Source of the DNA: Meiothermus sp. | GTDB taxonomy: Bacteria; Deinococcota; Deinococci; Deinococcales; Thermaceae | NCBI RefSeq assembly: GCF_026004055.1 | Contig: NZ_BPIJ01000002.1 | Span: forward strand, 683,803 to 747,802 | Length of the DNA: 64,000 bases | Direction of reading: 5' to 3' | Shown: piece by piece, positions 1 through 64,000 of the stretch | Position numbering within the stretch: the first letter of the stretch is position 1 | How the letters are laid out: each line of letters begins with the position of its first letter | Notes under the pieces: generated by a model | Seen by the model: the letters and a program-made list of their open reading frames with translations, nothing else | Databases searched by the model: none | Told to the model about the DNA's origin: nothing | Position numbers and translations under genes: made by a program

Positions 1-1218
1 GTCGAGGACGTGGACGGCAACACCTTTATTGACCTGGCGGGCGGCATCGGGGTGCTGGCTGTGGGGCACACGCCCGCGGGCGTGGTGGAGGCCCTCAAGG
101 CCCAGGCCGATGAACTGCTGCACATGTGCAGCATCGTGGCCAACTACGAGCCCTACGTGGCGGTCTGCGAGGCCCTAAACCGCCTCACCCCCGGCAACTT
201 CCCCAAGAAAACCCTGCTGGCCAACGGCGGGGCCGAAGCGGTGGAGAACGCGGTCAAGTTTGCCCGCCGCTACACCGGGCGCCCCGGCATCATCGTCTTT
301 GAGGGGGCCTACCACGGGCGCACCAACCTGACCATGGCCATGACCAGCAAGTGGGGCCTCTTCAAGAAAGGCTTTGGCCCCTTTGCCCCCGAGGTCTACC
401 GTCTGCCGGTGCCCAACCTCTACCGCACCCCCGAGGGCATGACCCCCGAGGCCTACCTGGACTGGGCCTGCTGGAACCTCGAGAACGCCCTCACCGCGCA
501 CATAGACCCCTCGGCGCTGGCCGCCATCGTGATCGAGCCGGTGATCGGCGAGGGGGGTTTTATACCAGTGCCGCACAAGTTCCTGCGCAAAATCCGCGAG
601 GTCTGCGACGCCACGGGCGCGGTGATGATTGCCGACGAAATCCAGTCGGGCTCGGGCCGCACCGGCAAGCTCTGGGCCATCGAGCACAGCGGGGTGGTGC
701 CCGACCTGATTATTAGCGCCAAGAGCCTGGGGGCCGGGATGCCCATCAGCGCCGTGACGGGCCGGGCCGAGATTCTGGACGCCCCGCATGTAGGGGGGGT
801 GGGCAGCACCTATGGTGGCAACCCCCTGGCCTGCGTGGCGGCCCTGGAGGCCCTGCGCACCCTGGAGTCGCCCGGCTTCCTGGACAAAGCCCAGCGCATC
901 GAGCACATGGTGCGCGAGACCTTCGAGCCCCTGAAAGCCGAAATTCCGGTGCTGGGTGACGTGCGCGGGGTGGGGGCCATGATGGTACTCGAGTTCGTCC
1001 AAGACCCCAAGACCAAAGAACCCTGGCAGGAGTTCGCCATGGAGACCATCAAGCTGGCCTCGAGGCGGGGCGTGATTTTGATTCGGGCCGGGCTCTACAC
1101 CAACTGCATCCGCTTTTTGCCTGCCCTGGACATACCCGAAGAGATGCTGCGCGAGGCCCTGGGGGTGGTGGCGGGGGCCATCCGCGAGACCTACCAGGCC
1201 ATGGCGGTAGGGGCCTAG
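1..1218 (+). CDS. Class III aminotransferase, 4-aminobutyrate-type (5' end outside window)
   Basis: PLP-dependent class III (omega) aminotransferase, probably moving the amino group of GABA or a related omega-amine to a keto acid in the cytoplasm. The frame is open to base 1, so roughly 25-35 N-terminal residues lie outside the window. Family motifs are in order: NGGAEAVENAVKFAR, EGAYHGRT, VIEPVIGEGG, the DEIQSGSGRTG cofactor segment, and SAKSLGAGMP, whose Lys is the expected Schiff-base lysine. The next gene starts 90 bp on and encodes another PLP enzyme. With the two aldehyde dehydrogenases in the window it would fit putrescine/GABA breakdown. Substrate is inferred, since ornithine- and acetylornithine-type enzymes share these motifs. 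Confidence 0.85.
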   Translation, partial: VEDVDGNTFIDLAGGIGVLAVGHTPAGVVEALKAQADELLHMCSIVANYEPYVAVCEALNRLTPGNFPKKTLLANGGAEAVENAVKFARRYTGRPGIIVFEGAYHGRTNLTMAMTSKWGLFKKGFGPFAPEVYRLPVPNLYRTPEGMTPEAYLDWACWNLENALTAHIDPSALAAIVIEPVIGEGGFIPVPHKFLRKIREVCDATGAVMIADEIQSGSGRTGKLWAIEHSGVVPDLIISAKSLGAGMPISAVTGRAEILDAPHVGGVGSTYGGNPLACVAALEALRTLESPGFLDKAQRIEHMVRETFEPLKAEIPVLGDVRGVGAMMVLEFVQDPKTKEPWQEFAMETIKLASRRGVILIRAGLYTNCIRFLPALDIPEEMLREALGVVAGAIRETYQAMAVGA

Positions 1219-1308
1219 CCAGGTCGAGGTTTTCGGCGATGTCCCGGGCCAACCGGAGCTTGCAAGGTACAAACCCCCGGCCCCAACTGGTTCAACGATA
1301 AAGCACCC

Positions 1309-2271
1309 ATGAACCTTCTCAATGACTTAACTGGGGCCATCTGGCAGGCCCATACCCGCCTGGGGCCCCACCTGCGCGAGACCCCGCTGGACTATTCGCA
1401 GGCTTTCTCCCGGATGACCGGGGCCCAGGTCTGGCTGAAGCTGGAGAACCTCCAGCCCACCGGCTCCTTCAAGGTGCGCGGGGCGCTGAACAAGCTGCTC
1501 TCGCTCTCGCCCGAAGCGTTGCAAAAAGGGGTGGTGGCGGCCAGCAGCGGCAACCACGGGGCCGGGATCGCCTATGGGCTCCAGAAGCTGGGGGCCAAGG
1601 GCGTGGTCTTTGTGCCGGAGGGGGCCAGTGCGACCAAGCTCGAGGCCATCCGGCGCTACGGCGCCGAAGTGCGGGTGTTCGGAAAAAGCGGCGACGATAC
1701 CGAGCTGTATGCCAGGCAGTACGCCGATGCCCACGGCCTGACCTACATCTCACCCTACAACGACCCGGAGGTGATTGCTGGCCAGGGCACCATTGGGCTG
1801 GAAATCGCCCATCAGATGTCCCAACCCCCGGATGCGGTTTTTGTGACGGTAGGAGGCGGGGGGATGATCTCAGGCATCGCTTCATACCTCAAATCGGTGA
1901 GTCCCCACACCACCATTGTGGGTTGCCAGCCGGAAAACGACGCGGCCATGTGGGCTTCCATTCAGGCCGGACGTATCGTGTCCATCGAGGCCCGGCCCAC
2001 CCTTTCAGATGGGAGCGCGGGCGGTTTGGAACCAGACGCCATCACCTTTGCGCTGTGCCAAAATCTGGTGGACGATTGGATCACCGTGAGCGAAGAAGAG
2101 ATCGCCTCGGCCATGCGCTTTTTTATAGAAACCCAACACCAGCTTTTGGAGGGTGCAGCCGGGGTGGCCCTGGCGGCCCTGCTCAAAGCAGGCATCCGGG
2201 GCCGGCGGGCGATAGCGGTGGTCTGTGGGGCCAATATCGGACTGGAAACCTTGCGAAAAATCTTGCAGTAA
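1309..2271 (+). CDS. Threonine/serine dehydratase-like PLP enzyme
   Basis: A 320-residue fold-type II PLP enzyme of the threonine/serine dehydratase group, which deaminates hydroxy-amino acids to keto acids. The PLP lysine is in TGSFKVRGA, the phosphate/substrate loop is SSGNHGAG, and the glycine-rich loop is TVGGGGMISG. At 320 residues it lacks a C-terminal ACT regulatory domain, so it is the catabolic, non-allosteric size (like TdcB, serine racemase or EutB) rather than biosynthetic IlvA. The ATG at 1309 has no clear Shine-Dalgarno and may be leaderless. It sits between an aminotransferase and a PotD-like binding protein, suggesting a catabolic role. The exact hydroxy-amino-acid substrate cannot be read from sequence. 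Confidence 0.85.
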   Translation: MNLLNDLTGAIWQAHTRLGPHLRETPLDYSQAFSRMTGAQVWLKLENLQPTGSFKVRGALNKLLSLSPEALQKGVVAASSGNHGAGIAYGLQKLGAKGVVFVPEGASATKLEAIRRYGAEVRVFGKSGDDTELYARQYADAHGLTYISPYNDPEVIAGQGTIGLEIAHQMSQPPDAVFVTVGGGGMISGIASYLKSVSPHTTIVGCQPENDAAMWASIQAGRIVSIEARPTLSDGSAGGLEPDAITFALCQNLVDDWITVSEEEIASAMRFFIETQHQLLEGAAGVALAALLKAGIRGRRAIAVVCGANIGLETLRKILQ

Positions 2272-2312
2272 CCTTTACCCACAGGGTATTTTGACCCAAA
2301 AGGAGCGAAACC

Positions 2313-3338
2313 ATGCGAACCCTTCTTGCACTGGCCGTTGCCTGGGGCCTAGCGTTGGCCCAGGGTACCCTTCAGCTTTATACCTGGACCGACTACATAG
2401 ACCCCGGCATCGTCAAGGACTTCGAGCAAGCCACCGGTATCAAGGTGCGCATCACCTACTACGAGTCCAACGAAGAACTGCTGGCCAAACTCCAGGCCGG
2501 GGGGGTGAGCCAGTTCGATGTGGTGGTGCCTTCGGACTTCATTATCCCCAGCATGATCCAGCTCAAGCTGCTTCAGCCGCTGGACAAAGGCAAAATTCCC
2601 AACCTGAAGAACCTCGAGCCCAAGTTCACCAACCCCCCCTACGACCCCGGCAACCGCTACACCGCGGGGTATTTGTGGGGCACGGTGGGCTTGATGTACC
2701 GCACCGACATCTTCAAGACCCCGCCTGTCTCCTGGAGCGTGCTCTTCGACCCACGCCAACAAAAGGGGCCTTTTACCCTGATGGACTCTTCGCGCGAGAT
2801 GCTGGGCATCGGGCTTCGCTACCTGGGCTACTCGGTCAACAGCACCGACCCGGCGCAGGTCAAGCGGGCCATGGACGCCTTGCTGGCTGCCAAGCGCAGC
2901 CGCAACTTTAAGGGCTTCCAGGGCGGGGTCTCGGCCACCAAGCTACTCCTGGCCAACCAGATTGTGGCGGCGGTGGTCTACAACCAGGATGCCCTGCGCA
3001 CCGCCGAGGGCAACCCCCGCTACGGCTTTACCATTCCCCAGGAGGGCAGCACCCTCTTCATTGACAGCATGGCCATTCCGGCCAAAGCCCCCAACCCCGA
3101 GGCCGCCCACCGGTTCATCAACTTCATCCTGGACGCTCGCGTGGGGGCTCGCCTGGCCGAGTACCAGCAGTCGGCCACTCCCAATGCCGCCGCCAAGCGG
3201 TTGCTCAAGCCCGAAATGCTGAAAAACCCCGCCATCTGGCCCACCGAGGCCCAGATGAAGGTGCTCGAGTTCATTCTCGACCAGGGTCGCAACAACCGCG
3301 TGCTGGACGAAGCCTGGACCCAGGTCAAAAGCCGCTAG
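2313..3338 (+). CDS. Spermidine/putrescine-type substrate-binding protein (PotD-like)
   Basis: A 341-residue extracytoplasmic solute-binding protein of the PotD/PotF group, which hands polyamines or related amines to an ABC importer. It begins with a signal peptide (MRTLLALAVAWGLALAQ) followed by the typical LYTWTDYIDPGIVKDFEQAT and SQFDVVVPSDFIIPSMI. An AAAGGAG ribosome-binding site lies 8 bases before the ATG. No permease or ATPase gene is adjacent, so it is an orphan here and may use the PotABC-like system at 19.1-22.0 kb. The pairing is a guess, since that cluster has its own binding protein. Confidence 0.88.
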   Translation: MRTLLALAVAWGLALAQGTLQLYTWTDYIDPGIVKDFEQATGIKVRITYYESNEELLAKLQAGGVSQFDVVVPSDFIIPSMIQLKLLQPLDKGKIPNLKNLEPKFTNPPYDPGNRYTAGYLWGTVGLMYRTDIFKTPPVSWSVLFDPRQQKGPFTLMDSSREMLGIGLRYLGYSVNSTDPAQVKRAMDALLAAKRSRNFKGFQGGVSATKLLLANQIVAAVVYNQDALRTAEGNPRYGFTIPQEGSTLFIDSMAIPAKAPNPEAAHRFINFILDARVGARLAEYQQSATPNAAAKRLLKPEMLKNPAIWPTEAQMKVLEFILDQGRNNRVLDEAWTQVKSR

Positions 3339-3368
3339 TACAACCCTGCTGGTTATCGGCCATAAGCT

Positions 3369-4043
3369 GTGAGCATTATGCACGAACTTCTGGTAAGCCC
3401 CGACAACCGCTTTGTGGTGGTACAGTCCGAGCCCTGGATGGCGCAAGAGCTCGAGGCCATCCAGCAGGCTTCCTTTCCTTCGCTGGCAAGGGACGAACTG
3501 ATCACCGCCGAACACTACCAGGCGCACATGCGGGTTTTCCCCCAGGGGCAGCACGCGGTCATCGAACGCGAAAGCGGAAGGGTGGCCGCCTGCTCCACCG
3601 ACCTCAGAACCCACGTCGACTTCAAGCATTTCCAGCACAAATACATGGAGGCCGTGGGCCACAACTGGCTTACCACCCACGACCCCACGGGCGACTGGCT
3701 CTATGGGGCCGATATCGGGGTGCACCCGGCGTTTAGGGGCCTGGGGCTTTCCACCTTGCTCTACACGGCCCGGCAAAACCTGGCGCGGCGTCTGGGTCTG
3801 AAGGGCCATGTGGCCGGGGCCATGCCCAAAGGCTACGCTGCCCATCAGCGGAGCCTTTATATCGAGCAGTACGTGGCCCGGGTGGTTCGCGGGGAGATGT
3901 TCGACCCGGTGCTCTCGGTGCAGCTCAAGCGGGGTTATTGTGTCTGGGGCATTATCCCCGACTACCTCGATGACCCCAGTTGCGGCAACTACGGGGTGTT
4001 TATCGTGTGGCGCAACCCAGACTACCCGGAAAGGAACGCATGA
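3369..4043 (+). CDS. GNAT acetyltransferase resembling the domain fused to nitrilases
   Basis: A 224-residue GNAT-fold N-acetyltransferase. The acetyl-CoA loop region is GADIGVHPAFRGLGLSTLLY. The C-terminal half, with FDPVLSVQLKRGY then FIVWRNPDY, resembles from memory the GNAT domain found N-terminal to a carbon-nitrogen hydrolase in bifunctional bacterial proteins; here it stands alone, and a separate nitrilase-type amidase lies at 36.4-37.2 kb. The start is GTG 3369 or ATG 3378; neither has a clear ribosome-binding site. The stop overlaps the next ATG (ATGA at 4040-4043), so it is translationally coupled to the amidohydrolase. The acetylated substrate is unknown; a polyamine or amino acid would fit the surroundings. 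Confidence 0.75.
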   Translation: MSIMHELLVSPDNRFVVVQSEPWMAQELEAIQQASFPSLARDELITAEHYQAHMRVFPQGQHAVIERESGRVAACSTDLRTHVDFKHFQHKYMEAVGHNWLTTHDPTGDWLYGADIGVHPAFRGLGLSTLLYTARQNLARRLGLKGHVAGAMPKGYAAHQRSLYIEQYVARVVRGEMFDPVLSVQLKRGYCVWGIIPDYLDDPSCGNYGVFIVWRNPDYPERNA

Positions 4044-5581
4044 GCCATTTGCTTTTGTACGGCGGTGCCATCCTGAACCCCTATCTGCGCAACGGGGTAT
4101 ACGGCCTCGAGCCTCTCGAGGCCCTCCTTGTTCGGAATGGCCGCATTGCCGCTACAGGCAGGCTGGCCGACCTCGAGAACCTGGCCCCTTCGGTCCAAAA
4201 GGTGCATCTGGAAGGCCGCATTTTGCTCCCCGGCTTCAACGACGCCCATGTGCACATCTGGAAGGTAGGGCAGCTTCGCACCACCCTGCTCGACCTGCGC
4301 GGGGTGCAAAGCCTGGGGGAGATGTACCAGAAGGTAGAAGAGCGCGCCAAAGCCCTGAAGCCCGGCGAGTGGCTGTGGGGCCGGGGCTGGAACGAGGCCC
4401 TGCTCGCCGAAAAGGCCATGCCCTCCAAAGCTGCCCTGGACAAACTGGCCCCGCAAAACCCGGTGCTCCTTACCCGCACCTGTGCCCACATCCACGCGGT
4501 CAACAGCCGGGCCATGCAGCTGGCCGGCATTACCCCCGAAACGCACGTCCCCGGCGGGGAAATCAACTATGAGCAGGGCATCCTCTACGAGACCGCCTAC
4601 GGGCTTGTATTCAAGGCCATGGGTGAGCCCACCCAGGCTCAGTACGAGCAGTGGGTGAAGGCCGGCTGCGAGTACCTGCGTTCGCTGGGCATCACCAGCG
4701 CCACCGACCCCGCCGTAGACCCCCCGCTGTACGCCGCCTACCGGGCACTGGACGCGCGCGGCGAACTGCCTATCCGGGTTAACCTGCTCTATATCCGCCG
4801 CCCGGACGGGGGCACCGAGACCTTTCCCTTGCCCGAGAAGCACCTTTCCGACAAGCTGCGCTGCGACTCGGTGAAGTTTTTTGCCGACGGGGGCCTCTCG
4901 GGGGCTACGGCGGCCATCTCGAGGCCCTACAAAACGCTAGAGCCCCCCAACTACGGCATTTTGCGCTTCGAGGAGGAGGAGCTTTATACGCTGGCCCTGG
5001 AAGCCCATCAAGCGGGCTTCCGTATCGGCACCCATGCCATTGGCGACCGGGCCTTGGATCAGGTTTTACGCGTTTACGAACGGCTCTACCAGACCGCCCC
5101 CGGCCCTCGCCACCGCCTCGAGCACTTTGGGCTGGCCGGCCCCGAGCACCTGGCAAAAGCCCGTCAGCTTGGCATCATCGCCGTGCCTCAGCCGGTTTTT
5201 CTGCACGAACTGCGAACCAACTACCAGCGCTACGTGCCCGAGGAGTGGTTCTGCCGCTGCTTCAACCTGCGGGCCATGCTCGAGGCGGGCCTTACGGTGG
5301 CCTTTTCCTCGGACGGGCCGGTGGTGCGGCAGATTGACCCGCTCATCGGCCTGCGCGCCGCACTCCAAGAGCCCCTTTGTGCGGGCAACGAGGTGCGCCT
5401 GGAGCAAGCCCTCTGGGCCTACACCTTGGGCGGGGCGGTGGCCCAGGGGGATGAAGGCAACCGGGGGAGCCTGGAGCCCGGCAAGTGGGCCGACCTGGTG
5501 ATCCTGGAGGGTGACTTGCGGGAGATCGAAAGCCTCTCGGTTCGCCAAACCCTTGTGGGTGGGAGGGAGAAGGCGGGGTGA
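4040..5581 (+). CDS. YtcJ-type amidohydrolase (metal-dependent)
   Basis: A 513-residue amidohydrolase-superfamily enzyme of the YtcJ (Amidohydro_3) group. It shows the N-terminal metal motif LPGFNDAHVHIWK, a TCAHIHAVNSRA segment, FFADGGLSG, GTHAIGDRALD, the late FSSDGPV metal/acid motif, and the C-terminal GSLEPGKWADLVILEGD strand. It would hydrolyse an amide, carbamate or N-acyl bond in the cytoplasm. I start it at ATG 4040, preceded by AAAGGAA, not at the longer upstream in-frame codon, because N-terminal homology (LLYGGAILNP) begins there. It overlaps the GNAT genes on both sides (ATGA, then GTGA at 5578), which suggests the three act on one metabolite. Substrate unknown. Confidence 0.85.
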   Translation: MSHLLLYGGAILNPYLRNGVYGLEPLEALLVRNGRIAATGRLADLENLAPSVQKVHLEGRILLPGFNDAHVHIWKVGQLRTTLLDLRGVQSLGEMYQKVEERAKALKPGEWLWGRGWNEALLAEKAMPSKAALDKLAPQNPVLLTRTCAHIHAVNSRAMQLAGITPETHVPGGEINYEQGILYETAYGLVFKAMGEPTQAQYEQWVKAGCEYLRSLGITSATDPAVDPPLYAAYRALDARGELPIRVNLLYIRRPDGGTETFPLPEKHLSDKLRCDSVKFFADGGLSGATAAISRPYKTLEPPNYGILRFEEEELYTLALEAHQAGFRIGTHAIGDRALDQVLRVYERLYQTAPGPRHRLEHFGLAGPEHLAKARQLGIIAVPQPVFLHELRTNYQRYVPEEWFCRCFNLRAMLEAGLTVAFSSDGPVVRQIDPLIGLRAALQEPLCAGNEVRLEQALWAYTLGGAVAQGDEGNRGSLEPGKWADLVILEGDLREIESLSVRQTLVGGREKAG

Positions 5582-6003
5582 TTCGCTCATTAAAGCCCCA
5601 CGAGCTCGAGGTCTACCTACCCCTGCGTCAGGCCCTGTGGCCCGGCGCCGATGACCCTTCCGAGGTGATGGCTCAGCTTGCCCATCCCGAGCGCTTTCAG
5701 ATCCTGGTGGCCGAAGAGGAGGGCCGGCTGGTTGGTTGGGCCGAAGTTTCGCTGCGCGACTATGCCGAAGGCTGTGAGACGAGCCCGGTGGGTTTCCTCG
5801 AGGGCTGGTATGTAGCGCCGACCCACCGCCGGCGCGGCATCGGGCGCAGGCTGGTGGAGGCCGCCGAGGATTGGGCTAGGGCCAAAGGTTGCATCGAGAT
5901 GGCTTCCGACACCGAGTTGCACAACACCTCGAGCCAGCTCGCCCATACCCGGCTGGGTTATCAGGAAGTCGAACGCCTGGTATGTTTTCGCAAATCGCTT
6001 TGA
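5578..6003 (+). CDS. GNAT acetyltransferase, AAC(6')-like
   Basis: A 141-residue single-domain GNAT resembling aminoglycoside 6'-N-acetyltransferases and related housekeeping acetyltransferases. It has FLEGWYVAPTHRRRGIGRRLVEAA as the acetyl-CoA binding segment (R/Q-x-x-G-x-G type) and HNTSSQLAHTRLGYQEV at the C-terminus. The GTG start at 5578 overlaps the TGA of the amidohydrolase, and the next gene begins 12 bp after its stop, so it is within an operon. AAC(6')-like sequence does not prove aminoglycoside modification; in this catabolic operon an amine metabolite is at least as likely. Confidence 0.78.
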   Translation: MIRSLKPHELEVYLPLRQALWPGADDPSEVMAQLAHPERFQILVAEEEGRLVGWAEVSLRDYAEGCETSPVGFLEGWYVAPTHRRRGIGRRLVEAAEDWARAKGCIEMASDTELHNTSSQLAHTRLGYQEVERLVCFRKSL

Positions 6004-6014
6004 GATGAGGCACC

Positions 6015-7370
6015 ATGACCCCCACCATAGATCGCCATAAAGTGAAAGCCCTGATGCAAGCCGAGCAGCGGCGTTTTGCCGAGCGCCACCCACGCTCCAT
6101 GGAGCTCTACCGCCGCGCCCAGCACTCGCTGTTGGCCGGGGTGCCCATGCACTGGATGACCCGCTGGCCGGGGGGTTTCCCGATCTTTGTGGCCGAGGCC
6201 AGGGGTGCCACCTTCCGCGATGTGGATGGGCTCGAGTACATAGACTTGTGCCTGGGCGACACCGGGGCCATGACCGGCCACTCGCCCCAGGCGGCCTTGC
6301 CCGGCATCATCGAGCAACTCCAGAAAGGCATCACCACCATGCTGCCCTCCGAAAACGCCTTCTGGGTGGCCGAGGAGTTGCAGCGCCGCTTTGGCCTCAA
6401 ATACTGGCAGTTCGCCCTCTCGGCTACCGACGCCAACCGCTTCTCGTTGCGGCTGGCGCGGGCCATTACCGGCAGGCCCAAGGTGCTGGTCTTCCACGGC
6501 TGCTACCACGGCACCGTGGACGAGGCCTACGCCTGGCTAATAGACAGCAAACCCGCCAGCCGCCCCGGCAACATCGGACCCCAGGTAGACCCCACCCTCA
6601 CCACCAAGGTGGTGGAGTGGAACGATGTGGAAGCCCTGGAGGAAGCCCTGCGCCCCGGCGATGTGGCGGCGGTGCTGGCCGAGCCGGTAATGACCAACGT
6701 GGGCATCGTGCAGCCCCTGCCGGGCTACCATGCGGCCCTGCGCGAGCTAACCCGCCGCTACGGCACGCTGCTGATTATCGACGAAACCCACACCCTCTCC
6801 GCCGGGCCGGGGGGCTACACAAAAGCCCACGGCCTCGAGCCCGATCTCCTGACCGTGGGCAAGCCCTTAGGCAGCGGCATCCCCAGCGCGGCCTACGGCT
6901 TTACTGAAGAAGTGGGACAACAGGCCCAGCAGGTCGTTCAGCCCCCCTACGCCGATACCGGGGGCATTGGGGGCACCCTGGCGGCCAACGCCCTCTCCCT
7001 CGCGGCCATGCGGGCCACCCTCGAGCACGTCCTGACCGAGGAAGCTTATGCCCGCATGATTGCTTTGGGAGAGCAGCTCGAGGCCGAGGTACAGGGCGTG
7101 ATGGAAAAATACCACCTGCCCTGGCACGTGACCCGCGTGGGTTGCAGAGTGGAGTACCTCTTCCGCCCCAACCCTGCCCGCAATGGCTCCGAGGCCTTAG
7201 CAGGCCAAGACCCCGACCTCGACCCCTTCATTCACCTGTTCATGCTGAACCGGGGCATCCTGCTCACCCCCTTCCACAACATGACCCTCATCTCGCCCGA
7301 GACCACCCCCGAGCAGGTGCGGCGGCATACCGAGGTGCTTGAAGAAGCGGTGCAGGCGCTTCTGGCCTGA
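6015..7370 (+). CDS. Class III aminotransferase, glutamate-1-semialdehyde-aminomutase-like
   Basis: A 451-residue class III PLP enzyme in the HemL-like branch of the aspartate aminotransferase superfamily. Visible motifs: a substrate-side LCLGDTGAMTGHSP, VFHGCYHGTVDEAY, VLAEPVMTNVGIV, DETHTLSAGPGG and TVGKPLGSGIPSAAYG (PLP lysine). The N-terminal SLLAGVPMHWMTRWPG segment is typical of catabolic HemL-like aminotransferases rather than true HemL. The start ATG 6015 follows GATGAGGCACC, a weak ribosome-binding site. It is the last gene of the coupled group from 3369. It is followed by a MITE-like repeat that separates it from the FAD oxidoreductase. Substrate not identifiable. Confidence 0.82.
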   Translation: MTPTIDRHKVKALMQAEQRRFAERHPRSMELYRRAQHSLLAGVPMHWMTRWPGGFPIFVAEARGATFRDVDGLEYIDLCLGDTGAMTGHSPQAALPGIIEQLQKGITTMLPSENAFWVAEELQRRFGLKYWQFALSATDANRFSLRLARAITGRPKVLVFHGCYHGTVDEAYAWLIDSKPASRPGNIGPQVDPTLTTKVVEWNDVEALEEALRPGDVAAVLAEPVMTNVGIVQPLPGYHAALRELTRRYGTLLIIDETHTLSAGPGGYTKAHGLEPDLLTVGKPLGSGIPSAAYGFTEEVGQQAQQVVQPPYADTGGIGGTLAANALSLAAMRATLEHVLTEEAYARMIALGEQLEAEVQGVMEKYHLPWHVTRVGCRVEYLFRPNPARNGSEALAGQDPDLDPFIHLFMLNRGILLTPFHNMTLISPETTPEQVRRHTEVLEEAVQALLA

Positions 7371-7380
7371 TTCGATTTTG

Positions 7381-7503
7381 TGCCGGATTCAAAAAGATAC
7401 TCATCAAAACCAAAACCCAGAGGCTATCTTTTTGAATCCCAGAGCACTCCCTTCGGTCGGGTTAGTTCGTCACCATTCGGTGACGAACTAACCGAATCTG
7501 GTA
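7381..7503. repeat. MITE-like family A element, internally deleted copy (A1)
   Basis: A shortened (123 bp) member of the ~194-bp family A repeat. It keeps both outer hairpins: GGATTCAAAAAGATA / TATCTTTTTGAATCC, and GGTTAGTTCGTCACC / GGTGACGAACTAACC with an ATTC loop. About 70 bp of the middle, including the GGGCGGTATCGCCC hairpin, is missing. Flanking triplets are TTG and TTA, so a target duplication is imperfect. It is non-coding and lies between two + strand genes, where its hairpins might act as a transcription terminator. Confidence 0.8.
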
Positions 7504-7560
7504 TTACCTTCGGCCACCGGCCTTGAGCGATAGGCTGTTGCCAACACAGCCCGTACCTAG

Positions 7561-7577
7561 ATGTATACTGTATACAT
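7561..7577. promoter_or_regulatory. Perfect 8-1-8 palindrome abutting a start codon (putative GntR-type operator/−10)
   Basis: ATGTATAC-T-GTATACAT is a perfect inverted repeat ending 3 bp before the ATG at 7581. The GTATAC half-sites resemble operators of GntR-family repressors, and the TATACAT within the right arm could be the −10 of a leaderless promoter. A repressor bound here would block transcription of the FAD oxidoreductase. No GntR gene is seen in the window. Confidence 0.6.
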
Positions 7578-7580
7578 ATT

Positions 7581-8957
7581 ATGTCAAACAGGACAGCCGA
7601 GGCCGTCATCTGCGGAGCCGGCATCGCCGGGGTCACGGCGGCCTATTACCTGGCGAAAAAGGGCTTGAAGAACATCGTCGTGGTGGAGCAGGGCGACCCT
7701 CTTTCGCTCACCTCCGACAAGTCCACGGAGGCCTACCGCAACTGGTGGCCGGGGCCAGACGGCCAGATGATCGCCTTCATGAACCGCAGCATCGAGCTGC
7801 TCGAGTCCATTGCCCAGGAATCTTCCAATCGCATCCACCTGAACCGCCGGGGCTACCTCTACGCTACTGCCGATGCAGGCAAAATTCCCATGCTGGCCGA
7901 GGTCGCCCAGGACGCAGCGCTAAAAGGAGCAGGGGAATTGCGCGTACATACCGGCAACCCCAGCTCATATCGGCCTTCTTTGCCCCAGGGCTTTGAAGGG
8001 GGGCTCGAGGGGGCCGACCTGATTACCGACCCAGCCCTGATCCGGCAGTACTTCCCTTACCTAACCCCCGACACCCGGGCGGTGTTGCACGTCCGACGGG
8101 CGGGCTGGCTCTCGGCCCAACAACTGGGTATGTACCTGCTGGAAAAAGCCCGCGTGTGGGGCGTTCGTTTGCTTCGCGGGCAGGTGATGGGAGTAGACAC
8201 TACCGGCGGCGGGGTGCAGTCGGTGCAGATCAAGCAGAAAGATGGCTCAATACAGAACATCGAAACTTCTGTCTTCATCAACGCTGCTGGCCCCATGCAA
8301 AAACAGGTGGGCCAGATGCTGGGGGTGGAGCTGCCCATATTTGCCGAGCGGCACCTCAAGATGAGCTTCAGCGAAAGCCTGGGTGTGGTACCCCGCGAGG
8401 CCCCCATGCTGATCTGGATGGACGAGGTAGAGCTGCCCTGGAGCCTCGAGGAGCGCGAGCTGTTGGCCCAAGACGAGTCCCTCCGCTGGCTCTTGCAGAG
8501 ACTGCCCGCCGGAGTGCATGGCCGGCCCGATGGGCACGGGGATAGCCCCACCCTGATTGTGCTCTACAACCTGCATACCGAAGCAGTAGAGCCGGTTTTT
8601 CCCCTGCCCCCAGACCCCCACTACGCCGAGATCGCCTTGCGTGGCCTGTCGGTAATGGTTCCGGGTCTACAGCGGTATTTTGACAAAGCCCCCAGGCCCT
8701 GGATAGACGGGGGCTATTACCTCAAAACCCAGGAAAACCGCCCGCTCATTGGCCCGCTGCCGGTGCGGGGTGCCTACCTGGTGGGGGCCTTGTCGGGCTT
8801 TGGCGTGATGGCCGCCTGTGCTGCAGGAGAACTGCTAGCGGCCCATGTGACCGGCGCTGCCTTGCCCCATTACGCCCCGGCTTTTGCCCTTTCACGCTAC
8901 CAAGACCCGGCCTATCAAAAGCTGCTGCAAGACTGGGGTGATACGGCGCAGCTATAG
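7581..8957 (+). CDS. FAD-dependent oxidoreductase of the DAO (D-amino-acid oxidase/DadA/sarcosine) family
   Basis: A 458-residue flavoprotein. The N-terminal dinucleotide fold is EAVICGAGIAGVTAAYYLAKKG, followed by the DAO-family STEAYRNWWPG segment and a C-terminal ENRPLIGPLPVRGAYLVGALSG that closes the FAD site. The family oxidises secondary or primary amines (D-amino acids, sarcosine, dimethylglycine, glycine betaine derivatives). Neighbouring aminotransferases and amine transporters suggest an amine substrate. The ATG immediately follows a perfect GTATAC palindrome, implying tight repression and a leaderless mRNA. It ends 11 bp before the convergent GH43 gene. Confidence 0.83.
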   Translation: MSNRTAEAVICGAGIAGVTAAYYLAKKGLKNIVVVEQGDPLSLTSDKSTEAYRNWWPGPDGQMIAFMNRSIELLESIAQESSNRIHLNRRGYLYATADAGKIPMLAEVAQDAALKGAGELRVHTGNPSSYRPSLPQGFEGGLEGADLITDPALIRQYFPYLTPDTRAVLHVRRAGWLSAQQLGMYLLEKARVWGVRLLRGQVMGVDTTGGGVQSVQIKQKDGSIQNIETSVFINAAGPMQKQVGQMLGVELPIFAERHLKMSFSESLGVVPREAPMLIWMDEVELPWSLEERELLAQDESLRWLLQRLPAGVHGRPDGHGDSPTLIVLYNLHTEAVEPVFPLPPDPHYAEIALRGLSVMVPGLQRYFDKAPRPWIDGGYYLKTQENRPLIGPLPVRGAYLVGALSGFGVMAACAAGELLAAHVTGAALPHYAPAFALSRYQDPAYQKLLQDWGDTAQL

Positions 8958-8968
8958 GCCGGCATCTT

Positions 8969-10579
8969 TTACTTGTGGCCATTTTCCTGTAGTGCCTTGT
9001 AAGAGAAGAACTCAAAATCGGCGTACAGGCGGGCCCCGCTCAAATCCTGGGCACAAAGCCCGATGAAGGTGCCGGTAAAGCCCAAGCCCCGGCAATACTC
9101 GTCGGAAAGCTTGTGGGTGGGGTAGCGCAGGGGTACGGGCTGCCAGTCTTTCCCGTTGGCCGAGTAGGCAAAGCCAAAGGTCTCCCGCTCGAAGCGCACC
9201 TTCAGGTAGACCCGGCCCCAGCCCTCAACGGGCAGCTCCTGGCCTAAAGGCTCGTCGTAGCGGCCGTTTTCACAGGCGAGAACGCTGAGGGTCTTGCCCA
9301 GGTGCTCGTCACGGCTTAGGCGTAGGTAGACCCAATTTCCGGTGTCGTAGTAGCAGACCAGACCGGCCATCTGCTGGAAGTGCTGGGGCTCAAACTCGAG
9401 GGCGGTCTCGGCCTCGGCAAAGAAGTGCTGCAGACGGCGGGCCACCAGGCTCTGGCGGTGGCGCGAACTGAGGGACTCCCGCCCGTAAAGCCGCAGATAG
9501 CCCGGCCGCTCACTGAGGGAGAGCCAGGAGGGGTCGGGGGGGTGGCGCAGGGTTTGGAAGTGCAGGCTTAGGGTAGGGGTGTCAAAGTCGTCCCGCTCGG
9601 GCTCGGCGGGCCAGGGGTGGGGGGGCAGGGCAGGGGCTTCGACCTCGAGGGCCGGGGCGTTGCCCCCGTGGGCCAGCCGGGGCCAGCCGTCGGGCGTCCA
9701 GATCAGCCTCTGGAGCGCGGTCTCACGGCCCAGGGGGCAGTGCCGCCGGGGCGCGTGGGGGGGCTCGAGGGGGCGCCCCACCAGGTGGGCTAGGTACCAC
9801 TCCCCCCCCGGGGTCTCCACCAGCGAGGCGTGGCCGGCCTTCTGCAGGGGCAGCTCAGGGCAGCCCTTGGCGGTGAGGGTGGGGTAGCAGGGATCCACCT
9901 CGTAGGGCCCCTCGATACAGCGCGAGCGGGCCACGGTCACGGCGTGCTCGTAGACCGTGCCCCCCTCGGCCACCACCAGGTAGTACCAGCCATCCTTCTT
10001 GTAAAGGTGGGGCCCCTCGGTTACCCCCAGAGGGGTGCCCCGGAAGATGTTCCGCACCGGCCCCACCAGCCGCTTCTGTACCGGGTCGTACTCCTGCAGG
10101 AGGATGCCGGCGAAGGGGTTTTTCCCCTTGCGGTGGTCCCACTGCATGTTGAGGAGCCACTTGCGCCCGTCGGTATCGTGAAAAAGCGAGGGGTCAAAAC
10201 CCGAGGCGTTCAGGTAGACCGGCTCCGACCAAGGGCCCTCGATGCGTTCTGCGGTCACCAGATAGTTGTGGGTGTCCTTGAAGGCCTCGCTGTTGCCCCA
10301 GGTCTTCACATCGGTGTAGACCAAGTAAAACCGCTCCCCGTCGTGGCTCAAGCATGGGGCCCATACCCCTCCCGAGTCGGGGTTGCCCAGCAGGTCAAGC
10401 TGCGAGGTGCGGGTCAGGGCGTAGCCCACCGGCCGCCAGTGCACCAGGTCGCGCGAGTGGTGGAGGCGCACCCCCGGCCACCACTCAAAGGTGGAGGTGG
10501 CGATGTAGTAGTCTTCCCCTACCCGCAGGATCGAGGGGTCGGGGTGGAAGCCCCGCAGCACCGGGTTGAGAATCCTCAC
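8969..10579 (-). CDS. GH43 beta-xylosidase with C-terminal beta-sandwich domain
   Basis: A 536-residue glycoside hydrolase family 43 enzyme, expected to release xylose from xylo-oligosaccharides. The five-bladed catalytic domain begins [17 protein letters not shown] (catalytic base Asp in HPDPS) and contains [13 protein letters not shown] and [16 protein letters not shown] (acid Glu). The last ~190 residues form the concanavalin-like domain typical of GH43 xylosidases ([17 protein letters not shown]). There is no signal peptide, so it is intracellular. I start it at GTG 10579, overlapping the TGA of the GH1 gene (GTGA); a longer open frame upstream lies inside GH1 and is not homologous. It is the last gene of the xylan operon. 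Confidence 0.9.
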
Positions 10580-11910
10580 GACCGCACCACCTCCCGCAAA
10601 AAGCCCTGCCACCAGCGCCCGCTCTCCTTGAGGCGGCGCCGCTGGGTGGCGAAGTCCACGTGAACCAGGCCGAAGCGCTTGCTGTAGCCCTCGGCCCACT
10701 CAAAGTTGTCAAGCAGGCTCCAGACAAAATAGCCCCGCAGGGGTACGCCCTCCTGTAGGGCGGTGAGGCACTGGGCAAGGTGGCGCTGCAGGTAGTGGAT
10801 GCGCTCCAAATCGCGAACCTCCCCATCCTCGCCCACGGCATCCGGGTAGGCGGCCCCGTTCTCGGTAATGTAGATGGCCTCTGGACGGTATTCGCGCCAA
10901 AGCCGCCGCAGCAGCTCCAGAAGGCCCTCGGGGTAGACCTCCCAGCCCATTGCGGTGCGTTCCTCATCGACCCGGACGTACTGAAAGCGGTAAGGCCCCT
11001 CAGAATCCTCCCGCACCACCGCCCGGGAGTAGTAGTTGACGCCCAGGAAGTCGGTGGGGGTAGCAATGGTCGTCAGGTCGCCCTCCTGCACCGGCGGGGT
11101 GGCCTGGCCGTAGAGGGCCAGCATGTCCTTTGGGTAGCCAAAGCCAAACAGCGGGTCTAGGTACCAGCGGTTCTGGAAGCCGTCAAAGCGGTGGGCTGCG
11201 GCGATGTCCGCGGGGTGGGGGGAGGCCGGGTGGCCGGGCGAGAGGTTTAGGGTGATGCCCACCTGGGCCCCGGGCACATTTTGCCGGATGAGGGGCACCG
11301 CCAGGCCGTGGGCCAGCAGCAGGTGGTGGGCGGCCCGCACGGCTAGCTCTAAGTTCTGCTTGCCCGGGGCGTGTACCCCGGCCAAGTAGCCCAGATGGGC
11401 CGAACACCAGGGCTCGTTGAGGGTAATCCAGTGGCGTACCCGGTCGCCCAGCCGGCGGGTGAGGAGGTCGGCGTACTCGGCAAAGGCGTAGGCCGTCCCC
11501 CGCGCCGGCCAGCCCCCCTGGTCCTCCAGGGGCTGGGGCAGATCCCAGTGGTAGAGGGTAACCCAGGGGGTAATGCCTTGGGCCAGGAGAGCATCCACCA
11601 GGCGGTCGTAAAAGGCCAGGCCCTTCTCGTTGACCCTGCCTCGCCCCTCGGGGAGGATGCGGGGCCAGGCCACCGAGAAGCGGTAGGCGTTGACCCCTAG
11701 CTCCTTTATCAGGGCGATGTCCTCCAAGTAGCGGTGGTAGTGGTCGCAGGCCACGTCGCCCGTATCGCCGCCGTGGGTCTTGCCCGGGGTGTGGCTGAAG
11801 GTGTCCCAGATGCTCACCCCTCGGCCGTCCTCGGCCACGGCCCCTTCAATCTGGTAGGCCGAGGTGGCGGTGCCCCAGGTAAAGTCGGAGGGAAAGTCGC
11901 TTCGCTTCAT
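10576..11910 (-). CDS. GH1 beta-glucosidase/beta-glycosidase
   Basis: A 444-residue family 1 glycoside hydrolase that cleaves terminal beta-linked glucose (often galactose, fucose or xylose too) from oligosaccharides in the cytoplasm. It starts [19 protein letters not shown], carries the acid/base Glu166 in TLNEPWC and the nucleophile Glu350 in YITENGAA, and ends with the [19 protein letters not shown] aglycone-site segment. ATG 11910 has a TGAGGAGATTTGC leader with a good ribosome-binding site; an upstream in-frame ATG inside the xylanase gene is ignored. It lies between GH10 (10 bp upstream) and GH43 (overlapping). Confidence 0.93.
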
Positions 11911-11920
11911 GCAAATCTCC

Positions 11921-12919
11921 TCAGGGTTGCTGCAAGGCTTGCTGTAGGGCAAAGTAGGCGGGCTTAGGCCGATAGTCGGCGTCAAAGATGAGGGGTTCGC
12001 TGGCCGACCGCCAGGAATGGGCGTCGGTGAAACCCCAAAGGGTGAAGGCTTTGCAGCGGGGCTGGCCCAAGCAGACCCGCATTACCTCACGGTACACCTG
12101 GGCCTGCTTCTCTAAGCGCTCGGCCCGGCTGCCAGGCCCACCAAGCCGCACGTCCATCTCGGTGATGTGAATTTCCAGGCCCAGCCTGGCGAAGCGCTCG
12201 AGGTTCTCCGCCATGCGCACCGCCCCAGGCGAGAAGCCCAGATCCACGTGCACCTGAAAGCCCACCCCATCCAGGGGCACGCCTTTTTCCCTTAGCCCCT
12301 TAAGCAAAGCGTAGATGGCGTCCGACTTGGGGCCCAGCCCCTCAGCCCCGTAGTCGTTGTAGAAGAGCTTGGCCTGGGGGTCGGCCTCGCGGGCCAAGCG
12401 GAAGGCCTTCTCCAGGTAGTCGGGCAGGACTTCAAAAGGGGTTGGGCGCAGCTTGGCATCGTCCCCAACCGCCTCGTTGACCACATCCCAGTAGACGATC
12501 CGGCCTCGGTAGCGCCCCATTACGGTCTGGATGTGTTCGCGCAAAATGGCCTCCATCTCGCTGGCGCTAAAACGCCCATACATCCAACGTGGAAGCTGCT
12601 GGTGCCAGACCAGGGTGTGCCCCCGCACGGCCATGCGGTTTTTTTGAGCAAAATCCATCAGCAGGTCGGCCAGGGCAAAGTTGTACTGGCCGCGGGAGGT
12701 CTGTAAAGCCCCCCACTTCATCACGTTCTCGGCTACCACCAGGTTGAACTCCTGGGCCAAGATCCGGGCGTACTCGGGCTCCTGCAGGAGCAGGCTGGGC
12801 TCCACCGCGGCCCCAATCTGAAGGTTGCGCTTTTCGGCCAGGGCGCGCAGCGGCGGGCCAGATTGCGCCAGGGCCATAAGTAAACACATGAGCATCCAGC
12901 TCCACAGGCGAAAAAACAT
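11921..12919 (-). CDS. GH10 endo-1,4-beta-xylanase
   Basis: A 332-residue family 10 xylanase which cuts the xylan backbone. An N-terminal hydrophobic segment ([19 protein letters not shown]) is a signal peptide, so it is exported. The TIM barrel shows [15 protein letters not shown], the acid/base Glu149 in WDVVNEA and the nucleophile Glu254 in HITEMDVR, then [11 protein letters not shown]. The length is that of a bare catalytic domain, with no carbohydrate-binding module. GAGGAGGG precedes the ATG. As the exported enzyme of the operon it would make the oligosaccharides taken up by the ABC importer encoded just upstream. Confidence 0.94.
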
Positions 12920-13000
12920 GAGCCCTCCTCTGGAATAGGCACCTTGAGATACCTGTGCTTTCTGCAGTAGTCCATCAATCGGTTCTGAACAAGTTCCTTC

Positions 13001-13843
13001 TCAGTTCTTGACCGCGCCCGAGGTCAGCCCCTCCATGAGCTGCCGGGCAGCCAGGGCAAACACCAGCAAAAGCGGGGCCACCAAAAGCGCTGTACCGGTC
13101 ATAATGGCCCCCCACTCCACGTCGGTGGCCCCCTGCAAGGTGCGCAGCACCACCGGCAGGGTCTTGGTCTCCTGGGTACGCATGATTACGTTCACATCGG
13201 CAAAGCGGTTCCACGAGCCAATGAAGGTGATAAGGCCCAGGGTGCCCAGGGCCGGGCGGATGAGGGGCAGCACGATGCGCCGGTATATCTGAAACTCGCT
13301 GCAGCCGTCTATCCGGGCCGCGTCCACCAGCTCCTTGGGAATCGCCGACACGATGTACTGACGCATCATGAAGATGCCCACCGCGCTGGCCATTCCCGGT
13401 ACCCAGAGGGCCTTGGGGGTGTTAATCCAGCCAATCTGGTAGATGAGCAGGTAGAAGGGAATTAGGTTCAGGATGGCCGGCACCAGCAAGGTGGCCAGCA
13501 CCACCCCAAAGAGCCGCTCCCGCCAGCGGAACTCGTACATCGCGAAGCCAAAACCGGCCAGGCTGCTGAAAAAGAGGCTGGTCACCGTGACCATGATGGC
13601 CAGGTAGAGGTTGTTCCAGTAGGCCCGCCAGAAGGGAATCTTCTCCAGCAGAATCTGGTAGTTGCTCCAAAAGTGCTCGCCAAACCAAAGGGGTGGGGGA
13701 AAACCGAAAATCTCCGAGCGCTGGTGGGTGGCGAAGACGAAAATAAAGTAAAAAGGCGCCACCGTGAGCACCCCACCCAGCACCAGAAGGGCATAGCCCC
13801 CTAGCCGCACCAGCAAGGCGCCCAACGAATTCTTCCTGTTCAT
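13001..13843 (-). CDS. Sugar ABC transporter permease, MalG-like
   Basis: A 280-residue carbohydrate-type (CUT1) permease with about six membrane helices; the first is LGGYALLVLGGVLTVAPFYFIFVF. The EAA loop that contacts the ATPase is KELVDAARIDGCSEFQIYRRIVLPLIRPA. I place the start at ATG 13843; the open frame continues upstream but overlaps the partner permease. It begins one base after the end of the MalF-like gene. No ATPase is encoded in the operon, as is common for CUT1 systems that share an MsmK-type ATPase. The xylo-oligosaccharide substrate is inferred from context. Confidence 0.9.
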   Translation of the reverse strand: MNRKNSLGALLVRLGGYALLVLGGVLTVAPFYFIFVFATHQRSEIFGFPPPLWFGEHFWSNYQILLEKIPFWRAYWNNLYLAIMVTVTSLFFSSLAGFGFAMYEFRWRERLFGVVLATLLVPAILNLIPFYLLIYQIGWINTPKALWVPGMASAVGIFMMRQYIVSAIPKELVDAARIDGCSEFQIYRRIVLPLIRPALGTLGLITFIGSWNRFADVNVIMRTQETKTLPVVLRTLQGATDVEWGAIMTGTALLVAPLLLVFALAARQLMEGLTSGAVKN

Positions 13844-13844
13844 C

Positions 13845-14828
13845 TCATTCGCCTCCTCGAGCCGCGCGGCCGAAAACCAGGTGATTGAGGTAGGTGAGGA
13901 TGCCGATGAACACAAAGAGAATCCAGGCAATGGAAGCCGCAGTGCCCATCTCGAGCCACTCAAAAGCCGTGCGGTACATGTACATGGTTGCGGTCTGGCC
14001 GCCGGGTGTGGCAGTGCTGGCCCCACCGTTCAGGAGTACGAAGGGCTGCTCAAAAAGCTGCATGTTGCCGATGATGGTGAGGCTTACCGCAAAGAACATC
14101 ATGGGCCGCAGAAGCGGCAGGGTGATGTAGCGAAACTGCTGCCAGCGGCTGGCCCCGTCCACCGCGGCGGCCTCGTAGAGGTCTTTGGGGATGGCCTGGA
14201 TGGCCGAGAGGTAGAGCAGGGTGTTCCAACCGGTAAACTGCCAGACCACCACCACCGCCAGGGCGTACTTGATGTTGGCGCTGGTGAACCAGTTGATGTT
14301 TTGGTCGGGCAACAGCGCCCCCAAAAGCGGCCAGGTGTTGAGGTGGGCGATGACCAGGTTAATCACCCCGTTGTGGGTGGCGAAGAGGGTGTTGAAGATG
14401 AGCGCAATGGCCACCGAGGAGGTGATGTAGGGCAGGAAGTAGACCGCGGTGACAAAGGTCTTGAAGCGGCTCAGCACCATGTGAATCACAAAGGCCAGCG
14501 GAATCGCGATGAGGTGCTGGGGCAGCCCCGAGAACACCCCTAGCCAGACCGTGTTCCACATGGAGCGCCAGAACATGGGGTCGGTAAGGGTAAAGGTGTA
14601 GTTCTCGAGCCCCACAAACTTCCAGCGGCCCCAGCCATCGCTGGGCGTCCAGGACTGGAAGGACATGTACAGCGAAAAAAGCGTGGGGTACAGGCCAAAT
14701 ATCAGGAAGAGGATGAAAAAGGGGCTGATGAAGATATAGGGGGCGTATCGCCGCTGAAAGTTGCTCCAGCGCATGGCCCAGCGGGAAGGGTCGGAAAGGG
14801 GGCTGGCTTTGCTTAGGCTCTCTTGCAC
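13845..14828 (-). CDS. Sugar ABC transporter permease, MalF-like
   Basis: A 327-residue CUT1 permease. The first helix is YIFISPFFILFLIFGLYPTL and the EAA loop is KDLYEAAAVDGASRWQQFRYITLPLLRP. The start is GTG 14828, preceded by AAAAGGAGGAAGC, a strong ribosome-binding site; an upstream in-frame ATG is less likely. A strong hairpin and a GAAAG-C-CTTTC palindrome lie between it and the binding-protein gene, so permease expression can be set apart from that of the binding protein. Confidence 0.9.
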   Translation of the reverse strand: MQESLSKASPLSDPSRWAMRWSNFQRRYAPYIFISPFFILFLIFGLYPTLFSLYMSFQSWTPSDGWGRWKFVGLENYTFTLTDPMFWRSMWNTVWLGVFSGLPQHLIAIPLAFVIHMVLSRFKTFVTAVYFLPYITSSVAIALIFNTLFATHNGVINLVIAHLNTWPLLGALLPDQNINWFTSANIKYALAVVVVWQFTGWNTLLYLSAIQAIPKDLYEAAAVDGASRWQQFRYITLPLLRPMMFFAVSLTIIGNMQLFEQPFVLLNGGASTATPGGQTATMYMYRTAFEWLEMGTAASIAWILFVFIGILTYLNHLVFGRAARGGE

Positions 14829-14858
14829 GCTTCCTCCTTTTGCGGGCCCCAGGTTTTG

Positions 14859-14871
14859 TGAAAGCCTTTCA
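14859..14871. promoter_or_regulatory. TGAAAG-C-CTTTCA palindrome between binding protein and permease
   Basis: A perfect 6-1-6 inverted repeat, 30 bp upstream of the MalF-like start. It shares the GAAAG/CTTTC half-sites of the 20-bp LacI-type operator at 16203 but has one central base instead of the GCGC centre. It may be an internal operator or a weak one. Confidence 0.45.
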
Positions 14872-14887
14872 AAAGGGGCCACAGAAA

Positions 14888-14915
14888 GGGGGAGAAGGGG
14901 CTACCCTTCTCCCCC
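14888..14915 (-). terminator. Strong intra-operon hairpin after the binding-protein gene
   Basis: A perfect 12-bp stem (GGGGGAGAAGGG with CCCTTCTCCCCC, four-base loop) just downstream of the binding-protein stop codon on the − strand, followed by a short T-containing stretch. It is probably a partial terminator or an RNA-stabilising hairpin giving more binding protein than permease, a common arrangement in CUT1 operons. Confidence 0.65.
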
Positions 14916-14921
14916 CTCCCG

Positions 14922-16154
14922 CTAGCGCATGCGGCGCTCGATGAGCCGCTTGGCCTCGGCCAAGGCCGAGGGGATGTCCTTCCCTTCGTCCAACACCTGG
15001 GAGAGGGCAGTACCCAGAATTTCGTAGGCGATGCGGTCGTACTTGTTGGCCTTGAGGGGCTTGACCCGGCGGGCCGCGTCACGCCAGAGCAGCCGGGCCT
15101 GCTGGCCACCCAAGAACTCCACCGGCTCAGCGAAGGAGGGGTCGTTCTGGGCCGCAAGCAGCGCGGGGAAGGCGCCAATGGCCTTGAACCCAGCAATCTG
15201 GGCCTCCTCGGTGGTGGTCACATACTTGATGAACTCCCAGGCTAGGGCTTTGTTCTTTGAAGCGGTGGGGATGCCGTAGAAACTACCCCCCCAGGAGGCG
15301 TACATGCCCTCGGGGAGCTGCTGCACCCGCCACAAGCCCTTGGTCTCGGGGGCCATCCAGTTTTGCAGGTGGCCCTGCAGCCAGGCCCCGGAGAACTGGG
15401 TGGCCACGGTGCCCTTCTTGAAGGCGTCGTACCACTCGTTGGTCCAGGCTCCGATGCGGGCGTCCAAGCCTGCGGTGCGGATGTTACGGGCCAGCTCGAA
15501 GGCCCGCACAAAGCGGGGGCTATCCACCACTACGCTGCCCTTTTCGTCAAAGTATGGGCTGTTGTTGGCGGGGGTGGTGGCGAAGATGTTAATCCAGGCC
15601 ACATCGGCCGCATCGGCGATCAGAAAAGCTCCGGTGGCGCTCTTGATCTTGCGGCCCGCTGCGATATAGCCGGGCCATGTCATCATGCTCTTGGGATCTA
15701 CACCGGCCTTTTGCAGGATGTCCACCCGGTAGAAAAAGGTGCCGGGGCCGATGTCGGTGGGCATGGCGATGAACCGCCCGTCGGAAGCGGTGGCCTGGGC
15801 GATGGTGTAGGGGGTGAAAAGCCGCTTGTACTGGCTGGCGTTGTAGGGGGCCTTATTTAGGTCTTCAAAGCCCTGGCCTTCGGCAAAGCGCCCCACAAAG
15901 CCAATCTCGATGGCCGCCACGTCGGGCAGGCCCTGCCCGGTGGCCAAAGCGGTGGTGAGGGCGTTGTGGTGGTCGGCGTACTGCTGGATGACCAGCTTGA
16001 CCTCGACGTTGGGGAACTTCTTGTTGAAGAGGGGAATCTGGGCTTTCAGGGAGTCGTCCAGGTTGGGAAAGACCGCCACCGTGAGGGTGGTTTTCTGGGC
16101 CAGCCCCAGCGCACAGAACGCCAGCAGGGCCAAAAGGGTAAGGGTTCGCTTCAT
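14922..16154 (-). CDS. Extracellular sugar-binding protein of ABC importer
   Basis: A 410-residue family 1 solute-binding protein, the receptor of the CUT1 importer encoded just downstream. It starts MKRTLTLLALLAFCALGLAQ (signal peptide), then TTLTVAVFPNLDDSLKAQIPLFNKK, and shows ATGQGLPDVAAIEIGFVGRFA and SGAWLQGHL typical of the family. ATG 16154 has GGAGGTATCC before it. A perfect 20-bp LacI-type palindrome lies 49-68 bp upstream, consistent with control by the adjacent LacI regulator. Ligand is most likely xylo-oligosaccharides, by operon context only. Confidence 0.91.
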   Translation of the reverse strand: MKRTLTLLALLAFCALGLAQKTTLTVAVFPNLDDSLKAQIPLFNKKFPNVEVKLVIQQYADHHNALTTALATGQGLPDVAAIEIGFVGRFAEGQGFEDLNKAPYNASQYKRLFTPYTIAQATASDGRFIAMPTDIGPGTFFYRVDILQKAGVDPKSMMTWPGYIAAGRKIKSATGAFLIADAADVAWINIFATTPANNSPYFDEKGSVVVDSPRFVRAFELARNIRTAGLDARIGAWTNEWYDAFKKGTVATQFSGAWLQGHLQNWMAPETKGLWRVQQLPEGMYASWGGSFYGIPTASKNKALAWEFIKYVTTTEEAQIAGFKAIGAFPALLAAQNDPSFAEPVEFLGGQQARLLWRDAARRVKPLKANKYDRIAYEILGTALSQVLDEGKDIPSALAEAKRLIERRMR

Positions 16155-16202
16155 GGATACCTCCTTTTTTGGAGCTTCCCGCTCCTCAGGTTGCCTCGAG
16201 CC

Positions 16203-16222
16203 TTTTGAAAGCGCTTTCAAAA
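16203..16222. promoter_or_regulatory. LacI/CRE-type operator, perfect 20-bp palindrome
   Basis: TTTTGAAAGCGCTTTCAAAA is fully symmetric with a central CG, the classic form recognised by LacI-family regulators and CcpA-like proteins. It lies 49 bp upstream of the binding-protein start and 39 bp downstream of the regulator stop, so it is the main operator of the xylan operon. Confidence 0.85.
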
Positions 16223-16260
16223 AATCCTACTCTACGCTTTACCTCCTTCCAAGCCGAAAA

Positions 16261-17289
16261 CTAGTCCACGGGGTGCACCCAGCGCACCCCAGAAGAGCGC
16301 AACATGGCGGTGGATTCGCGCACCACCAGGCGGGCTGCGAGGGGTTTGGGGGTATAGTCGTGTCTCTCGAGCAGCGCCAGAACCAGCCGAGCCGCTTCCC
16401 AGCCCATCTCCAGGCCCGGCTGGCGCACCGTGGTCAGGGGTGGGGTGAAGTAGCTGGAGCTGGGCAGATCGTCAAAGCCCACCAAAGAGACGTCGTGGGG
16501 CACCCGGATGCCCCGACGGTACAGGGCCACGTTGGCCCCATAGGCCATCTGGTCGTTGGCGGCGAAGATGGCGGTGAACAAGGCCCCTCGAGCCAAAAGG
16601 GCCTCCACCGCCAAAAGTCCGGAGGGCTCGAGGTAGTCCCCCTCCACCACCAAGGCCGGGTCGAAGGAAAGGCCCGCCCCTTCTAGCGCCCGCCGGTAGC
16701 CGCGTAGGCGCTCAATGGCGTCGCGGTGGGACTGAGGCCCCGCGATGTGGGCAATCCGCCGGTGCCCCAGTTCAATCAAGTGCCGGGTGCCCTCGTAAGC
16801 CCCCTGGGCGTTGTCAATGCCCAAGCAACGCAGCCCCGGGATGCTCCGCCCCACCACCACCACCGGCATGCTTTGAGCCAGCTCCAGAAGCCTCTCCTCC
16901 GGCACACTGCCGTCCATGACGATCAGGCCGTCTACCTGTCGGCTGACTATTACTTTTAAGGCGGCCTCTTCCTGGTCGGCCCGCCAGTGCCCGCTGGCAA
17001 AGATGGGGTGGTAGGGGGTGCCCTCCAGGGCCTGCTCCACCCCCTTGAGCATCTCGCCATAGTAGGGACTGCTGATCTCCTGGGTGACCACCCCAATGGA
17101 GAGAGAGCGCCCTTGGGCCAGCCCTTTGGCCAAAATGTTGGGGCGATAGTGCAAGCGCTCTATAGCTTTTAACACAGCATCGCGCTTCTTAGCCTTGACT
17201 CGAGCTGTACCATTAATAACCCGTGAAACCGTACTGGGCGAAACCCCCGCCTCACGGGCCACGTCGCTCAAGGTTACGGCTTCCTTCAA
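16261..17289 (-). CDS. LacI-family transcriptional regulator of xylan operon
   Basis: A 342-residue LacI/GalR repressor. The helix-turn-helix and hinge occupy the first ~60 residues (VTLSDVAREAGVSPSTVSRVING, then RPNILAKGLAQGRS), followed by the periplasmic-binding-protein-like effector domain (SIGVVTQEISSPYYGEML; VSLVGFDDLPSSSYFTPPLTTVRQP). It lies first in the − strand operon. A degenerate operator at 17336-17355, 47 bp before its start, suggests autoregulation. The inducer is probably xylose or a xylo-oligosaccharide, by context. Confidence 0.93.
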   Translation of the reverse strand: MKEAVTLSDVAREAGVSPSTVSRVINGTARVKAKKRDAVLKAIERLHYRPNILAKGLAQGRSLSIGVVTQEISSPYYGEMLKGVEQALEGTPYHPIFASGHWRADQEEAALKVIVSRQVDGLIVMDGSVPEERLLELAQSMPVVVVGRSIPGLRCLGIDNAQGAYEGTRHLIELGHRRIAHIAGPQSHRDAIERLRGYRRALEGAGLSFDPALVVEGDYLEPSGLLAVEALLARGALFTAIFAANDQMAYGANVALYRRGIRVPHDVSLVGFDDLPSSSYFTPPLTTVRQPGLEMGWEAARLVLALLERHDYTPKPLAARLVVRESTAMLRSSGVRWVHPVD

Positions 17290-17335
17290 GATGCCTCCTA
17301 GGGTAATTGCGGTATTGTGCTAAATGTTAAACAGA

Positions 17336-17355
17336 TTTTGAAAGCGCTGTCAATA
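17336..17355. promoter_or_regulatory. Imperfect LacI-type operator upstream of regulator gene
   Basis: TTTTGAAAGCGCTGTCAATA matches the operator at 16203 except in the right arm. Its position before the lacI-type start suggests weak autorepression. Confidence 0.65.
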
Positions 17356-17410
17356 CCTGCTTCCTTTAGCAGCGTATTGCTGGACTGTGTGCAGCGTATA
17401 TGTGGACAGG

Positions 17411-17497
17411 GCGAAAGGGGCCTTAACGCCCTCCGCTAAGCAGATCACTGCGGTCGGGTAGTCGCCACCTTTGGTGACGAATCGACCGAATTTGGTA
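17411..17497. repeat. Degenerate family A MITE remnant (A2)
   Basis: Carries the degraded middle and right end of family A: CGCCCTCCGCTAAG, then CGGTCGGGTAGTCGCCACC, TTTGGTGACGAATCGACCG and AATTTGGTA. Both arms of the CACC/GGTG hairpin remain but with substitutions. The left end with GGATTCAAAAAG is lost. It sits between the ALDH gene (ending 17540) and the LacI regulator. Confidence 0.7.
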
Positions 17498-17539
17498 TGG
17501 CGTTTGCTTTGAGCCTTCGGCGTTCAGAGCGGCTAATGG

Positions 17540-18985
17540 CTAGTGCTTGACCATGATGTGCCGCGCTACCGTGTAGTCCTCGAGCGCATACATACTCATG
17601 TCCTTACCGTAGCCCGACTGCTTAAGGCCTCCGTGGGGCATCTCGTTGACCAACATGAAGTGGGTGTTGATCCAGGTGGCCCCGTACTGCAAGCGGCTGG
17701 CAATGCGCATGGCCTTGCCCACGTCCTGCGTCCAGACCGAGCTGGCCAGGCCGTAGTCGGAGTCGTTGGCCCAGGCGATGGCCTCCTCGGGGTCGGAGAA
17801 GCGCGTGACCGAAACCACCGGGCCAAACACCTCGCGACGCACGATTTCGTCGGATTGCAGGGCCCCGGCCACCACGGTGGGTTCGTAGAAAAAGCCCTTG
17901 CCCTCCATGGGGTGGCCCCCCACCGTGACCTCGATGTGTTTTTGCATCTTGGCCCGTTCCACAAAGCTGGCCACCCTGGCCCGCTGCCGCTCGGTAATCA
18001 GGGGCCCCATCTCCACCCCTTCCTCGTGCTGGGCTCCCACCTTAATGCTCTTGACCGCGTCTGATAGCTCGGCCACAAACTTGTCGTAGATTTTCTTGCC
18101 CGCATACACCCGGCAGGCTGCGGTGCAGTCTTGGCCGGCGTTGTAGTAGCCAAAGATTTTGATGCCCTGTACAGCAGCCTCGAGGTCGGCATCGTCCATC
18201 ACAATGACCGGGGCCTTGCCGCCAAGCTCGAGGTGGGTTCTTTTCAAGCTTTGCGAGGCGGCCTCCAGTACCCGGCGCCCGGTGGCCACATCGCCGGTCA
18301 GCGAAACCATCCGTACCCCTGGGTGCGCCACCAACGAGGCCCCCACGGTTTCCCCTATCCCGGTCACCACGTTCACCACCCCCGGCGGGAAAATTTCCGC
18401 CAGCAGCTCGGCCAGCTTGAGGGTGGTCAGGGGGGTCTGCTCGCTGGGCTTGAGCACCACCGTGTTGCCGGCTGCCAAGGCCGGGGCCAGCTTCCAAGCC
18501 GCCATCATGAGCGGGTAGTTCCAGGGGGCAATGCTGGCCACCACCCCCACCGGGTCGCGCCGAATAAAGCTGGTGTGCCCGGCCAGATACTCGCCTGCCA
18601 AAGCGCCGGTCATCGAGCGCACCGCCCCGGCAAAAAAGCGGAAGCAGTCCGAAATAGCCGGGATTTCGTCGTTCAGCGCAGCCGGATAGGGCTTGCCGCA
18701 GTTGAGCGATTCCAGTCGGGCGAATGCCTCGGCGTGCTCGTCAATCTTGTCTGCCAATTTCAAAAGCAGCAGCGAACGGTCTTTGGGGGTGGTTTGCGAC
18801 CACGCATCAAAGGCTTTTTCAGCCGCTGCCACCGCCTGCTTGACCTGTTCTGCCGAAGCCTCGGGGAGCTTCAGGAGCACCTCGCCCGTGGCCGGGTTGA
18901 GGATGTCCAGCGGGGTGCTCTCTCCGGCCACAAACTGCCCATCAATCAGCATCTTGCTCTGTCCAATCAGTGCTTTGGTTGCCAT
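17540..18985 (-). CDS. Aldehyde dehydrogenase, gamma-aminobutyraldehyde/betaine-aldehyde type
   Basis: A 481-residue NAD(P)-dependent aldehyde dehydrogenase. It has [20 protein letters not shown], the catalytic Glu in [11 protein letters not shown] and the catalytic Cys in [14 protein letters not shown], and ends [17 protein letters not shown]. The closest remembered relatives are aminobutyraldehyde dehydrogenases (PatD/YdcW), which make GABA from putrescine-derived 4-aminobutanal. It is downstream of the PotDABC-like importer genes on the same strand (77 bp gap), supporting a polyamine role. Betaine-aldehyde dehydrogenase remains an alternative. Confidence 0.86.
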
Positions 18986-19062
18986 GATCGTTTTCCTTTC
19001 TTCAGTTACGGTTATGCTTTATGCCTACATTACCCACGTTGATTTGCGGTTGCTCTGCGCTT

Positions 19063-19872
19063 TCATCCGGTTTTTCCGCCACCGTGCAGGTCGTCGGTAT
19101 CACGGGTGAGCCACTGGGCCAGCACAATCGGCAAAAAGGTGATGAGCATCACGAATACCGCCACCACGTTGGTGATGGGGCGCTCGCGGGGCCTGAACAG
19201 CTCGTTCAAAAACCAGATGGGCAGGGTCTTTTGGTCGGCGGCGGTAAAAGTCGTCACGATTACTTCGTCAAACGACAGGGCAAACGACAACATGCCACCC
19301 GCCAGCAAAGCCGTGGCGATGCTAGGCAACACTACCCAGCGCCAGGTGGTAAACCAATCCGCGCCCAGATCCATGGAGGCTTCAATCTGTGAATAACCCG
19401 TGCGCCTGAACCGTGCTACCACGTTGTTGTACACCGTCACGATGCAAAAGGTGGCATGGCCAATCACGATAGTCCAGAAACCCGGCTCCAAGGCCAACCG
19501 CTTGAAGGTGGTAAGCAAGGCAATGCCCGTCAGGATGCCCGGTAGGGCAATGGGCAGAATGAGCAGCACGGTGATGAAATCCTTCCCCAAAAACTGGAAG
19601 CGGTACATGGCTGCGGCCACCATCGTTCCCAGCACCAGGGCAATGCCCGTAGCCATGGCCGCTACCTGCAACGATAGCCAGAGCGCCGCCCACATATCCT
19701 GTCGTTGGAACGCCTCGCCGAACCAGCGCAGGGTTAAGCCCGGGGGCGGAAACTGATAGGTGCGGTCTTCGGTAGTCAGGGCGTACAAAACGATGATGGC
19801 GATGGGGAAATGCAGGAAAAGCATTCCCAGATAGAACGCCGCACGCAGGCCCAGCGAAGGCTTATCTGGCAT
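19063..19872 (-). CDS. Polyamine-type ABC permease, PotC-like
   Basis: A 269-residue permease with about six helices; the first is [22 protein letters not shown]. The EAA loop reads [27 protein letters not shown], matching the PotC/PotI type. Start ATG 19872 has GGAGGGG at proper spacing; a longer open frame upstream is rejected because it runs into the PotB-like end. It is the fourth gene of a potDABC-like set read on the − strand. Confidence 0.9.
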
Positions 19873-19985
19873 TTGTACCCCTCCGCCACGCGTTCGTCGG
19901 CTTGAACCCGACAAACAAACCCTTTGTAAGGACAGCCCTGGCATAGCTGCAGGCGCTCCGCCCAGAGACCGGTGACTTTGGATCC

Positions 19986-20921
19986 TCACAGCGCATTGAA
20001 CGCTCCCAGTCGCCGTACCACGAGCAGGTAAATAGCGATAATCACTATCGGCACCACCGAGAACGCCGCTGCCAGCGGCAGGTTGCCTGCGGTGCCCTGC
20101 TGCACGTAGACCATCTGCCCTATAAAAAACCCTGGCTGGCCCACCACCTGGGGGATGATGTAGTCGCCCAGGGTTAGCGAAAAGGTAAAAATGGAACCTG
20201 CTGCTACCCCCGGAATCACCAGGGGCCAGATGATCTTGCGAAAAGTCTGGCCTGGCCTGGCGCCTAGATCCGACGAGGCCTGGATGAGCGACTTCGGAAC
20301 CCGCTCCAAAGCCGCGATAATCGGCAAAATCATGTAGGGAAGCCAGATGTAGGTAAAAACCAGAAACATACCCAGATAGCTGTTGGAGAGGCTGGGGCCG
20401 CCAACCACGGGTATGCTCAGGATGCCCTGCAAAAGCCAGCCCAGCCCCAGAAGATTGAAAAACCAGCTAATCACCCCTTCGCCTGCCAAAATTAAGCGCC
20501 AGGCATAGACCTTGATCAGGTAGCTGGACCACAGGGGTAGCAGCACCATCAGATACCAGAAGGTTTTGGCATTGCCTTTGGTATAAAAGGCGATGTAATA
20601 GGCAAGCGGGAAGCCAATGGCGATGCAGGCGAGCGTGACCACCAGGGCCATCAGGGTAGTACGCACCACGATATCCACGTTGGCCGGAGAGCTAAAGAGC
20701 TGCTGAAAAGCCGAGAGTGAGAAGCGATACTCCACCTGGCCGGTAAAGTCGTTGAGGGAGTAGAAGCTGTAGAGCATCAGGTTGAAGAGCGATCCCAAAT
20801 AGATGATGCCCAGCCACAGCAAGGGCGGTATCAGCAACAACGACAACAGCAGCAACGGACGCACATACAGCGCGTCTGAAAGGCGGCGACGCAGGGTCAT
20901 GCGCCCCTCCCGCTCGCCCAT
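19986..20921 (-). CDS. Polyamine-type ABC permease, PotB-like
   Basis: A 311-residue permease. The first helix is [21 protein letters not shown], with a large extracytoplasmic loop after it as in PotB. The EAA loop is [31 protein letters not shown]. Starts at 20921 (MGEREGRM) or the ATG seven codons later. It follows the ATPase gene by 22 bp. It forms the membrane channel with the PotC-like protein. Confidence 0.9.
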
Positions 20922-20943
20922 GTTGGCAACTGCCAGGCGCTGC

Positions 20944-21975
20944 TCATACTGCCTCCCGCAAAAGCCGTAGCGAACCGCTTTCCCAGCTCAGGGTAACGGC
21001 GCTGCCAATCTGCAAGCCCTGCTCTTCGGACGGCGTGACCGCCGTAAGGCGTTCTTCCCCTACCTGAACTTCGTAGCGGGTCTGGGCTCCCAGGTAGTGA
21101 ATATCCAGCAGGGTGCCGCTCAAACGGTTGTGACCCCTCTGAGTCCCCGGCTGGATGGCGATACGCTCGGGTCGCAGGGCATACCGGCCTCCTTCCAACC
21201 CCAGTAGGCGGCCCTCGAGGACATTGGCGCTGCCCACAAAGCGAGCCACAAATTCGGTCTGGGGGTACTCGTAAAGCTGCTTGGGGGTGTCGAGCTGCTC
21301 TATACGGCCATGATTGAACACCGCCACCCGGTCGGACATGGAAAGGGCCTCGCCCTGGTCGTGGGTCACGTAGATAAAGGTGATGCCGAGCTGGCGTTGC
21401 AGGGCTTTTAGCTCGATCTGCATCTCCTCGCGCAGCTTCAAGTCCAGGGCACCCAAGGGCTCGTCCAGCAACAGTAACTTGGGCCGGTTGATGAGGGCAC
21501 GGGCCAGGGCCACCCGCTGCCGCTGGCCCCCCGAAAGCTGCCCAGGCCGCCGATCCCCCAGACCCGAGAGCTTGACCAGTTCCAGCATCTCCTCGGCCCG
21601 CCGGTGGCGCTCTGGCCGGGGTACGCCCCGCACCATGAGCGCATACGCTACATTGTCGCGCACATTCATGTGGGGAAAGAGCGCGTAGTCCTGGAACACC
21701 GTGTTTACATCGCGGGCATAAGGCGGCAGCCTTGAAGCATCCTGCCCGAACAGCACAATCTGTCCCGAGGTCGGTTGCTCAAACCCACCAATCAGGCGTA
21801 AGCAGGTGGTCTTACCCGAACCCGAAGGCCCTAACATGGAGAAGAACTCGCCGGGGAGGATTTCCAAGTCCACCTTGTCTACGGCTTTCACCGGGCCAAA
21901 ATAGCAGGACACCTCGCGGAACACCACGGCAGCCGGTACGGACTGGATTTTGGAATCTTTTGGCATTTGTACCAT
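20944..21975 (-). CDS. Polyamine-type ABC transporter ATPase, PotA-like
   Basis: A 343-residue importer ATPase: Walker A GPSGSGKTT, Q-loop VFQDYALFPHMNV, signature LSGGQRQRVALARAL, Walker B LLLLDEPLGALD, then the TOBE domain (ALRPERIAIQPG) expected for PotA/FbpC-type subunits. Start is ATG 21975 or ATG 21966; there is no clear ribosome-binding site and the sequence before 21966 resembles that before the PotC-like start. It couples ATP hydrolysis to uptake through the two permeases. Confidence 0.91.
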   Translation of the reverse strand: MVQMPKDSKIQSVPAAVVFREVSCYFGPVKAVDKVDLEILPGEFFSMLGPSGSGKTTCLRLIGGFEQPTSGQIVLFGQDASRLPPYARDVNTVFQDYALFPHMNVRDNVAYALMVRGVPRPERHRRAEEMLELVKLSGLGDRRPGQLSGGQRQRVALARALINRPKLLLLDEPLGALDLKLREEMQIELKALQRQLGITFIYVTHDQGEALSMSDRVAVFNHGRIEQLDTPKQLYEYPQTEFVARFVGSANVLEGRLLGLEGGRYALRPERIAIQPGTQRGHNRLSGTLLDIHYLGAQTRYEVQVGEERLTAVTPSEEQGLQIGSAVTLSWESGSLRLLREAV

Positions 21976-22109
21976 CGTAGCGAGTGTGTTGTTGGGTTGC
22001 CGTGGGTATGGGGTGGGGCAGCATTGGCTGGCCCTCACCCCACCCTTGCTAAAGGATATGCCGGACTATAAGGGGCGCTCTGTTGAGGACTATTCCGTGG
22101 GAACTGCCC

Positions 22110-23279
22110 TCAGCGCCCTCCCTGAATGGCGATGTAGTCGCTCACCCAGCGACTATAGGGCACACACTGGTTGTTTTGGGTGCGGCACTGGGCGGTGGGT
22201 GTGCGCCAGAAGAAAATCTTGTCGAAGTCGTTGAAGCCCTGGTTTTTGCAGCCATCGGCCGGCAGCAAGGAGCCCGGGGTGTTACAGGCTGCAGGCACCA
22301 CCGGGTTGGAGCCAAACCAGCCGGCAATGTCGGCTTGTACCTTGTTGGTGAGCTGCCAGTTGAGCCAGCGGTAGGCACAGTTGGAATTTTTGGAGTTGGC
22401 CGCCAGCATGGTGGTATCAGCCCAGCCGGTGGCTCCTTCCTTGGGCACCACCCAGTCGATGGGGCGTTTGTTGGCCTTGAGGGTGTTGACCTGGAAGATC
22501 CAGGTAGTAGAAGCCACCACCCCTTCGTTGGTGAAGTCCTGCACCTGGGCGTTGGCGTCGTTCCAGTAGCGCTGGAGCAGACCGCGCTGCTGGCGCAGTA
22601 GCTTGAGTACTTCCTGGTACTGCCGCTCGTTGAGTTCGTAGGGGTCTTTGATGCCGAGCTCGGGCCGGGTACGCATCAGGTACAGCGCGGCATCGGCTAC
22701 GTAGATGGGCCCGTAGTAGGCCTGGATGCGGCCTTTGTTACTTTTGCCATCGGGGAGGATCATCTCCTCAAAAACCACCTTCCAGCTATCGGGGGGGGTC
22801 TTGAAGACGTTGGTGTTGTAGGCCAACACGTTTACGCCAAACTGGTAGGGCACCCCGTAGCGCACCCCGTTGACCACGTACCAGGGCGAGTTGAGCAAAC
22901 GGCGATCCAGGTTGCGGGTGTTGGGAATCAGGTTCCAGTTGATGGGGGCGACCACGTTGCCGGCAATCAGGCGCTGGGTGGCGTCGCCCGAGGCCGTCAC
23001 AAGATCGTAGCCGCCCTGGTTCATCAGGCGCACGGCTTCGTCGGAGCTACCGAAGACCTTGACCGTTACCTTGCAGCCGGTTTCTTTCTCAAACCCCGAG
23101 ACCCAGTCGGCACTCTTGTCGGTGGAGCCGTTTTCCACATACCCTGGCCAGGCCAGAATGTTGAGCTGGCCCTCGTTGGGCCCCAGCGACTGTTTGGCCC
23201 GGCTGGCCGGAAGCTGGGCCAGCGCCAGGCCGGCCATTACCGCTAGACCCACCCCTGCTACAAGCCATCGTGTTTTCAT
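22110..23279 (-). CDS. Polyamine-type ABC substrate-binding protein (PotD/PotF-like)
   Basis: A 389-residue exported binding protein: signal peptide MKTRWLVAGVGLAVMAGLALAQ, then QLNILAWPGYVENG (the LNIYNWxxYI-like N-terminus of PotD), YDLVTASGDATQRLI, and GVPYQFGVNVLAYN. The C-terminal ~60 residues contain five Cys (AACNTPG, DGCKN, QCRTQ, QCVPY and one earlier), which may form disulfides, unusual for the family. First gene of potDABC, followed by the ATPase; presumably the LysR gene upstream controls it. Confidence 0.88.
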   Translation of the reverse strand: MKTRWLVAGVGLAVMAGLALAQLPASRAKQSLGPNEGQLNILAWPGYVENGSTDKSADWVSGFEKETGCKVTVKVFGSSDEAVRLMNQGGYDLVTASGDATQRLIAGNVVAPINWNLIPNTRNLDRRLLNSPWYVVNGVRYGVPYQFGVNVLAYNTNVFKTPPDSWKVVFEEMILPDGKSNKGRIQAYYGPIYVADAALYLMRTRPELGIKDPYELNERQYQEVLKLLRQQRGLLQRYWNDANAQVQDFTNEGVVASTTWIFQVNTLKANKRPIDWVVPKEGATGWADTTMLAANSKNSNCAYRWLNWQLTNKVQADIAGWFGSNPVVPAACNTPGSLLPADGCKNQGFNDFDKIFFWRTPTAQCRTQNNQCVPYSRWVSDYIAIQGGR

Positions 23280-23437
23280 GCTCCCTCCTCGAATACGACA
23301 GCTCCCAAGGCTTTTGCACCCCCACAGGACGGCTCGAGCTGTCGAACTCGAGTACGATATAAGCCCCGGCTACCCCATAACAAGCAACCCGAAAATATAC
23401 CAGGTATCGGCAAAAGAGATGGCTTTTGGGGAAAGGG

Positions 23438-24376
23438 CTATTCCGGGGTGTTCAGTAGCTCGGCATAGTTCATGCCGTACTCCTGCACCCGGCTGTGCTC
23501 CCCCACCACCACCAAAAACTGCCGGGCAGCCTCGCTTAGCACACTACCGCGGCGCCAGGCCACCCCGATCTCCAGGCGGGGCAAATCTTCCTGCAAGGGC
23601 CGCGACTCCAGCCGGTCGCCCTCCAGGCTCCAGGGCCTGTACATCAGGTTGGGTAGCACCGCCACCCCAATACCCAAAGCCACCAGGCTGCGCACGGCCT
23701 CGATGGAGTCGGTGCGTACCGCCACCGGAGGGGAGCCGCTCAGGCGGTAGATCTGCTGCCCAACTTCCTCGAGCTCATCGTTTTTGAGCGATAAAAAACG
23801 TTCGTCCCGCAGTTCCCCCAACGACACCGCCTCGCGCTGCACCAGCGGGTGGTTGGTGGGCAGCCAGACCCGCCAGGGGGCCCGCAGCAGGGGACGGGTC
23901 TCGAGGGCCTGCTTGTCCACCGCCGAGACATTCATGACTGCTACGTCCAACTCGCCATTAATCAGCAGGTGCTCGATGTAGCCCCGCCGATCTTCCACCA
24001 CCACCACCCGAATACCCGGAAACACCCGCTCGAACCGATCCAGCAGGTAGGGTAGGTAGTAGGCCGTCACCAGGCTGGTGACCCCCAGGTTGAGTTGCCC
24101 GGTAGTGGCATCGGGGCGCTCGCGGATGGCCTGCTCGGCGTTGCGCAGCGCGGCCAGCACCTCGTGGGCGTGGCGCAGAAACTGATGCCCGGCATGGGTC
24201 AGGGTCATGCCCCTGGCATGCCGGGTAAACAGCTCGGCGCCCAAGGTCTCTTCCAGCTTTTTGATGGCTTCTGTCACCACCGACTGGGTCACGTTTAGCG
24301 AGGTCAGGGCTTTGGAAATCGAGCCCGACTCGGCCACCGCAATGAAGTAAACCAACTGCTTGAGCGAGATATGCAC
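23438..24376 (-). CDS. LysR-family transcriptional regulator
   Basis: A 312-residue LysR-type regulator: winged HTH MHISLKQLVYFIAVAESGSISKA and LNVTQSVVTEAIKKLEE, then a substrate-binding domain from about residue 90 (TTGQLNLGVTSLVTAYYLPYLL; SLVALGIGVAVLPNLM). It lies 158 bp upstream of the polyamine binding-protein gene on the same strand. Such co-oriented placement suggests that it regulates the downstream importer, though LysR regulators more often sit divergently. Effector unknown. Confidence 0.9.
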   Translation of the reverse strand: MHISLKQLVYFIAVAESGSISKALTSLNVTQSVVTEAIKKLEETLGAELFTRHARGMTLTHAGHQFLRHAHEVLAALRNAEQAIRERPDATTGQLNLGVTSLVTAYYLPYLLDRFERVFPGIRVVVVEDRRGYIEHLLINGELDVAVMNVSAVDKQALETRPLLRAPWRVWLPTNHPLVQREAVSLGELRDERFLSLKNDELEEVGQQIYRLSGSPPVAVRTDSIEAVRSLVALGIGVAVLPNLMYRPWSLEGDRLESRPLQEDLPRLEIGVAWRRGSVLSEAARQFLVVVGEHSRVQEYGMNYAELLNTPE

Positions 24377-24507
24377 CGAAGACTCCTATCGGCAAAACCG
24401 ATGGTTCAAGTCTAGTCGCTCGAGCGGCCCCTGACCAGCTCTTTTGCAGCACTAATCTTGGGGTCGCAAACTGAAGCCATGCCTTTGTTCAAACAGTTGG
24501 GCTGTTA

Positions 24508-25613
24508 TACCAAATCTCCCTCGAGGTGACACCTATAGTAGGATTGGGGAATGGGTCGTAGGATTGCCCCAATCGATTGGACTGAAAGCGCAGAGGAGCT
24601 GGAGGCACAGTATAGACGGGAGAGGAACCTGGAACGACGTAAACGGCTGCAGGCGATGTGGCTGGTACGTCGAGGCAAAGCTGCACAGGATGCGGCCAAA
24701 GAAGTGGGGATTGGACGTAAAACCCTCAACCGGTGGCTGGCTTGGTATCGGGCCGGGGGATTGCAGGAGGTGTTGAAGCGCGTACCGGGCTGGGGGGTCA
24801 AGGTCAGTCGAGCCTGGTTGGATCAAGACCAACAACTGGAACTGCGAGCCGAGAGTGCCCAAGGAAGCTTTCGCACCTACGAAGAAGCGCGGCAGTGGGT
24901 GCAACAACGCTTTGGGGTGCAGTACAGCTATAAAGGCCTCTATGGGCTGATGGCTCGATGGAAGATTCACCCCAAAGTACCGCGACCGAGTGCTGCCAAG
25001 GCCGATGCGGCAGCGCAAGCGCGCTGGAAAAAGGGGGGCTCAAAGCCCTGATAGCCGAGCAGCTCCACCGAGGGGGTCAGACCCTGGGGGAGGCTCTGGG
25101 CCGGATTGGGTTTAGCGATGAGCTGCGGTTGGGACTGCTGGGTCAAGTTCGACGGGTGCTGGCGCCTCGGGGGGTGAAGGTCGTTCAAACGGTACAGCGG
25201 GCATACCAGTATGCCTACCTGCTGCTGGCGGTGATACCGGCCATCGGTCAGTTGAGGTGGGGTTGGATTCCCCGCCTGAAGCAAGAACACCTCAAACCGG
25301 TGCTGGAGCAATGGGGGTTAGCCATCAACGTTTGGGATGGGGCGGGGGTTCATCGGGGTCGTAGCCTATCCGAGCTAGCGGGGAGTCGTATCCTTCAACC
25401 GGCCTATTCGCCCGAGCTCAATCCTGCCGAGCGGGTGTTTGAGGAGGTCAGGCGGGCCATTGAAGGCAAAGTGTACCCTTCGCTGGAACACAAACGCCTG
25501 GCTGCCGAGGAGTTCCTCACCCAGCTTGCGGCTGATCCAACTAGGGTCAAGCGGCTTTGCTTTTGGCCTTGGATTCAAGAGGCTTTATGTGTCACCTCGT
25601 CGTAGAGTTGGTA
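24508..25613 (+). mobile_element. Complete IS630-type insertion sequence, 1106 bp
   Basis: Terminal inverted repeats of about 25 bp: both ends begin TACCAA and share CGAGGTGACAC after imperfect middles (21 of 25 matching). It is flanked by TTA on each side (24505-24507 and 25614-25616). It encodes one transposase in two overlapping frames. Because removing the element plus one TTA restores the signal-peptide frame of the host gene, the footprint is consistent with a 3-bp TNA duplication or with TA plus an asymmetric end; a TACC-outward 'TA' model with TIRs starting CCAA would break the frame. Confidence 0.92.
24551..25605 (+). CDS. IS630-family transposase, two frames joined by predicted −1 frameshift
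   Basis: The first frame (24551-25051) encodes an HTH region ([37 protein letters not shown]). The second continues to 25605 with the DDE domain: [16 protein letters not shown] (first Asp), [11 protein letters not shown] (second Asp) and [18 protein letters not shown] (Glu). The frames are joined at the A5G6 run at 25028-25038 (codons AAA AAG GGG GGC), where a −1 slip gives a single 351-residue product, the usual size for the family. All three acidic residues are present, so it is probably active. The frameshift is inferred, not proven. Confidence 0.88.
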
Positions 25614-26470
25614 TTACACCCTGCTCCTCACGCTCTGGCTGGGAAGCGAAGTCCTGGCCCAACGGGGCGGCGAACCCGACGCGCAACCCGGAAGTGTGTG
25701 TACCCCTTCAACCTGGAACCGCACCGAACCCCGCACCGAAGCCGAGCGGAAGGAGCGCGAACGCTGGGCGGCCTACCGGGAAAAGCTCCAAAGCTACCTG
25801 CTGCAGCTCCCCAAAGAACCCGACACCCGGCTGGCCATGCCGGTGCAGGGCGCCCGGGTGCGACAGGTGGCCAATACCTTTGGGGCAGCCCGCGACGGCT
25901 GGCGCACCCACGAAGGGCAAGACATCTTCGCCTCCCGAGGAACCCCCGTTTACTCGGCCACCAGCGGGTTTGTCTGGCGCATTGGACAGGGGCAACTGGG
26001 GGGCTTGTACGTGTTTGTGGTGGGGCCTGGGGGGCGGCGCTACTATTACGCCCACCTCGAGCGCTACGCCCCGGGCCTAAAGGAAGGCCAGAAGGTCACG
26101 ATCCGCACCCTGCTGGGCTATGTGGGCAACACCGGCAATGCCCGCACCACCCCTCCCCACCTGCACTTTGGGGTGTATTCGGGCAGCCGGCGCACCTGCG
26201 ACTACCGGGTAATAGACCCCTTGCCGCTGCTGGCAGACCGCGACTGGCGAAGCTACACCCTAAACCCGGCCCGCAACCGCTAATGGTCTGTTTTCTGACA
26301 CAACGCTATGTATGCCATTGCGTTACGGGTTTCGGGCCGCAAGCCGTGGCCGCTTCTGGCCTTTAGCGTCACGCTTTTGGCACCTTGTTGAACGGTGATG
26401 GGTACCACCCCAAATTGCAAGGTTCGCCCTACCCGCAGTCTGGTAGCTCCGGAGTATGCTAGGGGCTGCT

Positions 26471-27913
26471 ATGGTCAAAGAGTTCGATTTTCCCAGCAGG
26501 GCCTATCTGGGCGGCCAGTGGCATCAGACCCCCAAGACTTTTGCGGTCAAAAGCCCCTACAGCGGCGAGTTGGTAGCCCAGGTAGCCGATTGCGGCGAAG
26601 CCGAGGCCCAAATGGCCGCCGACGCTGCGGTGGCGGCCTTCAAGGAGTGGAAAAAGCTCACCGGTTTTGAGCGCGGCAAGATTCTGCGCAAATGGAACGA
26701 TCTGCTCATCGCTCACCAGGAAGAGCTGGGGCGGCTAACCGCTTTGGAAATGGGCAAGCCCATCACCGAGGCCAAGGGCGAGGTTTTGTATGCGGCCAGC
26801 TTTGTGGAATGGTGCGCCGAGGAAGCGCCTAGGGTAAACGGCGAGCTGATTCACTCGCGCTTCCCCCACAAGCGCCAGATGGCAGTCTATGAGCCGGTAG
26901 GGCCGGTGTACGCGGTCACGCCCTGGAACTTCCCCACCAGCATGATTACCCGCAAGGCCGCTCCCGCGCTGGCCGCAGGTTGCACCATCATCGTCAAGCC
27001 GGCCGAACAGACCCCTTTGTGTGCCCTCTATCTGGCCAAGCTCTGGGAAGAAGCCGGTGGGCCCGCCGGCACCTTGCAGGTGCTGCCCGCCTCCGACCCG
27101 GTGCCGGTGTCCAGGGTCTTGATGGAAGACATGCGCATCCGCAAGATCACCTTTACCGGCTCGACCCCGGTGGGCAAAATTCTCTACCGTCAGGGGGCCG
27201 ACACCCTCAAGCGGGTTTCCCTCGAGCTCGGCGGCAACGCTCCCTTCATCGTGTTTGAAGATGCCGATATCGAGAAGGCGGTGCAGTTCACCCTGCTCTC
27301 CAAGTACCGCAACGCCGGCCAGACCTGCGTAACCACCAACCGCATTTACGTGCACAAGAAGCTCGAGGCCGACTATGCAGGTGCCTTGGCCGAGGCCGTA
27401 GGCCAACTTAAGGTGGGCGACCCCCTCGACCCCAGCACCCAGGTAGGGCCCCTGGTCGAACAGCAGGGCCTGGAAAAGGTGCGGTCACACGTGGAGGATG
27501 CCCTGGCCAAAGGAGCCCAAGTGGCCACCGGAGGCAAGCCTTTGGGGGGGCTTTTGTATGCCCCTACGGTACTCACCGGCATCCAGCCGGGGATGCGCAT
27601 CCTGGAGGAAGAAACCTTTGGGCCGGTAGCCCCCCTGATGCCGTTCGAGGACGAAGAGCAGGCCATTGCCTGGGCCAACAACACCGATTACGGCCTGGCT
27701 GCCTACATCTGGACCAAAGACCTAAGCCGGGCCTTCCGGGTGGCCGAGGCCCTGGAGTATGGCATCGTGGGTGTGAACGACCCCGTTCCGAGTGCCATGG
27801 GCTCCAACCTGCCCTTTGGCGGCTACAAAAACTCCGGCTTAGGCCGCGAGGGGGGGCACTGGGGCATGGAGGAGTTCCTCGAGACCAAGCTCATCTCTTT
27901 CTTGCTGCCCTGA
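26471..27913 (+). CDS. gabD: Succinate-semialdehyde dehydrogenase-type ALDH
   Basis: A 480-residue NAD(P)-dependent aldehyde dehydrogenase that would oxidise succinate semialdehyde to succinate, the last step of GABA breakdown. Motifs: PWNFPTSMITRKAAPALAAG, VKPAEQTPL, LELGGNAPFIV (Glu) and RNAGQTCVTTNRIYV (catalytic Cys), and the C-terminal SGLGREGGHWGMEEFLETK. Best recalled match is GabD. ATG 26471 is preceded at 10 bp by TATGCT, a plausible −10, so the mRNA may be leaderless; an upstream in-frame ATG at 26456 overlaps that box. It stands alone, far from the aminotransferase at the window start. Confidence 0.85.
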   Translation: MVKEFDFPSRAYLGGQWHQTPKTFAVKSPYSGELVAQVADCGEAEAQMAADAAVAAFKEWKKLTGFERGKILRKWNDLLIAHQEELGRLTALEMGKPITEAKGEVLYAASFVEWCAEEAPRVNGELIHSRFPHKRQMAVYEPVGPVYAVTPWNFPTSMITRKAAPALAAGCTIIVKPAEQTPLCALYLAKLWEEAGGPAGTLQVLPASDPVPVSRVLMEDMRIRKITFTGSTPVGKILYRQGADTLKRVSLELGGNAPFIVFEDADIEKAVQFTLLSKYRNAGQTCVTTNRIYVHKKLEADYAGALAEAVGQLKVGDPLDPSTQVGPLVEQQGLEKVRSHVEDALAKGAQVATGGKPLGGLLYAPTVLTGIQPGMRILEEETFGPVAPLMPFEDEEQAIAWANNTDYGLAAYIWTKDLSRAFRVAEALEYGIVGVNDPVPSAMGSNLPFGGYKNSGLGREGGHWGMEEFLETKLISFLLP

Positions 27914-27986
27914 AAGCCACCCTCAAGAGATTGGGTGGCTTCAGAAGCCATCAGAGCACACCTCTTTCTAACCGAATCTGGTATCA

Positions 27987-28180
27987 CACCAGATTCGGTT
28001 AGTTTGTCACCCTTCGGTGACAAACTAACCCGACTGAAGTTATCCGCGTAGCGGAGGGCGATACCGCCCCTTGGAAGGGAGACGTTTTTTTGCCGACCGT
28101 CAGGGAGGAGTGTGCTCTAGGATTCAAAAAGATAACCACCCGGGTTGTTTGTTCTGAAGACTATCTTTTTGAATCCGGTA
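27987..28180. repeat. MITE-like family A element (A3), 194 bp, TSD TCA
   Basis: Full-length copy, CACCAGATTC at one end and GAATCCGGTA at the other, flanked by TCA at 27984-27986 and 28181-28183. Three hairpins: GGTTAGTTTGTCACC / GGTGACAAACTAACC around CTTC, a GGGCGATACCGCCC hairpin, and GGATTCAAAAAGATA / TATCTTTTTGAATCC. Directly outside the left TSD lies the end of a second copy (AACCGAATCTGGTA, 27969-27983), so two copies were once adjacent. It fills the 334-bp gap between the gabD-type gene and the MFS gene; both converge on it and the hairpins could serve as a bidirectional terminator. Confidence 0.9.
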
Positions 28181-28247
28181 TCAAAACCCATGTTGCGGTA
28201 AAGGGGGTGCGCTAGGGCAGACTTGCCGCTGCCAACTAGCGGTGGTT

Positions 28248-30947
28248 TCAGGCTCGAGCCCCAAAGCCCCCGCGCAACTCCTCGTTGGGGAGCGGCAGAA
28301 CAAACCCCAGCGAGATTAGGACAAACAAAGCCGAGTAGAGGAAAATGTGTTGTTCGGCGGTGGTAATACCTTCTTTGAGGGCTTGTTCTAGCTTGAGCTT
28401 GGTGGCCTCGAGCTGCTTCACCACCTCGCGGGGCACCTCTTCCAAGGCCTTCTGTTGGGCTTTGGCCAGGTTTTCGTGGGTGGCCCGCACGGCCTCCTCG
28501 AGTGCTTTGGCCTGGGCTTTTTGCAGATTCTCCCGCAGCGCTGCAATTGCGGCGGACTGGGCTTGGGTTTGCGCCCGGCTCAAGCCTGCCTTGACCCCGG
28601 CGATGGCCTCTGCAAGGGCCTGGGCCTGGGCCTGTTGCAGCCCGGCTCTGATCTGGGCGGTGGCCTGCTGTAAGGCGGTTTGAACAAGTTGGGGTGCTTG
28701 GGCCTCGAGGCCTGCTTGCACCTGGGCCAGCACCGCGGCGCGGGCTTCGGGGGGCGGGGGGTTATCGAGGAGGCCCCGCAAGCGTGGATCGAGCCGCGGG
28801 TTGGCCCGCAAGGCTTGCGCTGCTTGGGGGTCTTTTTGCCAGGCAGCCTCGAGCAAGCGCAGGGTTTCTTGTAGTTGGGCCTCGACCCGCGCTGCAATGC
28901 CACCCTGGGGAATCTGGCGCTTGAAGGCAGGGGGAATTTGGGGGTTTTGTTGAACGGCCTGGTAAGCTTTTGCATCCCCGCGCAGGGCGGCAATCAGCAG
29001 GTTTTCTAGTTGGCGGAACTGGGCCGGGATGCCGCCCCTGACCAGCTTGGACTTGAACTCGGCGGGAAGGTTGGGGTCGCGCATCAGGGCTTCGTAGGCC
29101 TGGGTATCGCCCTTCAGGGCTGCTACCATTTGGTTTTCCAGGAGGCGGAACTGGGCTGGAATACCGCCCTTGACCAGTTTGGTCTTAAGGTCGGCGGGGA
29201 CTTGAGGGTCTTGGATGAGCGCGTTGTAGGCAGCCAGGTCTCCCTGGAGGGCTGCTGTCACCTGACGCTCGAGCTGCTGGAACTGGGCCGGGATGCCGCC
29301 CCTGACCAGCTTGGACTTGAACTCGGCGGGAAGGTTGGGGTCGCGCATTAGGGCTTCGTAGGCTTGCACATCGCCTTTGAGCGCGGCAACCACCTGCTGC
29401 TCTAGCTGCTCAAACTGGGCCGGAAGCCCGCCTTTGACCAGGCCCTCTTTGGCCTGGGCGGGTACCTTCGGGTCGCGCATTAGGGCTTCGTAGGCCTGCA
29501 CATCGCCTTTGAGCGCGGCCACGATCTGGGCCTCGAGCCCGGCAAACTGCTCGTCGAGGTTAAAGCCCACGCCGGCTTCGTTACTGCGCTGCACCAGTGC
29601 ACCGGGACGGCAGGCCGCATCGTCCGGGAACACCTTGCAAGTCTCGGCGGTGAGGTTTTTAGCCAGGAGCGTGCCCATCAGGGCGATACCCACCGTGGAG
29701 CCGATCTGCCGCATGAGCTGGGTAAAGGCCGTAGCCGAGCCCAGCCGCTGGGGCGGCACATTGTTCTGGGCCGCAATCTGCAAAAGAGACTGGGCCGGGC
29801 CCAACCCCAGCCCCAGCAGGAAGAAGAGCAGCACCGCCAGCCAGAGCGGGGTGTCCAAGCTGATCAAAAAGTGCAGCGTGAGGAAGATGGCCAAAAGCCA
29901 GCCTGTCCCCAGCAGCAGCAGGGGTTTGAAGCGGCCCAGTCGGCCCGAGAGCACCCCGCTGCCGGTGGCTCCCAGCACCACCCCCAGCGTGAGGGGCAGC
30001 ACCGTCACCCCCGAGGCCGAGGCCGAGACCCCCTTGACTACCTGTAGGTACAGCGGCAGGAAGGCCACCGCCCCCAGAAAAGCCGGGCCGTAGAAGAAGG
30101 TAGCCGCCGAGGCCAGGCTGAAGCTCCGCACCCGCAAAACCGAAAGGTCGAACAGCGGATGCTCCTCGCGGTTTTGCGACCAGACCCAGAGTACCAGAGC
30201 CCCTGCGCTAAAGGCTAAAAGGCCGATTATCTGAGGGCTTAGCCAGGCATAGCTGCTGCCACCCCAAGAGAAGGCCAGCATCAGGGGTACCGTCCAGGCT
30301 ACCAGCAGAACCGCACCTAGATAGTCGAAGCGTTCGCGATGCTCCGGACTCAGGCGTGGCATAAAGCGCAAGATGAACCACAAGGCCACCGCTCCTACCG
30401 GCATGTTGATGTAGAAAACCCAGTGCCAGGAGAAGTGGTCGGTGAGCAGCCCCCCCAGCCACGGGCCCACTGCGCTGCTTACGCCAAAGATGGCGCCAAA
30501 GAGCCCACCCACCCGTCCGCGCTCGCGTGGAGGAAACAGCACCGCGATGGTGGTCAGGGCCAGGGCGAACAAAGCCCCGCCCCCAATACCTTGCAGACCC
30601 CTGAAGAGGATAAGTTCGGGCATATTTTGAGCCAGGCCCGATAGTGCAGAGCCCACCAAGAAAATAGCTATGGCCACGAGCAGAATGGTTTTGCGGCTAA
30701 AAAGCTCGGTAAGGCGGCCAAAGATGGGGGCCGAAACCGTGGAGGCCAGCAGATAGGAGGTAGTGACCCAGGCATAAAGCTCGGCGCCGTTGAGGTCGGC
30801 GATGATTTTGGGCAGCGCCGTTGAGACGATGGTCTGATCCAGCGCGGCCAGAAAAAGCCCCAACAAAATGCCAATGAGGGTTAGAAGGGTTTCGCGGGGC
30901 ATGCCGCCAGAAGCTGTGGGAGTTGACTCGAGGGGAGGGTTGTTCAT
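28248..30947 (-). CDS. DHA2-type MFS exporter with a giant repeat-containing loop
   Basis: An 899-residue major facilitator of the 14-helix DHA2 (EmrB/QacA-like) group: ETLLTLIGILLGLFLAALDQTIVSTALP (helix 1 with motif D1), ELFSRKTILL (motif A) and GPWLGGLLTDHFSWHWVFYINMPVG (motif C and after). Thirteen helices end near residue 430. Residues ~430-866 are an inserted soluble region: five 44-residue repeats (465-686; consensus QF-x-QLE, AALKGDVQAYEALMRDP, LVRGGIPA), then an Ala/Gln-rich predicted coiled coil (730-860). The last helix (HIFLYSALFVLISLGFVLPL) follows. Ordinary DHA2 exporters are ~500 residues. ATG 30947 overlaps the MarR stop (ATGA). Drug or fatty-acid export is inferred. Confidence 0.9.
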   Translation of the reverse strand: MNNPPLESTPTASGGMPRETLLTLIGILLGLFLAALDQTIVSTALPKIIADLNGAELYAWVTTSYLLASTVSAPIFGRLTELFSRKTILLVAIAIFLVGSALSGLAQNMPELILFRGLQGIGGGALFALALTTIAVLFPPRERGRVGGLFGAIFGVSSAVGPWLGGLLTDHFSWHWVFYINMPVGAVALWFILRFMPRLSPEHRERFDYLGAVLLVAWTVPLMLAFSWGGSSYAWLSPQIIGLLAFSAGALVLWVWSQNREEHPLFDLSVLRVRSFSLASAATFFYGPAFLGAVAFLPLYLQVVKGVSASASGVTVLPLTLGVVLGATGSGVLSGRLGRFKPLLLLGTGWLLAIFLTLHFLISLDTPLWLAVLLFFLLGLGLGPAQSLLQIAAQNNVPPQRLGSATAFTQLMRQIGSTVGIALMGTLLAKNLTAETCKVFPDDAACRPGALVQRSNEAGVGFNLDEQFAGLEAQIVAALKGDVQAYEALMRDPKVPAQAKEGLVKGGLPAQFEQLEQQVVAALKGDVQAYEALMRDPNLPAEFKSKLVRGGIPAQFQQLERQVTAALQGDLAAYNALIQDPQVPADLKTKLVKGGIPAQFRLLENQMVAALKGDTQAYEALMRDPNLPAEFKSKLVRGGIPAQFRQLENLLIAALRGDAKAYQAVQQNPQIPPAFKRQIPQGGIAARVEAQLQETLRLLEAAWQKDPQAAQALRANPRLDPRLRGLLDNPPPPEARAAVLAQVQAGLEAQAPQLVQTALQQATAQIRAGLQQAQAQALAEAIAGVKAGLSRAQTQAQSAAIAALRENLQKAQAKALEEAVRATHENLAKAQQKALEEVPREVVKQLEATKLKLEQALKEGITTAEQHIFLYSALFVLISLGFVLPLPNEELRGGFGARA
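28890..29555 (-). repeat. Five tandem 132-bp coding repeats in the MFS gene
   Basis: In-frame tandem units of 44 codons encoding residues 465-686 of the exporter. Units 2 and 4 are nearly identical in protein (both contain MRDPNLPAEFKSKLVRGG), unit 5 is more diverged. Such sequence can change copy number by slippage or recombination. Confidence 0.9.
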
Positions 30948-31372
30948 GGTTGTTCCTTTGAGGGAGGGGCTTCTTCCTGGGCCAGCACTTCCAGCCATTG
31001 GGCAAACTGCTGGCGTTGGGCCGGGGTTAGTCGCGCCAGCCGGCGTTCCAGGGCCGCTAGGATGTGCCGACGGCTTTCCTCCAGCACCGTCCGGCCAGCC
31101 GGGGTCAGCTCGAAGCGATAGCGGCGCAGGTCGGCAGGATCCAGCGAGCGCACCACCAGTCCGGCCTGCTCGAGCCGTTTCAGCATCTGGCTGATGGTGG
31201 GTGCCGGTATCTGCATGGCCCGCACTGCCTCGGTGGGGTAGTGGTGGTGCTCGATTTCGGCCAGGAGCCAGGGGTCGGTGGGGGCCAGGCCCAGGCGCTC
31301 GAGGTGGGGCACCGCTTCCTCTCGCAGCCCACGGGACAACCGCCATAGGTTGGTAAGTAGGCTCCAGGTCAT
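30944..31372 (-). CDS. MarR-family transcriptional regulator
   Basis: A 142-residue MarR-type winged-helix repressor: the recognition region is AMQIPAPTISQMLKRLEQAGLVVRS, followed by the wing DPADLRRYRFELTPAGRTVLEE. It is the first gene of a two-gene operon, with its TGA overlapping the ATG of the MFS exporter, the standard layout for a self-regulated efflux system. A 6-8-6 inverted repeat just before the start (31385-31404) is the likely operator. Ligand unknown. Confidence 0.9.
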   Translation of the reverse strand: MTWSLLTNLWRLSRGLREEAVPHLERLGLAPTDPWLLAEIEHHHYPTEAVRAMQIPAPTISQMLKRLEQAGLVVRSLDPADLRRYRFELTPAGRTVLEESRRHILAALERRLARLTPAQRQQFAQWLEVLAQEEAPPSKEQP

Positions 31373-31384
31373 ACTTGTGCTAAT

Positions 31385-31404
31385 ATAGTTTCAAAATGAA
31401 CTAT
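31385..31404. promoter_or_regulatory. Putative MarR operator ATAGTT-N8-AACTAT
   Basis: A perfect 6-bp inverted repeat with an 8-bp spacer, 12 bp upstream of the marR-type start. It is A+T-rich in a G+C-rich genome, and includes TATAGT-like promoter sequence on the − strand, so repressor binding would block transcription of the regulator-exporter pair. Confidence 0.65.
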
Positions 31405-31532
31405 TGTCAATAGAAGTATTTACTTTCATATTTTTTATTGGCAAACCATGTCCCGCCATTGCTTCGCGCACGGCGTGGTATGAGATAGGCATTCGGAGGC
31501 GTCTCCGGGCCGCCTGCGCTACAATCGTGCAC

Positions 31533-32722
31533 ATGATCCTCTCCACCGACCCCCCCGCCCATGCCGTGCTGGTGGATAGCCGCTCGCCCGCCGAGTATGC
31601 CCAAGGCCACTTAAGAGGAACCTGGAACGACGTAAACGGCTGCAGGCGATGTGGCTGGTACGTCGAGGCAAAGCTGCACAGGATGCGGCCAAAGAAGTGG
31701 GGATTGGACGTAAAACCCTCAACCGGTGGCTGGCTTGGTATCGGGCCGGGGGATTGCAGGAGGTGTTGAAGCGCGTACCGGGCTGGGGGGTCAAGGTCAG
31801 TCGAGCCTGGTTGGATCAAGACCAACAACTGGAACTGCGAGCCGAGAGTGCCCAAGGAAGCTTTCGCACCTACGAAGAAGCGCGGCAGTGGGTGCAACAA
31901 CGCTTTGGGGTGCAGTACAGCTATAAAGGCCTCTATGGGCTGATGGCTCGATGGAAGATTCACCCCAAAGTACCGCGACCGAGTGCTGCCAAGGCCGATG
32001 CGGCAGCGCAAGCGCGCTGGAAAAAGGGGGGCTCAAAGCCCTGATAGCCGAGCAGCTCCACCGAGGGGGTCAGACCCTGGGGGAGGCTCTGGGCCGGATT
32101 GGGTTTAGCGATGAGCGAAGGCGCCATCAACCTCGATCTATCGGGCTTTCGGGGGCGCTTGCGCAGCGAGGAAGAACTCCGCCAGCTCGAGCAAGCCCTG
32201 GCCGACCTGAACGGGCGTATCGGGGCCGGCCCCGACCGTTCGGTGGTGGTCTACGATACGGGCCTCAATACCCGCCTGACCAAGACCGCCTTCATGCTGG
32301 CGCTGGGCGGGCTGGAGGTATTTTTATGGCCACAGGGTTGGGAAAGCCGGGCTACCAGCCAGGCCCCGGCCCAGCCCACCCCAGCCGAACCCTGGGCCCG
32401 GCTCAGGCGCGACATTCTTCTAACCGCCGACGAGATACTGGCCCAGCCCGGGGCACTTTTGCTCGATGTGCGCGAGCCCCACGAGTTTGCTGCGGCCCGC
32501 ATTCCCGGCACCAAAAACATTCCCCTAGGAGCTTTTGGGCCGGCCAACGCCGCGGCCTTGGGTCTGCAAGCCGGCCAGGTGGTGGGGGTTCACTGCCGCA
32601 GCGGGGCCCGCAGCGCCACGGTTTTTTGGCTGTTGCGGCAGCAAGGGGTGCTGGCCCGCAACTATCTGGGCAGCATGCTCGAGTGGGAGGCCGAGGCCGA
32701 CCTACCGGTAGAACGAACCTGA
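31533..32722 (+). pseudogene. Rhodanese-type sulfurtransferase gene interrupted by an IS630 fragment
   Basis: The N-terminus ([19 protein letters not shown], ending AEYAQGHL) lies at 31533-31613. After a 503-bp foreign piece the frame resumes at 32117 with EGAINLDLSGFRG. Joining them gives GHLEGAINLD, the standard rhodanese motif, so the gene was intact before. The C-terminal half is a second rhodanese domain with HCRSGARSATVF, the cysteine active loop (Cys near 32594). A −10-like TACAAT lies 7 bp before the first ATG, suggesting a leaderless mRNA. The C-terminal part could still be made from ATG 32111, which the IS fragment supplies, but would lack part of the inactive N-terminal domain. Confidence 0.9.
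31614..32116 (+). mobile_element. Internal 503-bp IS630 fragment without ends
   Basis: Appears base-for-base identical to 24621-25123 of the complete IS, but with no terminal repeats and no target duplication. It includes most of the first transposase frame and the A5G6 frameshift run, and stops in the first catalytic motif (FSDE). The lack of both ends means it cannot have arrived by ordinary transposition of itself. Confidence 0.92.
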
Positions 32723-32758
32723 CCCCGGCAAGATGGGTTTTCCGGTAGGCTGGAAGGC

Positions 32759-33373
32759 ATGAAGGTATATAGCCTGAGCGTGGGCCCTTTGCAGGAAAAC
32801 ACCTATCTGCTGGTGGGTGAACAAGGTCGGGGGGTCATTGTAGACCCCGGCGATGAGCCGGAGCGCATCCTGGCCGAGGTTCGGCGGGTGGGCCTGCGCC
32901 CGGAGGCCATTCTGCTGACCCATGCCCATTTCGATCATGTGGGGGCCGTCGCGCCCTTGGTGGAGGCCCTGGGTCTGCCGGTTTATCTGCATCCAGCCGA
33001 CCTGCCCCTTTACCGGAATGCAGCCCAGAACGCCGCCCGCTGGGGCCTGTCCATCCCGCAGCCGCCTGAGCCGGTGGAGCCCCTGGCCGAGGGGCAGGCC
33101 CTGGACTTTGGCCTGGGCCTCGAGGTGCTGTTTTTGCCCGGCCATGCGCCGGGGCATGTGGGCTTCTACCACCCGGGGCATCTCCTGAGCGGGGATGTGC
33201 TGTTTCGGGGGGGCATTGGCCGCTACGACCTGCCGGGCAGCGACCCCCAGGCCCTGTTCGCCTCGTTGCAAAAACTCACCGGGTTGCCCCCCCAGACGGC
33301 GGTCTACCCCGGTCATGGCCCCCTCACTACCATCGCCCAGGAAATGGCCAGCAATCCCTATCTTGCCGGCTAA
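32759..33373 (+). CDS. Metallo-beta-lactamase-fold hydrolase, glyoxalase II-like
   Basis: A 204-residue MBL-fold enzyme with the full metal site: THAHFDHVGA (HxHxDH), GHAPGHVGFYH, SGDVLFRGGIGRYDLPG and VYPGHG. The length and motif spacing match the small YcbL/GloB2 group of thioester hydrolases (hydroxyacylglutathione hydrolase-like), though thermophiles of this kind may use another thiol. It follows the rhodanese gene by 36 bp; MBL-rhodanese pairs often work in sulfur metabolism (persulfide dioxygenase-sulfurtransferase), which is an alternative role. Confidence 0.87.
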   Translation: MKVYSLSVGPLQENTYLLVGEQGRGVIVDPGDEPERILAEVRRVGLRPEAILLTHAHFDHVGAVAPLVEALGLPVYLHPADLPLYRNAAQNAARWGLSIPQPPEPVEPLAEGQALDFGLGLEVLFLPGHAPGHVGFYHPGHLLSGDVLFRGGIGRYDLPGSDPQALFASLQKLTGLPPQTAVYPGHGPLTTIAQEMASNPYLAG

Positions 33374-33429
33374 TTGCCCGCCCCGATTCCAAGGCCCCTG
33401 TCCCCCGGCCCGATGGAGGGTGTTAGACT

Positions 33430-34173
33430 ATGGCTGTGAGTGACCCGCTGGCCGAGTTGAACCGCCTGCAAGAACGCGACCTCGAGCTTGACCTTATCCG
33501 CGAAGATCAATCCCGCATTCCCGAGGAGCTGGTGCAGGCCCGCTTGCACTTCAGGAGTCTGGAAGTTCAGCTAGGCGATTTGCAGGAGCAGCTTCGCGAG
33601 GTGCGCCTGGCCTACCACAAAGCCGACCTCGAGCTGCAAGATCTCAAAAGCAAGCGCGAAAAAGCCAAGGCAGCCCAGGCCCAGGCCAGCGGGGCCAAGG
33701 AACAAACCCAGTACGCCGAGCAAATCCGGCAGCTATCGGGCCTGATCGAAGACCTCGAGGGCAACGGTAAAGACATCGAGGGTCAGATGATGCCGCTGAT
33801 GGAGCGGATGGACAAACTAGAACAGGAGCTGGCCCAGGTAAAGGCCCAGGTAGACGAGGCCAGGCCCAAACTGGAGGCGCTGGAAGCGGCCAACCAGCAG
33901 CGCGTGGCCGACCTCGAGGCTACCTACCAGGCCAAAAAAGCCGAGCGCGATAAGCTGGCGGCCACCATTCCCGCCCCCATCGTCAAGGAGTACGAGTCCA
34001 TTCGCAAGGCCCGTAAAGGCACCGGCCTGGCCAAAATGGTCAAAACCGCCAACGGCTACCGCTGTACGGCCTGCAATGTTCAGCTTCCCATGCACGTAGC
34101 CCAACAAATCCACCAGGGCCACAAAGTGGTGCGCTGCCCCTCCTGTGGGCGCATCCTCTGGAAAGGGGAGTAG
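33430..34173 (+). CDS. Coiled-coil protein with C-terminal C4 zinc ribbon
   Basis: A 247-residue protein: residues ~10-175 are a heptad-rich coiled coil (for example QLGDLQEQLREVRLAYHKAD), and the end carries a zinc ribbon with CTACN and CPSCGR separated by about 20 residues. This is the widespread DUF164/zf-RING_7 layout; members are thought to bind nucleic acids or chaperone, but no function is settled. GTG or ATG start at 33430; the gene starts 56 bp after the MBL hydrolase. Confidence 0.85.
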   Translation: MAVSDPLAELNRLQERDLELDLIREDQSRIPEELVQARLHFRSLEVQLGDLQEQLREVRLAYHKADLELQDLKSKREKAKAAQAQASGAKEQTQYAEQIRQLSGLIEDLEGNGKDIEGQMMPLMERMDKLEQELAQVKAQVDEARPKLEALEAANQQRVADLEATYQAKKAERDKLAATIPAPIVKEYESIRKARKGTGLAKMVKTANGYRCTACNVQLPMHVAQQIHQGHKVVRCPSCGRILWKGE

Positions 34174-34248
34174 GCCCTACCCCGCGCATAGGTTTGTGTT
34201 CAGCCTATGGACGCCATCCCCCTCAACGCCGGGTTGGGCGGCCTGTAG

Positions 34249-34680
34249 TTGCACAGCGCAGCAAAGGGTTCTACCCGTAGGTATCCTGCTCGCCCTGGCG
34301 GGCCTGACCATATTCTGGAGGGCTCGCAGACCGTTACGCGAGGCGGGCTGGGCGTAGGAATGGGCTCGTTTTACCGTGTGATACCAGATTCGGTTAGTTC
34401 GTCACCTTTCGGTGACGAACTAACCCGACCGAAGTTATCCGCGTAGCGGAGGGCGATACCGCCCCTTGGAAGGGAGACGTTTTTTTCGCCGACCGTCAGG
34501 GAGGGGTGTGCTCTAGGATTCAAAAAGATAGCCTCTGGGTTTTTGTTTTGAAGAGTATCTTTTTGAATCCGGTATGACCGCCAACTTTCAGCTCTACGAC
34601 CTGCAGAGCCGCGAGACGGCCAGCAGATGCTGGGCTGGGTAGAGCAGACCCTCCAGTTGAACCCTTCCTTCCCCAGCCGG
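34249..34680 (+). pseudogene. Possible gene remnant split by a family A MITE
   Basis: Removing the MITE (34382-34574) and one TGA copy joins an upstream frame ending GGLGVGMGSFYRV to TANFQLYDLQSRE, a plausible secreted/beta-rich protein segment. Shortly after, the frame stops; a neighbouring frame continues DGQQMLGWVEQTLQLNPSF, suggesting an additional frameshift. No start or full domain can be identified and I do not recognise the family with certainty. It could be chance. Confidence 0.35.
34382..34574. repeat. MITE-like family A element (A4), 193 bp, TSD TGA
   Basis: Full-length copy from TACCAGATTC to GAATCCGGTA, flanked by TGA at 34379-34381 and 34575-34577. Hairpins as in other copies, with TTCGTCACC/GGTGACGAA arms and a TTTC loop. 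It lies in the 500-bp gap between the zinc-ribbon and Nudix genes. Confidence 0.92.
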
Positions 34681-34692
34681 TAGCCTAGAGCT

Positions 34693-35184
34693 GTGCCGTA
34701 TACCCCCATTCTCGCGACCCTGGGCTATGTGCTTTCGCCCGATGGCCAACAGGTCTTGCTGATTCACCGCAACGCCCGCCCTGACGACCCCGCCTACGGC
34801 AAGTACAACGGGCTGGGGGGCAAACTCGAGTCCACCGAAGATGTTGCCTCTGGTATGCGGCGGGAAATCCGAGAAGAAGCCGGCCTCGAGGCGCTCCGGC
34901 TGGTTTTGCGTGGAACCCTCTCCTGGCCGGGTTTTGGCCCAAACGGCGAGGACTGGTTTGGCTTCATTTTCCTGGTGCCCCAGTGGTCGGGCACCCCCCT
35001 CCAGGCCAACCCCGAGGGGCGCTTAGAATGGGTGCCCCTAACAAAAGTAGTGCGGCTCGAGCTGCCCATGTGGCCGGGCGACAAGCACTTTTTGCCCATG
35101 GTCTTCGATGCCGACCCGCGCCCCTTCCATGGGGTAATGCCTTATGCGGGCGGGCAGCCGGTTAGCTGGTCGTTCAGCCGCTGA
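34693..35184 (+). CDS. Nudix hydrolase (8-oxo-dGTP diphosphatase-like)
   Basis: A 163-residue Nudix enzyme. The Nudix box spans GGKLESTEDVASGMRREIRE followed by EAGLEA (GX5EX7REUXEEXGU). The surrounding sequence (LIHRNARPDDPAYGKYNGLGG; WFGFIFLVP; MPYAGGQPVSWSF) resembles MutT-like 8-oxo-dGTP diphosphatases, which sanitise the nucleotide pool. The GTG start at 34693 is 6 bp after TAGCCT, a plausible −10, so a leaderless mRNA is likely. Substrate choice within the family is uncertain. Confidence 0.88.
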   Translation: MPYTPILATLGYVLSPDGQQVLLIHRNARPDDPAYGKYNGLGGKLESTEDVASGMRREIREEAGLEALRLVLRGTLSWPGFGPNGEDWFGFIFLVPQWSGTPLQANPEGRLEWVPLTKVVRLELPMWPGDKHFLPMVFDADPRPFHGVMPYAGGQPVSWSFSR

Positions 35185-35304
35185 GCCCAGGCATCCATTA
35201 ACACCGTCTCATCCCATTCCCCGCTGGCTATGCTACGCTAGCGTTACGTTGTCATATCGCTTTACGGTTATTTGTCACATTTTTTGAGGGAGCCAGGGGT
35301 TTGT

Positions 35305-35583
35305 ATGATTACACTCCATCGATCGGGACAGTATCGCTTCTACGTCAACTCGGGCTATAACCTCGAGCAACCCTATATATGCGTCAAGCACGAAGGGCAC
35401 TTTGCCAAGTTCTCGCTGCAACCACTGGCCTTGCAGTCCAACAACGGCTTTTCCCGCACCGAGCTAAGCCGCATCCAGCAGGCCATTGTGGATGCCCGCG
35501 ACCAACTCCTCAAGCACTGGGCCAACATCAAGGGGCTAGAAGGTGAAAAACCCAGCGGCGAACTGCTCTTGCACCAAGAATAA
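35305..35583 (+). CDS. Small DUF4160-like protein
   Basis: A 92-residue protein with the pattern of DUF4160: GQYRFYVNSGYN near the start, a VKHEGHFAKFSLQPLAL strand pair, and FSRTELSRIQQAIVDARDQLLKHW as the C-terminal helix. Members are often encoded beside DUF2442 in toxin-antitoxin-like pairs, but no partner is seen here. ATG 35305 is chosen; the in-frame codon at 35272 lies before the weak AGGGAGCCAGGGG leader. Function unknown. Confidence 0.65.
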   Translation: MITLHRSGQYRFYVNSGYNLEQPYICVKHEGHFAKFSLQPLALQSNNGFSRTELSRIQQAIVDARDQLLKHWANIKGLEGEKPSGELLLHQE

Positions 35584-35588
35584 TCGCG

Positions 35589-36353
35589 CTACACGGGTCT
35601 TCCGGCCATCATGAAGCTGGCGGTCATGCCGCCATCTACCGGCAGAATGGCGCCGGTGATAAAACTGGCTTTTTCGGAGGCCAGAAACACCACGGCCTGG
35701 GCTACCTCCTCGGGCTTCCCCAGCCGGCGCAGGGCGTGCAGGTCTTCCCAGTCCTGGCGGGTGAGTTCGGGATTCTCCGACATCTGAATGGCCTCGAGCA
35801 CGCTCTCGGTAGCGATGGCTCCGGGGGCTACGGCGTTGACCCGGATGTTCATGGGGGCAAAGTCGAGCGCCAGCGAGCGGGTCAGGTTCACCAGCCCGCC
35901 CTTGGAGGCGTTGTAGGCCACGTTGTTTTGCTCGGCGAAAAGCCCCTGGACGCTGGCCACATTTACAATGGCCCCCCCGCCCGAGCGCACCATCTCTCGG
36001 GCCGCCAGGGCCGAAAGGTGCATGGGCGCGGTTAGGTTCACTTCCAGGGTCTGGTGCCACTCGGCCAGCCCCACCTTGAGCGCCGAGCCGGGCGCGGCGA
36101 TGGCAGCGTTGTTTACCAGCACATGCACACCGCCCCACTGCTTGAGGGCCTGCTCGACCAAGCGCTCGCGGTGGTTGGCCTGGGCCAGGTCGGCATAGAC
36201 AAACAGCGCTCCCAAGCGTTTGGCCACCTCGAGGCCCTCCGGCCTCACGTCGCACAGCACCAGCAAGGCCCGCTCGTCGGCAAAGGCCTCGGCAATGGCC
36301 CGCCCTAAACCCCTGGCTGCCCCCGTTACCAGCACCACTTTGCCCTGAAACAT
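35589..36353 (-). CDS. Short-chain dehydrogenase/reductase
   Basis: A 254-residue classical SDR: cofactor motif [18 protein letters not shown], catalytic Ser in VNVASVQG, and YNASKGG for the YxxxK pair, with [18 protein letters not shown] at the C-terminus. The Asp in [11 protein letters not shown] after the second strand favours NAD(H). ATG 36353 is used rather than an upstream TTG. The substrate is unknown; it is read in the same direction as the agmatine genes 17 bp upstream, so it may be their co-transcribed companion. Confidence 0.9.
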
Positions 36354-36370
36354 GCCCAAAGTTTATCTGT

Positions 36371-37243
36371 TTAGCGCCGGGTCTTGCCGTCCAGGGTCAG
36401 GAGGGGGCCATAGAGGTCGGGCCGGCGGTCACGGAAGAAGCCAAAACTGGCCCGGAAGATGCGGGCTTCCTCCAGGTTCAGCTCGGCCATCAGGATGGTT
36501 TCTTCGCTGCGGCCAGCCTCGGCGATTTTGTTGCCCATGTAGTCGGCGATGAAGGAGGAGCCGTAGAAGGTCTGCTCGAGGCCCTCCACCACCTCGGTGC
36601 CCACCCGGTTGGCGGCGGCCAGATAGCAGATGTTCGAGACCGCGTGCCCGATCATGGCGCGTTGCCACATGTCCTTGGTATCTACACCGCCGGCCTCGGG
36701 CGGCTCGGAGCCAATGGCGGTGGGGTAGAGCAGAATTTCGGCGCCCAGCAGGGCCATACTGCGGGCGCACTCGGGGAACCACTGATCCCAACAGATGCCC
36801 GTGCCTACCGTGCCAAAGCGAGTGGGGAAGGCCAGGAAGCCGGTGTCGCCAGGGTTGAAGTAATACTTTTCTTCGTAGCCGGGCCCATCGGGGATATGGG
36901 ATTTGCGGTAGATGCCCCGGATCTCCCCCGTAGCGTCGATCAGGGCCAGGCTGTTGTAGTAAGCCTGCCCCGCTTTCTCAAAAAAGGAAATGGGAAGCAC
37001 CACCCCTAGCTCCTGGGCCAGCCGCTGAAAGTGCGGCAGGAAGGGGTGGTTTTCCACCGGGTTGGCCAGGGCAAAGTATTTGTCCCGCTCGGCCTGACAA
37101 AAGTAGAGGTTCTCAAACAGCTCCGGTAGCAGCACAATATGAGCGCCCTGGGCGGCGGCCTCGCGCACCATCTGGGTGGCCTTGGCCACGTTCTGGTCGC
37201 GGTCTCTTGTCATGGACATCTGCACAACAGCAAGTTTGGGCAT
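36371..37243 (-). CDS. aguB: N-carbamoylputrescine amidase
   Basis: A 290-residue nitrilase-superfamily amidase with the Glu-Lys-Cys triad: LLPELFENLYFC (Glu), GIYRKSHIPDGPGYEEKYYF (Lys) and GTGICWDQWFPE (Cys). The HIPDGPGYEEKYYFNPGD segment is characteristic of AguB, which converts N-carbamoylputrescine to putrescine, CO2 and ammonia. The agmatine deiminase gene lies 154 bp upstream on the same strand and would make its substrate. Confidence 0.92.
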   Translation of the reverse strand: MPKLAVVQMSMTRDRDQNVAKATQMVREAAAQGAHIVLLPELFENLYFCQAERDKYFALANPVENHPFLPHFQRLAQELGVVLPISFFEKAGQAYYNSLALIDATGEIRGIYRKSHIPDGPGYEEKYYFNPGDTGFLAFPTRFGTVGTGICWDQWFPECARSMALLGAEILLYPTAIGSEPPEAGGVDTKDMWQRAMIGHAVSNICYLAAANRVGTEVVEGLEQTFYGSSFIADYMGNKIAEAGRSEETILMAELNLEEARIFRASFGFFRDRRPDLYGPLLTLDGKTRR

Positions 37244-37397
37244 GGCGGCTCCTTGGGGTCTATGGTCTACAGTCTATGGCCAATCGCAAAGAGATCCTTC
37301 GAGGGCCTCTTTTTCACACAATCTTTTGCGATGGTGAGCCAAAGGGGCGTTCATCGAGCAGAACAAAGCGTGGAAGGCTTCCCCTCTTGGGCCAGAG

Positions 37398-38429
37398 TTA
37401 CCCCTTCCACATCTGGCCTTTTGGCTGCTGCTGGGTGACGCAGTGGAAGCTGCCCCCGCCGGTCATCAGATAGCGGCTCTTGAGGCCAATCACCTCGCGT
37501 TCGGGAAACAAAGGGCGCAGAATTTCCAGAGCCTGCGCGTCGTGGGGGTCGCCGTAGAGGGGCACCAACACCGCGCCGTTGGCGATGTAGAAGTTGGCGT
37601 AGGTGAGGGGCAGGCGGGTTTGGTCGTTCAACCAGATGGGGTTTTGGGGCAAGGGTAGTTTCACGATGCGGAAGCCCCCCAGGCTTTGCAGGATTTCCAG
37701 GTTTTCCTGCAAGGGGCGGTGGTTGGGGTCGTCGGGGTCGGAACAGACCGAGGTGACGATGGTGCGGGGGGCGGTGAAACGGGTGAGGGTGTCGATGTGG
37801 CCATCGGTGTGGTCGCCCTCGAGCCCCTCTCCCAGCCAGATCAGGTGGTCTATGCCCAGGTACTCGCGCAGGTAGCCCTCGAGGGCCTCTTCGTCGAGGC
37901 CGGGGTTGCGCTCCGGAGCAAGCAGGCACTGGCGGGTGGTGAGGCCCACCCCCGCTCCGTTGACCTCGAGGCTCCCCCCCTCCATCACGATACCCGCCTC
38001 AAAGAGCTTGACCCCCAGGATGCGGGCCATGTGACGGGGCATCTGGTTGTCCTGGGTGGCGGGGTACTTTCCACCCCAGCCGTTGAACTCCCAGTTGATG
38101 GCGGCCAGCTCGGGGGACGTTTGAGAGCGGGTCACAAACATCGCCCCGGAGTCGCGCAGCCACAGATCGTCGTGGGGGATGCGGTGGAACTGGATGGGGC
38201 CCGAGAGCCTGTTTTTGGCGTCCTGCTCGGATTCCTCGTCGTTCACCACCAGATGCACTGGTTCAAAGCGGGCCAGGGTGTTCACAAAAGTCGCGAACTC
38301 CTGCCGTACGGGCTCTAAGTAGCCCAGCCATTTTTCGTCGTCGTAGGGCCAGGCCGTCCAGGTCGCGGCATGGGGGGCCCACTCGGCGGGCATGGCAAAG
38401 CCCAGTTGGCGAGGGGTGAGGGTCTCCAC
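37398..38429 (-). CDS. aguA: Agmatine deiminase
   Basis: A 343-residue guanidino-modifying enzyme of the peptidylarginine-deiminase-like fold. It shows PAEWAPHAATWTAWP near the start, DDLWLRDSGAMFV, EGDHTDGHIDTLTRF and the catalytic Cys in GGGSFHCVTQQ. It hydrolyses agmatine to N-carbamoylputrescine. The start is GTG 38429, nine bases after a perfect −10-like TATACT (38439-38444 on the − strand), so the transcript is probably leaderless; a longer open frame upstream is non-homologous. Confidence 0.92.
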   Translation of the reverse strand: METLTPRQLGFAMPAEWAPHAATWTAWPYDDEKWLGYLEPVRQEFATFVNTLARFEPVHLVVNDEESEQDAKNRLSGPIQFHRIPHDDLWLRDSGAMFVTRSQTSPELAAINWEFNGWGGKYPATQDNQMPRHMARILGVKLFEAGIVMEGGSLEVNGAGVGLTTRQCLLAPERNPGLDEEALEGYLREYLGIDHLIWLGEGLEGDHTDGHIDTLTRFTAPRTIVTSVCSDPDDPNHRPLQENLEILQSLGGFRIVKLPLPQNPIWLNDQTRLPLTYANFYIANGAVLVPLYGDPHDAQALEILRPLFPEREVIGLKSRYLMTGGGSFHCVTQQQPKGQMWKG

Positions 38430-38549
38430 AAAAGGGAGAGTATAGCAGGTTGAAGGGCAAATGCTAGCCGAGGTGCTGGAACCTGGATGCCGGCTACTGG
38501 CGAAACTTTGGGGCTGCGGCCGGGAGGGGCTTCTTGCTACACTGGACGT

Positions 38550-38783
38550 ATGGCCCAACTTTTCAATGCCGACACCGGCGAGCCCATTGGCGAGATTACC
38601 GAGGCCCAACTGGAGTTTTTGGTTTCGCAGATGGAAGAAGAGCATGCTCTGGATCAGGACTACTACCTGAACGCCGACCTGCTCGAGACCTGGCGCGAAC
38701 AAGGGGCCGACCCGGCCCTGCTGGATTTGCTCGACAAGGCCATGGGAGCAGCAGAGGAGCTCAACATTCGCTGGTCTAGATAG
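38550..38783 (+). CDS. Small acidic protein of unknown function
   Basis: A 77-residue, acidic, mostly helical protein (starts MAQLFNADTGEPIGEITEAQ; contains FLVSQMEEEHALDQDYYL). ATG 38550 lies 6 bp after a −10-like TACACT, favouring a leaderless mRNA. It is divergent from aguA. I do not recognise the family; it looks like a conserved small protein rather than noise because of its codon use and promoter. Confidence 0.65.
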   Translation: MAQLFNADTGEPIGEITEAQLEFLVSQMEEEHALDQDYYLNADLLETWREQGADPALLDLLDKAMGAAEELNIRWSR

Positions 38784-38830
38784 AGAACAGACGGGGCTTT
38801 TTCGGAGCCCGGAGGCCTGTGCCCTGGGGC

Positions 38831-39463
38831 TTACGAGAGCGTGGCTTCGTCGGTGAGGCCCTCGGCCCAGGCCTCGAGGTGGCCCACATCCCCCACCGAA
38901 AGCGCCATGCCTTCGGGGTAAAGAAGCCGGGTGATGGAGGTATTTTGAATCTGGAACTTGCGCCAGGTGCCGTTTTCTAACTTGAGCACCAGCTTGAGCG
39001 CGGCCCGGATCACCCCCCCGTGCGTCACCACGATAAAGCGCCCCTCAGGCAGATCGTCCAGGAAGCTTTGCACCCGCGCGGCTAGGTCGGCCATGCTCTC
39101 ACCGCCGGGGCGACGGGTGTTCCAGGGGTCGCGCTGGATGGCCTGGTGGAACTCGGGGTAAAGCCGTTCCATTTCGCTGCGCAACAGACCTTGCAACTCC
39201 CCTGCATAAATCTCGCGCAGGCGGGGGTCGTAGATGGGGGTGAGGCGCAGGGCCTCGGCCACCGGCTTGGCCGTGAGCGCGGCCCGTTGGAGGTCGGAGC
39301 TGTAAAGGCCATCGAAGCCCTGGCGGCAGGCGGCCAGCCGCTCGGCTACCCGGTAGGCCTGGTGCAGCCCCTGGGGGGAGAGGTTGATATCGAAGTGGCC
39401 CTGAAAACGCCCCTCGGCGTTCCAGGGCGTTTCACCGTGGCGCAAGAGCCAGAGTTCTTTCAT
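38831..39463 (-). CDS. Histidine phosphatase-family protein (phosphoglycerate-mutase-like)
   Basis: A 210-residue branch-1 histidine phosphatase: LLRHGETPWNAEGRFQGHFD (phosphohistidine RHG), then SSDLQRAALTAKPVA, EIYAGELQG and VTHGGVIRAAL (second His). The family includes cofactor-dependent phosphoglycerate mutase and alpha-ribazole phosphatase (CobC); the size and absence of PGM-specific insertions favour a broad phosphatase. It lies 19 bp after purM's end on the same strand and may share its transcript. Confidence 0.88.
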   Translation of the reverse strand: MKELWLLRHGETPWNAEGRFQGHFDINLSPQGLHQAYRVAERLAACRQGFDGLYSSDLQRAALTAKPVAEALRLTPIYDPRLREIYAGELQGLLRSEMERLYPEFHQAIQRDPWNTRRPGGESMADLAARVQSFLDDLPEGRFIVVTHGGVIRAALKLVLKLENGTWRKFQIQNTSITRLLYPEGMALSVGDVGHLEAWAEGLTDEATLS

Positions 39464-39482
39464 ATGGATGGAGGCCAGGGTT

Positions 39483-40490
39483 TCAGACCACCCTAATCCC
39501 TGACCCTTCCATGATATAGCCTACCGGGTAGCTTTGGGGCAATAGTGTCTTGGCCCTAGATGCCATCTCTGGACTCAGGATCAAAATGTAACCAAGCCCC
39601 ATATTGAACACCCGGAACATTTCCTGCTCGTCTACGTTGCCTGCGCGTTGAATGAGCTCAAAAATGGGGGGGATTGGAAAGTTTCCACGCCGGATTTCGG
39701 CCCCCAGTCCCTCCGGCAACACCCGGGGTAGGTTTTCATACACGCCCCCGCCGGTAATGTGGGCCATGGCGCGAATTTCGAGGCCCTCGCGCTGAAGGAG
39801 AGCCACCTCCTCCAGGTAACAACGGTGGGGCTCCAGGAGGGTCTCGGCCAGCGACCGCCCGCCCAGCTCGAGCCGGGGTTCCTCCAGGTTCCACCCCGCC
39901 AACACCTTGCGAGCCAGGCTGTAGCCGTTGGTATGCAGCCCGGAAGAAGGCAGGGCCAGCAGCACGTCGCCCGGTTGCACCCGGGAGCCGTCCACTATCT
40001 GGGCCTTGTCCACTACCCCCACGATGGTGCCCACCAGGTCGAGGCCCCCTTCGTGGTAGACCCCCGGCATCTCGGCGGTCTCGCCGCCCAGGAGGGGAAT
40101 GCCCACCGCCTTGCAGGCCTCGGCCAGCGAGTCCAGCACCGCGGCCAACACGTCGGCCTCGAGGCGAGCGCTGGCGATGTAGTCCATGAAAAACAGGGGC
40201 CGGGCCCCCTGCACCAAGAGGTCGTTGACCGAGTGGTTCACCAGGTCGAAGCCCAGCCCTTTGTAGCGCCCGGTCTGGGCGGCCAGCAGGGTCTTGGTGC
40301 CCACCCCATCGGTGGAGGCCACCAGCACCGGCTCGGCCAAGCCCTTGAGCGCGGAAACTTCTATCATCCCTCCAAAGGCCCCCATGCCCCGCAGTACCTG
40401 GGGGGTGTAGGTCGCCTTGATTTTTTGGGCCGCCGCTTTCAGAGCCTCGGCCTTGCGGTCAATGTCCACGCCTGCGTCTTGGTATTTCAA
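39483..40490 (-). CDS. purM: Phosphoribosylformylglycinamidine cyclo-ligase (AIR synthetase)
   Basis: A 335-residue ATP-dependent enzyme making aminoimidazole ribotide in purine synthesis. Motifs: YQDAGVDIDRK at the N-terminus, GVGTKTLLAAQ, DLVNHSVNDLLVQGARPLFF, and GGETAEMPGVYHEGG. The start is TTG 40490, which overlaps the gatB stop (TTGA); an N-terminal match begins exactly there, so an internal GTG is less likely. Translational coupling to gatB is implied. Confidence 0.93.
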   Translation of the reverse strand: MKYQDAGVDIDRKAEALKAAAQKIKATYTPQVLRGMGAFGGMIEVSALKGLAEPVLVASTDGVGTKTLLAAQTGRYKGLGFDLVNHSVNDLLVQGARPLFFMDYIASARLEADVLAAVLDSLAEACKAVGIPLLGGETAEMPGVYHEGGLDLVGTIVGVVDKAQIVDGSRVQPGDVLLALPSSGLHTNGYSLARKVLAGWNLEEPRLELGGRSLAETLLEPHRCYLEEVALLQREGLEIRAMAHITGGGVYENLPRVLPEGLGAEIRRGNFPIPPIFELIQRAGNVDEQEMFRVFNMGLGYILILSPEMASRAKTLLPQSYPVGYIMEGSGIRVV

Positions 40491-41911
40491 AGCTCAACCC
40501 CCAGCATCTCGCTCAGCATCTTCTTGACCACCTCGGCCTTGGCGGTGCCCTTGGTCTCTTTCATGATGGGCCCCAGAAGGGCGTTGGCGGCTTTGAGGTT
40601 GCCGCCCTTGACTTGCTCGACCACCTTAGCGTTGGCGGCCACCACCCGCTCCACAATGGGCCTGAGCGCTCCTTCGTCCGCAACCGAGCGCAGCCCGCGC
40701 TCCTCCACCAGCCGAAGGGGGTCGGCCCCTTCCATCACCTCGGGTAAAAGCTGCGCGAGTACCCGGTTGGTAATCTCGCGCCGCTCAAAGAGCCCGGCCA
40801 GTCCGGCCAGATTGGCGGGGGTGAGGGCGGTCTCTTGTACCTCGAGGCCCCGCTCGTTCAGGTAGCCGGCCACATCGGCGTTGAGCAGGTTGGCGATGGT
40901 CTGGGGGTTGCCTTGGTAGTGGGCCAGGGCCTGGTCGAAGAAGCGGGCCAGCGAAGCGTTGTAGGCCAGAATTTCGGCGTCGTAGGGGCGTACCCCTTGG
41001 GCTTTGTAGCGGGCAAACTTCTGGGCCGGCAGCTCGGGCATGGCGGCCTTAAGCCGCTCGAGCCAGGCCTCGTCTACCACGATGGGGGGCAGATCGGGGT
41101 CGGGGAAGTAGCGATAGTCGGCCTCGCCTTCCTTGAGGCGCATCACATAGGTTTTGCCGGCGGCCTCGTCCCAGCCTAAGGTGGCCTGCTCCACCCTGCG
41201 CCCACTGCGCAAGAGCTCCTGCTGGCGCTTGATCTCGAACTCGAGGGCCCGCGCCACGCTCTTGAAGGAGTTGAGGTTCTTGATCTCCACCTTGGTGCCC
41301 AGAGCCCCCCCCACGGGCCGCACCGAGACGTTCACGTCGGCCCGCATCTTGCCTTCTTCGGGGTTGGCCTCCGAGACCCCTAAGGTCTGGGCAATCGAGC
41401 GAATGTGAGCCAGAAAAACCCGGGCCTGCTCGGGGGTGCGGATGTCGGGCTCGGTGACCATCTCGATTAGGGGTGAGCCGGCCCGGTTGAGGTCTATTAG
41501 CGAGTAGGGGGCGCCGTCTGGGTGGGTGGATTTGGCGGCGTCCTCCTCCAGATGCACCCGCTTGATGCGGATTTTTTGGCCTTCCACCTCCAGATACCCG
41601 TGCTCGGCGATGGGCAGGTCGTACTGGGAGATCTGGTAGTTTTTGGGCATGTCGGGGTAGTAGTAGCTCTTGCGGTGAAACTGCGTCCAGGGGGCAATAG
41701 TGCAGTTCAGGGCCAGCCCAAACAGGATGCCAAAGTCCACCGCCTGCGCGTTGACCGAGGGCAGCACCCCCGGTAGGCCCAGACAGACCGGGCAGGTGTG
41801 GGTGTTGGGTGGGTCGCCAAAGTAGTTGGCGTCGCAGCCGCAGAACATTTTGCTCTTGGTTTTCAGGTGCAGGTGGACTTCCAACCCCACCACCGCTTCG
41901 AACTCCGGCAT
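40487..41911 (-). CDS. gatB: Asp-tRNA(Asn)/Glu-tRNA(Gln) amidotransferase subunit B
   Basis: A 474-residue GatB: EAVVGLEVHLHLKTKSKMFCGC, THTCPVCLGLPGVLPSVN (zinc cysteines with the earlier CGC), LNRAGSPLIEMVTEPD, and the C-terminal YqeY-like domain ending KGTAKAEVVKKMLSEMLG. It phosphorylates and amidates Glu/Asp on misacylated tRNA with GatA and GatC, which are not in the window. ATG 41911 lies nine bases after a perfect TATAAT (41921-41926, − strand), so a leaderless or short-leader mRNA is likely. Confidence 0.95.
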   Translation of the reverse strand: MPEFEAVVGLEVHLHLKTKSKMFCGCDANYFGDPPNTHTCPVCLGLPGVLPSVNAQAVDFGILFGLALNCTIAPWTQFHRKSYYYPDMPKNYQISQYDLPIAEHGYLEVEGQKIRIKRVHLEEDAAKSTHPDGAPYSLIDLNRAGSPLIEMVTEPDIRTPEQARVFLAHIRSIAQTLGVSEANPEEGKMRADVNVSVRPVGGALGTKVEIKNLNSFKSVARALEFEIKRQQELLRSGRRVEQATLGWDEAAGKTYVMRLKEGEADYRYFPDPDLPPIVVDEAWLERLKAAMPELPAQKFARYKAQGVRPYDAEILAYNASLARFFDQALAHYQGNPQTIANLLNADVAGYLNERGLEVQETALTPANLAGLAGLFERREITNRVLAQLLPEVMEGADPLRLVEERGLRSVADEGALRPIVERVVAANAKVVEQVKGGNLKAANALLGPIMKETKGTAKAEVVKKMLSEMLGVEL

Positions 41912-42270
41912 ACCCTGACCATTATAGAGTGCTTCTCGCAAAGCACCCGACCATATCCGAAATTCAAAGAACTGTACTGAACCCGATTTCAGCTTCCAGA
42001 CTGAGGGGAAAAAGGCTCGAGGCTCGGCTGTTTTGGCCCTACAGCACTCTTCACAGACGTGGCCGCCCACGAAAACGAGAAGGGACAAGCGTGCCTCACC
42101 GAGGTGAGGCACGCTTGTCTGCGTTGCGTCTGGGCCAGGTTAGCCACGTTGTGGCTATGGCATAAGCCATTCCCTGGCAGACGCATGTTACGCACTGGGG
42201 CGTGGGCCACGGGTGCTTGGGTTTCGAGTTTCCCGGCGGCCACTGTTCTGTCCAGGACAAAAGATTCTTA

Positions 42271-42464
42271 TACCAGATTCGGTTAGTTCGTCACCGAATG
42301 GTGACGAACTAACCCGACCAAAGTTATCCGCGTAGCGGAGGGCGATACCGCCCCTTGGAAGGGAGACGTTTTTTTCGCCGACCGTCAGGGAGGGGTGTGC
42401 TCTAGGATTCAAAAAGATAGCCTCTGGGTTTTTGGTTTTGAAGAGTATCTTTTTGAATCCGGTA
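42271..42464. repeat. MITE-like family A element (A5), 194 bp, TSD TTA
   Basis: Starts TACCAGATTC and ends GAATCCGGTA, flanked by TTA (42268-42270, 42465-42467). Nested in family D. Confidence 0.92.
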
Positions 42465-42468
42465 TTAG

Positions 42469-42806
42469 TGGTCTGGTAACTAAATTTCCGAAGTTTTGTA
42501 CCGCACACCGAATACATCGTTGTAGAGATTCCATCCCACTTCGGCCCCCGAGATGGCCTAAAAACGCCCTCCCTACCGCGTAGGGAGGGTGGGGGAGGGT
42601 ATCAGGCAAGGCCCCCAATCCGCTGCGTGAAGGGCCAGGTCAGCCACCCCACCTGGCCTCCCCTACGCAGTAGGGGAGGGAAGGGGCGAAGCGGGGTGGG
42701 GTGCTTTTTGCATGACTGTACAGGCAAGGCACCGAAGGCCCAGGTTTACGAGACACGGCGCGTTCTGAAGGCTAAACCCCATACTGCGTATTTTGTTACC
42801 AGACCA
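42469..42806. repeat. MITE-like family B element (B1), 338 bp, TSD TTAG
   Basis: Ends TGGTCTGGTAAC and GTTACCAGACCA, flanked by TTAG at 42465-42468 and 42807-42810. Internal stems: CCCTCCCTAC-CGC-GTAGGGAGGG and CCTCCCCTAC-GCA-GTAGGGGAGG. No coding capacity beyond chance frames. YTAR duplications are characteristic of some IS5-family transposases. Confidence 0.92.
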
Positions 42807-42847
42807 TTAGTCCCCGATGGCTCAATATTTGTGAAGAGCGCTCTAAG

Positions 42848-43393
42848 CTAAATCCTTAGACAGCCACGAAACCCCCTGGCGGCATAGTACGCGTCGGCCC
42901 CGTTGTGGTACACGAACACGTGGTCGTAGCGGCGGTCGCCGAAGAGGGCCCCGCCCTGCTTTCGGATGGGGTCGGGGGTTTTGAGCCAGCTCGAGGTCTT
43001 GGTATCGAAGCGGCCCAGTTGCTGCAAGGCCCGGTACTGCGCTTCGGTCAGCAGCTCGATGCCCATGGCGGCGGCCATCTCCAGGGCCGAGCCGGCCGGC
43101 TTGTTGTGTTTGCGGGCCTCGAGGGCCGCGCGATCGTAGCAGAGGCTGCGGCGGCCCGTGGGGCTTTCGGGCGAGCAATCGAAAAAGAGAATTTCACCGC
43201 TGCTGGCATCGTAGCCCACCACATCCGGCTCACCACCGGTGGCTTCCATCTCCCAGAGCGACCTCAGCTTGCTCACATGGGCTTCCAGTCGGGTCTGCAC
43301 TTCGGCCCAGGTTAGCCCGGGGTGGCGCTGCAGGTGTTGCTCGAAGCGGGTTTTCAGTACCCCCAACAGCTCTTCGGCTTGTTTTGTGGTCAT
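42848..43393 (-). CDS. DUF4256-like protein
   Basis: A 181-residue protein matching from memory the DUF4256 family: LGVLKTRFEQHLQRHPGLTW, LWEMEATGGEPDVVGYD, CSPESPTGRRSLCYDRAALE, then RKQGGALFGDRRYDHVFVYHN and RGFRGCLRI at the end. Function is not known; members are about this length, so it is complete. It ends within a few bases of the family D repeat. Confidence 0.75.
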   Translation of the reverse strand: MTTKQAEELLGVLKTRFEQHLQRHPGLTWAEVQTRLEAHVSKLRSLWEMEATGGEPDVVGYDASSGEILFFDCSPESPTGRRSLCYDRAALEARKHNKPAGSALEMAAAMGIELLTEAQYRALQQLGRFDTKTSSWLKTPDPIRKQGGALFGDRRYDHVFVYHNGADAYYAARGFRGCLRI

Positions 43394-43471
43394 CGCAATT
43401 TTGCTCCTTATCGAGGACAGCCTTCCTGGCTAAGGTAGTTGCTTCAGGGCAGAAAACGCAATAGGGTAGCC

Positions 43472-44245
43472 TTACCCAAACTTCAGAACCCGCCCCTCCC
43501 AGGCGGGCTCCAGGCCCACCCCCAGCATCGCGGCTACGGTTGGGGCCAGCTCCAACAGGCTCATCGGCTCGTCTATGGCCCGCCCCCGCGCCACCCCCGG
43601 CCCATAGGCCATGAAGGGCACGGTCATGTCTGCTGGGTCTTGAGTGCCGTGCATCCGTAGATGACCCCCGTGGTCGCTCATCAGCAGTAGGGTGGTATCC
43701 GAAGGCAGCCCTTCGACGATTCGGCTTAGCAAGGCATCTATGTGTTCTACCTGCCGCAGGTAGGCCGGGCTCATCCAGCCCTCGAGGTGGCCCACCTCGT
43801 CCACGCTACCCAGGTACAAAAAGGTGAAGTCCAGCTCACTTATATAGGGCAGGGCCGCCTCTACCACCTTTTGGTCGGACACCTCGGGGTTGTTGTCGTA
43901 GGCAATCAGCTTGGAAACCGCCAGGCTCAGAGGTCTGGCCACGTCGCGTAGAGGCTCCCAGGAATAAAACATTCCACTGCGTTTTCCGGCCTGCTTCAAA
44001 ACCTCAAAAAGCCCCCGTACAGGGCGGGCCATAGGGGTGAAGGTGTTGGAGACCACCCCGTGCCGCTCGGGCGGCAGGCTATGGAAAAGGCTCATATGGC
44101 AAGGCAGGGTGATGCTGGGCATTACCGAGCGGGCCGAAAGGGTGAAGGCTCCCTCTTGCATCAAGGCTCGAAAGGTTGGGGTATAGGCTGCCTCGAGGGC
44201 GTCGGGGCGCAGGCCGTCGGTGGTGATGTAGAGCACTCTGGGCAT
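43472..44245 (-). CDS. Alkaline-phosphatase-superfamily hydrolase (nucleotide pyrophosphatase/phosphodiesterase-like)
   Basis: A 257-residue metal-dependent hydrolase. It begins RVLYITTDGLRPDALEAA (first metal ligand Asp), has the nucleophile region SVMPSITLPCHMSLFHS (Thr/Ser), YLGSVDEVGHLEGW (metal ligands) and LLMSDHGGHLRMHG (DHG metal motif). Related proteins cleave phosphodiesters, pyrophosphates or phosphonoacetate. It is the last gene of an ABC importer set (39 bp after the ATPase). It has no signal peptide, so it would act on the imported compound. ATG 44245 is preferred over GTG 44254. Confidence 0.85.
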   Translation of the reverse strand: MPRVLYITTDGLRPDALEAAYTPTFRALMQEGAFTLSARSVMPSITLPCHMSLFHSLPPERHGVVSNTFTPMARPVRGLFEVLKQAGKRSGMFYSWEPLRDVARPLSLAVSKLIAYDNNPEVSDQKVVEAALPYISELDFTFLYLGSVDEVGHLEGWMSPAYLRQVEHIDALLSRIVEGLPSDTTLLLMSDHGGHLRMHGTQDPADMTVPFMAYGPGVARGRAIDEPMSLLELAPTVAAMLGVGLEPAWEGRVLKFG

Positions 44246-44283
44246 AGGGCACACCCCATCGGACTGTTCGTTAGCCGGCTTTC

Positions 44284-45294
44284 TTAAACCGAAACCCAGG
44301 CTTCTTCCGGTATATGCAGACGCACAGAATCACCGCGCTGTACCACTACCTGATTGGGCACCAACACTGTCCATAGGTCGGGCCCCACCCGCACTAAAAG
44401 CTGCTGCTCGGCTCCTAGATAGGTGACCAGTTCTACCACACCGGCAAAAGCGCCGTGGGCGTTTAGCTCGATACGTTCGGGACGCACCCCAATCTGGTGG
44501 CGAGGGGGCCAGGGCAGGCTAACCTCGTGCCCGCTGACGCGCCATCCTCCGGCAGTCTTCTCCGGGGTGAGAAGGTTCATGGAACCTACAAAGGTAGCCA
44601 CAAAAGCGGAAGCGGGGCGGGTGTACAACTCGCGGGGGGTGCCTACCTGCTCGATGCGGCCTTGGTTCATCACCACCACCCGATCGGACATGCTCATGGC
44701 CTCTTCCTGGTCGTGGGTGACCAGTAGGGTAGTTATGCCCAGCTCGAGCTGCAGCCGCCGTAGCTCGGTGCGTAGTCCGGCCCGAATCTTGGCATCTAGG
44801 GCCGACAAGGGCTCATCCAACAGCAGAACCCTGGGCTCGGGGGCTAAAGCCCGGGCCAGGGCTACCCGCTGGCGCTGGCCCCCCGAGAGGTTTTGCACCG
44901 GTCGGTGCTCAAAGCCCTGCAAGCCCACCAAGCGAATCATTTCCTCTATCCGTGTGCGTTGTCGCTCGGCAGGCCAGCGGGCTACCCGCAACCCGAAACC
45001 AATGTTGCCCGCCACACTCAGATTGGGGAAAAGCGCGTAGCTTTGGAAGACCATGCCCACCCGGCGCTGTTCTGGGGGCAGCGAAGTAACGTCTTGCTCA
45101 CCGAAATACACCCGGCCCTCATCGGGCTGTTCAAAGCCTGCGATCATGCGCAAGGTGGTGGTTTTGCCACAACCCGAGGGGCCTAGGAGCGAGACCAGCT
45201 CGCCGGGGGCGACCTGAAGGCTCACCTCCTCTACCGCGCTTTTGCCCTGAAACCGTTTGCTAAGGTGCTCGAGACGAATTCCTACCTTTTGCAT
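44284..45294 (-). CDS. ABC importer ATPase (FbpC/PhnT/PotA-like)
   Basis: A 336-residue importer ATPase: Walker A GPSGCGKTTT, Q-loop VFQSYALFPNLSV, signature LSGGQRQRVALARAL, Walker B LLLDEPLSALD, H-loop VTHDQEEA, then a TOBE domain (GVRPERIELNAHG). The group transports iron, 2-aminoethylphosphonate, thiamine, polyamines or sulfate. ATG 45294 overlaps the permease stop (TGATG). Ligand uncertain; the downstream phosphatase-type enzyme favours an organophosphorus compound. Confidence 0.9.
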   Translation of the reverse strand: MQKVGIRLEHLSKRFQGKSAVEEVSLQVAPGELVSLLGPSGCGKTTTLRMIAGFEQPDEGRVYFGEQDVTSLPPEQRRVGMVFQSYALFPNLSVAGNIGFGLRVARWPAERQRTRIEEMIRLVGLQGFEHRPVQNLSGGQRQRVALARALAPEPRVLLLDEPLSALDAKIRAGLRTELRRLQLELGITTLLVTHDQEEAMSMSDRVVVMNQGRIEQVGTPRELYTRPASAFVATFVGSMNLLTPEKTAGGWRVSGHEVSLPWPPRHQIGVRPERIELNAHGAFAGVVELVTYLGAEQQLLVRVGPDLWTVLVPNQVVVQRGDSVRLHIPEEAWVSV

Positions 45295-46079
45295 CAGATC
45301 ACCGATACCTTGGCATCTTTGCGCAGCGACAAAGCCCAAAAACCCAGCCCCCAGGCGGCCAAAAAGGAAAGTACCGTAATGGCCGCGCTGCCGTTTCCAT
45401 CGGTGCGGGCAAGCTGCACCTGGTAGACCGGCAGGGTTTCCCAGAGGGTGCCGATAAGAAGCTGGGTAAGGGCAAACTCGCCAAAAGCCGCACTAAAGGC
45501 CAGCACCCCGCCCGACAAGACCCCCGGCAGTACGGTGGGCAAAATGACCCAGGCCAGGGTTTTGGCGTCGTCGGCCCCCAGGCTGCGGGCCGCCTCGGCC
45601 AGGGTTTTGATGTCGGCGGCGGCAAAGGCGTTATCCACCGCGCGGTAGGCATAGGGCAGAGAGATGACTGTGACTGCGGCGATGAGCAGGAAGGGGGTTT
45701 GGGCGAGTTGCAGGGGTGGGCCGGAGTACAGCGAGATCAGCCCCACCGCCAGAATCACCCCAGGGAACACAAAGGGCCACAGCGTAAGGAACTCGAGCAC
45801 CCCCGCCACCTTGGGGTAGTACATGCGCACCACAAACAGCGTGGGCACCAGAAAAAAAATGGAGAGGGCCACCACCGAGAACGAGAGCAGTGCCGTGCGC
45901 CCCAGCGAGAGCCAGAAGCGCTGGTTCTCGAGCAGGTTGGCCCAGTGCTTCAGGGTGTAGCCCTCGGGGAGCAGCGTGGTCCAACTCGTAGCCAAGCTAT
46001 AAGCCAGCGAGGCCAGGATGGGTAGGAAGAGGTAAAGCCCCAACGTGAGGAGCAATAAACGGCGTAGCAACCGGGTCAT
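45294..46079 (-). CDS. ABC importer permease (second of pair)
   Basis: A 261-residue permease: helix LLLLTLGLYLFLPILASLAYSL, and the EAA loop IKTLAEAARSLGADDAKTLAWVILP. Pairs with the permease just upstream (overlap ATGA at 46076-46079). Related to the second permease of 2-aminoethylphosphonate and Fe(III) importers. The long open frame upstream of ATG 46079 is a shadow of the other permease. Confidence 0.88.
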   Translation of the reverse strand: MTRLLRRLLLLTLGLYLFLPILASLAYSLATSWTTLLPEGYTLKHWANLLENQRFWLSLGRTALLSFSVVALSIFFLVPTLFVVRMYYPKVAGVLEFLTLWPFVFPGVILAVGLISLYSGPPLQLAQTPFLLIAAVTVISLPYAYRAVDNAFAAADIKTLAEAARSLGADDAKTLAWVILPTVLPGVLSGGVLAFSAAFGEFALTQLLIGTLWETLPVYQVQLARTDGNGSAAITVLSFLAAWGLGFWALSLRKDAKVSVI

Positions 46080-46909
46080 ACCTGCTCCATTCGGGCGGCC
46101 CAGCGGCGGCTCAGGCGGTAAAGTACGAGCGAGACCGCCAGTACCAGGGCCATCATCAGGGCCAGGGTGGAGGCCAGTACCGGGTTGTACCCGATGTCTC
46201 CTCCTACCTGGAAGCCTATTTGCAGGGGCAAAAGGTTTCGCTGTCCCTGGGTCAGGGCATACACCGTGGCATAGGCCCCAAAAGCGTTGGCAAAGAGGAG
46301 AATGTAGGAGCCCAGGATGGAGGGCAGCAACACGGGAATTCCCACCCGCCACCAGAAGCCCCACTGGCTGCTGCCCAGGCTACGGGCGGCCTCGAGCCAC
46401 TCCCTCTGGATGGCCCCAAAAGCCGGTAGCATCAGCACGGTCATCAGGGGCCACTGGAAGTAAAGGTAGACCCAGTACAGCCCCTCTTTGCCGTAAATGT
46501 CCACTGTGGGTAGGCCTAGGCCCTTCAGAATTAGGTTAAAAAAGCCGTTGCCGCCCAAGAGCACGATAAAAGCAAAGGCCAGTGGCGGCCCTGCAAAGTT
46601 GGCGGCCACGGCTGAGAGGCCGGTAGTAAAGCGCTTGACCAGGGGATTGCTGGACGACCACAAGGCCCAGGCCGTAAGAGTACCCAGCACCGCGCCCTGC
46701 AGAGCGCTGTAAAAGGCCAGCTCGAGGGAGTTGCGCAGGGCCCGCTGAAAAAGGGGCCGAGTAGCCTCGGCCCAGGAGGCCAGGCTGAAGTGTCCCTCGT
46801 TCCAGAAGACCCGCGCCAGCAAAAGCCCCGGCAACACCTCAAAGAGCAGCAAAAACACCACAAACAGCAGGGCAACCCCCACGCTGGCCCCACGCAAACC
46901 CAGGCTCAT
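46076..46909 (-). CDS. ABC importer permease (first of pair)
   Basis: A 277-residue permease: helix VGVALLFVVFLLLFEVLPGLLL, and the EAA loop REWLEAARSLGSSQWGFWWRVGIPVLLPS. With the next gene it forms the channel. A GC-rich hairpin lies 22-45 bp upstream, between it and the binding protein. Confidence 0.88.
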   Translation of the reverse strand: MSLGLRGASVGVALLFVVFLLLFEVLPGLLLARVFWNEGHFSLASWAEATRPLFQRALRNSLELAFYSALQGAVLGTLTAWALWSSSNPLVKRFTTGLSAVAANFAGPPLAFAFIVLLGGNGFFNLILKGLGLPTVDIYGKEGLYWVYLYFQWPLMTVLMLPAFGAIQREWLEAARSLGSSQWGFWWRVGIPVLLPSILGSYILLFANAFGAYATVYALTQGQRNLLPLQIGFQVGGDIGYNPVLASTLALMMALVLAVSLVLYRLSRRWAARMEQV

Positions 46910-46930
46910 ACCCCCCCCTCCAGACCAGAC

Positions 46931-46954
46931 CCTCCCCAGCCGAGGCCGGGGAGG
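46931..46954 (-). terminator. GC-rich hairpin between binding protein and permease genes
   Basis: CCTCCCC ... GGGGAGG with an inner GCC/GGC pairing forms a stable stem but has no T-run on the − strand. It is more likely an attenuating or mRNA-protecting hairpin than a true terminator. Confidence 0.45.
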
Positions 46955-47094
46955 CGGTTTTGGGTGCCGATGAAATCGCAGGCCATTGACCTAATCTAAG
47001 CCGCTGCCAATGTGAACCTTATGGTTGGGCAGAGTAAGCATCGGAGCGCGCTTTATCTGCGGAGAGACCGTTGGCACCCCGGCCGTGGGGCGGC

Positions 47095-48123
47095 TTAGTT
47101 GCCTACTACCTCGAGGGCCCACTTCTCGCCCATGTCCTTGGCCACCGCTTCCATGTTAAGCCAGTTGGTAATGGGCTTGGCCACTTTGTACTGGGCTTGC
47201 GGCAGCAGCCCCTCCTCCACATCCTTGGGCAGCTTCACGTTGCGGATGGGCCGGGCCCCGGAGCGGGCAAAGGCAATCTGGCCCTCGTCCGAGAGAACGG
47301 TTTCCAGCCAGAGCTTGGCCGCATTGGGGCGGCGGCTGAACTTGTTGAGCACGGTGGCATAGGGGCCAAAAGTAGAGCCATCGGTAGGCACCGAGATGGC
47401 CAGCTCGGGGAGGTCTTTACGCCAGTTGAGGGCGCGGAAGTCCCAGTCCAGGGTAATGCCAATCTCGCCCTTGGCCAGCAGATCTTTGGAGGGGGCTACG
47501 GGCTTCAGGTTCCCCGACTTGGCAAGCTGGGCAAAGAACTTGATGCCGGGGTCAATGTTTCGGTCGGAGCCGCCGTTGGCAAAGGCCGCGGCGATCACCG
47601 CATACTGGCCCAGTGCCGCCCGGCGTGGATCGGCGACGGCCACCAGGCCCTTGTACTCGGGCTTCAGCAGGTCTTTGAAGCTCTTAGGTACGTTTTTGAC
47701 CACCTTGGTGTTGGTTACTAGCACAATGGTGCCGTAGTAGGTTGCGGTGCAGCGGCCCAGGGGATCTTTGGCCCAGAGGGGAATCTCGGCCCATTGGCTG
47801 GGTTTGTACGCCATCAGGATGTCCTCTCGAATGGCGATGGTGCAAAACTGGTACCCGATGTCGAAAGCATCGGCTACCGGGTTGTTGCGCTCGGCCTTGA
47901 CTTTGGCAATCTCCTCGGCGCTGGACATATCGGTGTCGCTGTGCTTGAGGCCGTACCGCTTGGTCATAATCTCGGCAATGGCCCCGTAGCCGGCCCAGTC
48001 GCCCGGCGAACCGTAGGTAACAATCTGCCCCTCCTTCTTGGCTCCGTCGATCAAAGCCTGCAAGCTTTGGGCCAGGGCAAAGATTCCGATTGCAACAACG
48101 AAAAGCACCACAACTCTTCTCAT
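47095..48123 (-). CDS. ABC importer substrate-binding protein (Fe3+/aminoethylphosphonate-type)
   Basis: A 342-residue exported protein: signal peptide MRRVVVLFVVAIGIFALAQ, then IDGAKKEGQIVTYGSPGDW (the family's KEGxxxxY opening), DAFDIGYQFCTIAI, and KGEIGITLDWDFRALNW. The group includes FbpA, ThiB-like and 2-aminoethylphosphonate receptors; no tyrosine pair typical for FbpA iron binding is obvious, so an organic ligand is more likely. GGAGGGAAT precedes ATG 48123. First gene of the importer. Confidence 0.88.
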   Translation of the reverse strand: MRRVVVLFVVAIGIFALAQSLQALIDGAKKEGQIVTYGSPGDWAGYGAIAEIMTKRYGLKHSDTDMSSAEEIAKVKAERNNPVADAFDIGYQFCTIAIREDILMAYKPSQWAEIPLWAKDPLGRCTATYYGTIVLVTNTKVVKNVPKSFKDLLKPEYKGLVAVADPRRAALGQYAVIAAAFANGGSDRNIDPGIKFFAQLAKSGNLKPVAPSKDLLAKGEIGITLDWDFRALNWRKDLPELAISVPTDGSTFGPYATVLNKFSRRPNAAKLWLETVLSDEGQIAFARSGARPIRNVKLPKDVEEGLLPQAQYKVAKPITNWLNMEAVAKDMGEKWALEVVGN

Positions 48124-48266
48124 ATTCCCTCCAACAGGCAAGCTATGGGGGTTTTGTCAACGCTCGGTCAGGAAAGGATGCGCGCCCTAACTAGCCTTGT
48201 AGGCCCATAGCCTCAGTTTTTGTTCTTAGACACTCTACACAACCCCAACTACCGAATGCAAGCGTA

Positions 48267-48291
48267 CAAAAACCCCGGCGTTGGCCGGGGT
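48267..48291 (-). terminator. Rho-independent terminator of pspA
   Basis: CCCCGGC ... GCCGGGG stem with a 4-base loop followed on the − strand by TTTTTG, 22 bp after the pspA stop. Clear intrinsic terminator. Confidence 0.85.
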
Positions 48292-48312
48292 GTGTGCGGG
48301 TTTTGGGGAAGG

Positions 48313-48975
48313 TTAGGCCATTCCCAGCTCGCGCTTGAGGCGGGCCAGGTCGTCCTCCACTTCTTTGCTGCTGCCCAGGCTCTCGAGCTCCTTCTCAATG
48401 TTGTTTTTGTCCATCTCCGATAGCGCAGCGTGCTTGTCTTCCATGGCCTCGATGCGGCGCTCCATATCCTCGAAGGCTTCGACGGCGCTGTGGGTGTCCA
48501 CTTTGGACTCGAAGCGGCGCACCGTCTCGGCGGCCTCTACCCCTTTCTTGCGGGCGATCAGCAAGGCTTTCTTGGCCTCGGACTCCTGGATTTTGCCCTC
48601 GAGGGCCTTGAGCTGGGTGGTGAGCTGGTTGACCAGGGTTTGTTGTTGGGCGACCTGCTGGGCAAAGCCTTCGGCGAGGGCCTGGGCCTGCTGCTTGCGC
48701 TTGAGGGCTTCGCGGGCCAGGTCTTCGCGTTCGCTTCTGAGGGCCTCGGCGGCTTTTTGTTCCCAGGCCCGTACCTGTTCGGCGTAGTTTTGCTGCTCAC
48801 GCTCGAGCTTCTTTAGCTCGGCCATGGCCTCGGCCACTTCCATCCGGGCATCCCGCAGCGTAGCCCGCATGTCTTCCAGGGCCTGCTCAATGATCTTTTC
48901 GGGGTCTTCGGCCCGCTTGATGAGGTCGTTGAGATTGGCCCGGATCAGGCGGGAAAGACGGTCAAGAATACCCAT
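48313..48975 (-). CDS. PspA/IM30-family membrane-associated protein
   Basis: A 220-residue PspA/Vipp1 homologue. It opens MGILDRLSRLIRANLNDLIKRAEDPEK (amphipathic membrane helix and family signature), then a long coiled coil (AELKKLEREQQNYAEQVRAWEQ) and a conserved C-terminal LESLGSSKEVEDDLARLKREL. The family forms ESCRT-III-like scaffolds that maintain membrane integrity under stress. ATG preceded by GGAGGCTCAAAC. Single gene followed by its own terminator. Confidence 0.93.
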   Translation of the reverse strand: MGILDRLSRLIRANLNDLIKRAEDPEKIIEQALEDMRATLRDARMEVAEAMAELKKLEREQQNYAEQVRAWEQKAAEALRSEREDLAREALKRKQQAQALAEGFAQQVAQQQTLVNQLTTQLKALEGKIQESEAKKALLIARKKGVEAAETVRRFESKVDTHSAVEAFEDMERRIEAMEDKHAALSEMDKNNIEKELESLGSSKEVEDDLARLKRELGMA

Positions 48976-49157
48976 GTTTGAGCCTCCTGTAGAGCTTTAG
49001 TGTAGCGCACCTGGAGGGCGCTCACAACCGCTGACAAACAGCAGATGTTCGTTGGCTATGCTCACCCTTAGCGCTGGCCCCACTGCCATTGCAAGATAAT
49101 ATGCTACAGCTTGACGCAGATAATGTAAATTAATAAACGCAAGATATGAAAGCCAAG

Positions 49158-49380
49158 TGCTTTGGTAACTAAGAAGTTATGTACTACACACCGAATACGC
49201 TGCGTAAAGCGCCCTACCCACACCCCCGCCTGCTCTCTCCTACGCAGTGGGGGAGAGCGGGAGCGAAGGGGCGTGGGGTTTTTGCATGGCCGTACAGGCA
49301 CCGCACCGAAGGCCCAGGTTTACGAGGCACAGCTCGTTCTGAAGACTAAAGCGAATGCTGTGTATTTTGTTACCAGGCTA
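49158..49380. repeat. Degenerate family B element (B')
   Basis: Shorter and diverged: TGCTTTGGTAAC at the left and GTTACCAGGCTA at the right, with the internal CCTACGCAGTGGGGGAGAG, TTTTTGCATGGCCGTACAGG and CCCAGGTTTACGAGGCAC blocks of family B. The first hairpin block is deleted. Confidence 0.75.
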
Positions 49381-49384
49381 CCAG

Positions 49385-49753
49385 TGCTCTGGTAAGCTAA
49401 TTTTCGCCACTTTATCGCGTGCCCACCAATACGACCCATGCGGTGGCTCGTATGGTGATCCCTACAGCAATAACCGCTGTAGGGACTATTCGTGGGAACC
49501 GCTCTATGCAACTGCGGTGTTTCCTGGACGGATGCCTCGTCATTGCGAGGAGGCCTTAGGCTGACGAAGCAATCCAGATAGCCTTGTGCAGGCTGGCCAA
49601 GCCAGAGATTCCGTCGCGTCTCCCACGAATACCCGGCACAGCAAAGTTCACTGTACAGAGTATGGGTGGGAGTTCACTCTGGATTGCTTCGCATCCCGCG
49701 GATGCTCGCAATGACGGGAGAAGGCCGGCCTCATATACTTTGTTACCAGAGCA
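49385..49753. repeat. Family C element carrying CATTGCGAGG/GCAATCC repeats (C1)
   Basis: Ends TGCTCTGGTAA and TTACCAGAGCA (the same ends as family B but a different interior). Contains CGTCATTGCGAGGAGGC, GACGAAGCAATCCAG and their inverted partners CTGGATTGCTTCG and GCTCGCAATGACG, a dispersed palindromic motif common in bacterial intergenic DNA. Near the left end it holds a remnant of the 136-bp element seen at 63083. Confidence 0.75.
49411..49506. repeat. Partial, inverted copy of the 136-bp element E
   Basis: Reverse complement of AGCGGTTCCCACGAATAG, GTCCCTAC and the GTAGGGA hairpin, and CGAGCCACCGC of the element at 63083-63218; the distal end is lost. Confidence 0.7.
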
Positions 49754-49757
49754 TTAG

Positions 49758-50095
49758 TGGTCTGGTAACTTAATTTCCGAAGTTTTGTACCGCACACCGA
49801 ATACATCGATGTAGAGATTCCATCCCACTTCGGCCCCCGAGATGGCCTAAAAACGCCCTCCCTACCGCGTAGGGAGGGTGGGGGAGGGTATCAGGCAAGG
49901 CCCCCAATCCGCTGGGTGAAGGGCCAGGTCAGCCACCCCACCTGGCCTCCCCTACGCAGTAGGGGAGGGAAGGGGCGAAGCGGGGTGGGGTGCTTTTTGC
50001 ATGACCGTACAGGCAAGGCACCGAAGGCCCAGGTTTACGAGACAGGGCGCGTTCTGAAGGCTAAACCCCATACTGCGTATTTTGTTACCAGAGCA
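49758..50095. repeat. MITE-like family B element (B2), 338 bp, TSD TTAG
   Basis: Same length and nearly the same sequence as B1. Left end TGGTCTGGTAAC, right end GTTACCAGAGCA, flanked by TTAG at 49754-49757 and 50096-50099. Confidence 0.9.
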
Positions 50096-50098
50096 TTA

Positions 50099-50562
50099 GA
50101 GCGCTCTTCTCAAATATCGAGCCATCGGGGACTAATACCGGATTCAAAAAGATACTCTTCAAAACCAAAAACCCAGAGGCTATCTTTTTGAATCCTAGAG
50201 CACACCCCTCCCTGACGGTCGGCGAAAAAAACGTCTCCCTTCCAAGGGGCGGTATCGCCCTCCGCTACGCGGATAACTTTGGTCGGGTTAGTTCGTCACC
50301 ATTCGGTGACGAACTAACCGAATCTGGTATAAGAATCTTTTGTCCTGGACAGAACAGTGGCCGCCGGGAAACTCGAAACCCAAGCACCCGTGGCCCACGC
50401 CCCAGTGCGTAACATGCGTCTGCCAGGGAATGGCTTATGCCATAGCCACAATGTGGCTAACCTGGCCCAGACGCAACGCAGACAAGCGTGCCTCACCGAG
50501 GTGAGGCACGTCTGCTTGTCCCTTCTCGTTTTCGTGGGTGGCCACGTTCGTGAAGAGTGCTG
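50099..50562. repeat. MITE-like family D element, inverted, with family A inside (D2)
   Basis: Ends GAGCGCTCTTC and GAAGAGTGCTG, flanked by TA; inverse of 42042-42843 without the B insertion. Without A it is about 267 bp. Includes the AAGCGTGCCTCACC hairpin, whose right arm is altered (GGTGAGGCACGTCTGC). Confidence 0.82.
50136..50329. repeat. MITE-like family A element (A6), 194 bp, TSD TAA
   Basis: From TACCGGATTC to GAATCTGGTA, flanked by TAA (50133-50135, 50330-50332). Same A-in-D junction as A5, so D2 and D1 descend from one composite. Confidence 0.92.
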
Positions 50563-50589
50563 TAAAGCGCTGTAATTTGGTTCTGGTGC

Positions 50590-50850
50590 TGCTCCTGGAC
50601 AACGCGGGCTAGCCCCGGGCCAAAGACCTCCAGCTACCGCCCGGTCTGCTGCTGCTTACACCCCGGAACTCTCCCTGGCGGAGCCGGTGGTGGTTTTGCT
50701 GCGGGAAGCGGTGGCCAATGAGAGCTTCCCCAGCCTGGAGGCTTTGCAAGAGCGTCTGGCAGAGCGGTGTGTCTATCTCCAGGAGCACCTCGAGGTCATC
50801 CGGCGGTGGCGGGGTTCAGGTGGATTCCCAATGAATGACTATCTATCTAA
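50590..50850 (+). pseudogene. Remnant of an IS630-type transposase (different from the complete IS)
   Basis: Reads LLLDNAG then a stop, AKDLQLPPGLLLLTP, and after a frameshift SLAEPVVVLLREA, NESFPSLEALQERLAERC, as in the second-Asp/Glu region and C-terminus of IS630-type transposases. The expected SPELNPAE is degraded to PELSLAE. With a stop and at least one frameshift it is dead. It shares no DNA identity that I can see with the IS at 24508. Confidence 0.65.
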
Positions 50851-50866
50851 GGTTTGTGAGACGCGA

Positions 50867-51787
50867 TCAGTACGAGCGCTGTACTACCTGCAAACCCTGG
50901 CCCTCGAGCCAGCCCACCAGCCACTCCACCGCAGCCCGCACCCCTGCCGTGCTGAGGGGTGCGCCAAAGCGACCCATGCCCACATACAACCCGTGGGCGC
51001 TGGGGCGGGCCTCCAGCAGTACGTCCTGGATCAGGTCTTCTTCCTCGATGTGGGTGTGAAAGTAGTAGCCGCCTTCGGGAGTGAGCGCACGGGTGGCCTC
51101 GAGCAGCACTGCCGTGCCGCCCTCGAAGCGAAGCACCGTTTTCTCGAAGCTGTTAAGTTCAGGCAGTGTACCGGACATCAGGGCGTGGGGCATGGGATAC
51201 CTCGGAAGGGGGGGCCAGGGGGTGGGGTCTTCGGCTATCTTACGAAAAACCGCATGATAGAACCTGCGGCCCTGCTCTTTCCACTTCAGGGCATACTTGG
51301 TGCTCAGGTGATGCTCAGGCGGGGGTGGGGTCTCGACCTCGAATAGTCCGCTGGCCAGCCCCTCGGCCTGGGCAAACTGCCAGTACGCTTCGTGGTCGGT
51401 GGTGAGCAAGAGCTCGCCTCCCTCGGCCAGGCGGGTAGACAAACGCCGAAAAAAAGCCCTTTGCAACAAACGGTTCTCTTCGTGCTTGGCTTTGGGCCAG
51501 GGGTCGGGAAAGTTCACATACACCCGGCGCAGGCTTCGGGGAGCTACCAGGTTGCGCAAGGCAAACCCGGCCTCGCCGTGGTAGACCCGCACATTCGCAA
51601 TGCCCTCTCGTCGAAAACGCTTCAGGGCCCGGGCTACCGAACCGGCCGAGATCTCCACCCCCAGAATTTGCCACTCGGGGTATAGCCGGGCAATCTGGGC
51701 AGTAAAGCGCCCGTCACCAAAGCCCACTTCCAGCACCTCAGGCGTTCTGGGTAAGGGAAAGTCGGTTTCGCCAAGGCGGATCAACAC
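50867..51787 (-). CDS. trmB: tRNA (guanine-N7-)-methyltransferase with C-terminal extension
   Basis: A 306-residue SAM-dependent enzyme that makes m7G46 in tRNA. SAM site [17 protein letters not shown], then [21 protein letters not shown], the hallmark PDPWPK-x-x-H signature. Typical TrmB is ~210-240 residues; here ~90 extra C-terminal residues (from about [18 protein letters not shown]) follow. This may be a lineage-specific domain. GTG start at 51787; the gene is convergent with the transposase remnant. Confidence 0.9.
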
Positions 51788-51910
51788 AAGGGGCCATTAT
51801 ACGGTTTGCTTTGTGGTTCAAGTAGCCAAAGCGAAAGCCTCCAAATTCAGGGTGTCTCGACCCCCTGCGTTTTTTTGCCCCTTGACTCGAATGGTAGACT
51901 TTAGCCAGCT

Positions 51911-52585
51911 ATGGTAGACGCAGGCCTCGAGCAAGCCTTTGCCAAGGTAAGGGCCTTTTTAGAAGGCGATTTTGAGCATCCGGGCCTGACCCTCTACGAT
52001 TTGCAGAACCTGGTGGGTTACAACAGCCGAATCAAAACCGATGGCCCTCTCTCCTACACCCTGCCCCCCGAACCGGCCTTGAGCGGGGTGGCAGCGGTGC
52101 GCCTGTACTACTACCCCAAAGACCCCGAGGTCAACCTGATTGTCGAAATTGAAGACAAAGCCCGCAAGCGCCACCTCCGCCACTTTAAATGGAACGGTAT
52201 CTCCTGGATCGCACCACGCGGTCTTAAGTCCGACCTGACCGCTACCCGCGAGGTGCTTCCATCCATCGAGGAGGTGGGGGGCGATTTCTTTTTGGGTTAC
52301 GCTCCCGAAGAAGCCAAAGAACTCGCCGAGAGCATCCGCCGGGGCGAGGCGGCGGGTGCCAAATACATGCTCTGTACCCGCGACAACACCCGCATTTTCT
52401 ATGCCCCCACCAGCTCGCCCCCCACTGTGCCGTGTCCGCGTTGCGGCAACAGCAACATGATTTTCAAAACCCTGACCCTGGCCACCCCTGAAGACCGCAT
52501 CGAGGCCATCCTGCGCGAACAGCGGGCTTTGCGCACCGCGCTCGAGGATTTGCTCTTGTACCTCAGGCGAAAGCTAGGGCCCTAG
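51911..52585 (+). CDS. Conserved protein of unknown function with one CxxC pair
   Basis: A 224-residue protein not recognised. The first ~130 residues are a beta-rich region (VAAVRLYYYPKDPEVNLIVEIED; HFKWNGISWIAPRGLKSD); a CPRCGNSNMIF segment near residue 175 looks like half a zinc ribbon (other ligands may be CTRD at 157); the end is a charged helix (EAILREQRALRTALEDLLLYL). Divergent from trmB. The start at ATG 51911 follows ACTTTAGCCAGCT. Function cannot be inferred. Confidence 0.7.
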   Translation: MVDAGLEQAFAKVRAFLEGDFEHPGLTLYDLQNLVGYNSRIKTDGPLSYTLPPEPALSGVAAVRLYYYPKDPEVNLIVEIEDKARKRHLRHFKWNGISWIAPRGLKSDLTATREVLPSIEEVGGDFFLGYAPEEAKELAESIRRGEAAGAKYMLCTRDNTRIFYAPTSSPPTVPCPRCGNSNMIFKTLTLATPEDRIEAILREQRALRTALEDLLLYLRRKLGP

Positions 52586-52653
52586 CGCGGATTGTCATCC
52601 CAAGTCCAAGGGTTCACGGTACCGGAGCTGTTGAGCCCAGGGCCTTGGGTAGT

Positions 52654-53202
52654 TCAAATCCTGGGTAGGGTAATACCCCGCTGGCCCTGGTACTTGCCCT
52701 TGCGGTCGCCGTAGGTCACTTCCGGGCGTTCGCCCTCGAAGAACACAAGCTGTACCACCCCTTCCCCAGCGTACATCTTGGCCGGCAGGGGGGTGGTGTT
52801 GGAGAACTCGAGGGTCACGTGCCCCTCCCAGCCGGGCTCCAGCGGGGTAATGTTGGCTACGATGCCCACCCGCGCATAAGTGCTCTTGCCGATGGCAATG
52901 GCCAGGACGTTATCCGGCATGCGGATATACTCCATGCTGCGGGCCAGCACAAAGGAGTTGGGGGGAATGATCACCTCATCGCCTTCGTAGTCCACAAAAC
53001 TTTTGGGATCCAAGCCCTTGGGGTCGGCGATGGTGTGAAACACGTTGGCAAAAATTTTCCACTCCCTGGCTGCGCGCAGGTCGTAGCCGAAGCTCGAGAG
53101 TCCATAGCTAATTACGCCATCGCGCACCAGGCATTCCTCAAAAGGCTCAATCATGCCTTGCTTGGCTTTTTCGCGTATCCACCAGTCGGGCTTGACGCTC
53201 AT
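52654..53202 (-). CDS. dcd: dCTP deaminase
   Basis: A 182-residue trimeric-dUTPase-fold enzyme deaminating dCTP to dUTP for dTTP synthesis. It begins [19 protein letters not shown], has [25 protein letters not shown] and the catalytic Glu in [18 protein letters not shown], and ends [19 protein letters not shown]. Start ATG 53202 with a −10-like TATAGT 7 bp upstream (53210-53215, − strand), so leaderless; an upstream in-frame ATG is spurious. Confidence 0.94.
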
Positions 53203-53321
53203 GCCCCACACTATACAAGGGCCGGCGCTGGCTGCGGTTGACCCGATGCAGCAGGCCCTGATGAGTAAAAGCAGGGATATTTTCACAACGCAGGTTCATG
53301 TTGGAGCCTAAACTAAATACC

Positions 53322-54602
53322 ATGCGCAAGCTTTTTGGATGGGGAACTGTATTGCCGGGTTTGCTCCTTGTCGCTGGCGTTCTGCTTGCATCGTGTGGCT
53401 CCGACAGCCAAAACAACCAAAGCCGCCAACCTTTGCGCCTGACACTCCGCTTCGATCCAGGCTATGTGGATGAGCCCTACAGCACCGCCCTCACCGCAGA
53501 CGGGGGAATACGACCTTATAAGCTCACCCTCGAGGGCAACCTGCCCAAAGGCCTTGTCTACAGCAGTGGGCGCATCAGCGGAACCCCGCAGGAGACGGGT
53601 AGCTTCGAGCTTACCATTAGCGTAGAAGACGCCAATCTCTCCAACCGTACCCAGAAAGTTACCCTGACCATTGGGGAAACCCCGCCTCCCCGGCTCGACC
53701 AGGTCTTTCCCCTGGCCGAAGTCTCCGACCCCTTTCCCTATCTGTTCCGGGTGCGCAACCGCGAGGCCAGGGGCTTCCAGGCCCAAATTCCCCTCAAAGA
53801 CCTCAAAGCCACCCTGGATAGCTTCAAGGCCGATGCCAACGTGCTCTATGTGCTTCGCTACGACGAGGAGAAGGGCCTTTTAGACATTGACGCGGCCTTT
53901 ACTGGCCCACGCAAAGACTTCGAGGCCTTTCGCTTTACCGCGGTTCCTCTGCCCGAGAAAAAAGTCCGACCCGAGCTAAGCTTCCGCGAGACCCGGGTGG
54001 CCTTCTACGACAAGAACGGCAAGCTGGCGGGCAACGCCCAAGCCATCGAACGGGTGAGCACCCAGGGGCGCTACAAGTACAGCGACCTCGAGGCCATCGC
54101 GCGCAACTGGGGCCGCCGCCTGACCCCACCCCAAGGCCCGGCTGCCAACCCGCCGAGCCCTGCTCCGGCCACCGAGAACCAAGCCGCTAACCCTCCTGGC
54201 ACCAGCGAACCCGCACCCCCCAGCCCAGCACAGCCCCCTCAACCTGGGCAAGCGCAGCCACCCCAACCTGGGCAAGCGCAGCCCACCCAACCTGGGCAGG
54301 CACAGCCCACCCCACCTCCAGCCCAACCTGGCCCCGCCTCACCCCCAGAGGGTCAGCCTGCGCCGGCCCCATCCCCCGAGGCCCAAAAGCTCGAGGGCGA
54401 TCTCAACAGCGATGGCGTGGTAGATCAAAAAGACCTGGAACAGCTGCGCTCCTCCTATGCCTGGGCCGGTGTAAGCGCCGGACAGGCCCCGCCACCCGCC
54501 AACCAGCGCACCCCCACCCCGTCCGGCGGAACCCCTGGCTCGAGTTCTGGTGGCTCCAGCCCTGGCGACGAGGAGAACCCCGATAGCTCAGAAGGCAAGT
54601 GA
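53322..54602 (+). CDS. Lipoprotein with Ig-like domain, Pro-rich repeats and a dockerin-like Ca2+ loop
   Basis: A 426-residue secreted protein. It starts MRKLFGWGTVLPGLLLVAG then VLLASC, a lipobox, so the Cys is lipidated. Residues ~40-120 are a He_PIG-type Ig-like fold (GYVDEPYSTALTADGGIRPY; ISGTPQETGSFELTI). The later region has four proline-rich PQPGQAQ-type repeats (24-bp DNA unit near 54234-54310), then EGDLNSDGVVDQKDLEQLRSSY, a single dockerin/EF-hand-like loop (DLNSDGVVD). The end is Ser/Gly/Pro-rich (GGTPGSSSGGSSPGD). ATG 53298 is a possible earlier start. It precedes the DUF1175 and macroglobulin genes and may be a surface partner. Confidence 0.82.
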   Translation: MRKLFGWGTVLPGLLLVAGVLLASCGSDSQNNQSRQPLRLTLRFDPGYVDEPYSTALTADGGIRPYKLTLEGNLPKGLVYSSGRISGTPQETGSFELTISVEDANLSNRTQKVTLTIGETPPPRLDQVFPLAEVSDPFPYLFRVRNREARGFQAQIPLKDLKATLDSFKADANVLYVLRYDEEKGLLDIDAAFTGPRKDFEAFRFTAVPLPEKKVRPELSFRETRVAFYDKNGKLAGNAQAIERVSTQGRYKYSDLEAIARNWGRRLTPPQGPAANPPSPAPATENQAANPPGTSEPAPPSPAQPPQPGQAQPPQPGQAQPTQPGQAQPTPPPAQPGPASPPEGQPAPAPSPEAQKLEGDLNSDGVVDQKDLEQLRSSYAWAGVSAGQAPPPANQRTPTPSGGTPGSSSGGSSPGDEENPDSSEGK

Positions 54603-54671
54603 ATAAAATCGGCGTTCGGTGCAGCTATCTTTGTATGACCGGGCCCCAAAACCCTCTACCTTGATTTGCCC

Positions 54672-54703
54672 CCGGTAGCTCGATATTTGTGAAGAGCGCT
54701 CTA
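54672..54703. repeat. Solitary end of a family D element
   Basis: Matches the last ~32 bp of family D (GCTCGATATTTGTGAAGAG, then CGCTCTA) with no other D sequence nearby. It lies in the 160-bp gap between the lipoprotein and DUF1175 genes. Confidence 0.65.
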
Positions 54704-54761
54704 CATGACAAGCAAATAAAGTGACCAGGCCACTTGGCTCGCGCTACAATCGGTACTAAAT

Positions 54762-55505
54762 ATGGCGCATTGGGCCAAAAGACTTTGGGCGGGGGGGCTT
54801 CTAGGGCTCATGGGTTTAGTGCTGGCCACATCCCTCAGTCCGGCCCCACCCGACCTCTCCGACCTCGACCAGGACGGCTATCCCGATGTGGCCGAGTTCC
54901 ATAGCACCGCCCAGCGCGAGGCTTTTCTGGCGTGGTTTGCAGCCATTGCCGAGGCCCAGTTCACCGCCCCCTCGCCGGCCTGGCCCGCCGAGGCGCAGGA
55001 CTGTTCCGGCCTGCTGCGCTTTGCCTTTGTGGAGGCTCTGAAGCCCAAAACCCCGGACTGGTTTCAGAAGTTCCCCTACCTGCCCAAGGTGCAGGCCCCG
55101 CCCCTGGGCACGTTTCCCTTGCCGCAGATTGGCCGCGCAGTCTTTCGGGTGGCCCCCGGGCCCTACCGCCCCGACGATGTACGAGAGGGTCGGCTGGTGG
55201 GCTGGACCAGCGCCATGTACCTGATGTGGTACTCGAGCGTCCCCTTAGGCCGCACCCCGGACAAAGCCCGGCGCGGCGATCTGCTCTTTTTCGTGCGCCC
55301 CCTGGCCAAAGGCTCGGCCTACCACAGCATGGTCTACCTGGGGAACGGCCTGGTGGTCTACCACACCGGCTACGCCCCCTCGGAAGGCGGGGAGGTGCGG
55401 CTGGTGAGCCTCAAAACCCTGAACCAGCACCCCCAGAAATACTGGCACCCCAGGCCCGAGAACCCCTATTTTCTGGGGTTTTATCGTTGGAAAATCGTGC
55501 ATTAG
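54762..55505 (+). CDS. DUF1175 (YfaT-like) secreted protein
   Basis: A 247-residue exported protein: signal segment LWAGGLLGLMGLVLATSLS, then DLDQDGYPDVAEFHS (an EF-hand-type Ca2+ loop), AQDCSGLLRFAFVEAL, and GSAYHSMVYLGNGLVVYHTG. The DCSG...H arrangement resembles the Cys and His of NlpC/P60-type peptidases, which suggests DUF1175 is a cell-wall peptidase-like protein. In E. coli, YfaT is encoded beside the alpha-2-macroglobulin YfaS and here the same neighbour follows. A −10-like TACAAT lies 11 bp before the ATG. Ends PYFLGFYRWKIV. Confidence 0.85.
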   Translation: MAHWAKRLWAGGLLGLMGLVLATSLSPAPPDLSDLDQDGYPDVAEFHSTAQREAFLAWFAAIAEAQFTAPSPAWPAEAQDCSGLLRFAFVEALKPKTPDWFQKFPYLPKVQAPPLGTFPLPQIGRAVFRVAPGPYRPDDVREGRLVGWTSAMYLMWYSSVPLGRTPDKARRGDLLFFVRPLAKGSAYHSMVYLGNGLVVYHTGYAPSEGGEVRLVSLKTLNQHPQKYWHPRPENPYFLGFYRWKIVH

Positions 55506-55634
55506 CCCATCCCATCCGGAGGCCCCATGAGACCCCATCCCCAGTCCGCGCTCGCCCCTCCTGCCGAACCACTGCCCACGAAACGGTACAAGTGGCATGC
55601 AAAAAATCGGGAATTCGCACCTAGATGAGGTGGT

Positions 55635-58600
55635 ATGAAAAGCAAACATTTAGAGGGTCTGAAGCGCTTTATTCAAGCTGGGATAGGGTTGCTGGGGTTG
55701 GTCTTGATGGGCCTGCTTCCCAGCTCGGCCCAGCGCCAGGAACCCCAGTTGTATGGGGGCGGCACCTATAGTCCCACCCAGCCGGTACAGCTGGAGTATT
55801 ACCTGCCGGGGGGCGGCAGCAGCCAGATCCGCCTCCTGCGGATTCAAAACCCCGAGAAGGTGGTGGAGCTGGGGGGGCCGCGCGATTTTCAGCGCACCCG
55901 CGAGCTCAGTTTGTCGCCGGTGCGAACCGTGCCGGTCTTTCGCACCCGTAATAACCCCTACGGCAACGTGACGATTGGGCGCTTGCCCGAAGGGTTGTAC
56001 CTGGCCCAGATTGGCACCCCACGCCCCACCTCGGCCACTTTGGTGCTGGTGACCAACCTGGGGCTGGTGGTCAAGTCCGACCCACAGAGCCTGCTGGTCT
56101 ACACCGCCAGCCTGAACAATGGGCAGCCCCGCACTGCCCAAATTTTCGTTTCACAGGACAAGCGCATCGTGCAGCAGGTGCGGGCCGAGGGCGGGCTGGC
56201 GCAGTTCCGCAGCAACCTGAAGAACGCCGACAATCTAAATCTATTTGTGGCTGCCCGCTCGGGCGCCTCCTGGGCTTTTAGCAGCGCCTACTGGCGAAGC
56301 TGGAACCAGGAGCAAAACCGGGTCTACCTGGTTACCGACCGCCCGGTCTACCGCCCCGGCCATACCGTGTTTTTCAAGGGAACGGCCCGCAGCGCAAGCG
56401 GCCTGCACCCCATCGCGGGCCGGCCGGTGGAAGTGGTGGTGCGCGACTACGACGATACCGAGGTGTTTTCGGGCCGCTTCACCACCGATGCCTACGGCAG
56501 CTTTAGCGGGCAGTTTCGGGTGGGCCTGGATGCGCGGCTGGGCACCTATACGCTGGTGGCCCGGCTGGGGGGTGAGGAGCATTCGGGCGAGTTCGAGGTG
56601 CAGGAGTTTGTCAAGCCCGAGTATCGGGTCAGCGTAAGCGCGGAGAAAAAGGTAGCGGTGCAGGGGGAGAAGGCCCGCTTTGTGGTGAAGGGAGAGTACC
56701 TGTTTGGCGGCCCGGTCTCGGGGGGCAGGGTGAGTTACTCCATCATCCAGCGGCCCTACTACCGCTTTGCGTACACCTCGAGCTTTGGCTTCTACCAGAA
56801 CGACGAATTTGAGGATTTTTACGAGGGCAAGATCATAGAGCGGGGCGAGGGGCGGCTCAATGCCCAGGGGGAGCTGGTGGTGGAGGTGCCCCTGAAGCCC
56901 GAGGCCGAGGACTACCGGCTGACCCTCGAGGTCGGCGTGACCGACGAGGCCGGACGCGAAATTAGCGGAACCGGCTTCATCACCGCCTACCGCTCGGGGA
57001 TTGTGTTGGACATCCAGACCGACCGGTATGCCTACCAGACCCAGGACACCCTGGTTGCGACCGTGCGGGCCGAAGACTTGGAGGGCCACCCCGTTTCGGT
57101 GCCCTTTACCCTGACCGCTAGCCGCGCCTACTGGGTGCGGGGCCAGGGGGAGCAACGCGAGCGCACCCTGCGCCTGCAAGGCCGCACCGATGCCAGGGGC
57201 CAGGCCACCGTGCGCCTTAGGCTGCCCAAGCAAGGCGCCTATGCGCTGGAGGTGGAGGCCCGCGATGGGGCCGGACGGGCCACCCGTGCCGAGGAACAGA
57301 TCTGGGTCTCGGATGGTTCGTCCTGGTTTTGGGACTACAAAAGCCTGAAGATTACCCCGGACAAGCTCGAGTACAAAACAGGCGAGACCGCCCGCTTTGT
57401 GGTGCAGTTGCCGGTCTCGGACGGCTGGGCGCTGGTGAACCTGGAAGGGGAGCGCCTGGCCCGGCCCGAGATTGTGCGCTTTAGGGGCTCCACCTTCACC
57501 TACGAACTAAAGCTCACCCCGGAGATGGCCCCCAACGGCTACCTCTCGGTCACCATCCTGGGCCAGGGGGAATACTACAGCGAGGTAGCGGGCTTTTTGC
57601 TGCCGCCCAGCGAGAAATTCCTGAACGTAGCCATCGCCTCCGACCAACCCACCTACAAGCCCGGCGAGACCGCCACCTACCGCCTGACGGTGACCGATGC
57701 CCAGGGCCGCCCGGTGAAAAGCCAGGTGACGGTGGGGCTGGTGGACGAGGCTATCTACCTGGTGCGCCCCGAGAAAGCCCCGGACATCCGCGGCTTCTTC
57801 TGGGCCCTCAAGAACAACGTGGTGGGCACCCAGACCGCCGGAGGCTACTACTTCGGCAATGTGGCCCCTACCCCCAGCGCGGCGGCCCGGGCTCCCATGG
57901 ACAAGGCCGTCTTCGGGCAGGCCAAAGAGTCGGCCGCCCAGCCCCAGGTGCGTGAGGACTTCCGCGATACCATCCTCTGGCTACCCAGCGTGGAGACGAA
58001 CGAGCAGGGTGAGGTCACCATAGAGGCTAAGCTTCCCGACAACCTGACCCAGTGGCGCCTGACCGCCCGGGCTATTTCGCTCTTTGATACCGTGGGGCAG
58101 GCCACCCAGACCGTCACCACCACCCTGCCCGTCATTGCCCGGCTCAGCACTCCGCGCTTCCTGATTCGGGGGGACGAGGCCACCCTGCGGGTGATCGGGC
58201 AGAACAACCTGAACGAAGACCAGGCGGGGCAGCTAAGGCTCGAGGCCGCCGGTCTCAGCTTACTTACCCCCCCCACCACCTTGGCCCAGCTCCCCGCCGG
58301 GGGCCGAGCCGCGGCGGGCTACCGGGTGCGGGCCGACCAGAGCGGTAGCGCCACCCTGCAAGCCTCGGCCCTTACCCCCGCGGCCTCGGATGCCCTGCGT
58401 ACCCGGCTCTCCATCTTCCCCAAAGGGCTCAAGCAGGAGCTGGGCTGGGCCGCTCAGTCCGGCGATGCCTGGGCTTTTACCTTGCCCGAGGGCACCGACC
58501 TCTCGCAAACCCAGGGCAAGCTCTACCTCACCCCCTCGCTGGCCGCTGCCGTCACCCCGGCCCTGGGGTATCTGGCCGGGTATCCCTACGGCTGCTCCGA

Positions 58601-60107
58601 GCAGACCATGAGCCGCTTCCTGCCCAGCGTGCTGGCCAAGCAAGCAGGCGACTTTGCCCAGTTGCCCGAGAATCTGGCAGCGGGCCTCGACGACTTTGTG
58701 GCCGCCGGGCTCAAACGCCTCTACGACTTCCAGCACGACGACGGCGGCTGGGGCTTCTGGCAAAACGACGCCTCCTCGGTCTACATCTCTTCGTACGTGC
58801 TCTCGGGGCTTTTACAGGCCCAGGAGGCCGGCTACGCGGTGCGGGAGGACGTGCTCAAGCGGGGCGTAGAGTACCTGCTCAAAACCCTGAACCGGCCCGA
58901 TGCCGACACCTATGCCGCAGACGCGGTGGCCTACGCAAGCTACGCTTTTGCCCTGGCCGGGAGCCGCTACCTGCGGCAGGGCTTCAGGCAGGGTTCCCTC
59001 CAGGCCAGCCTGCCCCGGCTGACCCGCGCCGCCTACCGTCAGGACAAGCTCGATTTCAGCTACCTGCAAGACTACCTCAAGCGCTCCGACCTGACCCCCT
59101 ACGGCCACGCCCTGATTGTGCTCGCCTACCAGCAAAACGGCGACACCGGCCTGGCCCAGACAGCCCTGGACGGCCTGCTACGCAAGCTGACCGAACGGGA
59201 GCGCAGCGCCTACTGGGAGGTGCGGGCCCCGCGCTTTGCCTGGAACGATGACCGCCTCGAGGCCACCGCCCGGGGTCTGGAAGCCTTGGCCAAACTGCGC
59301 CCGAACCACCCGGTGGTTCCCAAAATTGTGAACTGGCTGATGCAGGAGCGCAAAGGCGCCCGCTGGGTTTCCACCAAGGACACCGCCGCCGTGGTGGTGG
59401 CCGCACTGGCCCTGGCCAAAGCCACCGGCGAGCAACCCGGCGAGCAGGAGGTAGAGCTTTCGGTCAACGGACAAATCCAGACCCTGCGGGTGCCGGCCAA
59501 GGGCGCCGAACTGGCCCTGGAAGGCTTGCAGGTGGGGGCCAACGAAGTGCGGGTTACGAGCCAAAACCGCCTGTACCTGAGTGGCAGCGTGGCCTACTTC
59601 GAGGAACGCGAGTACCTGCAACCCGAGGCCCGGGGCCTGCGGGTAGCCCGCACCTACGAGAAGCTCACCCCCCGCTACGACGCCAAGGCCGAGCGCTTCG
59701 TCTTCGACCGTAGCCCGCTCAGTGGATCGCTGAAGGTGGGCGAGCTGCTGGTCGTGACCCTTACGGTGCGCCCCGAGCAGGGGGCGGTGCGGTATGTGGT
59801 GGTGGAGGAGCCTACCCCGGCGGGCCTGAGCGTGGTGGAAAACGACGACTCGTTCCGCATTGCCGGGGTGCGCTCCCGCTTTGGCGACGATTACTACGGT
59901 TGGAACTACTGGTTCGACGGGCGGGAGATCCGCGACCGGCAGGTGGAGTTCTTCTTCAGCTACCTGGAAGGCCCCGTCACCTTTACCTACGTCCTGCGGG
60001 CCGAGACCCCCGGCAACTTCACCGCGCTGCCCACCCTGGCCTGGATGATGTACGAGCCGGAGGTGCGGGGGGTGGGCACGGTACGGCAGGTGCGGGTGAG
60101 CGAGTAG
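55635..60107 (+). CDS. Bacterial alpha-2-macroglobulin with thioester motif
   Basis: A 1490-residue exported protein (signal peptide FIQAGIGLLGLVLMGLLPSS) with repeated macroglobulin domains, for example VYLVTDRPVYRPGHTVFFKG (MG2 motif, residues ~230) and KPEYRVSVSAEKKV. The A2M signature FRDTILWLPSVETNEQG is followed by LPDNLTQWRLTARA. The thioester motif YGCSEQTMSRFLPSV has Cys987-Ser-Glu-Gln990, so it can covalently trap proteases; the alpha/alpha thioester domain follows (DDGGWGFWQNDASSVYISSY). It is of the YfaS type, with adjacent YfaT-like gene. Anchoring by a lipobox is not evident. Role: protection against host or competitor proteases. Confidence 0.93.
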   Translation: MKSKHLEGLKRFIQAGIGLLGLVLMGLLPSSAQRQEPQLYGGGTYSPTQPVQLEYYLPGGGSSQIRLLRIQNPEKVVELGGPRDFQRTRELSLSPVRTVPVFRTRNNPYGNVTIGRLPEGLYLAQIGTPRPTSATLVLVTNLGLVVKSDPQSLLVYTASLNNGQPRTAQIFVSQDKRIVQQVRAEGGLAQFRSNLKNADNLNLFVAARSGASWAFSSAYWRSWNQEQNRVYLVTDRPVYRPGHTVFFKGTARSASGLHPIAGRPVEVVVRDYDDTEVFSGRFTTDAYGSFSGQFRVGLDARLGTYTLVARLGGEEHSGEFEVQEFVKPEYRVSVSAEKKVAVQGEKARFVVKGEYLFGGPVSGGRVSYSIIQRPYYRFAYTSSFGFYQNDEFEDFYEGKIIERGEGRLNAQGELVVEVPLKPEAEDYRLTLEVGVTDEAGREISGTGFITAYRSGIVLDIQTDRYAYQTQDTLVATVRAEDLEGHPVSVPFTLTASRAYWVRGQGEQRERTLRLQGRTDARGQATVRLRLPKQGAYALEVEARDGAGRATRAEEQIWVSDGSSWFWDYKSLKITPDKLEYKTGETARFVVQLPVSDGWALVNLEGERLARPEIVRFRGSTFTYELKLTPEMAPNGYLSVTILGQGEYYSEVAGFLLPPSEKFLNVAIASDQPTYKPGETATYRLTVTDAQGRPVKSQVTVGLVDEAIYLVRPEKAPDIRGFFWALKNNVVGTQTAGGYYFGNVAPTPSAAARAPMDKAVFGQAKESAAQPQVREDFRDTILWLPSVETNEQGEVTIEAKLPDNLTQWRLTARAISLFDTVGQATQTVTTTLPVIARLSTPRFLIRGDEATLRVIGQNNLNEDQAGQLRLEAAGLSLLTPPTTLAQLPAGGRAAAGYRVRADQSGSATLQASALTPAASDALRTRLSIFPKGLKQELGWAAQSGDAWAFTLPEGTDLSQTQGKLYLTPSLAAAVTPALGYLAGYPYGCSEQTMSRFLPSVLAKQAGDFAQLPENLAAGLDDFVAAGLKRLYDFQHDDGGWGFWQNDASSVYISSYVLSGLLQAQEAGYAVREDVLKRGVEYLLKTLNRPDADTYAADAVAYASYAFALAGSRYLRQGFRQGSLQASLPRLTRAAYRQDKLDFSYLQDYLKRSDLTPYGHALIVLAYQQNGDTGLAQTALDGLLRKLTERERSAYWEVRAPRFAWNDDRLEATARGLEALAKLRPNHPVVPKIVNWLMQERKGARWVSTKDTAAVVVAALALAKATGEQPGEQEVELSVNGQIQTLRVPAKGAELALEGLQVGANEVRVTSQNRLYLSGSVAYFEEREYLQPEARGLRVARTYEKLTPRYDAKAERFVFDRSPLSGSLKVGELLVVTLTVRPEQGAVRYVVVEEPTPAGLSVVENDDSFRIAGVRSRFGDDYYGWNYWFDGREIRDRQVEFFFSYLEGPVTFTYVLRAETPGNFTALPTLAWMMYEPEVRGVGTVRQVRVSE

Positions 60108-60233
60108 CGGTGTGGGGGGGCCTCGAGCGCAAAATGAGACCTACGCAGTGTGCAGTTGTACCCACTCCTACGCGATAGGCTCGCGCCCTGCCGGGCCTCG
60201 AGCTTCACGCCAGGGAGGGGAGAGGGTCGTGCA

Positions 60234-60884
60234 ATGAAGGCCTCTATTCCTCGCCCTCGCGCGCCCACTCCGCTGCCGGTGTGGCTGATCGCAGTCTGGT
60301 TGGTCGTCCTGACCCCAGCCCTGGCACAGAACTGGCAAACCGCACAGGCCCCCGGCTTCGTGGTACGGTACGTCGGGAGGGCGGACGCCCTTCACTTGCC
60401 CGATGTGTTCAGGGTTTTGCAGAAAGCCCGGCAAGATTTACAAACTATGGGCCTCTCCCTACCGCCCATAGTGCGGGTGGTCATCCACCCCAACCTGAAG
60501 TCCTATACAGCCTCGACGCGGCTGCCGTGGTTTGTGCTGGCCGCCGCCCACCGAAGCAAAAACCAGATTGATAGCCAGCGCCTGCGGGTTCTACGGGAGC
60601 GGGGAACCTTAGAACGCACCCTGCGCCACGAGCTCTTTCACCTGGCCCAGCCCGAGGGCTGGCCGCGCTGGAAAGCCGAGGGGATGGCCATGCGCTTTGC
60701 GGGTGAGCAGCCGGTCGCCAGGCCCCTCGAGGCCATTACCGAGGCCGAGCTCGAGCGCCTGCTAACCAACCCACCCGACCGAGAGACCCTTCGCCGGGCC
60801 ATGGCCACCGCCTATCGCTGGACAAGTCGGCTGGTTAGGTCGATAATCAATGGTCTATCGGCCATAGACCATCGGCGCAATTGA
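60234..60884 (+). CDS. Exported HExxH metallopeptidase-like protein (peptidase MA type)
   Basis: A 216-residue protein with a signal segment (LPVWLIAVWLVVLTPALAQ) and the zinc motif TLRHELFHLAQPEGW (HExxH), then PRWKAEGMAMRFAG, the downstream P-x-W-x-x-EG of gluzincin peptidase-MA proteins. The N-terminal VIHPNLKSYTASTRLPWFV is family-like. ATG 60234 is preferred over the longer frame, with GAGAGGGTCGTGCA before it. It is co-oriented with the macroglobulin 127 bp upstream; such proteases are plausibly part of the same envelope defence or remodelling system. Not established. Confidence 0.72.
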   Translation: MKASIPRPRAPTPLPVWLIAVWLVVLTPALAQNWQTAQAPGFVVRYVGRADALHLPDVFRVLQKARQDLQTMGLSLPPIVRVVIHPNLKSYTASTRLPWFVLAAAHRSKNQIDSQRLRVLRERGTLERTLRHELFHLAQPEGWPRWKAEGMAMRFAGEQPVARPLEAITEAELERLLTNPPDRETLRRAMATAYRWTSRLVRSIINGLSAIDHRRN

Positions 60885-62249
<1,365 letters not shown>

Positions 62250-62351
62250 TTTCAACTTCCTCCGGCCTGTTTGTGGAATACGGTGGCAGGTCAGCCCACA
62301 CAGACAGCGCAAATCATACCAAGTTTGGATAGAGAGGCTTCCAAAAGCCAG

Positions 62352-62738
62352 TGGTCTGGTAACAAAGTATGTGATGCCGGCCTTCTCTTGTCATTGCGAG
62401 CATTTGCAGGATGCGAAGCAATCCAGAGCTGACTCCCACGAAATCCGGATTGCTTCGTCGGCGGGGGCCTCCTCGCAATGACAAGGGGGTCATACCGGAT
62501 TCAAAAAGATAGTCTTCAGAACAAACAACCCGGATGGTTATCTTTTTGAATCCTAGAGCACACCCCTCCCTGACGGTCGGCGAAAAAAACGTCTCCCTTC
62601 CAAGGGGCGGTATCGCCCTCCGCTACGCGGATAACTTCGGTCGGGTTAGTTTGTCACCGTTCGGTGACAAACTAACCGAATCTGGTATCACATTTGGACT
62701 TGTAAGGGCAAAGTGACGAAAATCAGATTACCAGACCA
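62352..62738. repeat. Family C element with family A inserted (C2)
   Basis: Ends TGGTCTGGTAAC and TTACCAGACCA, flanked by CCAG and CTAG (one mismatch from a YTAR duplication). Contains TTGTCATTGCGAGC, GATGCGAAGCAATCCAG and inverted GGATTGCTTCGTC, CCTCGCAATGACAAG. A family A element is nested at 62493-62687. The right end abuts family B through CTAG, giving a palindromic junction CCAGACCACTAGTGGTCTGG. Confidence 0.82.
62493..62687. repeat. MITE-like family A element (A7), 195 bp, TSD TCA
   Basis: From TACCGGATTC to GAATCTGGTA, flanked by TCA (62490-62492, 62688-62690). Its stems are of the TTTGTCACC/GGTGACAAA subtype, like A3, with a GTTC loop. Confidence 0.93.
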
Positions 62739-62742
62739 CTAG

Positions 62743-63080
62743 TGGTCTGGTAACTAAATTTCCGAAGTTTTGTACCGCACACCGAATACATCGTTGTAGA
62801 GATTCCATCCCACTTCGGCCCCCGAGATGGCCTAAAAACGCCCTCCCTACCGCGTAGGGAGGGTGGGGGAGGGTATCAGGCAAGGCCCCCAATCCGCTGG
62901 GTGAAGGGCCAGGTCAGCCACCCCACCTGGCCTCCCCTACGCAGTAGGGGAGGGAAGGGGCGAAGCGGGGTGGGGTGCTTTTTGCATGACCGTACAGGCA
63001 AGGCACCGAAGGCCCAGGTTTACGAGACACGGCGCGTTCTGAAGGCTAAACCCCATACTGCGTATTTTGTTACCAGACCA
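62743..63080. repeat. MITE-like family B element (B3), 338 bp, TSD CTAG
   Basis: Same length as B1 and B2. Flanked by CTAG at 62739-62742 and 63081-63084. Ends TGGTCTGGTAAC and GTTACCAGACCA. Confidence 0.93.
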
Positions 63081-63082
63081 CT

Positions 63083-63218
63083 AGAGCGGTTCCCACGAAT
63101 AGTCCCTACGGCGGTTTTTGCTGTAGGGACTACAATACGAGCCACCGCGTGGGCCCTTTTGGTGAGAACCGCGATAGAAAGACCTTCAAAGCACCCGATA
63201 TTCGTGGGAGGCCGCTCT
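63083..63218. repeat. 136-bp inverted-repeat element E
   Basis: Ends AGAGCGGTTCCCACGAATA and TATTCGTGGGAGGCCGCTCT are near-perfect inverted repeats. An internal GTCCCTAC ... GTAGGGAC hairpin is present. A partial inverted copy lies at 49411-49506. It fills the space between family B and nrdR. Confidence 0.7.
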
Positions 63219-63221
63219 GGT

Positions 63222-63746
63222 TCAGACCGTTCCTAGCTTGGCCTCGTCGGCCAGATTGAGGGCATCCTCATCTTCGGCCTTGTGTGCTTTTTTGCCCTTG
63301 CCGGGTTTGCGATCCAGCTTGCGCACCTCTTCGATAAAGTTTTCCAGGCTGTCAAACTCGCGGTAGACCGAGGCGAAGCGGATGTAGGCCACCGGATCCA
63401 GTTCTTTCAAGAATGCCAGGGAGCGCAGCCCGATCTCCTCGGAGGTAATTTCCATTTCCTTGACCGTGTCCTCAAAGCCAAAGGCAAACTCCTGCAATAC
63501 CTCGGGGTCAATGGGGCGTTTCTGAGCGGCCAGGCTCAGGCCGCGCAGCAGCTTGTTGGGGTCGAAGGTCTCTTTGCGCCCCGAACGCTTGATCACGAGC
63601 AAAGGCTCCACCTGGGCCCGCTCGTAGGTAGTAAAGCGACGTTTGCAAGCCGGACACTCCCGGCGGCGGCGAATGACCGAGCCCTCGTCGGAAGGACGCG
63701 AATCCAGCACGCGGCTATCGGGGTTTCCACAAAATGGGCAGTTCAT
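63222..63746 (-). CDS. nrdR: NrdR transcriptional repressor
   Basis: A 174-residue NrdR: the zinc ribbon MNCPFCGNPDSRVLDSRPS and CPACKRRFTTYER (four Cys), then an ATP-cone (LLVIKRSGRKETFDPNKLLRG). It represses ribonucleotide reductase genes in response to dATP/ATP. The C-terminal ~25 residues (RKPGKGKKAHKAEDEDALNL) are a charged tail beyond the usual ~150. ATG 63746 is chosen by homology; a longer in-frame codon is spurious. Confidence 0.95.
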   Translation of the reverse strand: MNCPFCGNPDSRVLDSRPSDEGSVIRRRRECPACKRRFTTYERAQVEPLLVIKRSGRKETFDPNKLLRGLSLAAQKRPIDPEVLQEFAFGFEDTVKEMEITSEEIGLRSLAFLKELDPVAYIRFASVYREFDSLENFIEEVRKLDRKPGKGKKAHKAEDEDALNLADEAKLGTV

Positions 63747-63807
63747 AGGCTGTGCCCCAGAGAGCCAGAAGCATAGCACCGAAAGCCATTTCCGCTCTCT
63801 GCCCTCC

Positions 63808-64000
63808 TCACGGTAGCTCTCTCAGCAAATCGTAGATTTCCGGCTGGTGCGGCGGTTCGGGCAGCAAAACCTCTAAAAGCTGGCCCCGTACCCCCTCCGA
63901 GACCATCGAGCCCAGGGCCACCGCTACCCGCACCAGGGGCCGGTCGTGCTCCTCGCCTACGGGATCGCGGCTGGGGATGACTCCATTGACCCGTACATTG
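63808..64000 (-). CDS. Partial C-terminus of an unidentified protein
   Basis: An open frame enters from beyond the right edge and ends at TGA 63808-63810. The 63 visible residues include VRVNGVIPSRDPVGEEHDR and end PHQPEIYDLLRELP. The 61-bp gap to nrdR suggests co-transcription. Family not recognised; only the C-terminus is visible. Confidence 0.55.
   Translation of the reverse strand, partial: NVRVNGVIPSRDPVGEEHDRPLVRVAVALGSMVSEGVRGQLLEVLLPEPPHQPEIYDLLRELP

What the first reader, a model, noticed from the sequence alone, without database searches (positions are those of the whole stretch)
53322..60884. Envelope cluster: Ca2+-loop lipoprotein, YfaT-like protein, alpha-2-macroglobulin, HExxH protein
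YfaT/YfaS pairing is known in E. coli. Here both the lipoprotein (DLNSDGVVD) and the DUF1175 protein (DLDQDGYPD) carry DxDxDG calcium loops, and a putative zinc protease follows. The DUF1175 protein has DCSG...H as in NlpC/P60. Together they may form a calcium-dependent surface complex that traps attacking proteases and trims the wall.
Basis: partly seen in the sequence, partly recalled or inferred. Interest (0 to 1): 0.56.

Follow-up and report, generated by a model that had tools for sequence, protein, structure and literature searches.

The report
Wall-linked bacterial protease-trap gene trio
A heat-loving bacterium carries a three-gene set (a cell-wall-enzyme-like protein, a chemically armed protease trap and a likely zinc protease) that travels together across several bacterial phyla, often beside wall-building enzymes, and it blurs the accepted split between two kinds of bacterial protease trap.

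Summary
The genes are real and correctly read, but the unit is three genes, not four. DUF1175 (54762-55505), alpha-2-macroglobulin (A2M, 55635-60107) and an HExxH protein (60234-60884) are conserved side by side in Deinococcota and gained or lost together. The lipoprotein (53322-54602) is a near-universal Deinococcota gene that lies elsewhere in relatives; here it is next door through a rearrangement.

DUF1175 has the NlpC/P60 fold, and its nearest solved structure is Pseudomonas MagC. The A2M carries an intact CxEQ thioester (Cys987). The HExxH protein has a gluzincin metallopeptidase fold and no significant Pfam or NCBIfam match of its own.

In 80 DUF1175 loci from many phyla, 58 of 59 assessable neighbouring A2Ms keep CxEQ; only an Escherichia copy lacks it. 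So DUF1175-linked A2Ms are not inherently the thioester-less 'Type II' of the literature. In Acidobacteriota the HExxH domain is fused to a penicillin-binding transpeptidase and SpoIID (9 of 9 aligned). E. coli YfaQ, at the same operon position, has SpoIID and a C-terminal HExxH.

Best reading: an envelope-defence module coupling a covalent protease trap to cell-wall enzymes. The calcium-dependent four-protein complex is not supported. The HExxH enzyme's role is inferred, not shown.

The parts
54762..55505 (+). DUF1175 protein (MagC/YfaT homologue), NlpC/P60 fold, N-terminal export signal by eye
   Evidence: PF06672 5.7e-48, PF00877 5e-6; phmmer to MagC 7bk8 4.9e-21; AlphaFold2 pLDDT 90.6, MagC VIA-align Z 21.1
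54861..54887 (+). DLDQDGYPD calcium-type loop N-terminal to the NlpC/P60 domain
   Evidence: nearly invariant columns D34 D36 D38 D42 in 18 Deinococcota rows; motif in 50 of 80 loci; absent from E. coli YfaT
55002..55004 (+). Candidate catalytic Cys81 (DCSG); partner His188 is at 55323-55325
   Evidence: invariant in 42 rows; the scan that gathered most rows could use a DC[SA]GL pattern, but the 18 Deinococcota rows came from the family HMM
55635..60107 (+). Alpha-2-macroglobulin, 1490 aa, export signal by eye
   Evidence: MG2, bMG3 (below cut-off), bMG5, A2M_BRD, A2M, TED, bMG10; YfhM structures 2e-46
58593..58604 (+). CSEQ thioester motif (Cys987 to Gln990)
   Evidence: conserved in 22 of 22 longest A2M ORFs of L078-L099
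60234..60884 (+). HExxH protein, gluzincin-like metallopeptidase, export signal by eye
   Evidence: AlphaFold2 pLDDT 88.7; M1 / LTA4H / collagenase folds VIA-align Z about 11; Foldseek collagenase H 3.3e-4; H134 E135 H138 E151 invariant in 22 rows
60627..60680 (+). HELFH...E zinc-site motif (HExxH-x12-E)

Best explanation
The locus is a compact envelope-defence module of three exported proteins. The A2M is a bait-and-thioester trap: an intruding enzyme cuts the bait region, the trap changes shape, and Cys987-Gln990 couples it covalently to the attacker (inferred from domains and motif). DUF1175, like its relative MagC, sits at or on peptidoglycan through its NlpC/P60 fold and ties the trap to the wall (fold shown; wall contact reported for MagC, inferred here). 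The HExxH protein is a metallopeptidase that works on the wall side of the module, probably on wall peptides during local repair or remodelling; this is inferred from its fusion to a penicillin-binding transpeptidase and SpoIID in Acidobacteriota. The lineage is the DUF1175-linked A2M family, of which the thioester-less Escherichia YfaS is a changed offshoot. The neighbouring lipoprotein is not part of it.
For: Linkage: in 111 Deinococcota genomes DUF1175 is found in 21 and the HExxH protein in all of those 21 plus 3 others; the A2M query matches in all 24. DUF1175 abuts A2M in 18 of 21, HExxH abuts A2M in 23 of 24 (coordinates). In the window's genus 13 of 18 genomes hold all three and 5 of 18 hold none. 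HExxH profile hits in 80 DUF1175 loci: 30 downstream, 0 upstream, in 207,785 bases after the A2M against 571,726 upstream bases. Whole-genome check of 34 of the 80 loci: 22 genomes have a match and in 18 of these the only match genome-wide lies beside the A2M (contigs). Wall link: 9 of 9 aligned fused proteins carry Transpeptidase and SpoIID; separate Transpeptidase and SpoIID genes occur in L119, L161 and L174. DUF1175 fold. Literature: the P. aeruginosa mag operon protects against peptidoglycan-targeting T6SS effectors (PMC12663445, passages).
Against: No enzyme activity was tested. A 2023 survey calls DUF1175 'inactive'. Two HExxH relatives have lost a metal His (L119, L139), so catalysis is not needed everywhere. 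In P. aeruginosa MagD did not form a stable complex with MagC or MagE in vitro. In Deinococcota no transpeptidase or SpoIID gene sits in the trio. 2 of 21 Deinococcota genomes keep DUF1175 away from the A2M (G002, G007).
Confidence: 0.5

Rival explanations
1. Activator reading: the HExxH protein is the dedicated processing protease of the A2M. It cuts the trap at a set site and so arms or fires it, a convertase-like pair in a bacterium.
For: HExxH directly follows the A2M in 23 of 24 Deinococcota genomes. In P. aeruginosa, loss of magE (the gene after magD) disturbs MagD amount and processing. E. coli YfaQ, the gene after yfaS, ends in a stretch with HEYLH.
Against: MagE was reported as cytoplasmic and not stably bound. 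That YfaQ equals MagE rests on position only; MagE was not read here. Profile similarity between the Deinococcota HExxH family and the YfaQ C-terminus is weak (hhalign Prob 21% and 53%). Fusion to transpeptidase and SpoIID points to the wall instead.
Confidence: 0.25
2. Scaffold reading: DUF1175 and the HExxH protein are non-catalytic adaptors that place a plain protease trap at the wall.
For: DUF1175 is called inactive and peptidoglycan-binding in PMC10318531; some HExxH relatives lack a metal ligand; non-catalytic NlpC/P60 RipD is among the fold matches.
Against: Cys81 and His188 are invariant in 42 DUF1175 rows; H, E, H and the distal E are invariant in 22 Deinococcota HExxH rows and in the 9 fused proteins.
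Confidence: 0.15
3. One reading: the four genes form one calcium-dependent surface complex.
For: Both DxDxDG loops exist and are conserved in their own families.
Against: Lipoprotein in 102 of 111 genomes against 21 for DUF1175, at a different place in all 19 other genomes that hold both; window homology to relatives changes block between 54603 and 54786. YfaT lacks the DUF1175 loop.
Confidence: 0.03

Closest known systems
Mag complex of Pseudomonas aeruginosa / yfa operon of E. coli (MagC-MagD-MagE, YfaT-YfaS-YfaQ; 'Type II' A2M)
   Same: DUF1175 gene directly before the A2M; next gene in E. coli (YfaQ) carries SpoIID and a C-terminal HExxH; MagC is the closest solved structure to the DUF1175 protein.
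   Different: A2M here keeps the thioester; no DUF2138 (YfaA), DUF2135 or full DUF2300 gene in the trio; HExxH is a small separate protein; DUF1175 carries an N-terminal DxDxDG loop that YfaT lacks.
E. coli YfhM (ECAM) with PBP1c ('Type I' A2M)
   Same: CxEQ thioester, bait region, bacterial MG domains.
   Different: No pbpC next door; the tree puts YfhM with other Deinococcota A2Ms (G092, which has a PBP1c-like neighbour, and G088) and apart from all DUF1175-linked ones.
NlpC/P60 peptidoglycan endopeptidases (LytE, RipA/RipB, CwlO)
   Same: Fold and Cys-His pair of the DUF1175 protein.
   Different: Extra N-terminal loop and helices, long insert between Cys and His, operon partner of A2M.
Gluzincin metallopeptidases (M1 aminopeptidases, LTA4 hydrolase, bacterial collagenase catalytic subdomain)
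   Same: Predicted fold and HExxH plus downstream Glu of the HExxH protein.
   Different: Only 12 residues between HExxH and Glu; no M1 or M9 accessory domains; sequence not recognised by Pfam or NCBIfam.

Membership tests
Mag / 'Type II' A2M system | DUF1175 (MagC/YfaT) gene adjacent to the A2M gene | tested here: met
   18 of 21 Deinococcota genomes; window gap 129 bases
Mag / 'Type II' A2M system | A2M lacks the CxEQ thioester (definition in PMC5764988) | tested here: not met
   YPYGCSEQ at Cys987
Mag / 'Type II' A2M system | six-gene operon with the other Mag genes | tested here: not met
   only three genes; flanks are the lipoprotein and an unrelated flavin oxidoreductase gene
Mag / 'Type II' A2M system | multi-protein complex on the inner membrane | not testable with these tools
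   needs biochemistry
'Type I' A2M (YfhM/PBP1c) | CxEQ thioester | tested here: met
'Type I' A2M (YfhM/PBP1c) | pbpC adjacent | tested here: not met
   no such gene beside the window A2M; in G092 an A2M of the other lineage does sit next to Transgly-Transpeptidase-BiPBP_C
'Type I' A2M (YfhM/PBP1c) | groups with YfhM in an A2M tree | tested here: not met
   YfhM, G092 and G088 form a separate set, SH-aLRT 100, quick method
NlpC/P60 superfamily | papain-like NlpC/P60 fold | tested here: met
   PF00877 over cut-off; Foldseek and VIA-align
NlpC/P60 superfamily | Cys and His of the active site | tested here: met
   Cys81, His188 invariant; a possible third catalytic residue was not assigned
NlpC/P60 superfamily | peptidoglycan hydrolysis | not testable with these tools
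   MagC family called inactive in PMC10318531
Gluzincin metallopeptidases | HExxH with a downstream Glu ligand | tested here: met
   H134, E135, H138, E151 invariant in 22
Gluzincin metallopeptidases | thermolysin-like catalytic fold | tested here: met
   (Z about 11, rmsd 2.8-4.6, 151-168 residues in the listed rows)
Gluzincin metallopeptidases | zinc binding and peptidase activity | not testable with these tools
   needs biochemistry

The most novel reading that the evidence does not exclude
The ancestral DUF1175-linked macroglobulin is not simply a protease inhibitor but a complement-like effector of a wall-guarding machine: a dedicated metallopeptidase fires the thioester at sites of wall damage, coupling the macroglobulin covalently to wall amines or to invading enzymes, while transpeptidase, SpoIID and NlpC/P60 partners rework the wall. 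Thioester-less 'Type II' forms are late derivatives.
Probability: 0.12. Interest if true: 0.85.

Novelty: new variant of a known kind. Interest (0 to 1): 0.52.

Why it matters
Bacterial A2Ms have been split into Type I (thioester, with PBP1c) and Type II (no thioester, mag operon). These loci show a third, widespread arrangement: Mag-type partner with thioester, in at least eight phyla (origins). They also reveal an HExxH domain, without a Pfam or NCBIfam match of its own, fused to or lined up with wall enzymes. This offers concrete candidates for two questions that the Mag papers leave open: what processes MagD, and why an A2M operon protects against peptidoglycan-targeting T6SS effectors.

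Tried and rejected
Lipoprotein as fourth member: rejected by position in relatives.

Thioester loss in L123 and L132: my first regex (P.GC.EQ) counted three thioester-less A2Ms; the alignment shows YPYHCTEQ and YPFRCSEQ, so CxEQ is present and only L187 lacks it.

HExxH as a chance neighbour of common peptidases: rejected by 0 of 30 profile hits upstream and one match per genome in most genomes. Against this, 4 of the 22 genomes with a match have it elsewhere (G115, G132, G139, G140), and 12 of 34 have none.

Correlation of thioester loss with loss of the DUF1175 Cys-His: not seen; the single thioester-less case keeps both. L144 keeps Cys but not the Asp before it.

Clear homology of the HExxH family with YfaQ's C-terminus: only suggestive.

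Pfam scan of 22 HExxH proteins: no common family; DUF5700 in 2 of 22, best 3.1e-4. PDB sequence search of the HExxH protein: nothing at E 1.

The paper PMC5764988 contradicts itself on the magC deletion (text: no pronounced effect; legend: 100 kDa form absent), so I do not lean on it.

Not in print as far as these searches show: DUF1175 (2 papers), DUF2300 (0), MagC with NlpC and macroglobulin (1), macroglobulin with SpoIID and other terms (top rows only seen). Most subscription papers are not held; the MagC paper (FEBS Lett 2021) was seen only as a reference.

Full report
What is there. The window lies in a 3.18 Mb Deinococcota genome, close to named Meiothermus species. Pfam finds DUF1175 and NLPC_P60 in the second, a full bacterial A2M in the third, a putative Ig domain in the lipoprotein, and nothing in the HExxH protein. 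Start of the HExxH gene: ATG 60234 (sequence). The thioester is YPYGCSEQ with Cys987.

The unit is three genes. In 111 genomes of the phylum the lipoprotein is in 102, DUF1175 in 21, the HExxH protein in 24, and A2M matches in 43. All 21 DUF1175 genomes have the HExxH protein; the three extra (G003, G023, G072) have an A2M or a remnant. DUF1175 abuts the A2M in 18 of 21 (G097 is at a contig end; G002 and G007 are apart). The HExxH gene abuts the A2M in 23 of 24 (G003 is on another contig). Of 19 other genomes with both DUF1175 and lipoprotein hits, 0 have them close together. Blastn shows the same: homology with M. hypogaeus, G035 and G040 starts at 54786-54813 and runs through the trio into the flavin oxidoreductase gene at 60885-62312, whereas dcd plus lipoprotein (52653-54603) is a separate block in relatives. 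In the five genus members without the trio, homology at the oxidoreductase gene begins at 60855-60904, at or just before the end of the trio. A lipoprotein tree of 17 genomes places G031, and G032, G033 and G037, in different places among carriers, which suggests more than one joint loss or gain (weakly supported forks).

DUF1175. MagC of P. aeruginosa is the best PDB sequence hit (4.9e-21). The AlphaFold2 model (pLDDT 90.6, 42 rows) matches MagC at Foldseek 2.2e-12 and VIA-align Z 21.1 over 187 residues, then NlpC/P60 proteins at Z about 10-11. Cys81 and His188 are invariant; for the wider set this is partly forced, since one of the two scan patterns was DC[SA]GL. The review PMC10318531 (passages) calls the family inactive; its source is the MagC paper, seen here only as a citation. 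The DxDxDG loop is nearly invariant in Deinococcota and found in 50 of 80 wider loci, and is missing from YfaT.

HExxH protein. The model from 22 Deinococcota rows has pLDDT 88.7. Foldseek gives clostridial collagenase peptidase domains (3.3e-4); VIA-align gives LTA4 hydrolase, M1 aminopeptidases and collagenases at Z 11.5 down to 10.7, above the level that the tool warns about for chance. H134, E135, H138 and E151 are invariant in the 22.

Other phyla. A scan of genome contigs with a DUF1175 alignment gave 80 loci, the best of 432. With a profile from Deinococcota, 63 of 80 have an A2M behind DUF1175; 4 of these are cut off, leaving 59. Of these 59, 56 show P.GC.EQ, 2 more show CxEQ with a changed preceding Gly (L123, L132), and 1, Escherichia L187, lacks it. 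The sample favours relatives of the Deinococcota form, so this is not an unbiased frequency. The HExxH profile hits 30 times, all downstream (26 on the same strand, 4 on the other), in 207,785 bases behind A2Ms; upstream there are none in 571,726 bases. In 34 whole genomes behind these loci, 22 have a match; in 18 it is the only one and lies beside the A2M (contig lengths confirm G114, G118 and G120); in 4 it lies elsewhere; 12 have none.

Wall enzymes. In Acidobacteriota the HExxH domain is the C-terminus of an approximately 900-residue protein; 9 of 9 aligned members match Transpeptidase and SpoIID. In L161 (Spirochaetota) the A2M is followed by DUF2135, Transpeptidase and SpoIID genes and a small HExxH gene; in L119 by DUF2135, an HExxH-like gene without the first His, SpoIID and Transpeptidase; in L174 by Transpeptidase, SpoIID and HExxH; in L139 by Transpeptidase and an HE-only relative. 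E. coli K-12 has yfaA (DUF2138), yfaT, yfaS (pseudogene), yfaQ, yfaP. YfaQ matches DUF2300 twice and SpoIID and ends in LTHEYLHLAFDGYPTGLDENYIETLTRQLLMD; L185 (Aeromonadaceae), with the complete E. coli-type order, ends alike and its A2M has CxEQ. Direct profile comparison of these C-termini with the Deinococcota family is weak (Prob 21% and 53%), so the equivalence rests on position, motif and the SpoIID neighbour.

Tree. In a quick A2M tree of 41 rows YfhM joins two Deinococcota A2Ms, one of them (G092) next to a PBP1c-like gene, on a long branch; all DUF1175-linked A2Ms, with the thioester-less L187 next to thioester-bearing L185, are on the other side. The tool warns of long branches, so the fine order is unsure. 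On this tree, thioester loss in the Escherichia line is secondary.

How it probably works. Domains and motif make the A2M a bait-triggered covalent trap. DUF1175 probably holds it to peptidoglycan. The HExxH enzyme most likely acts on the wall side, with A2M processing as the main rival. Two papers bear on this. PMC5764988 (introduction, discussion and one results section read, plus passages) defines Type I and II, reports that MagD traps a protease without a thioester, and finds MagD amount and processing disturbed without magB or magE. PMC12663445 (passages) finds the mag operon protective against the peptidoglycan-targeting effectors VgrG3 and, to a limited extent, Tae1, and asks what Type II A2Ms really do. 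A module tied to transpeptidase, SpoIID and NlpC/P60 proteins is a natural candidate for wall guarding. No step of this mechanism was tested here.

Verdict. A new variant of a known kind: the DUF1175-linked A2M lineage in a thioester-bearing, three-gene form, with an HExxH domain that Pfam and NCBIfam do not recognise.

Noticed in passing
window 53322-54602: Dockerin-like half repeat (GDLNSDGVVDQKDL) in a lipoprotein with a He_PIG domain that is near-universal in Deinococcota (102 of 111 genomes) and lies beside dcd in the genus.
   Followed up: partly
window 54603-54786: Rearrangement junction: the upstream block (dcd plus lipoprotein) and the downstream block (trio plus oxidoreductase gene) lie apart in relatives.
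   Followed up: yes
window 60837-60884: The last codons of the HExxH gene run into a palindromic intergenic repeat (ATGGTCTATCGGCCATAGACCAT at 60850-60872) and differ from the aligned relatives.
   Followed up: partly
window 49916-50191 and 62901-63236: Two ORFs share a nearly identical start (MKGQVSHPTWPPLRSRGGKGRSGVGCFLHDRTGKAPKAQVYET...), probably a dispersed DNA repeat.
   Followed up: no
L037 / L104 (G023): A2M match reduced to the last 126 positions while the HExxH gene remains open and DUF1175 is gone: a decaying cassette.
   Followed up: partly
L027 (G040) and L022/L023 (G099): HExxH gene with one in-frame TAA, and DUF1175 split over two frames: possible decay or assembly errors.
   Followed up: no
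L185 7193-16565: Aeromonadaceae locus with the complete E. coli yfa-type order whose A2M has a CxEQ thioester.
   Followed up: partly
L209 and L206 (G007): One Deinococcales genome with two thioester A2Ms, one followed by the HExxH gene, and DUF1175 on a third contig.
   Followed up: partly
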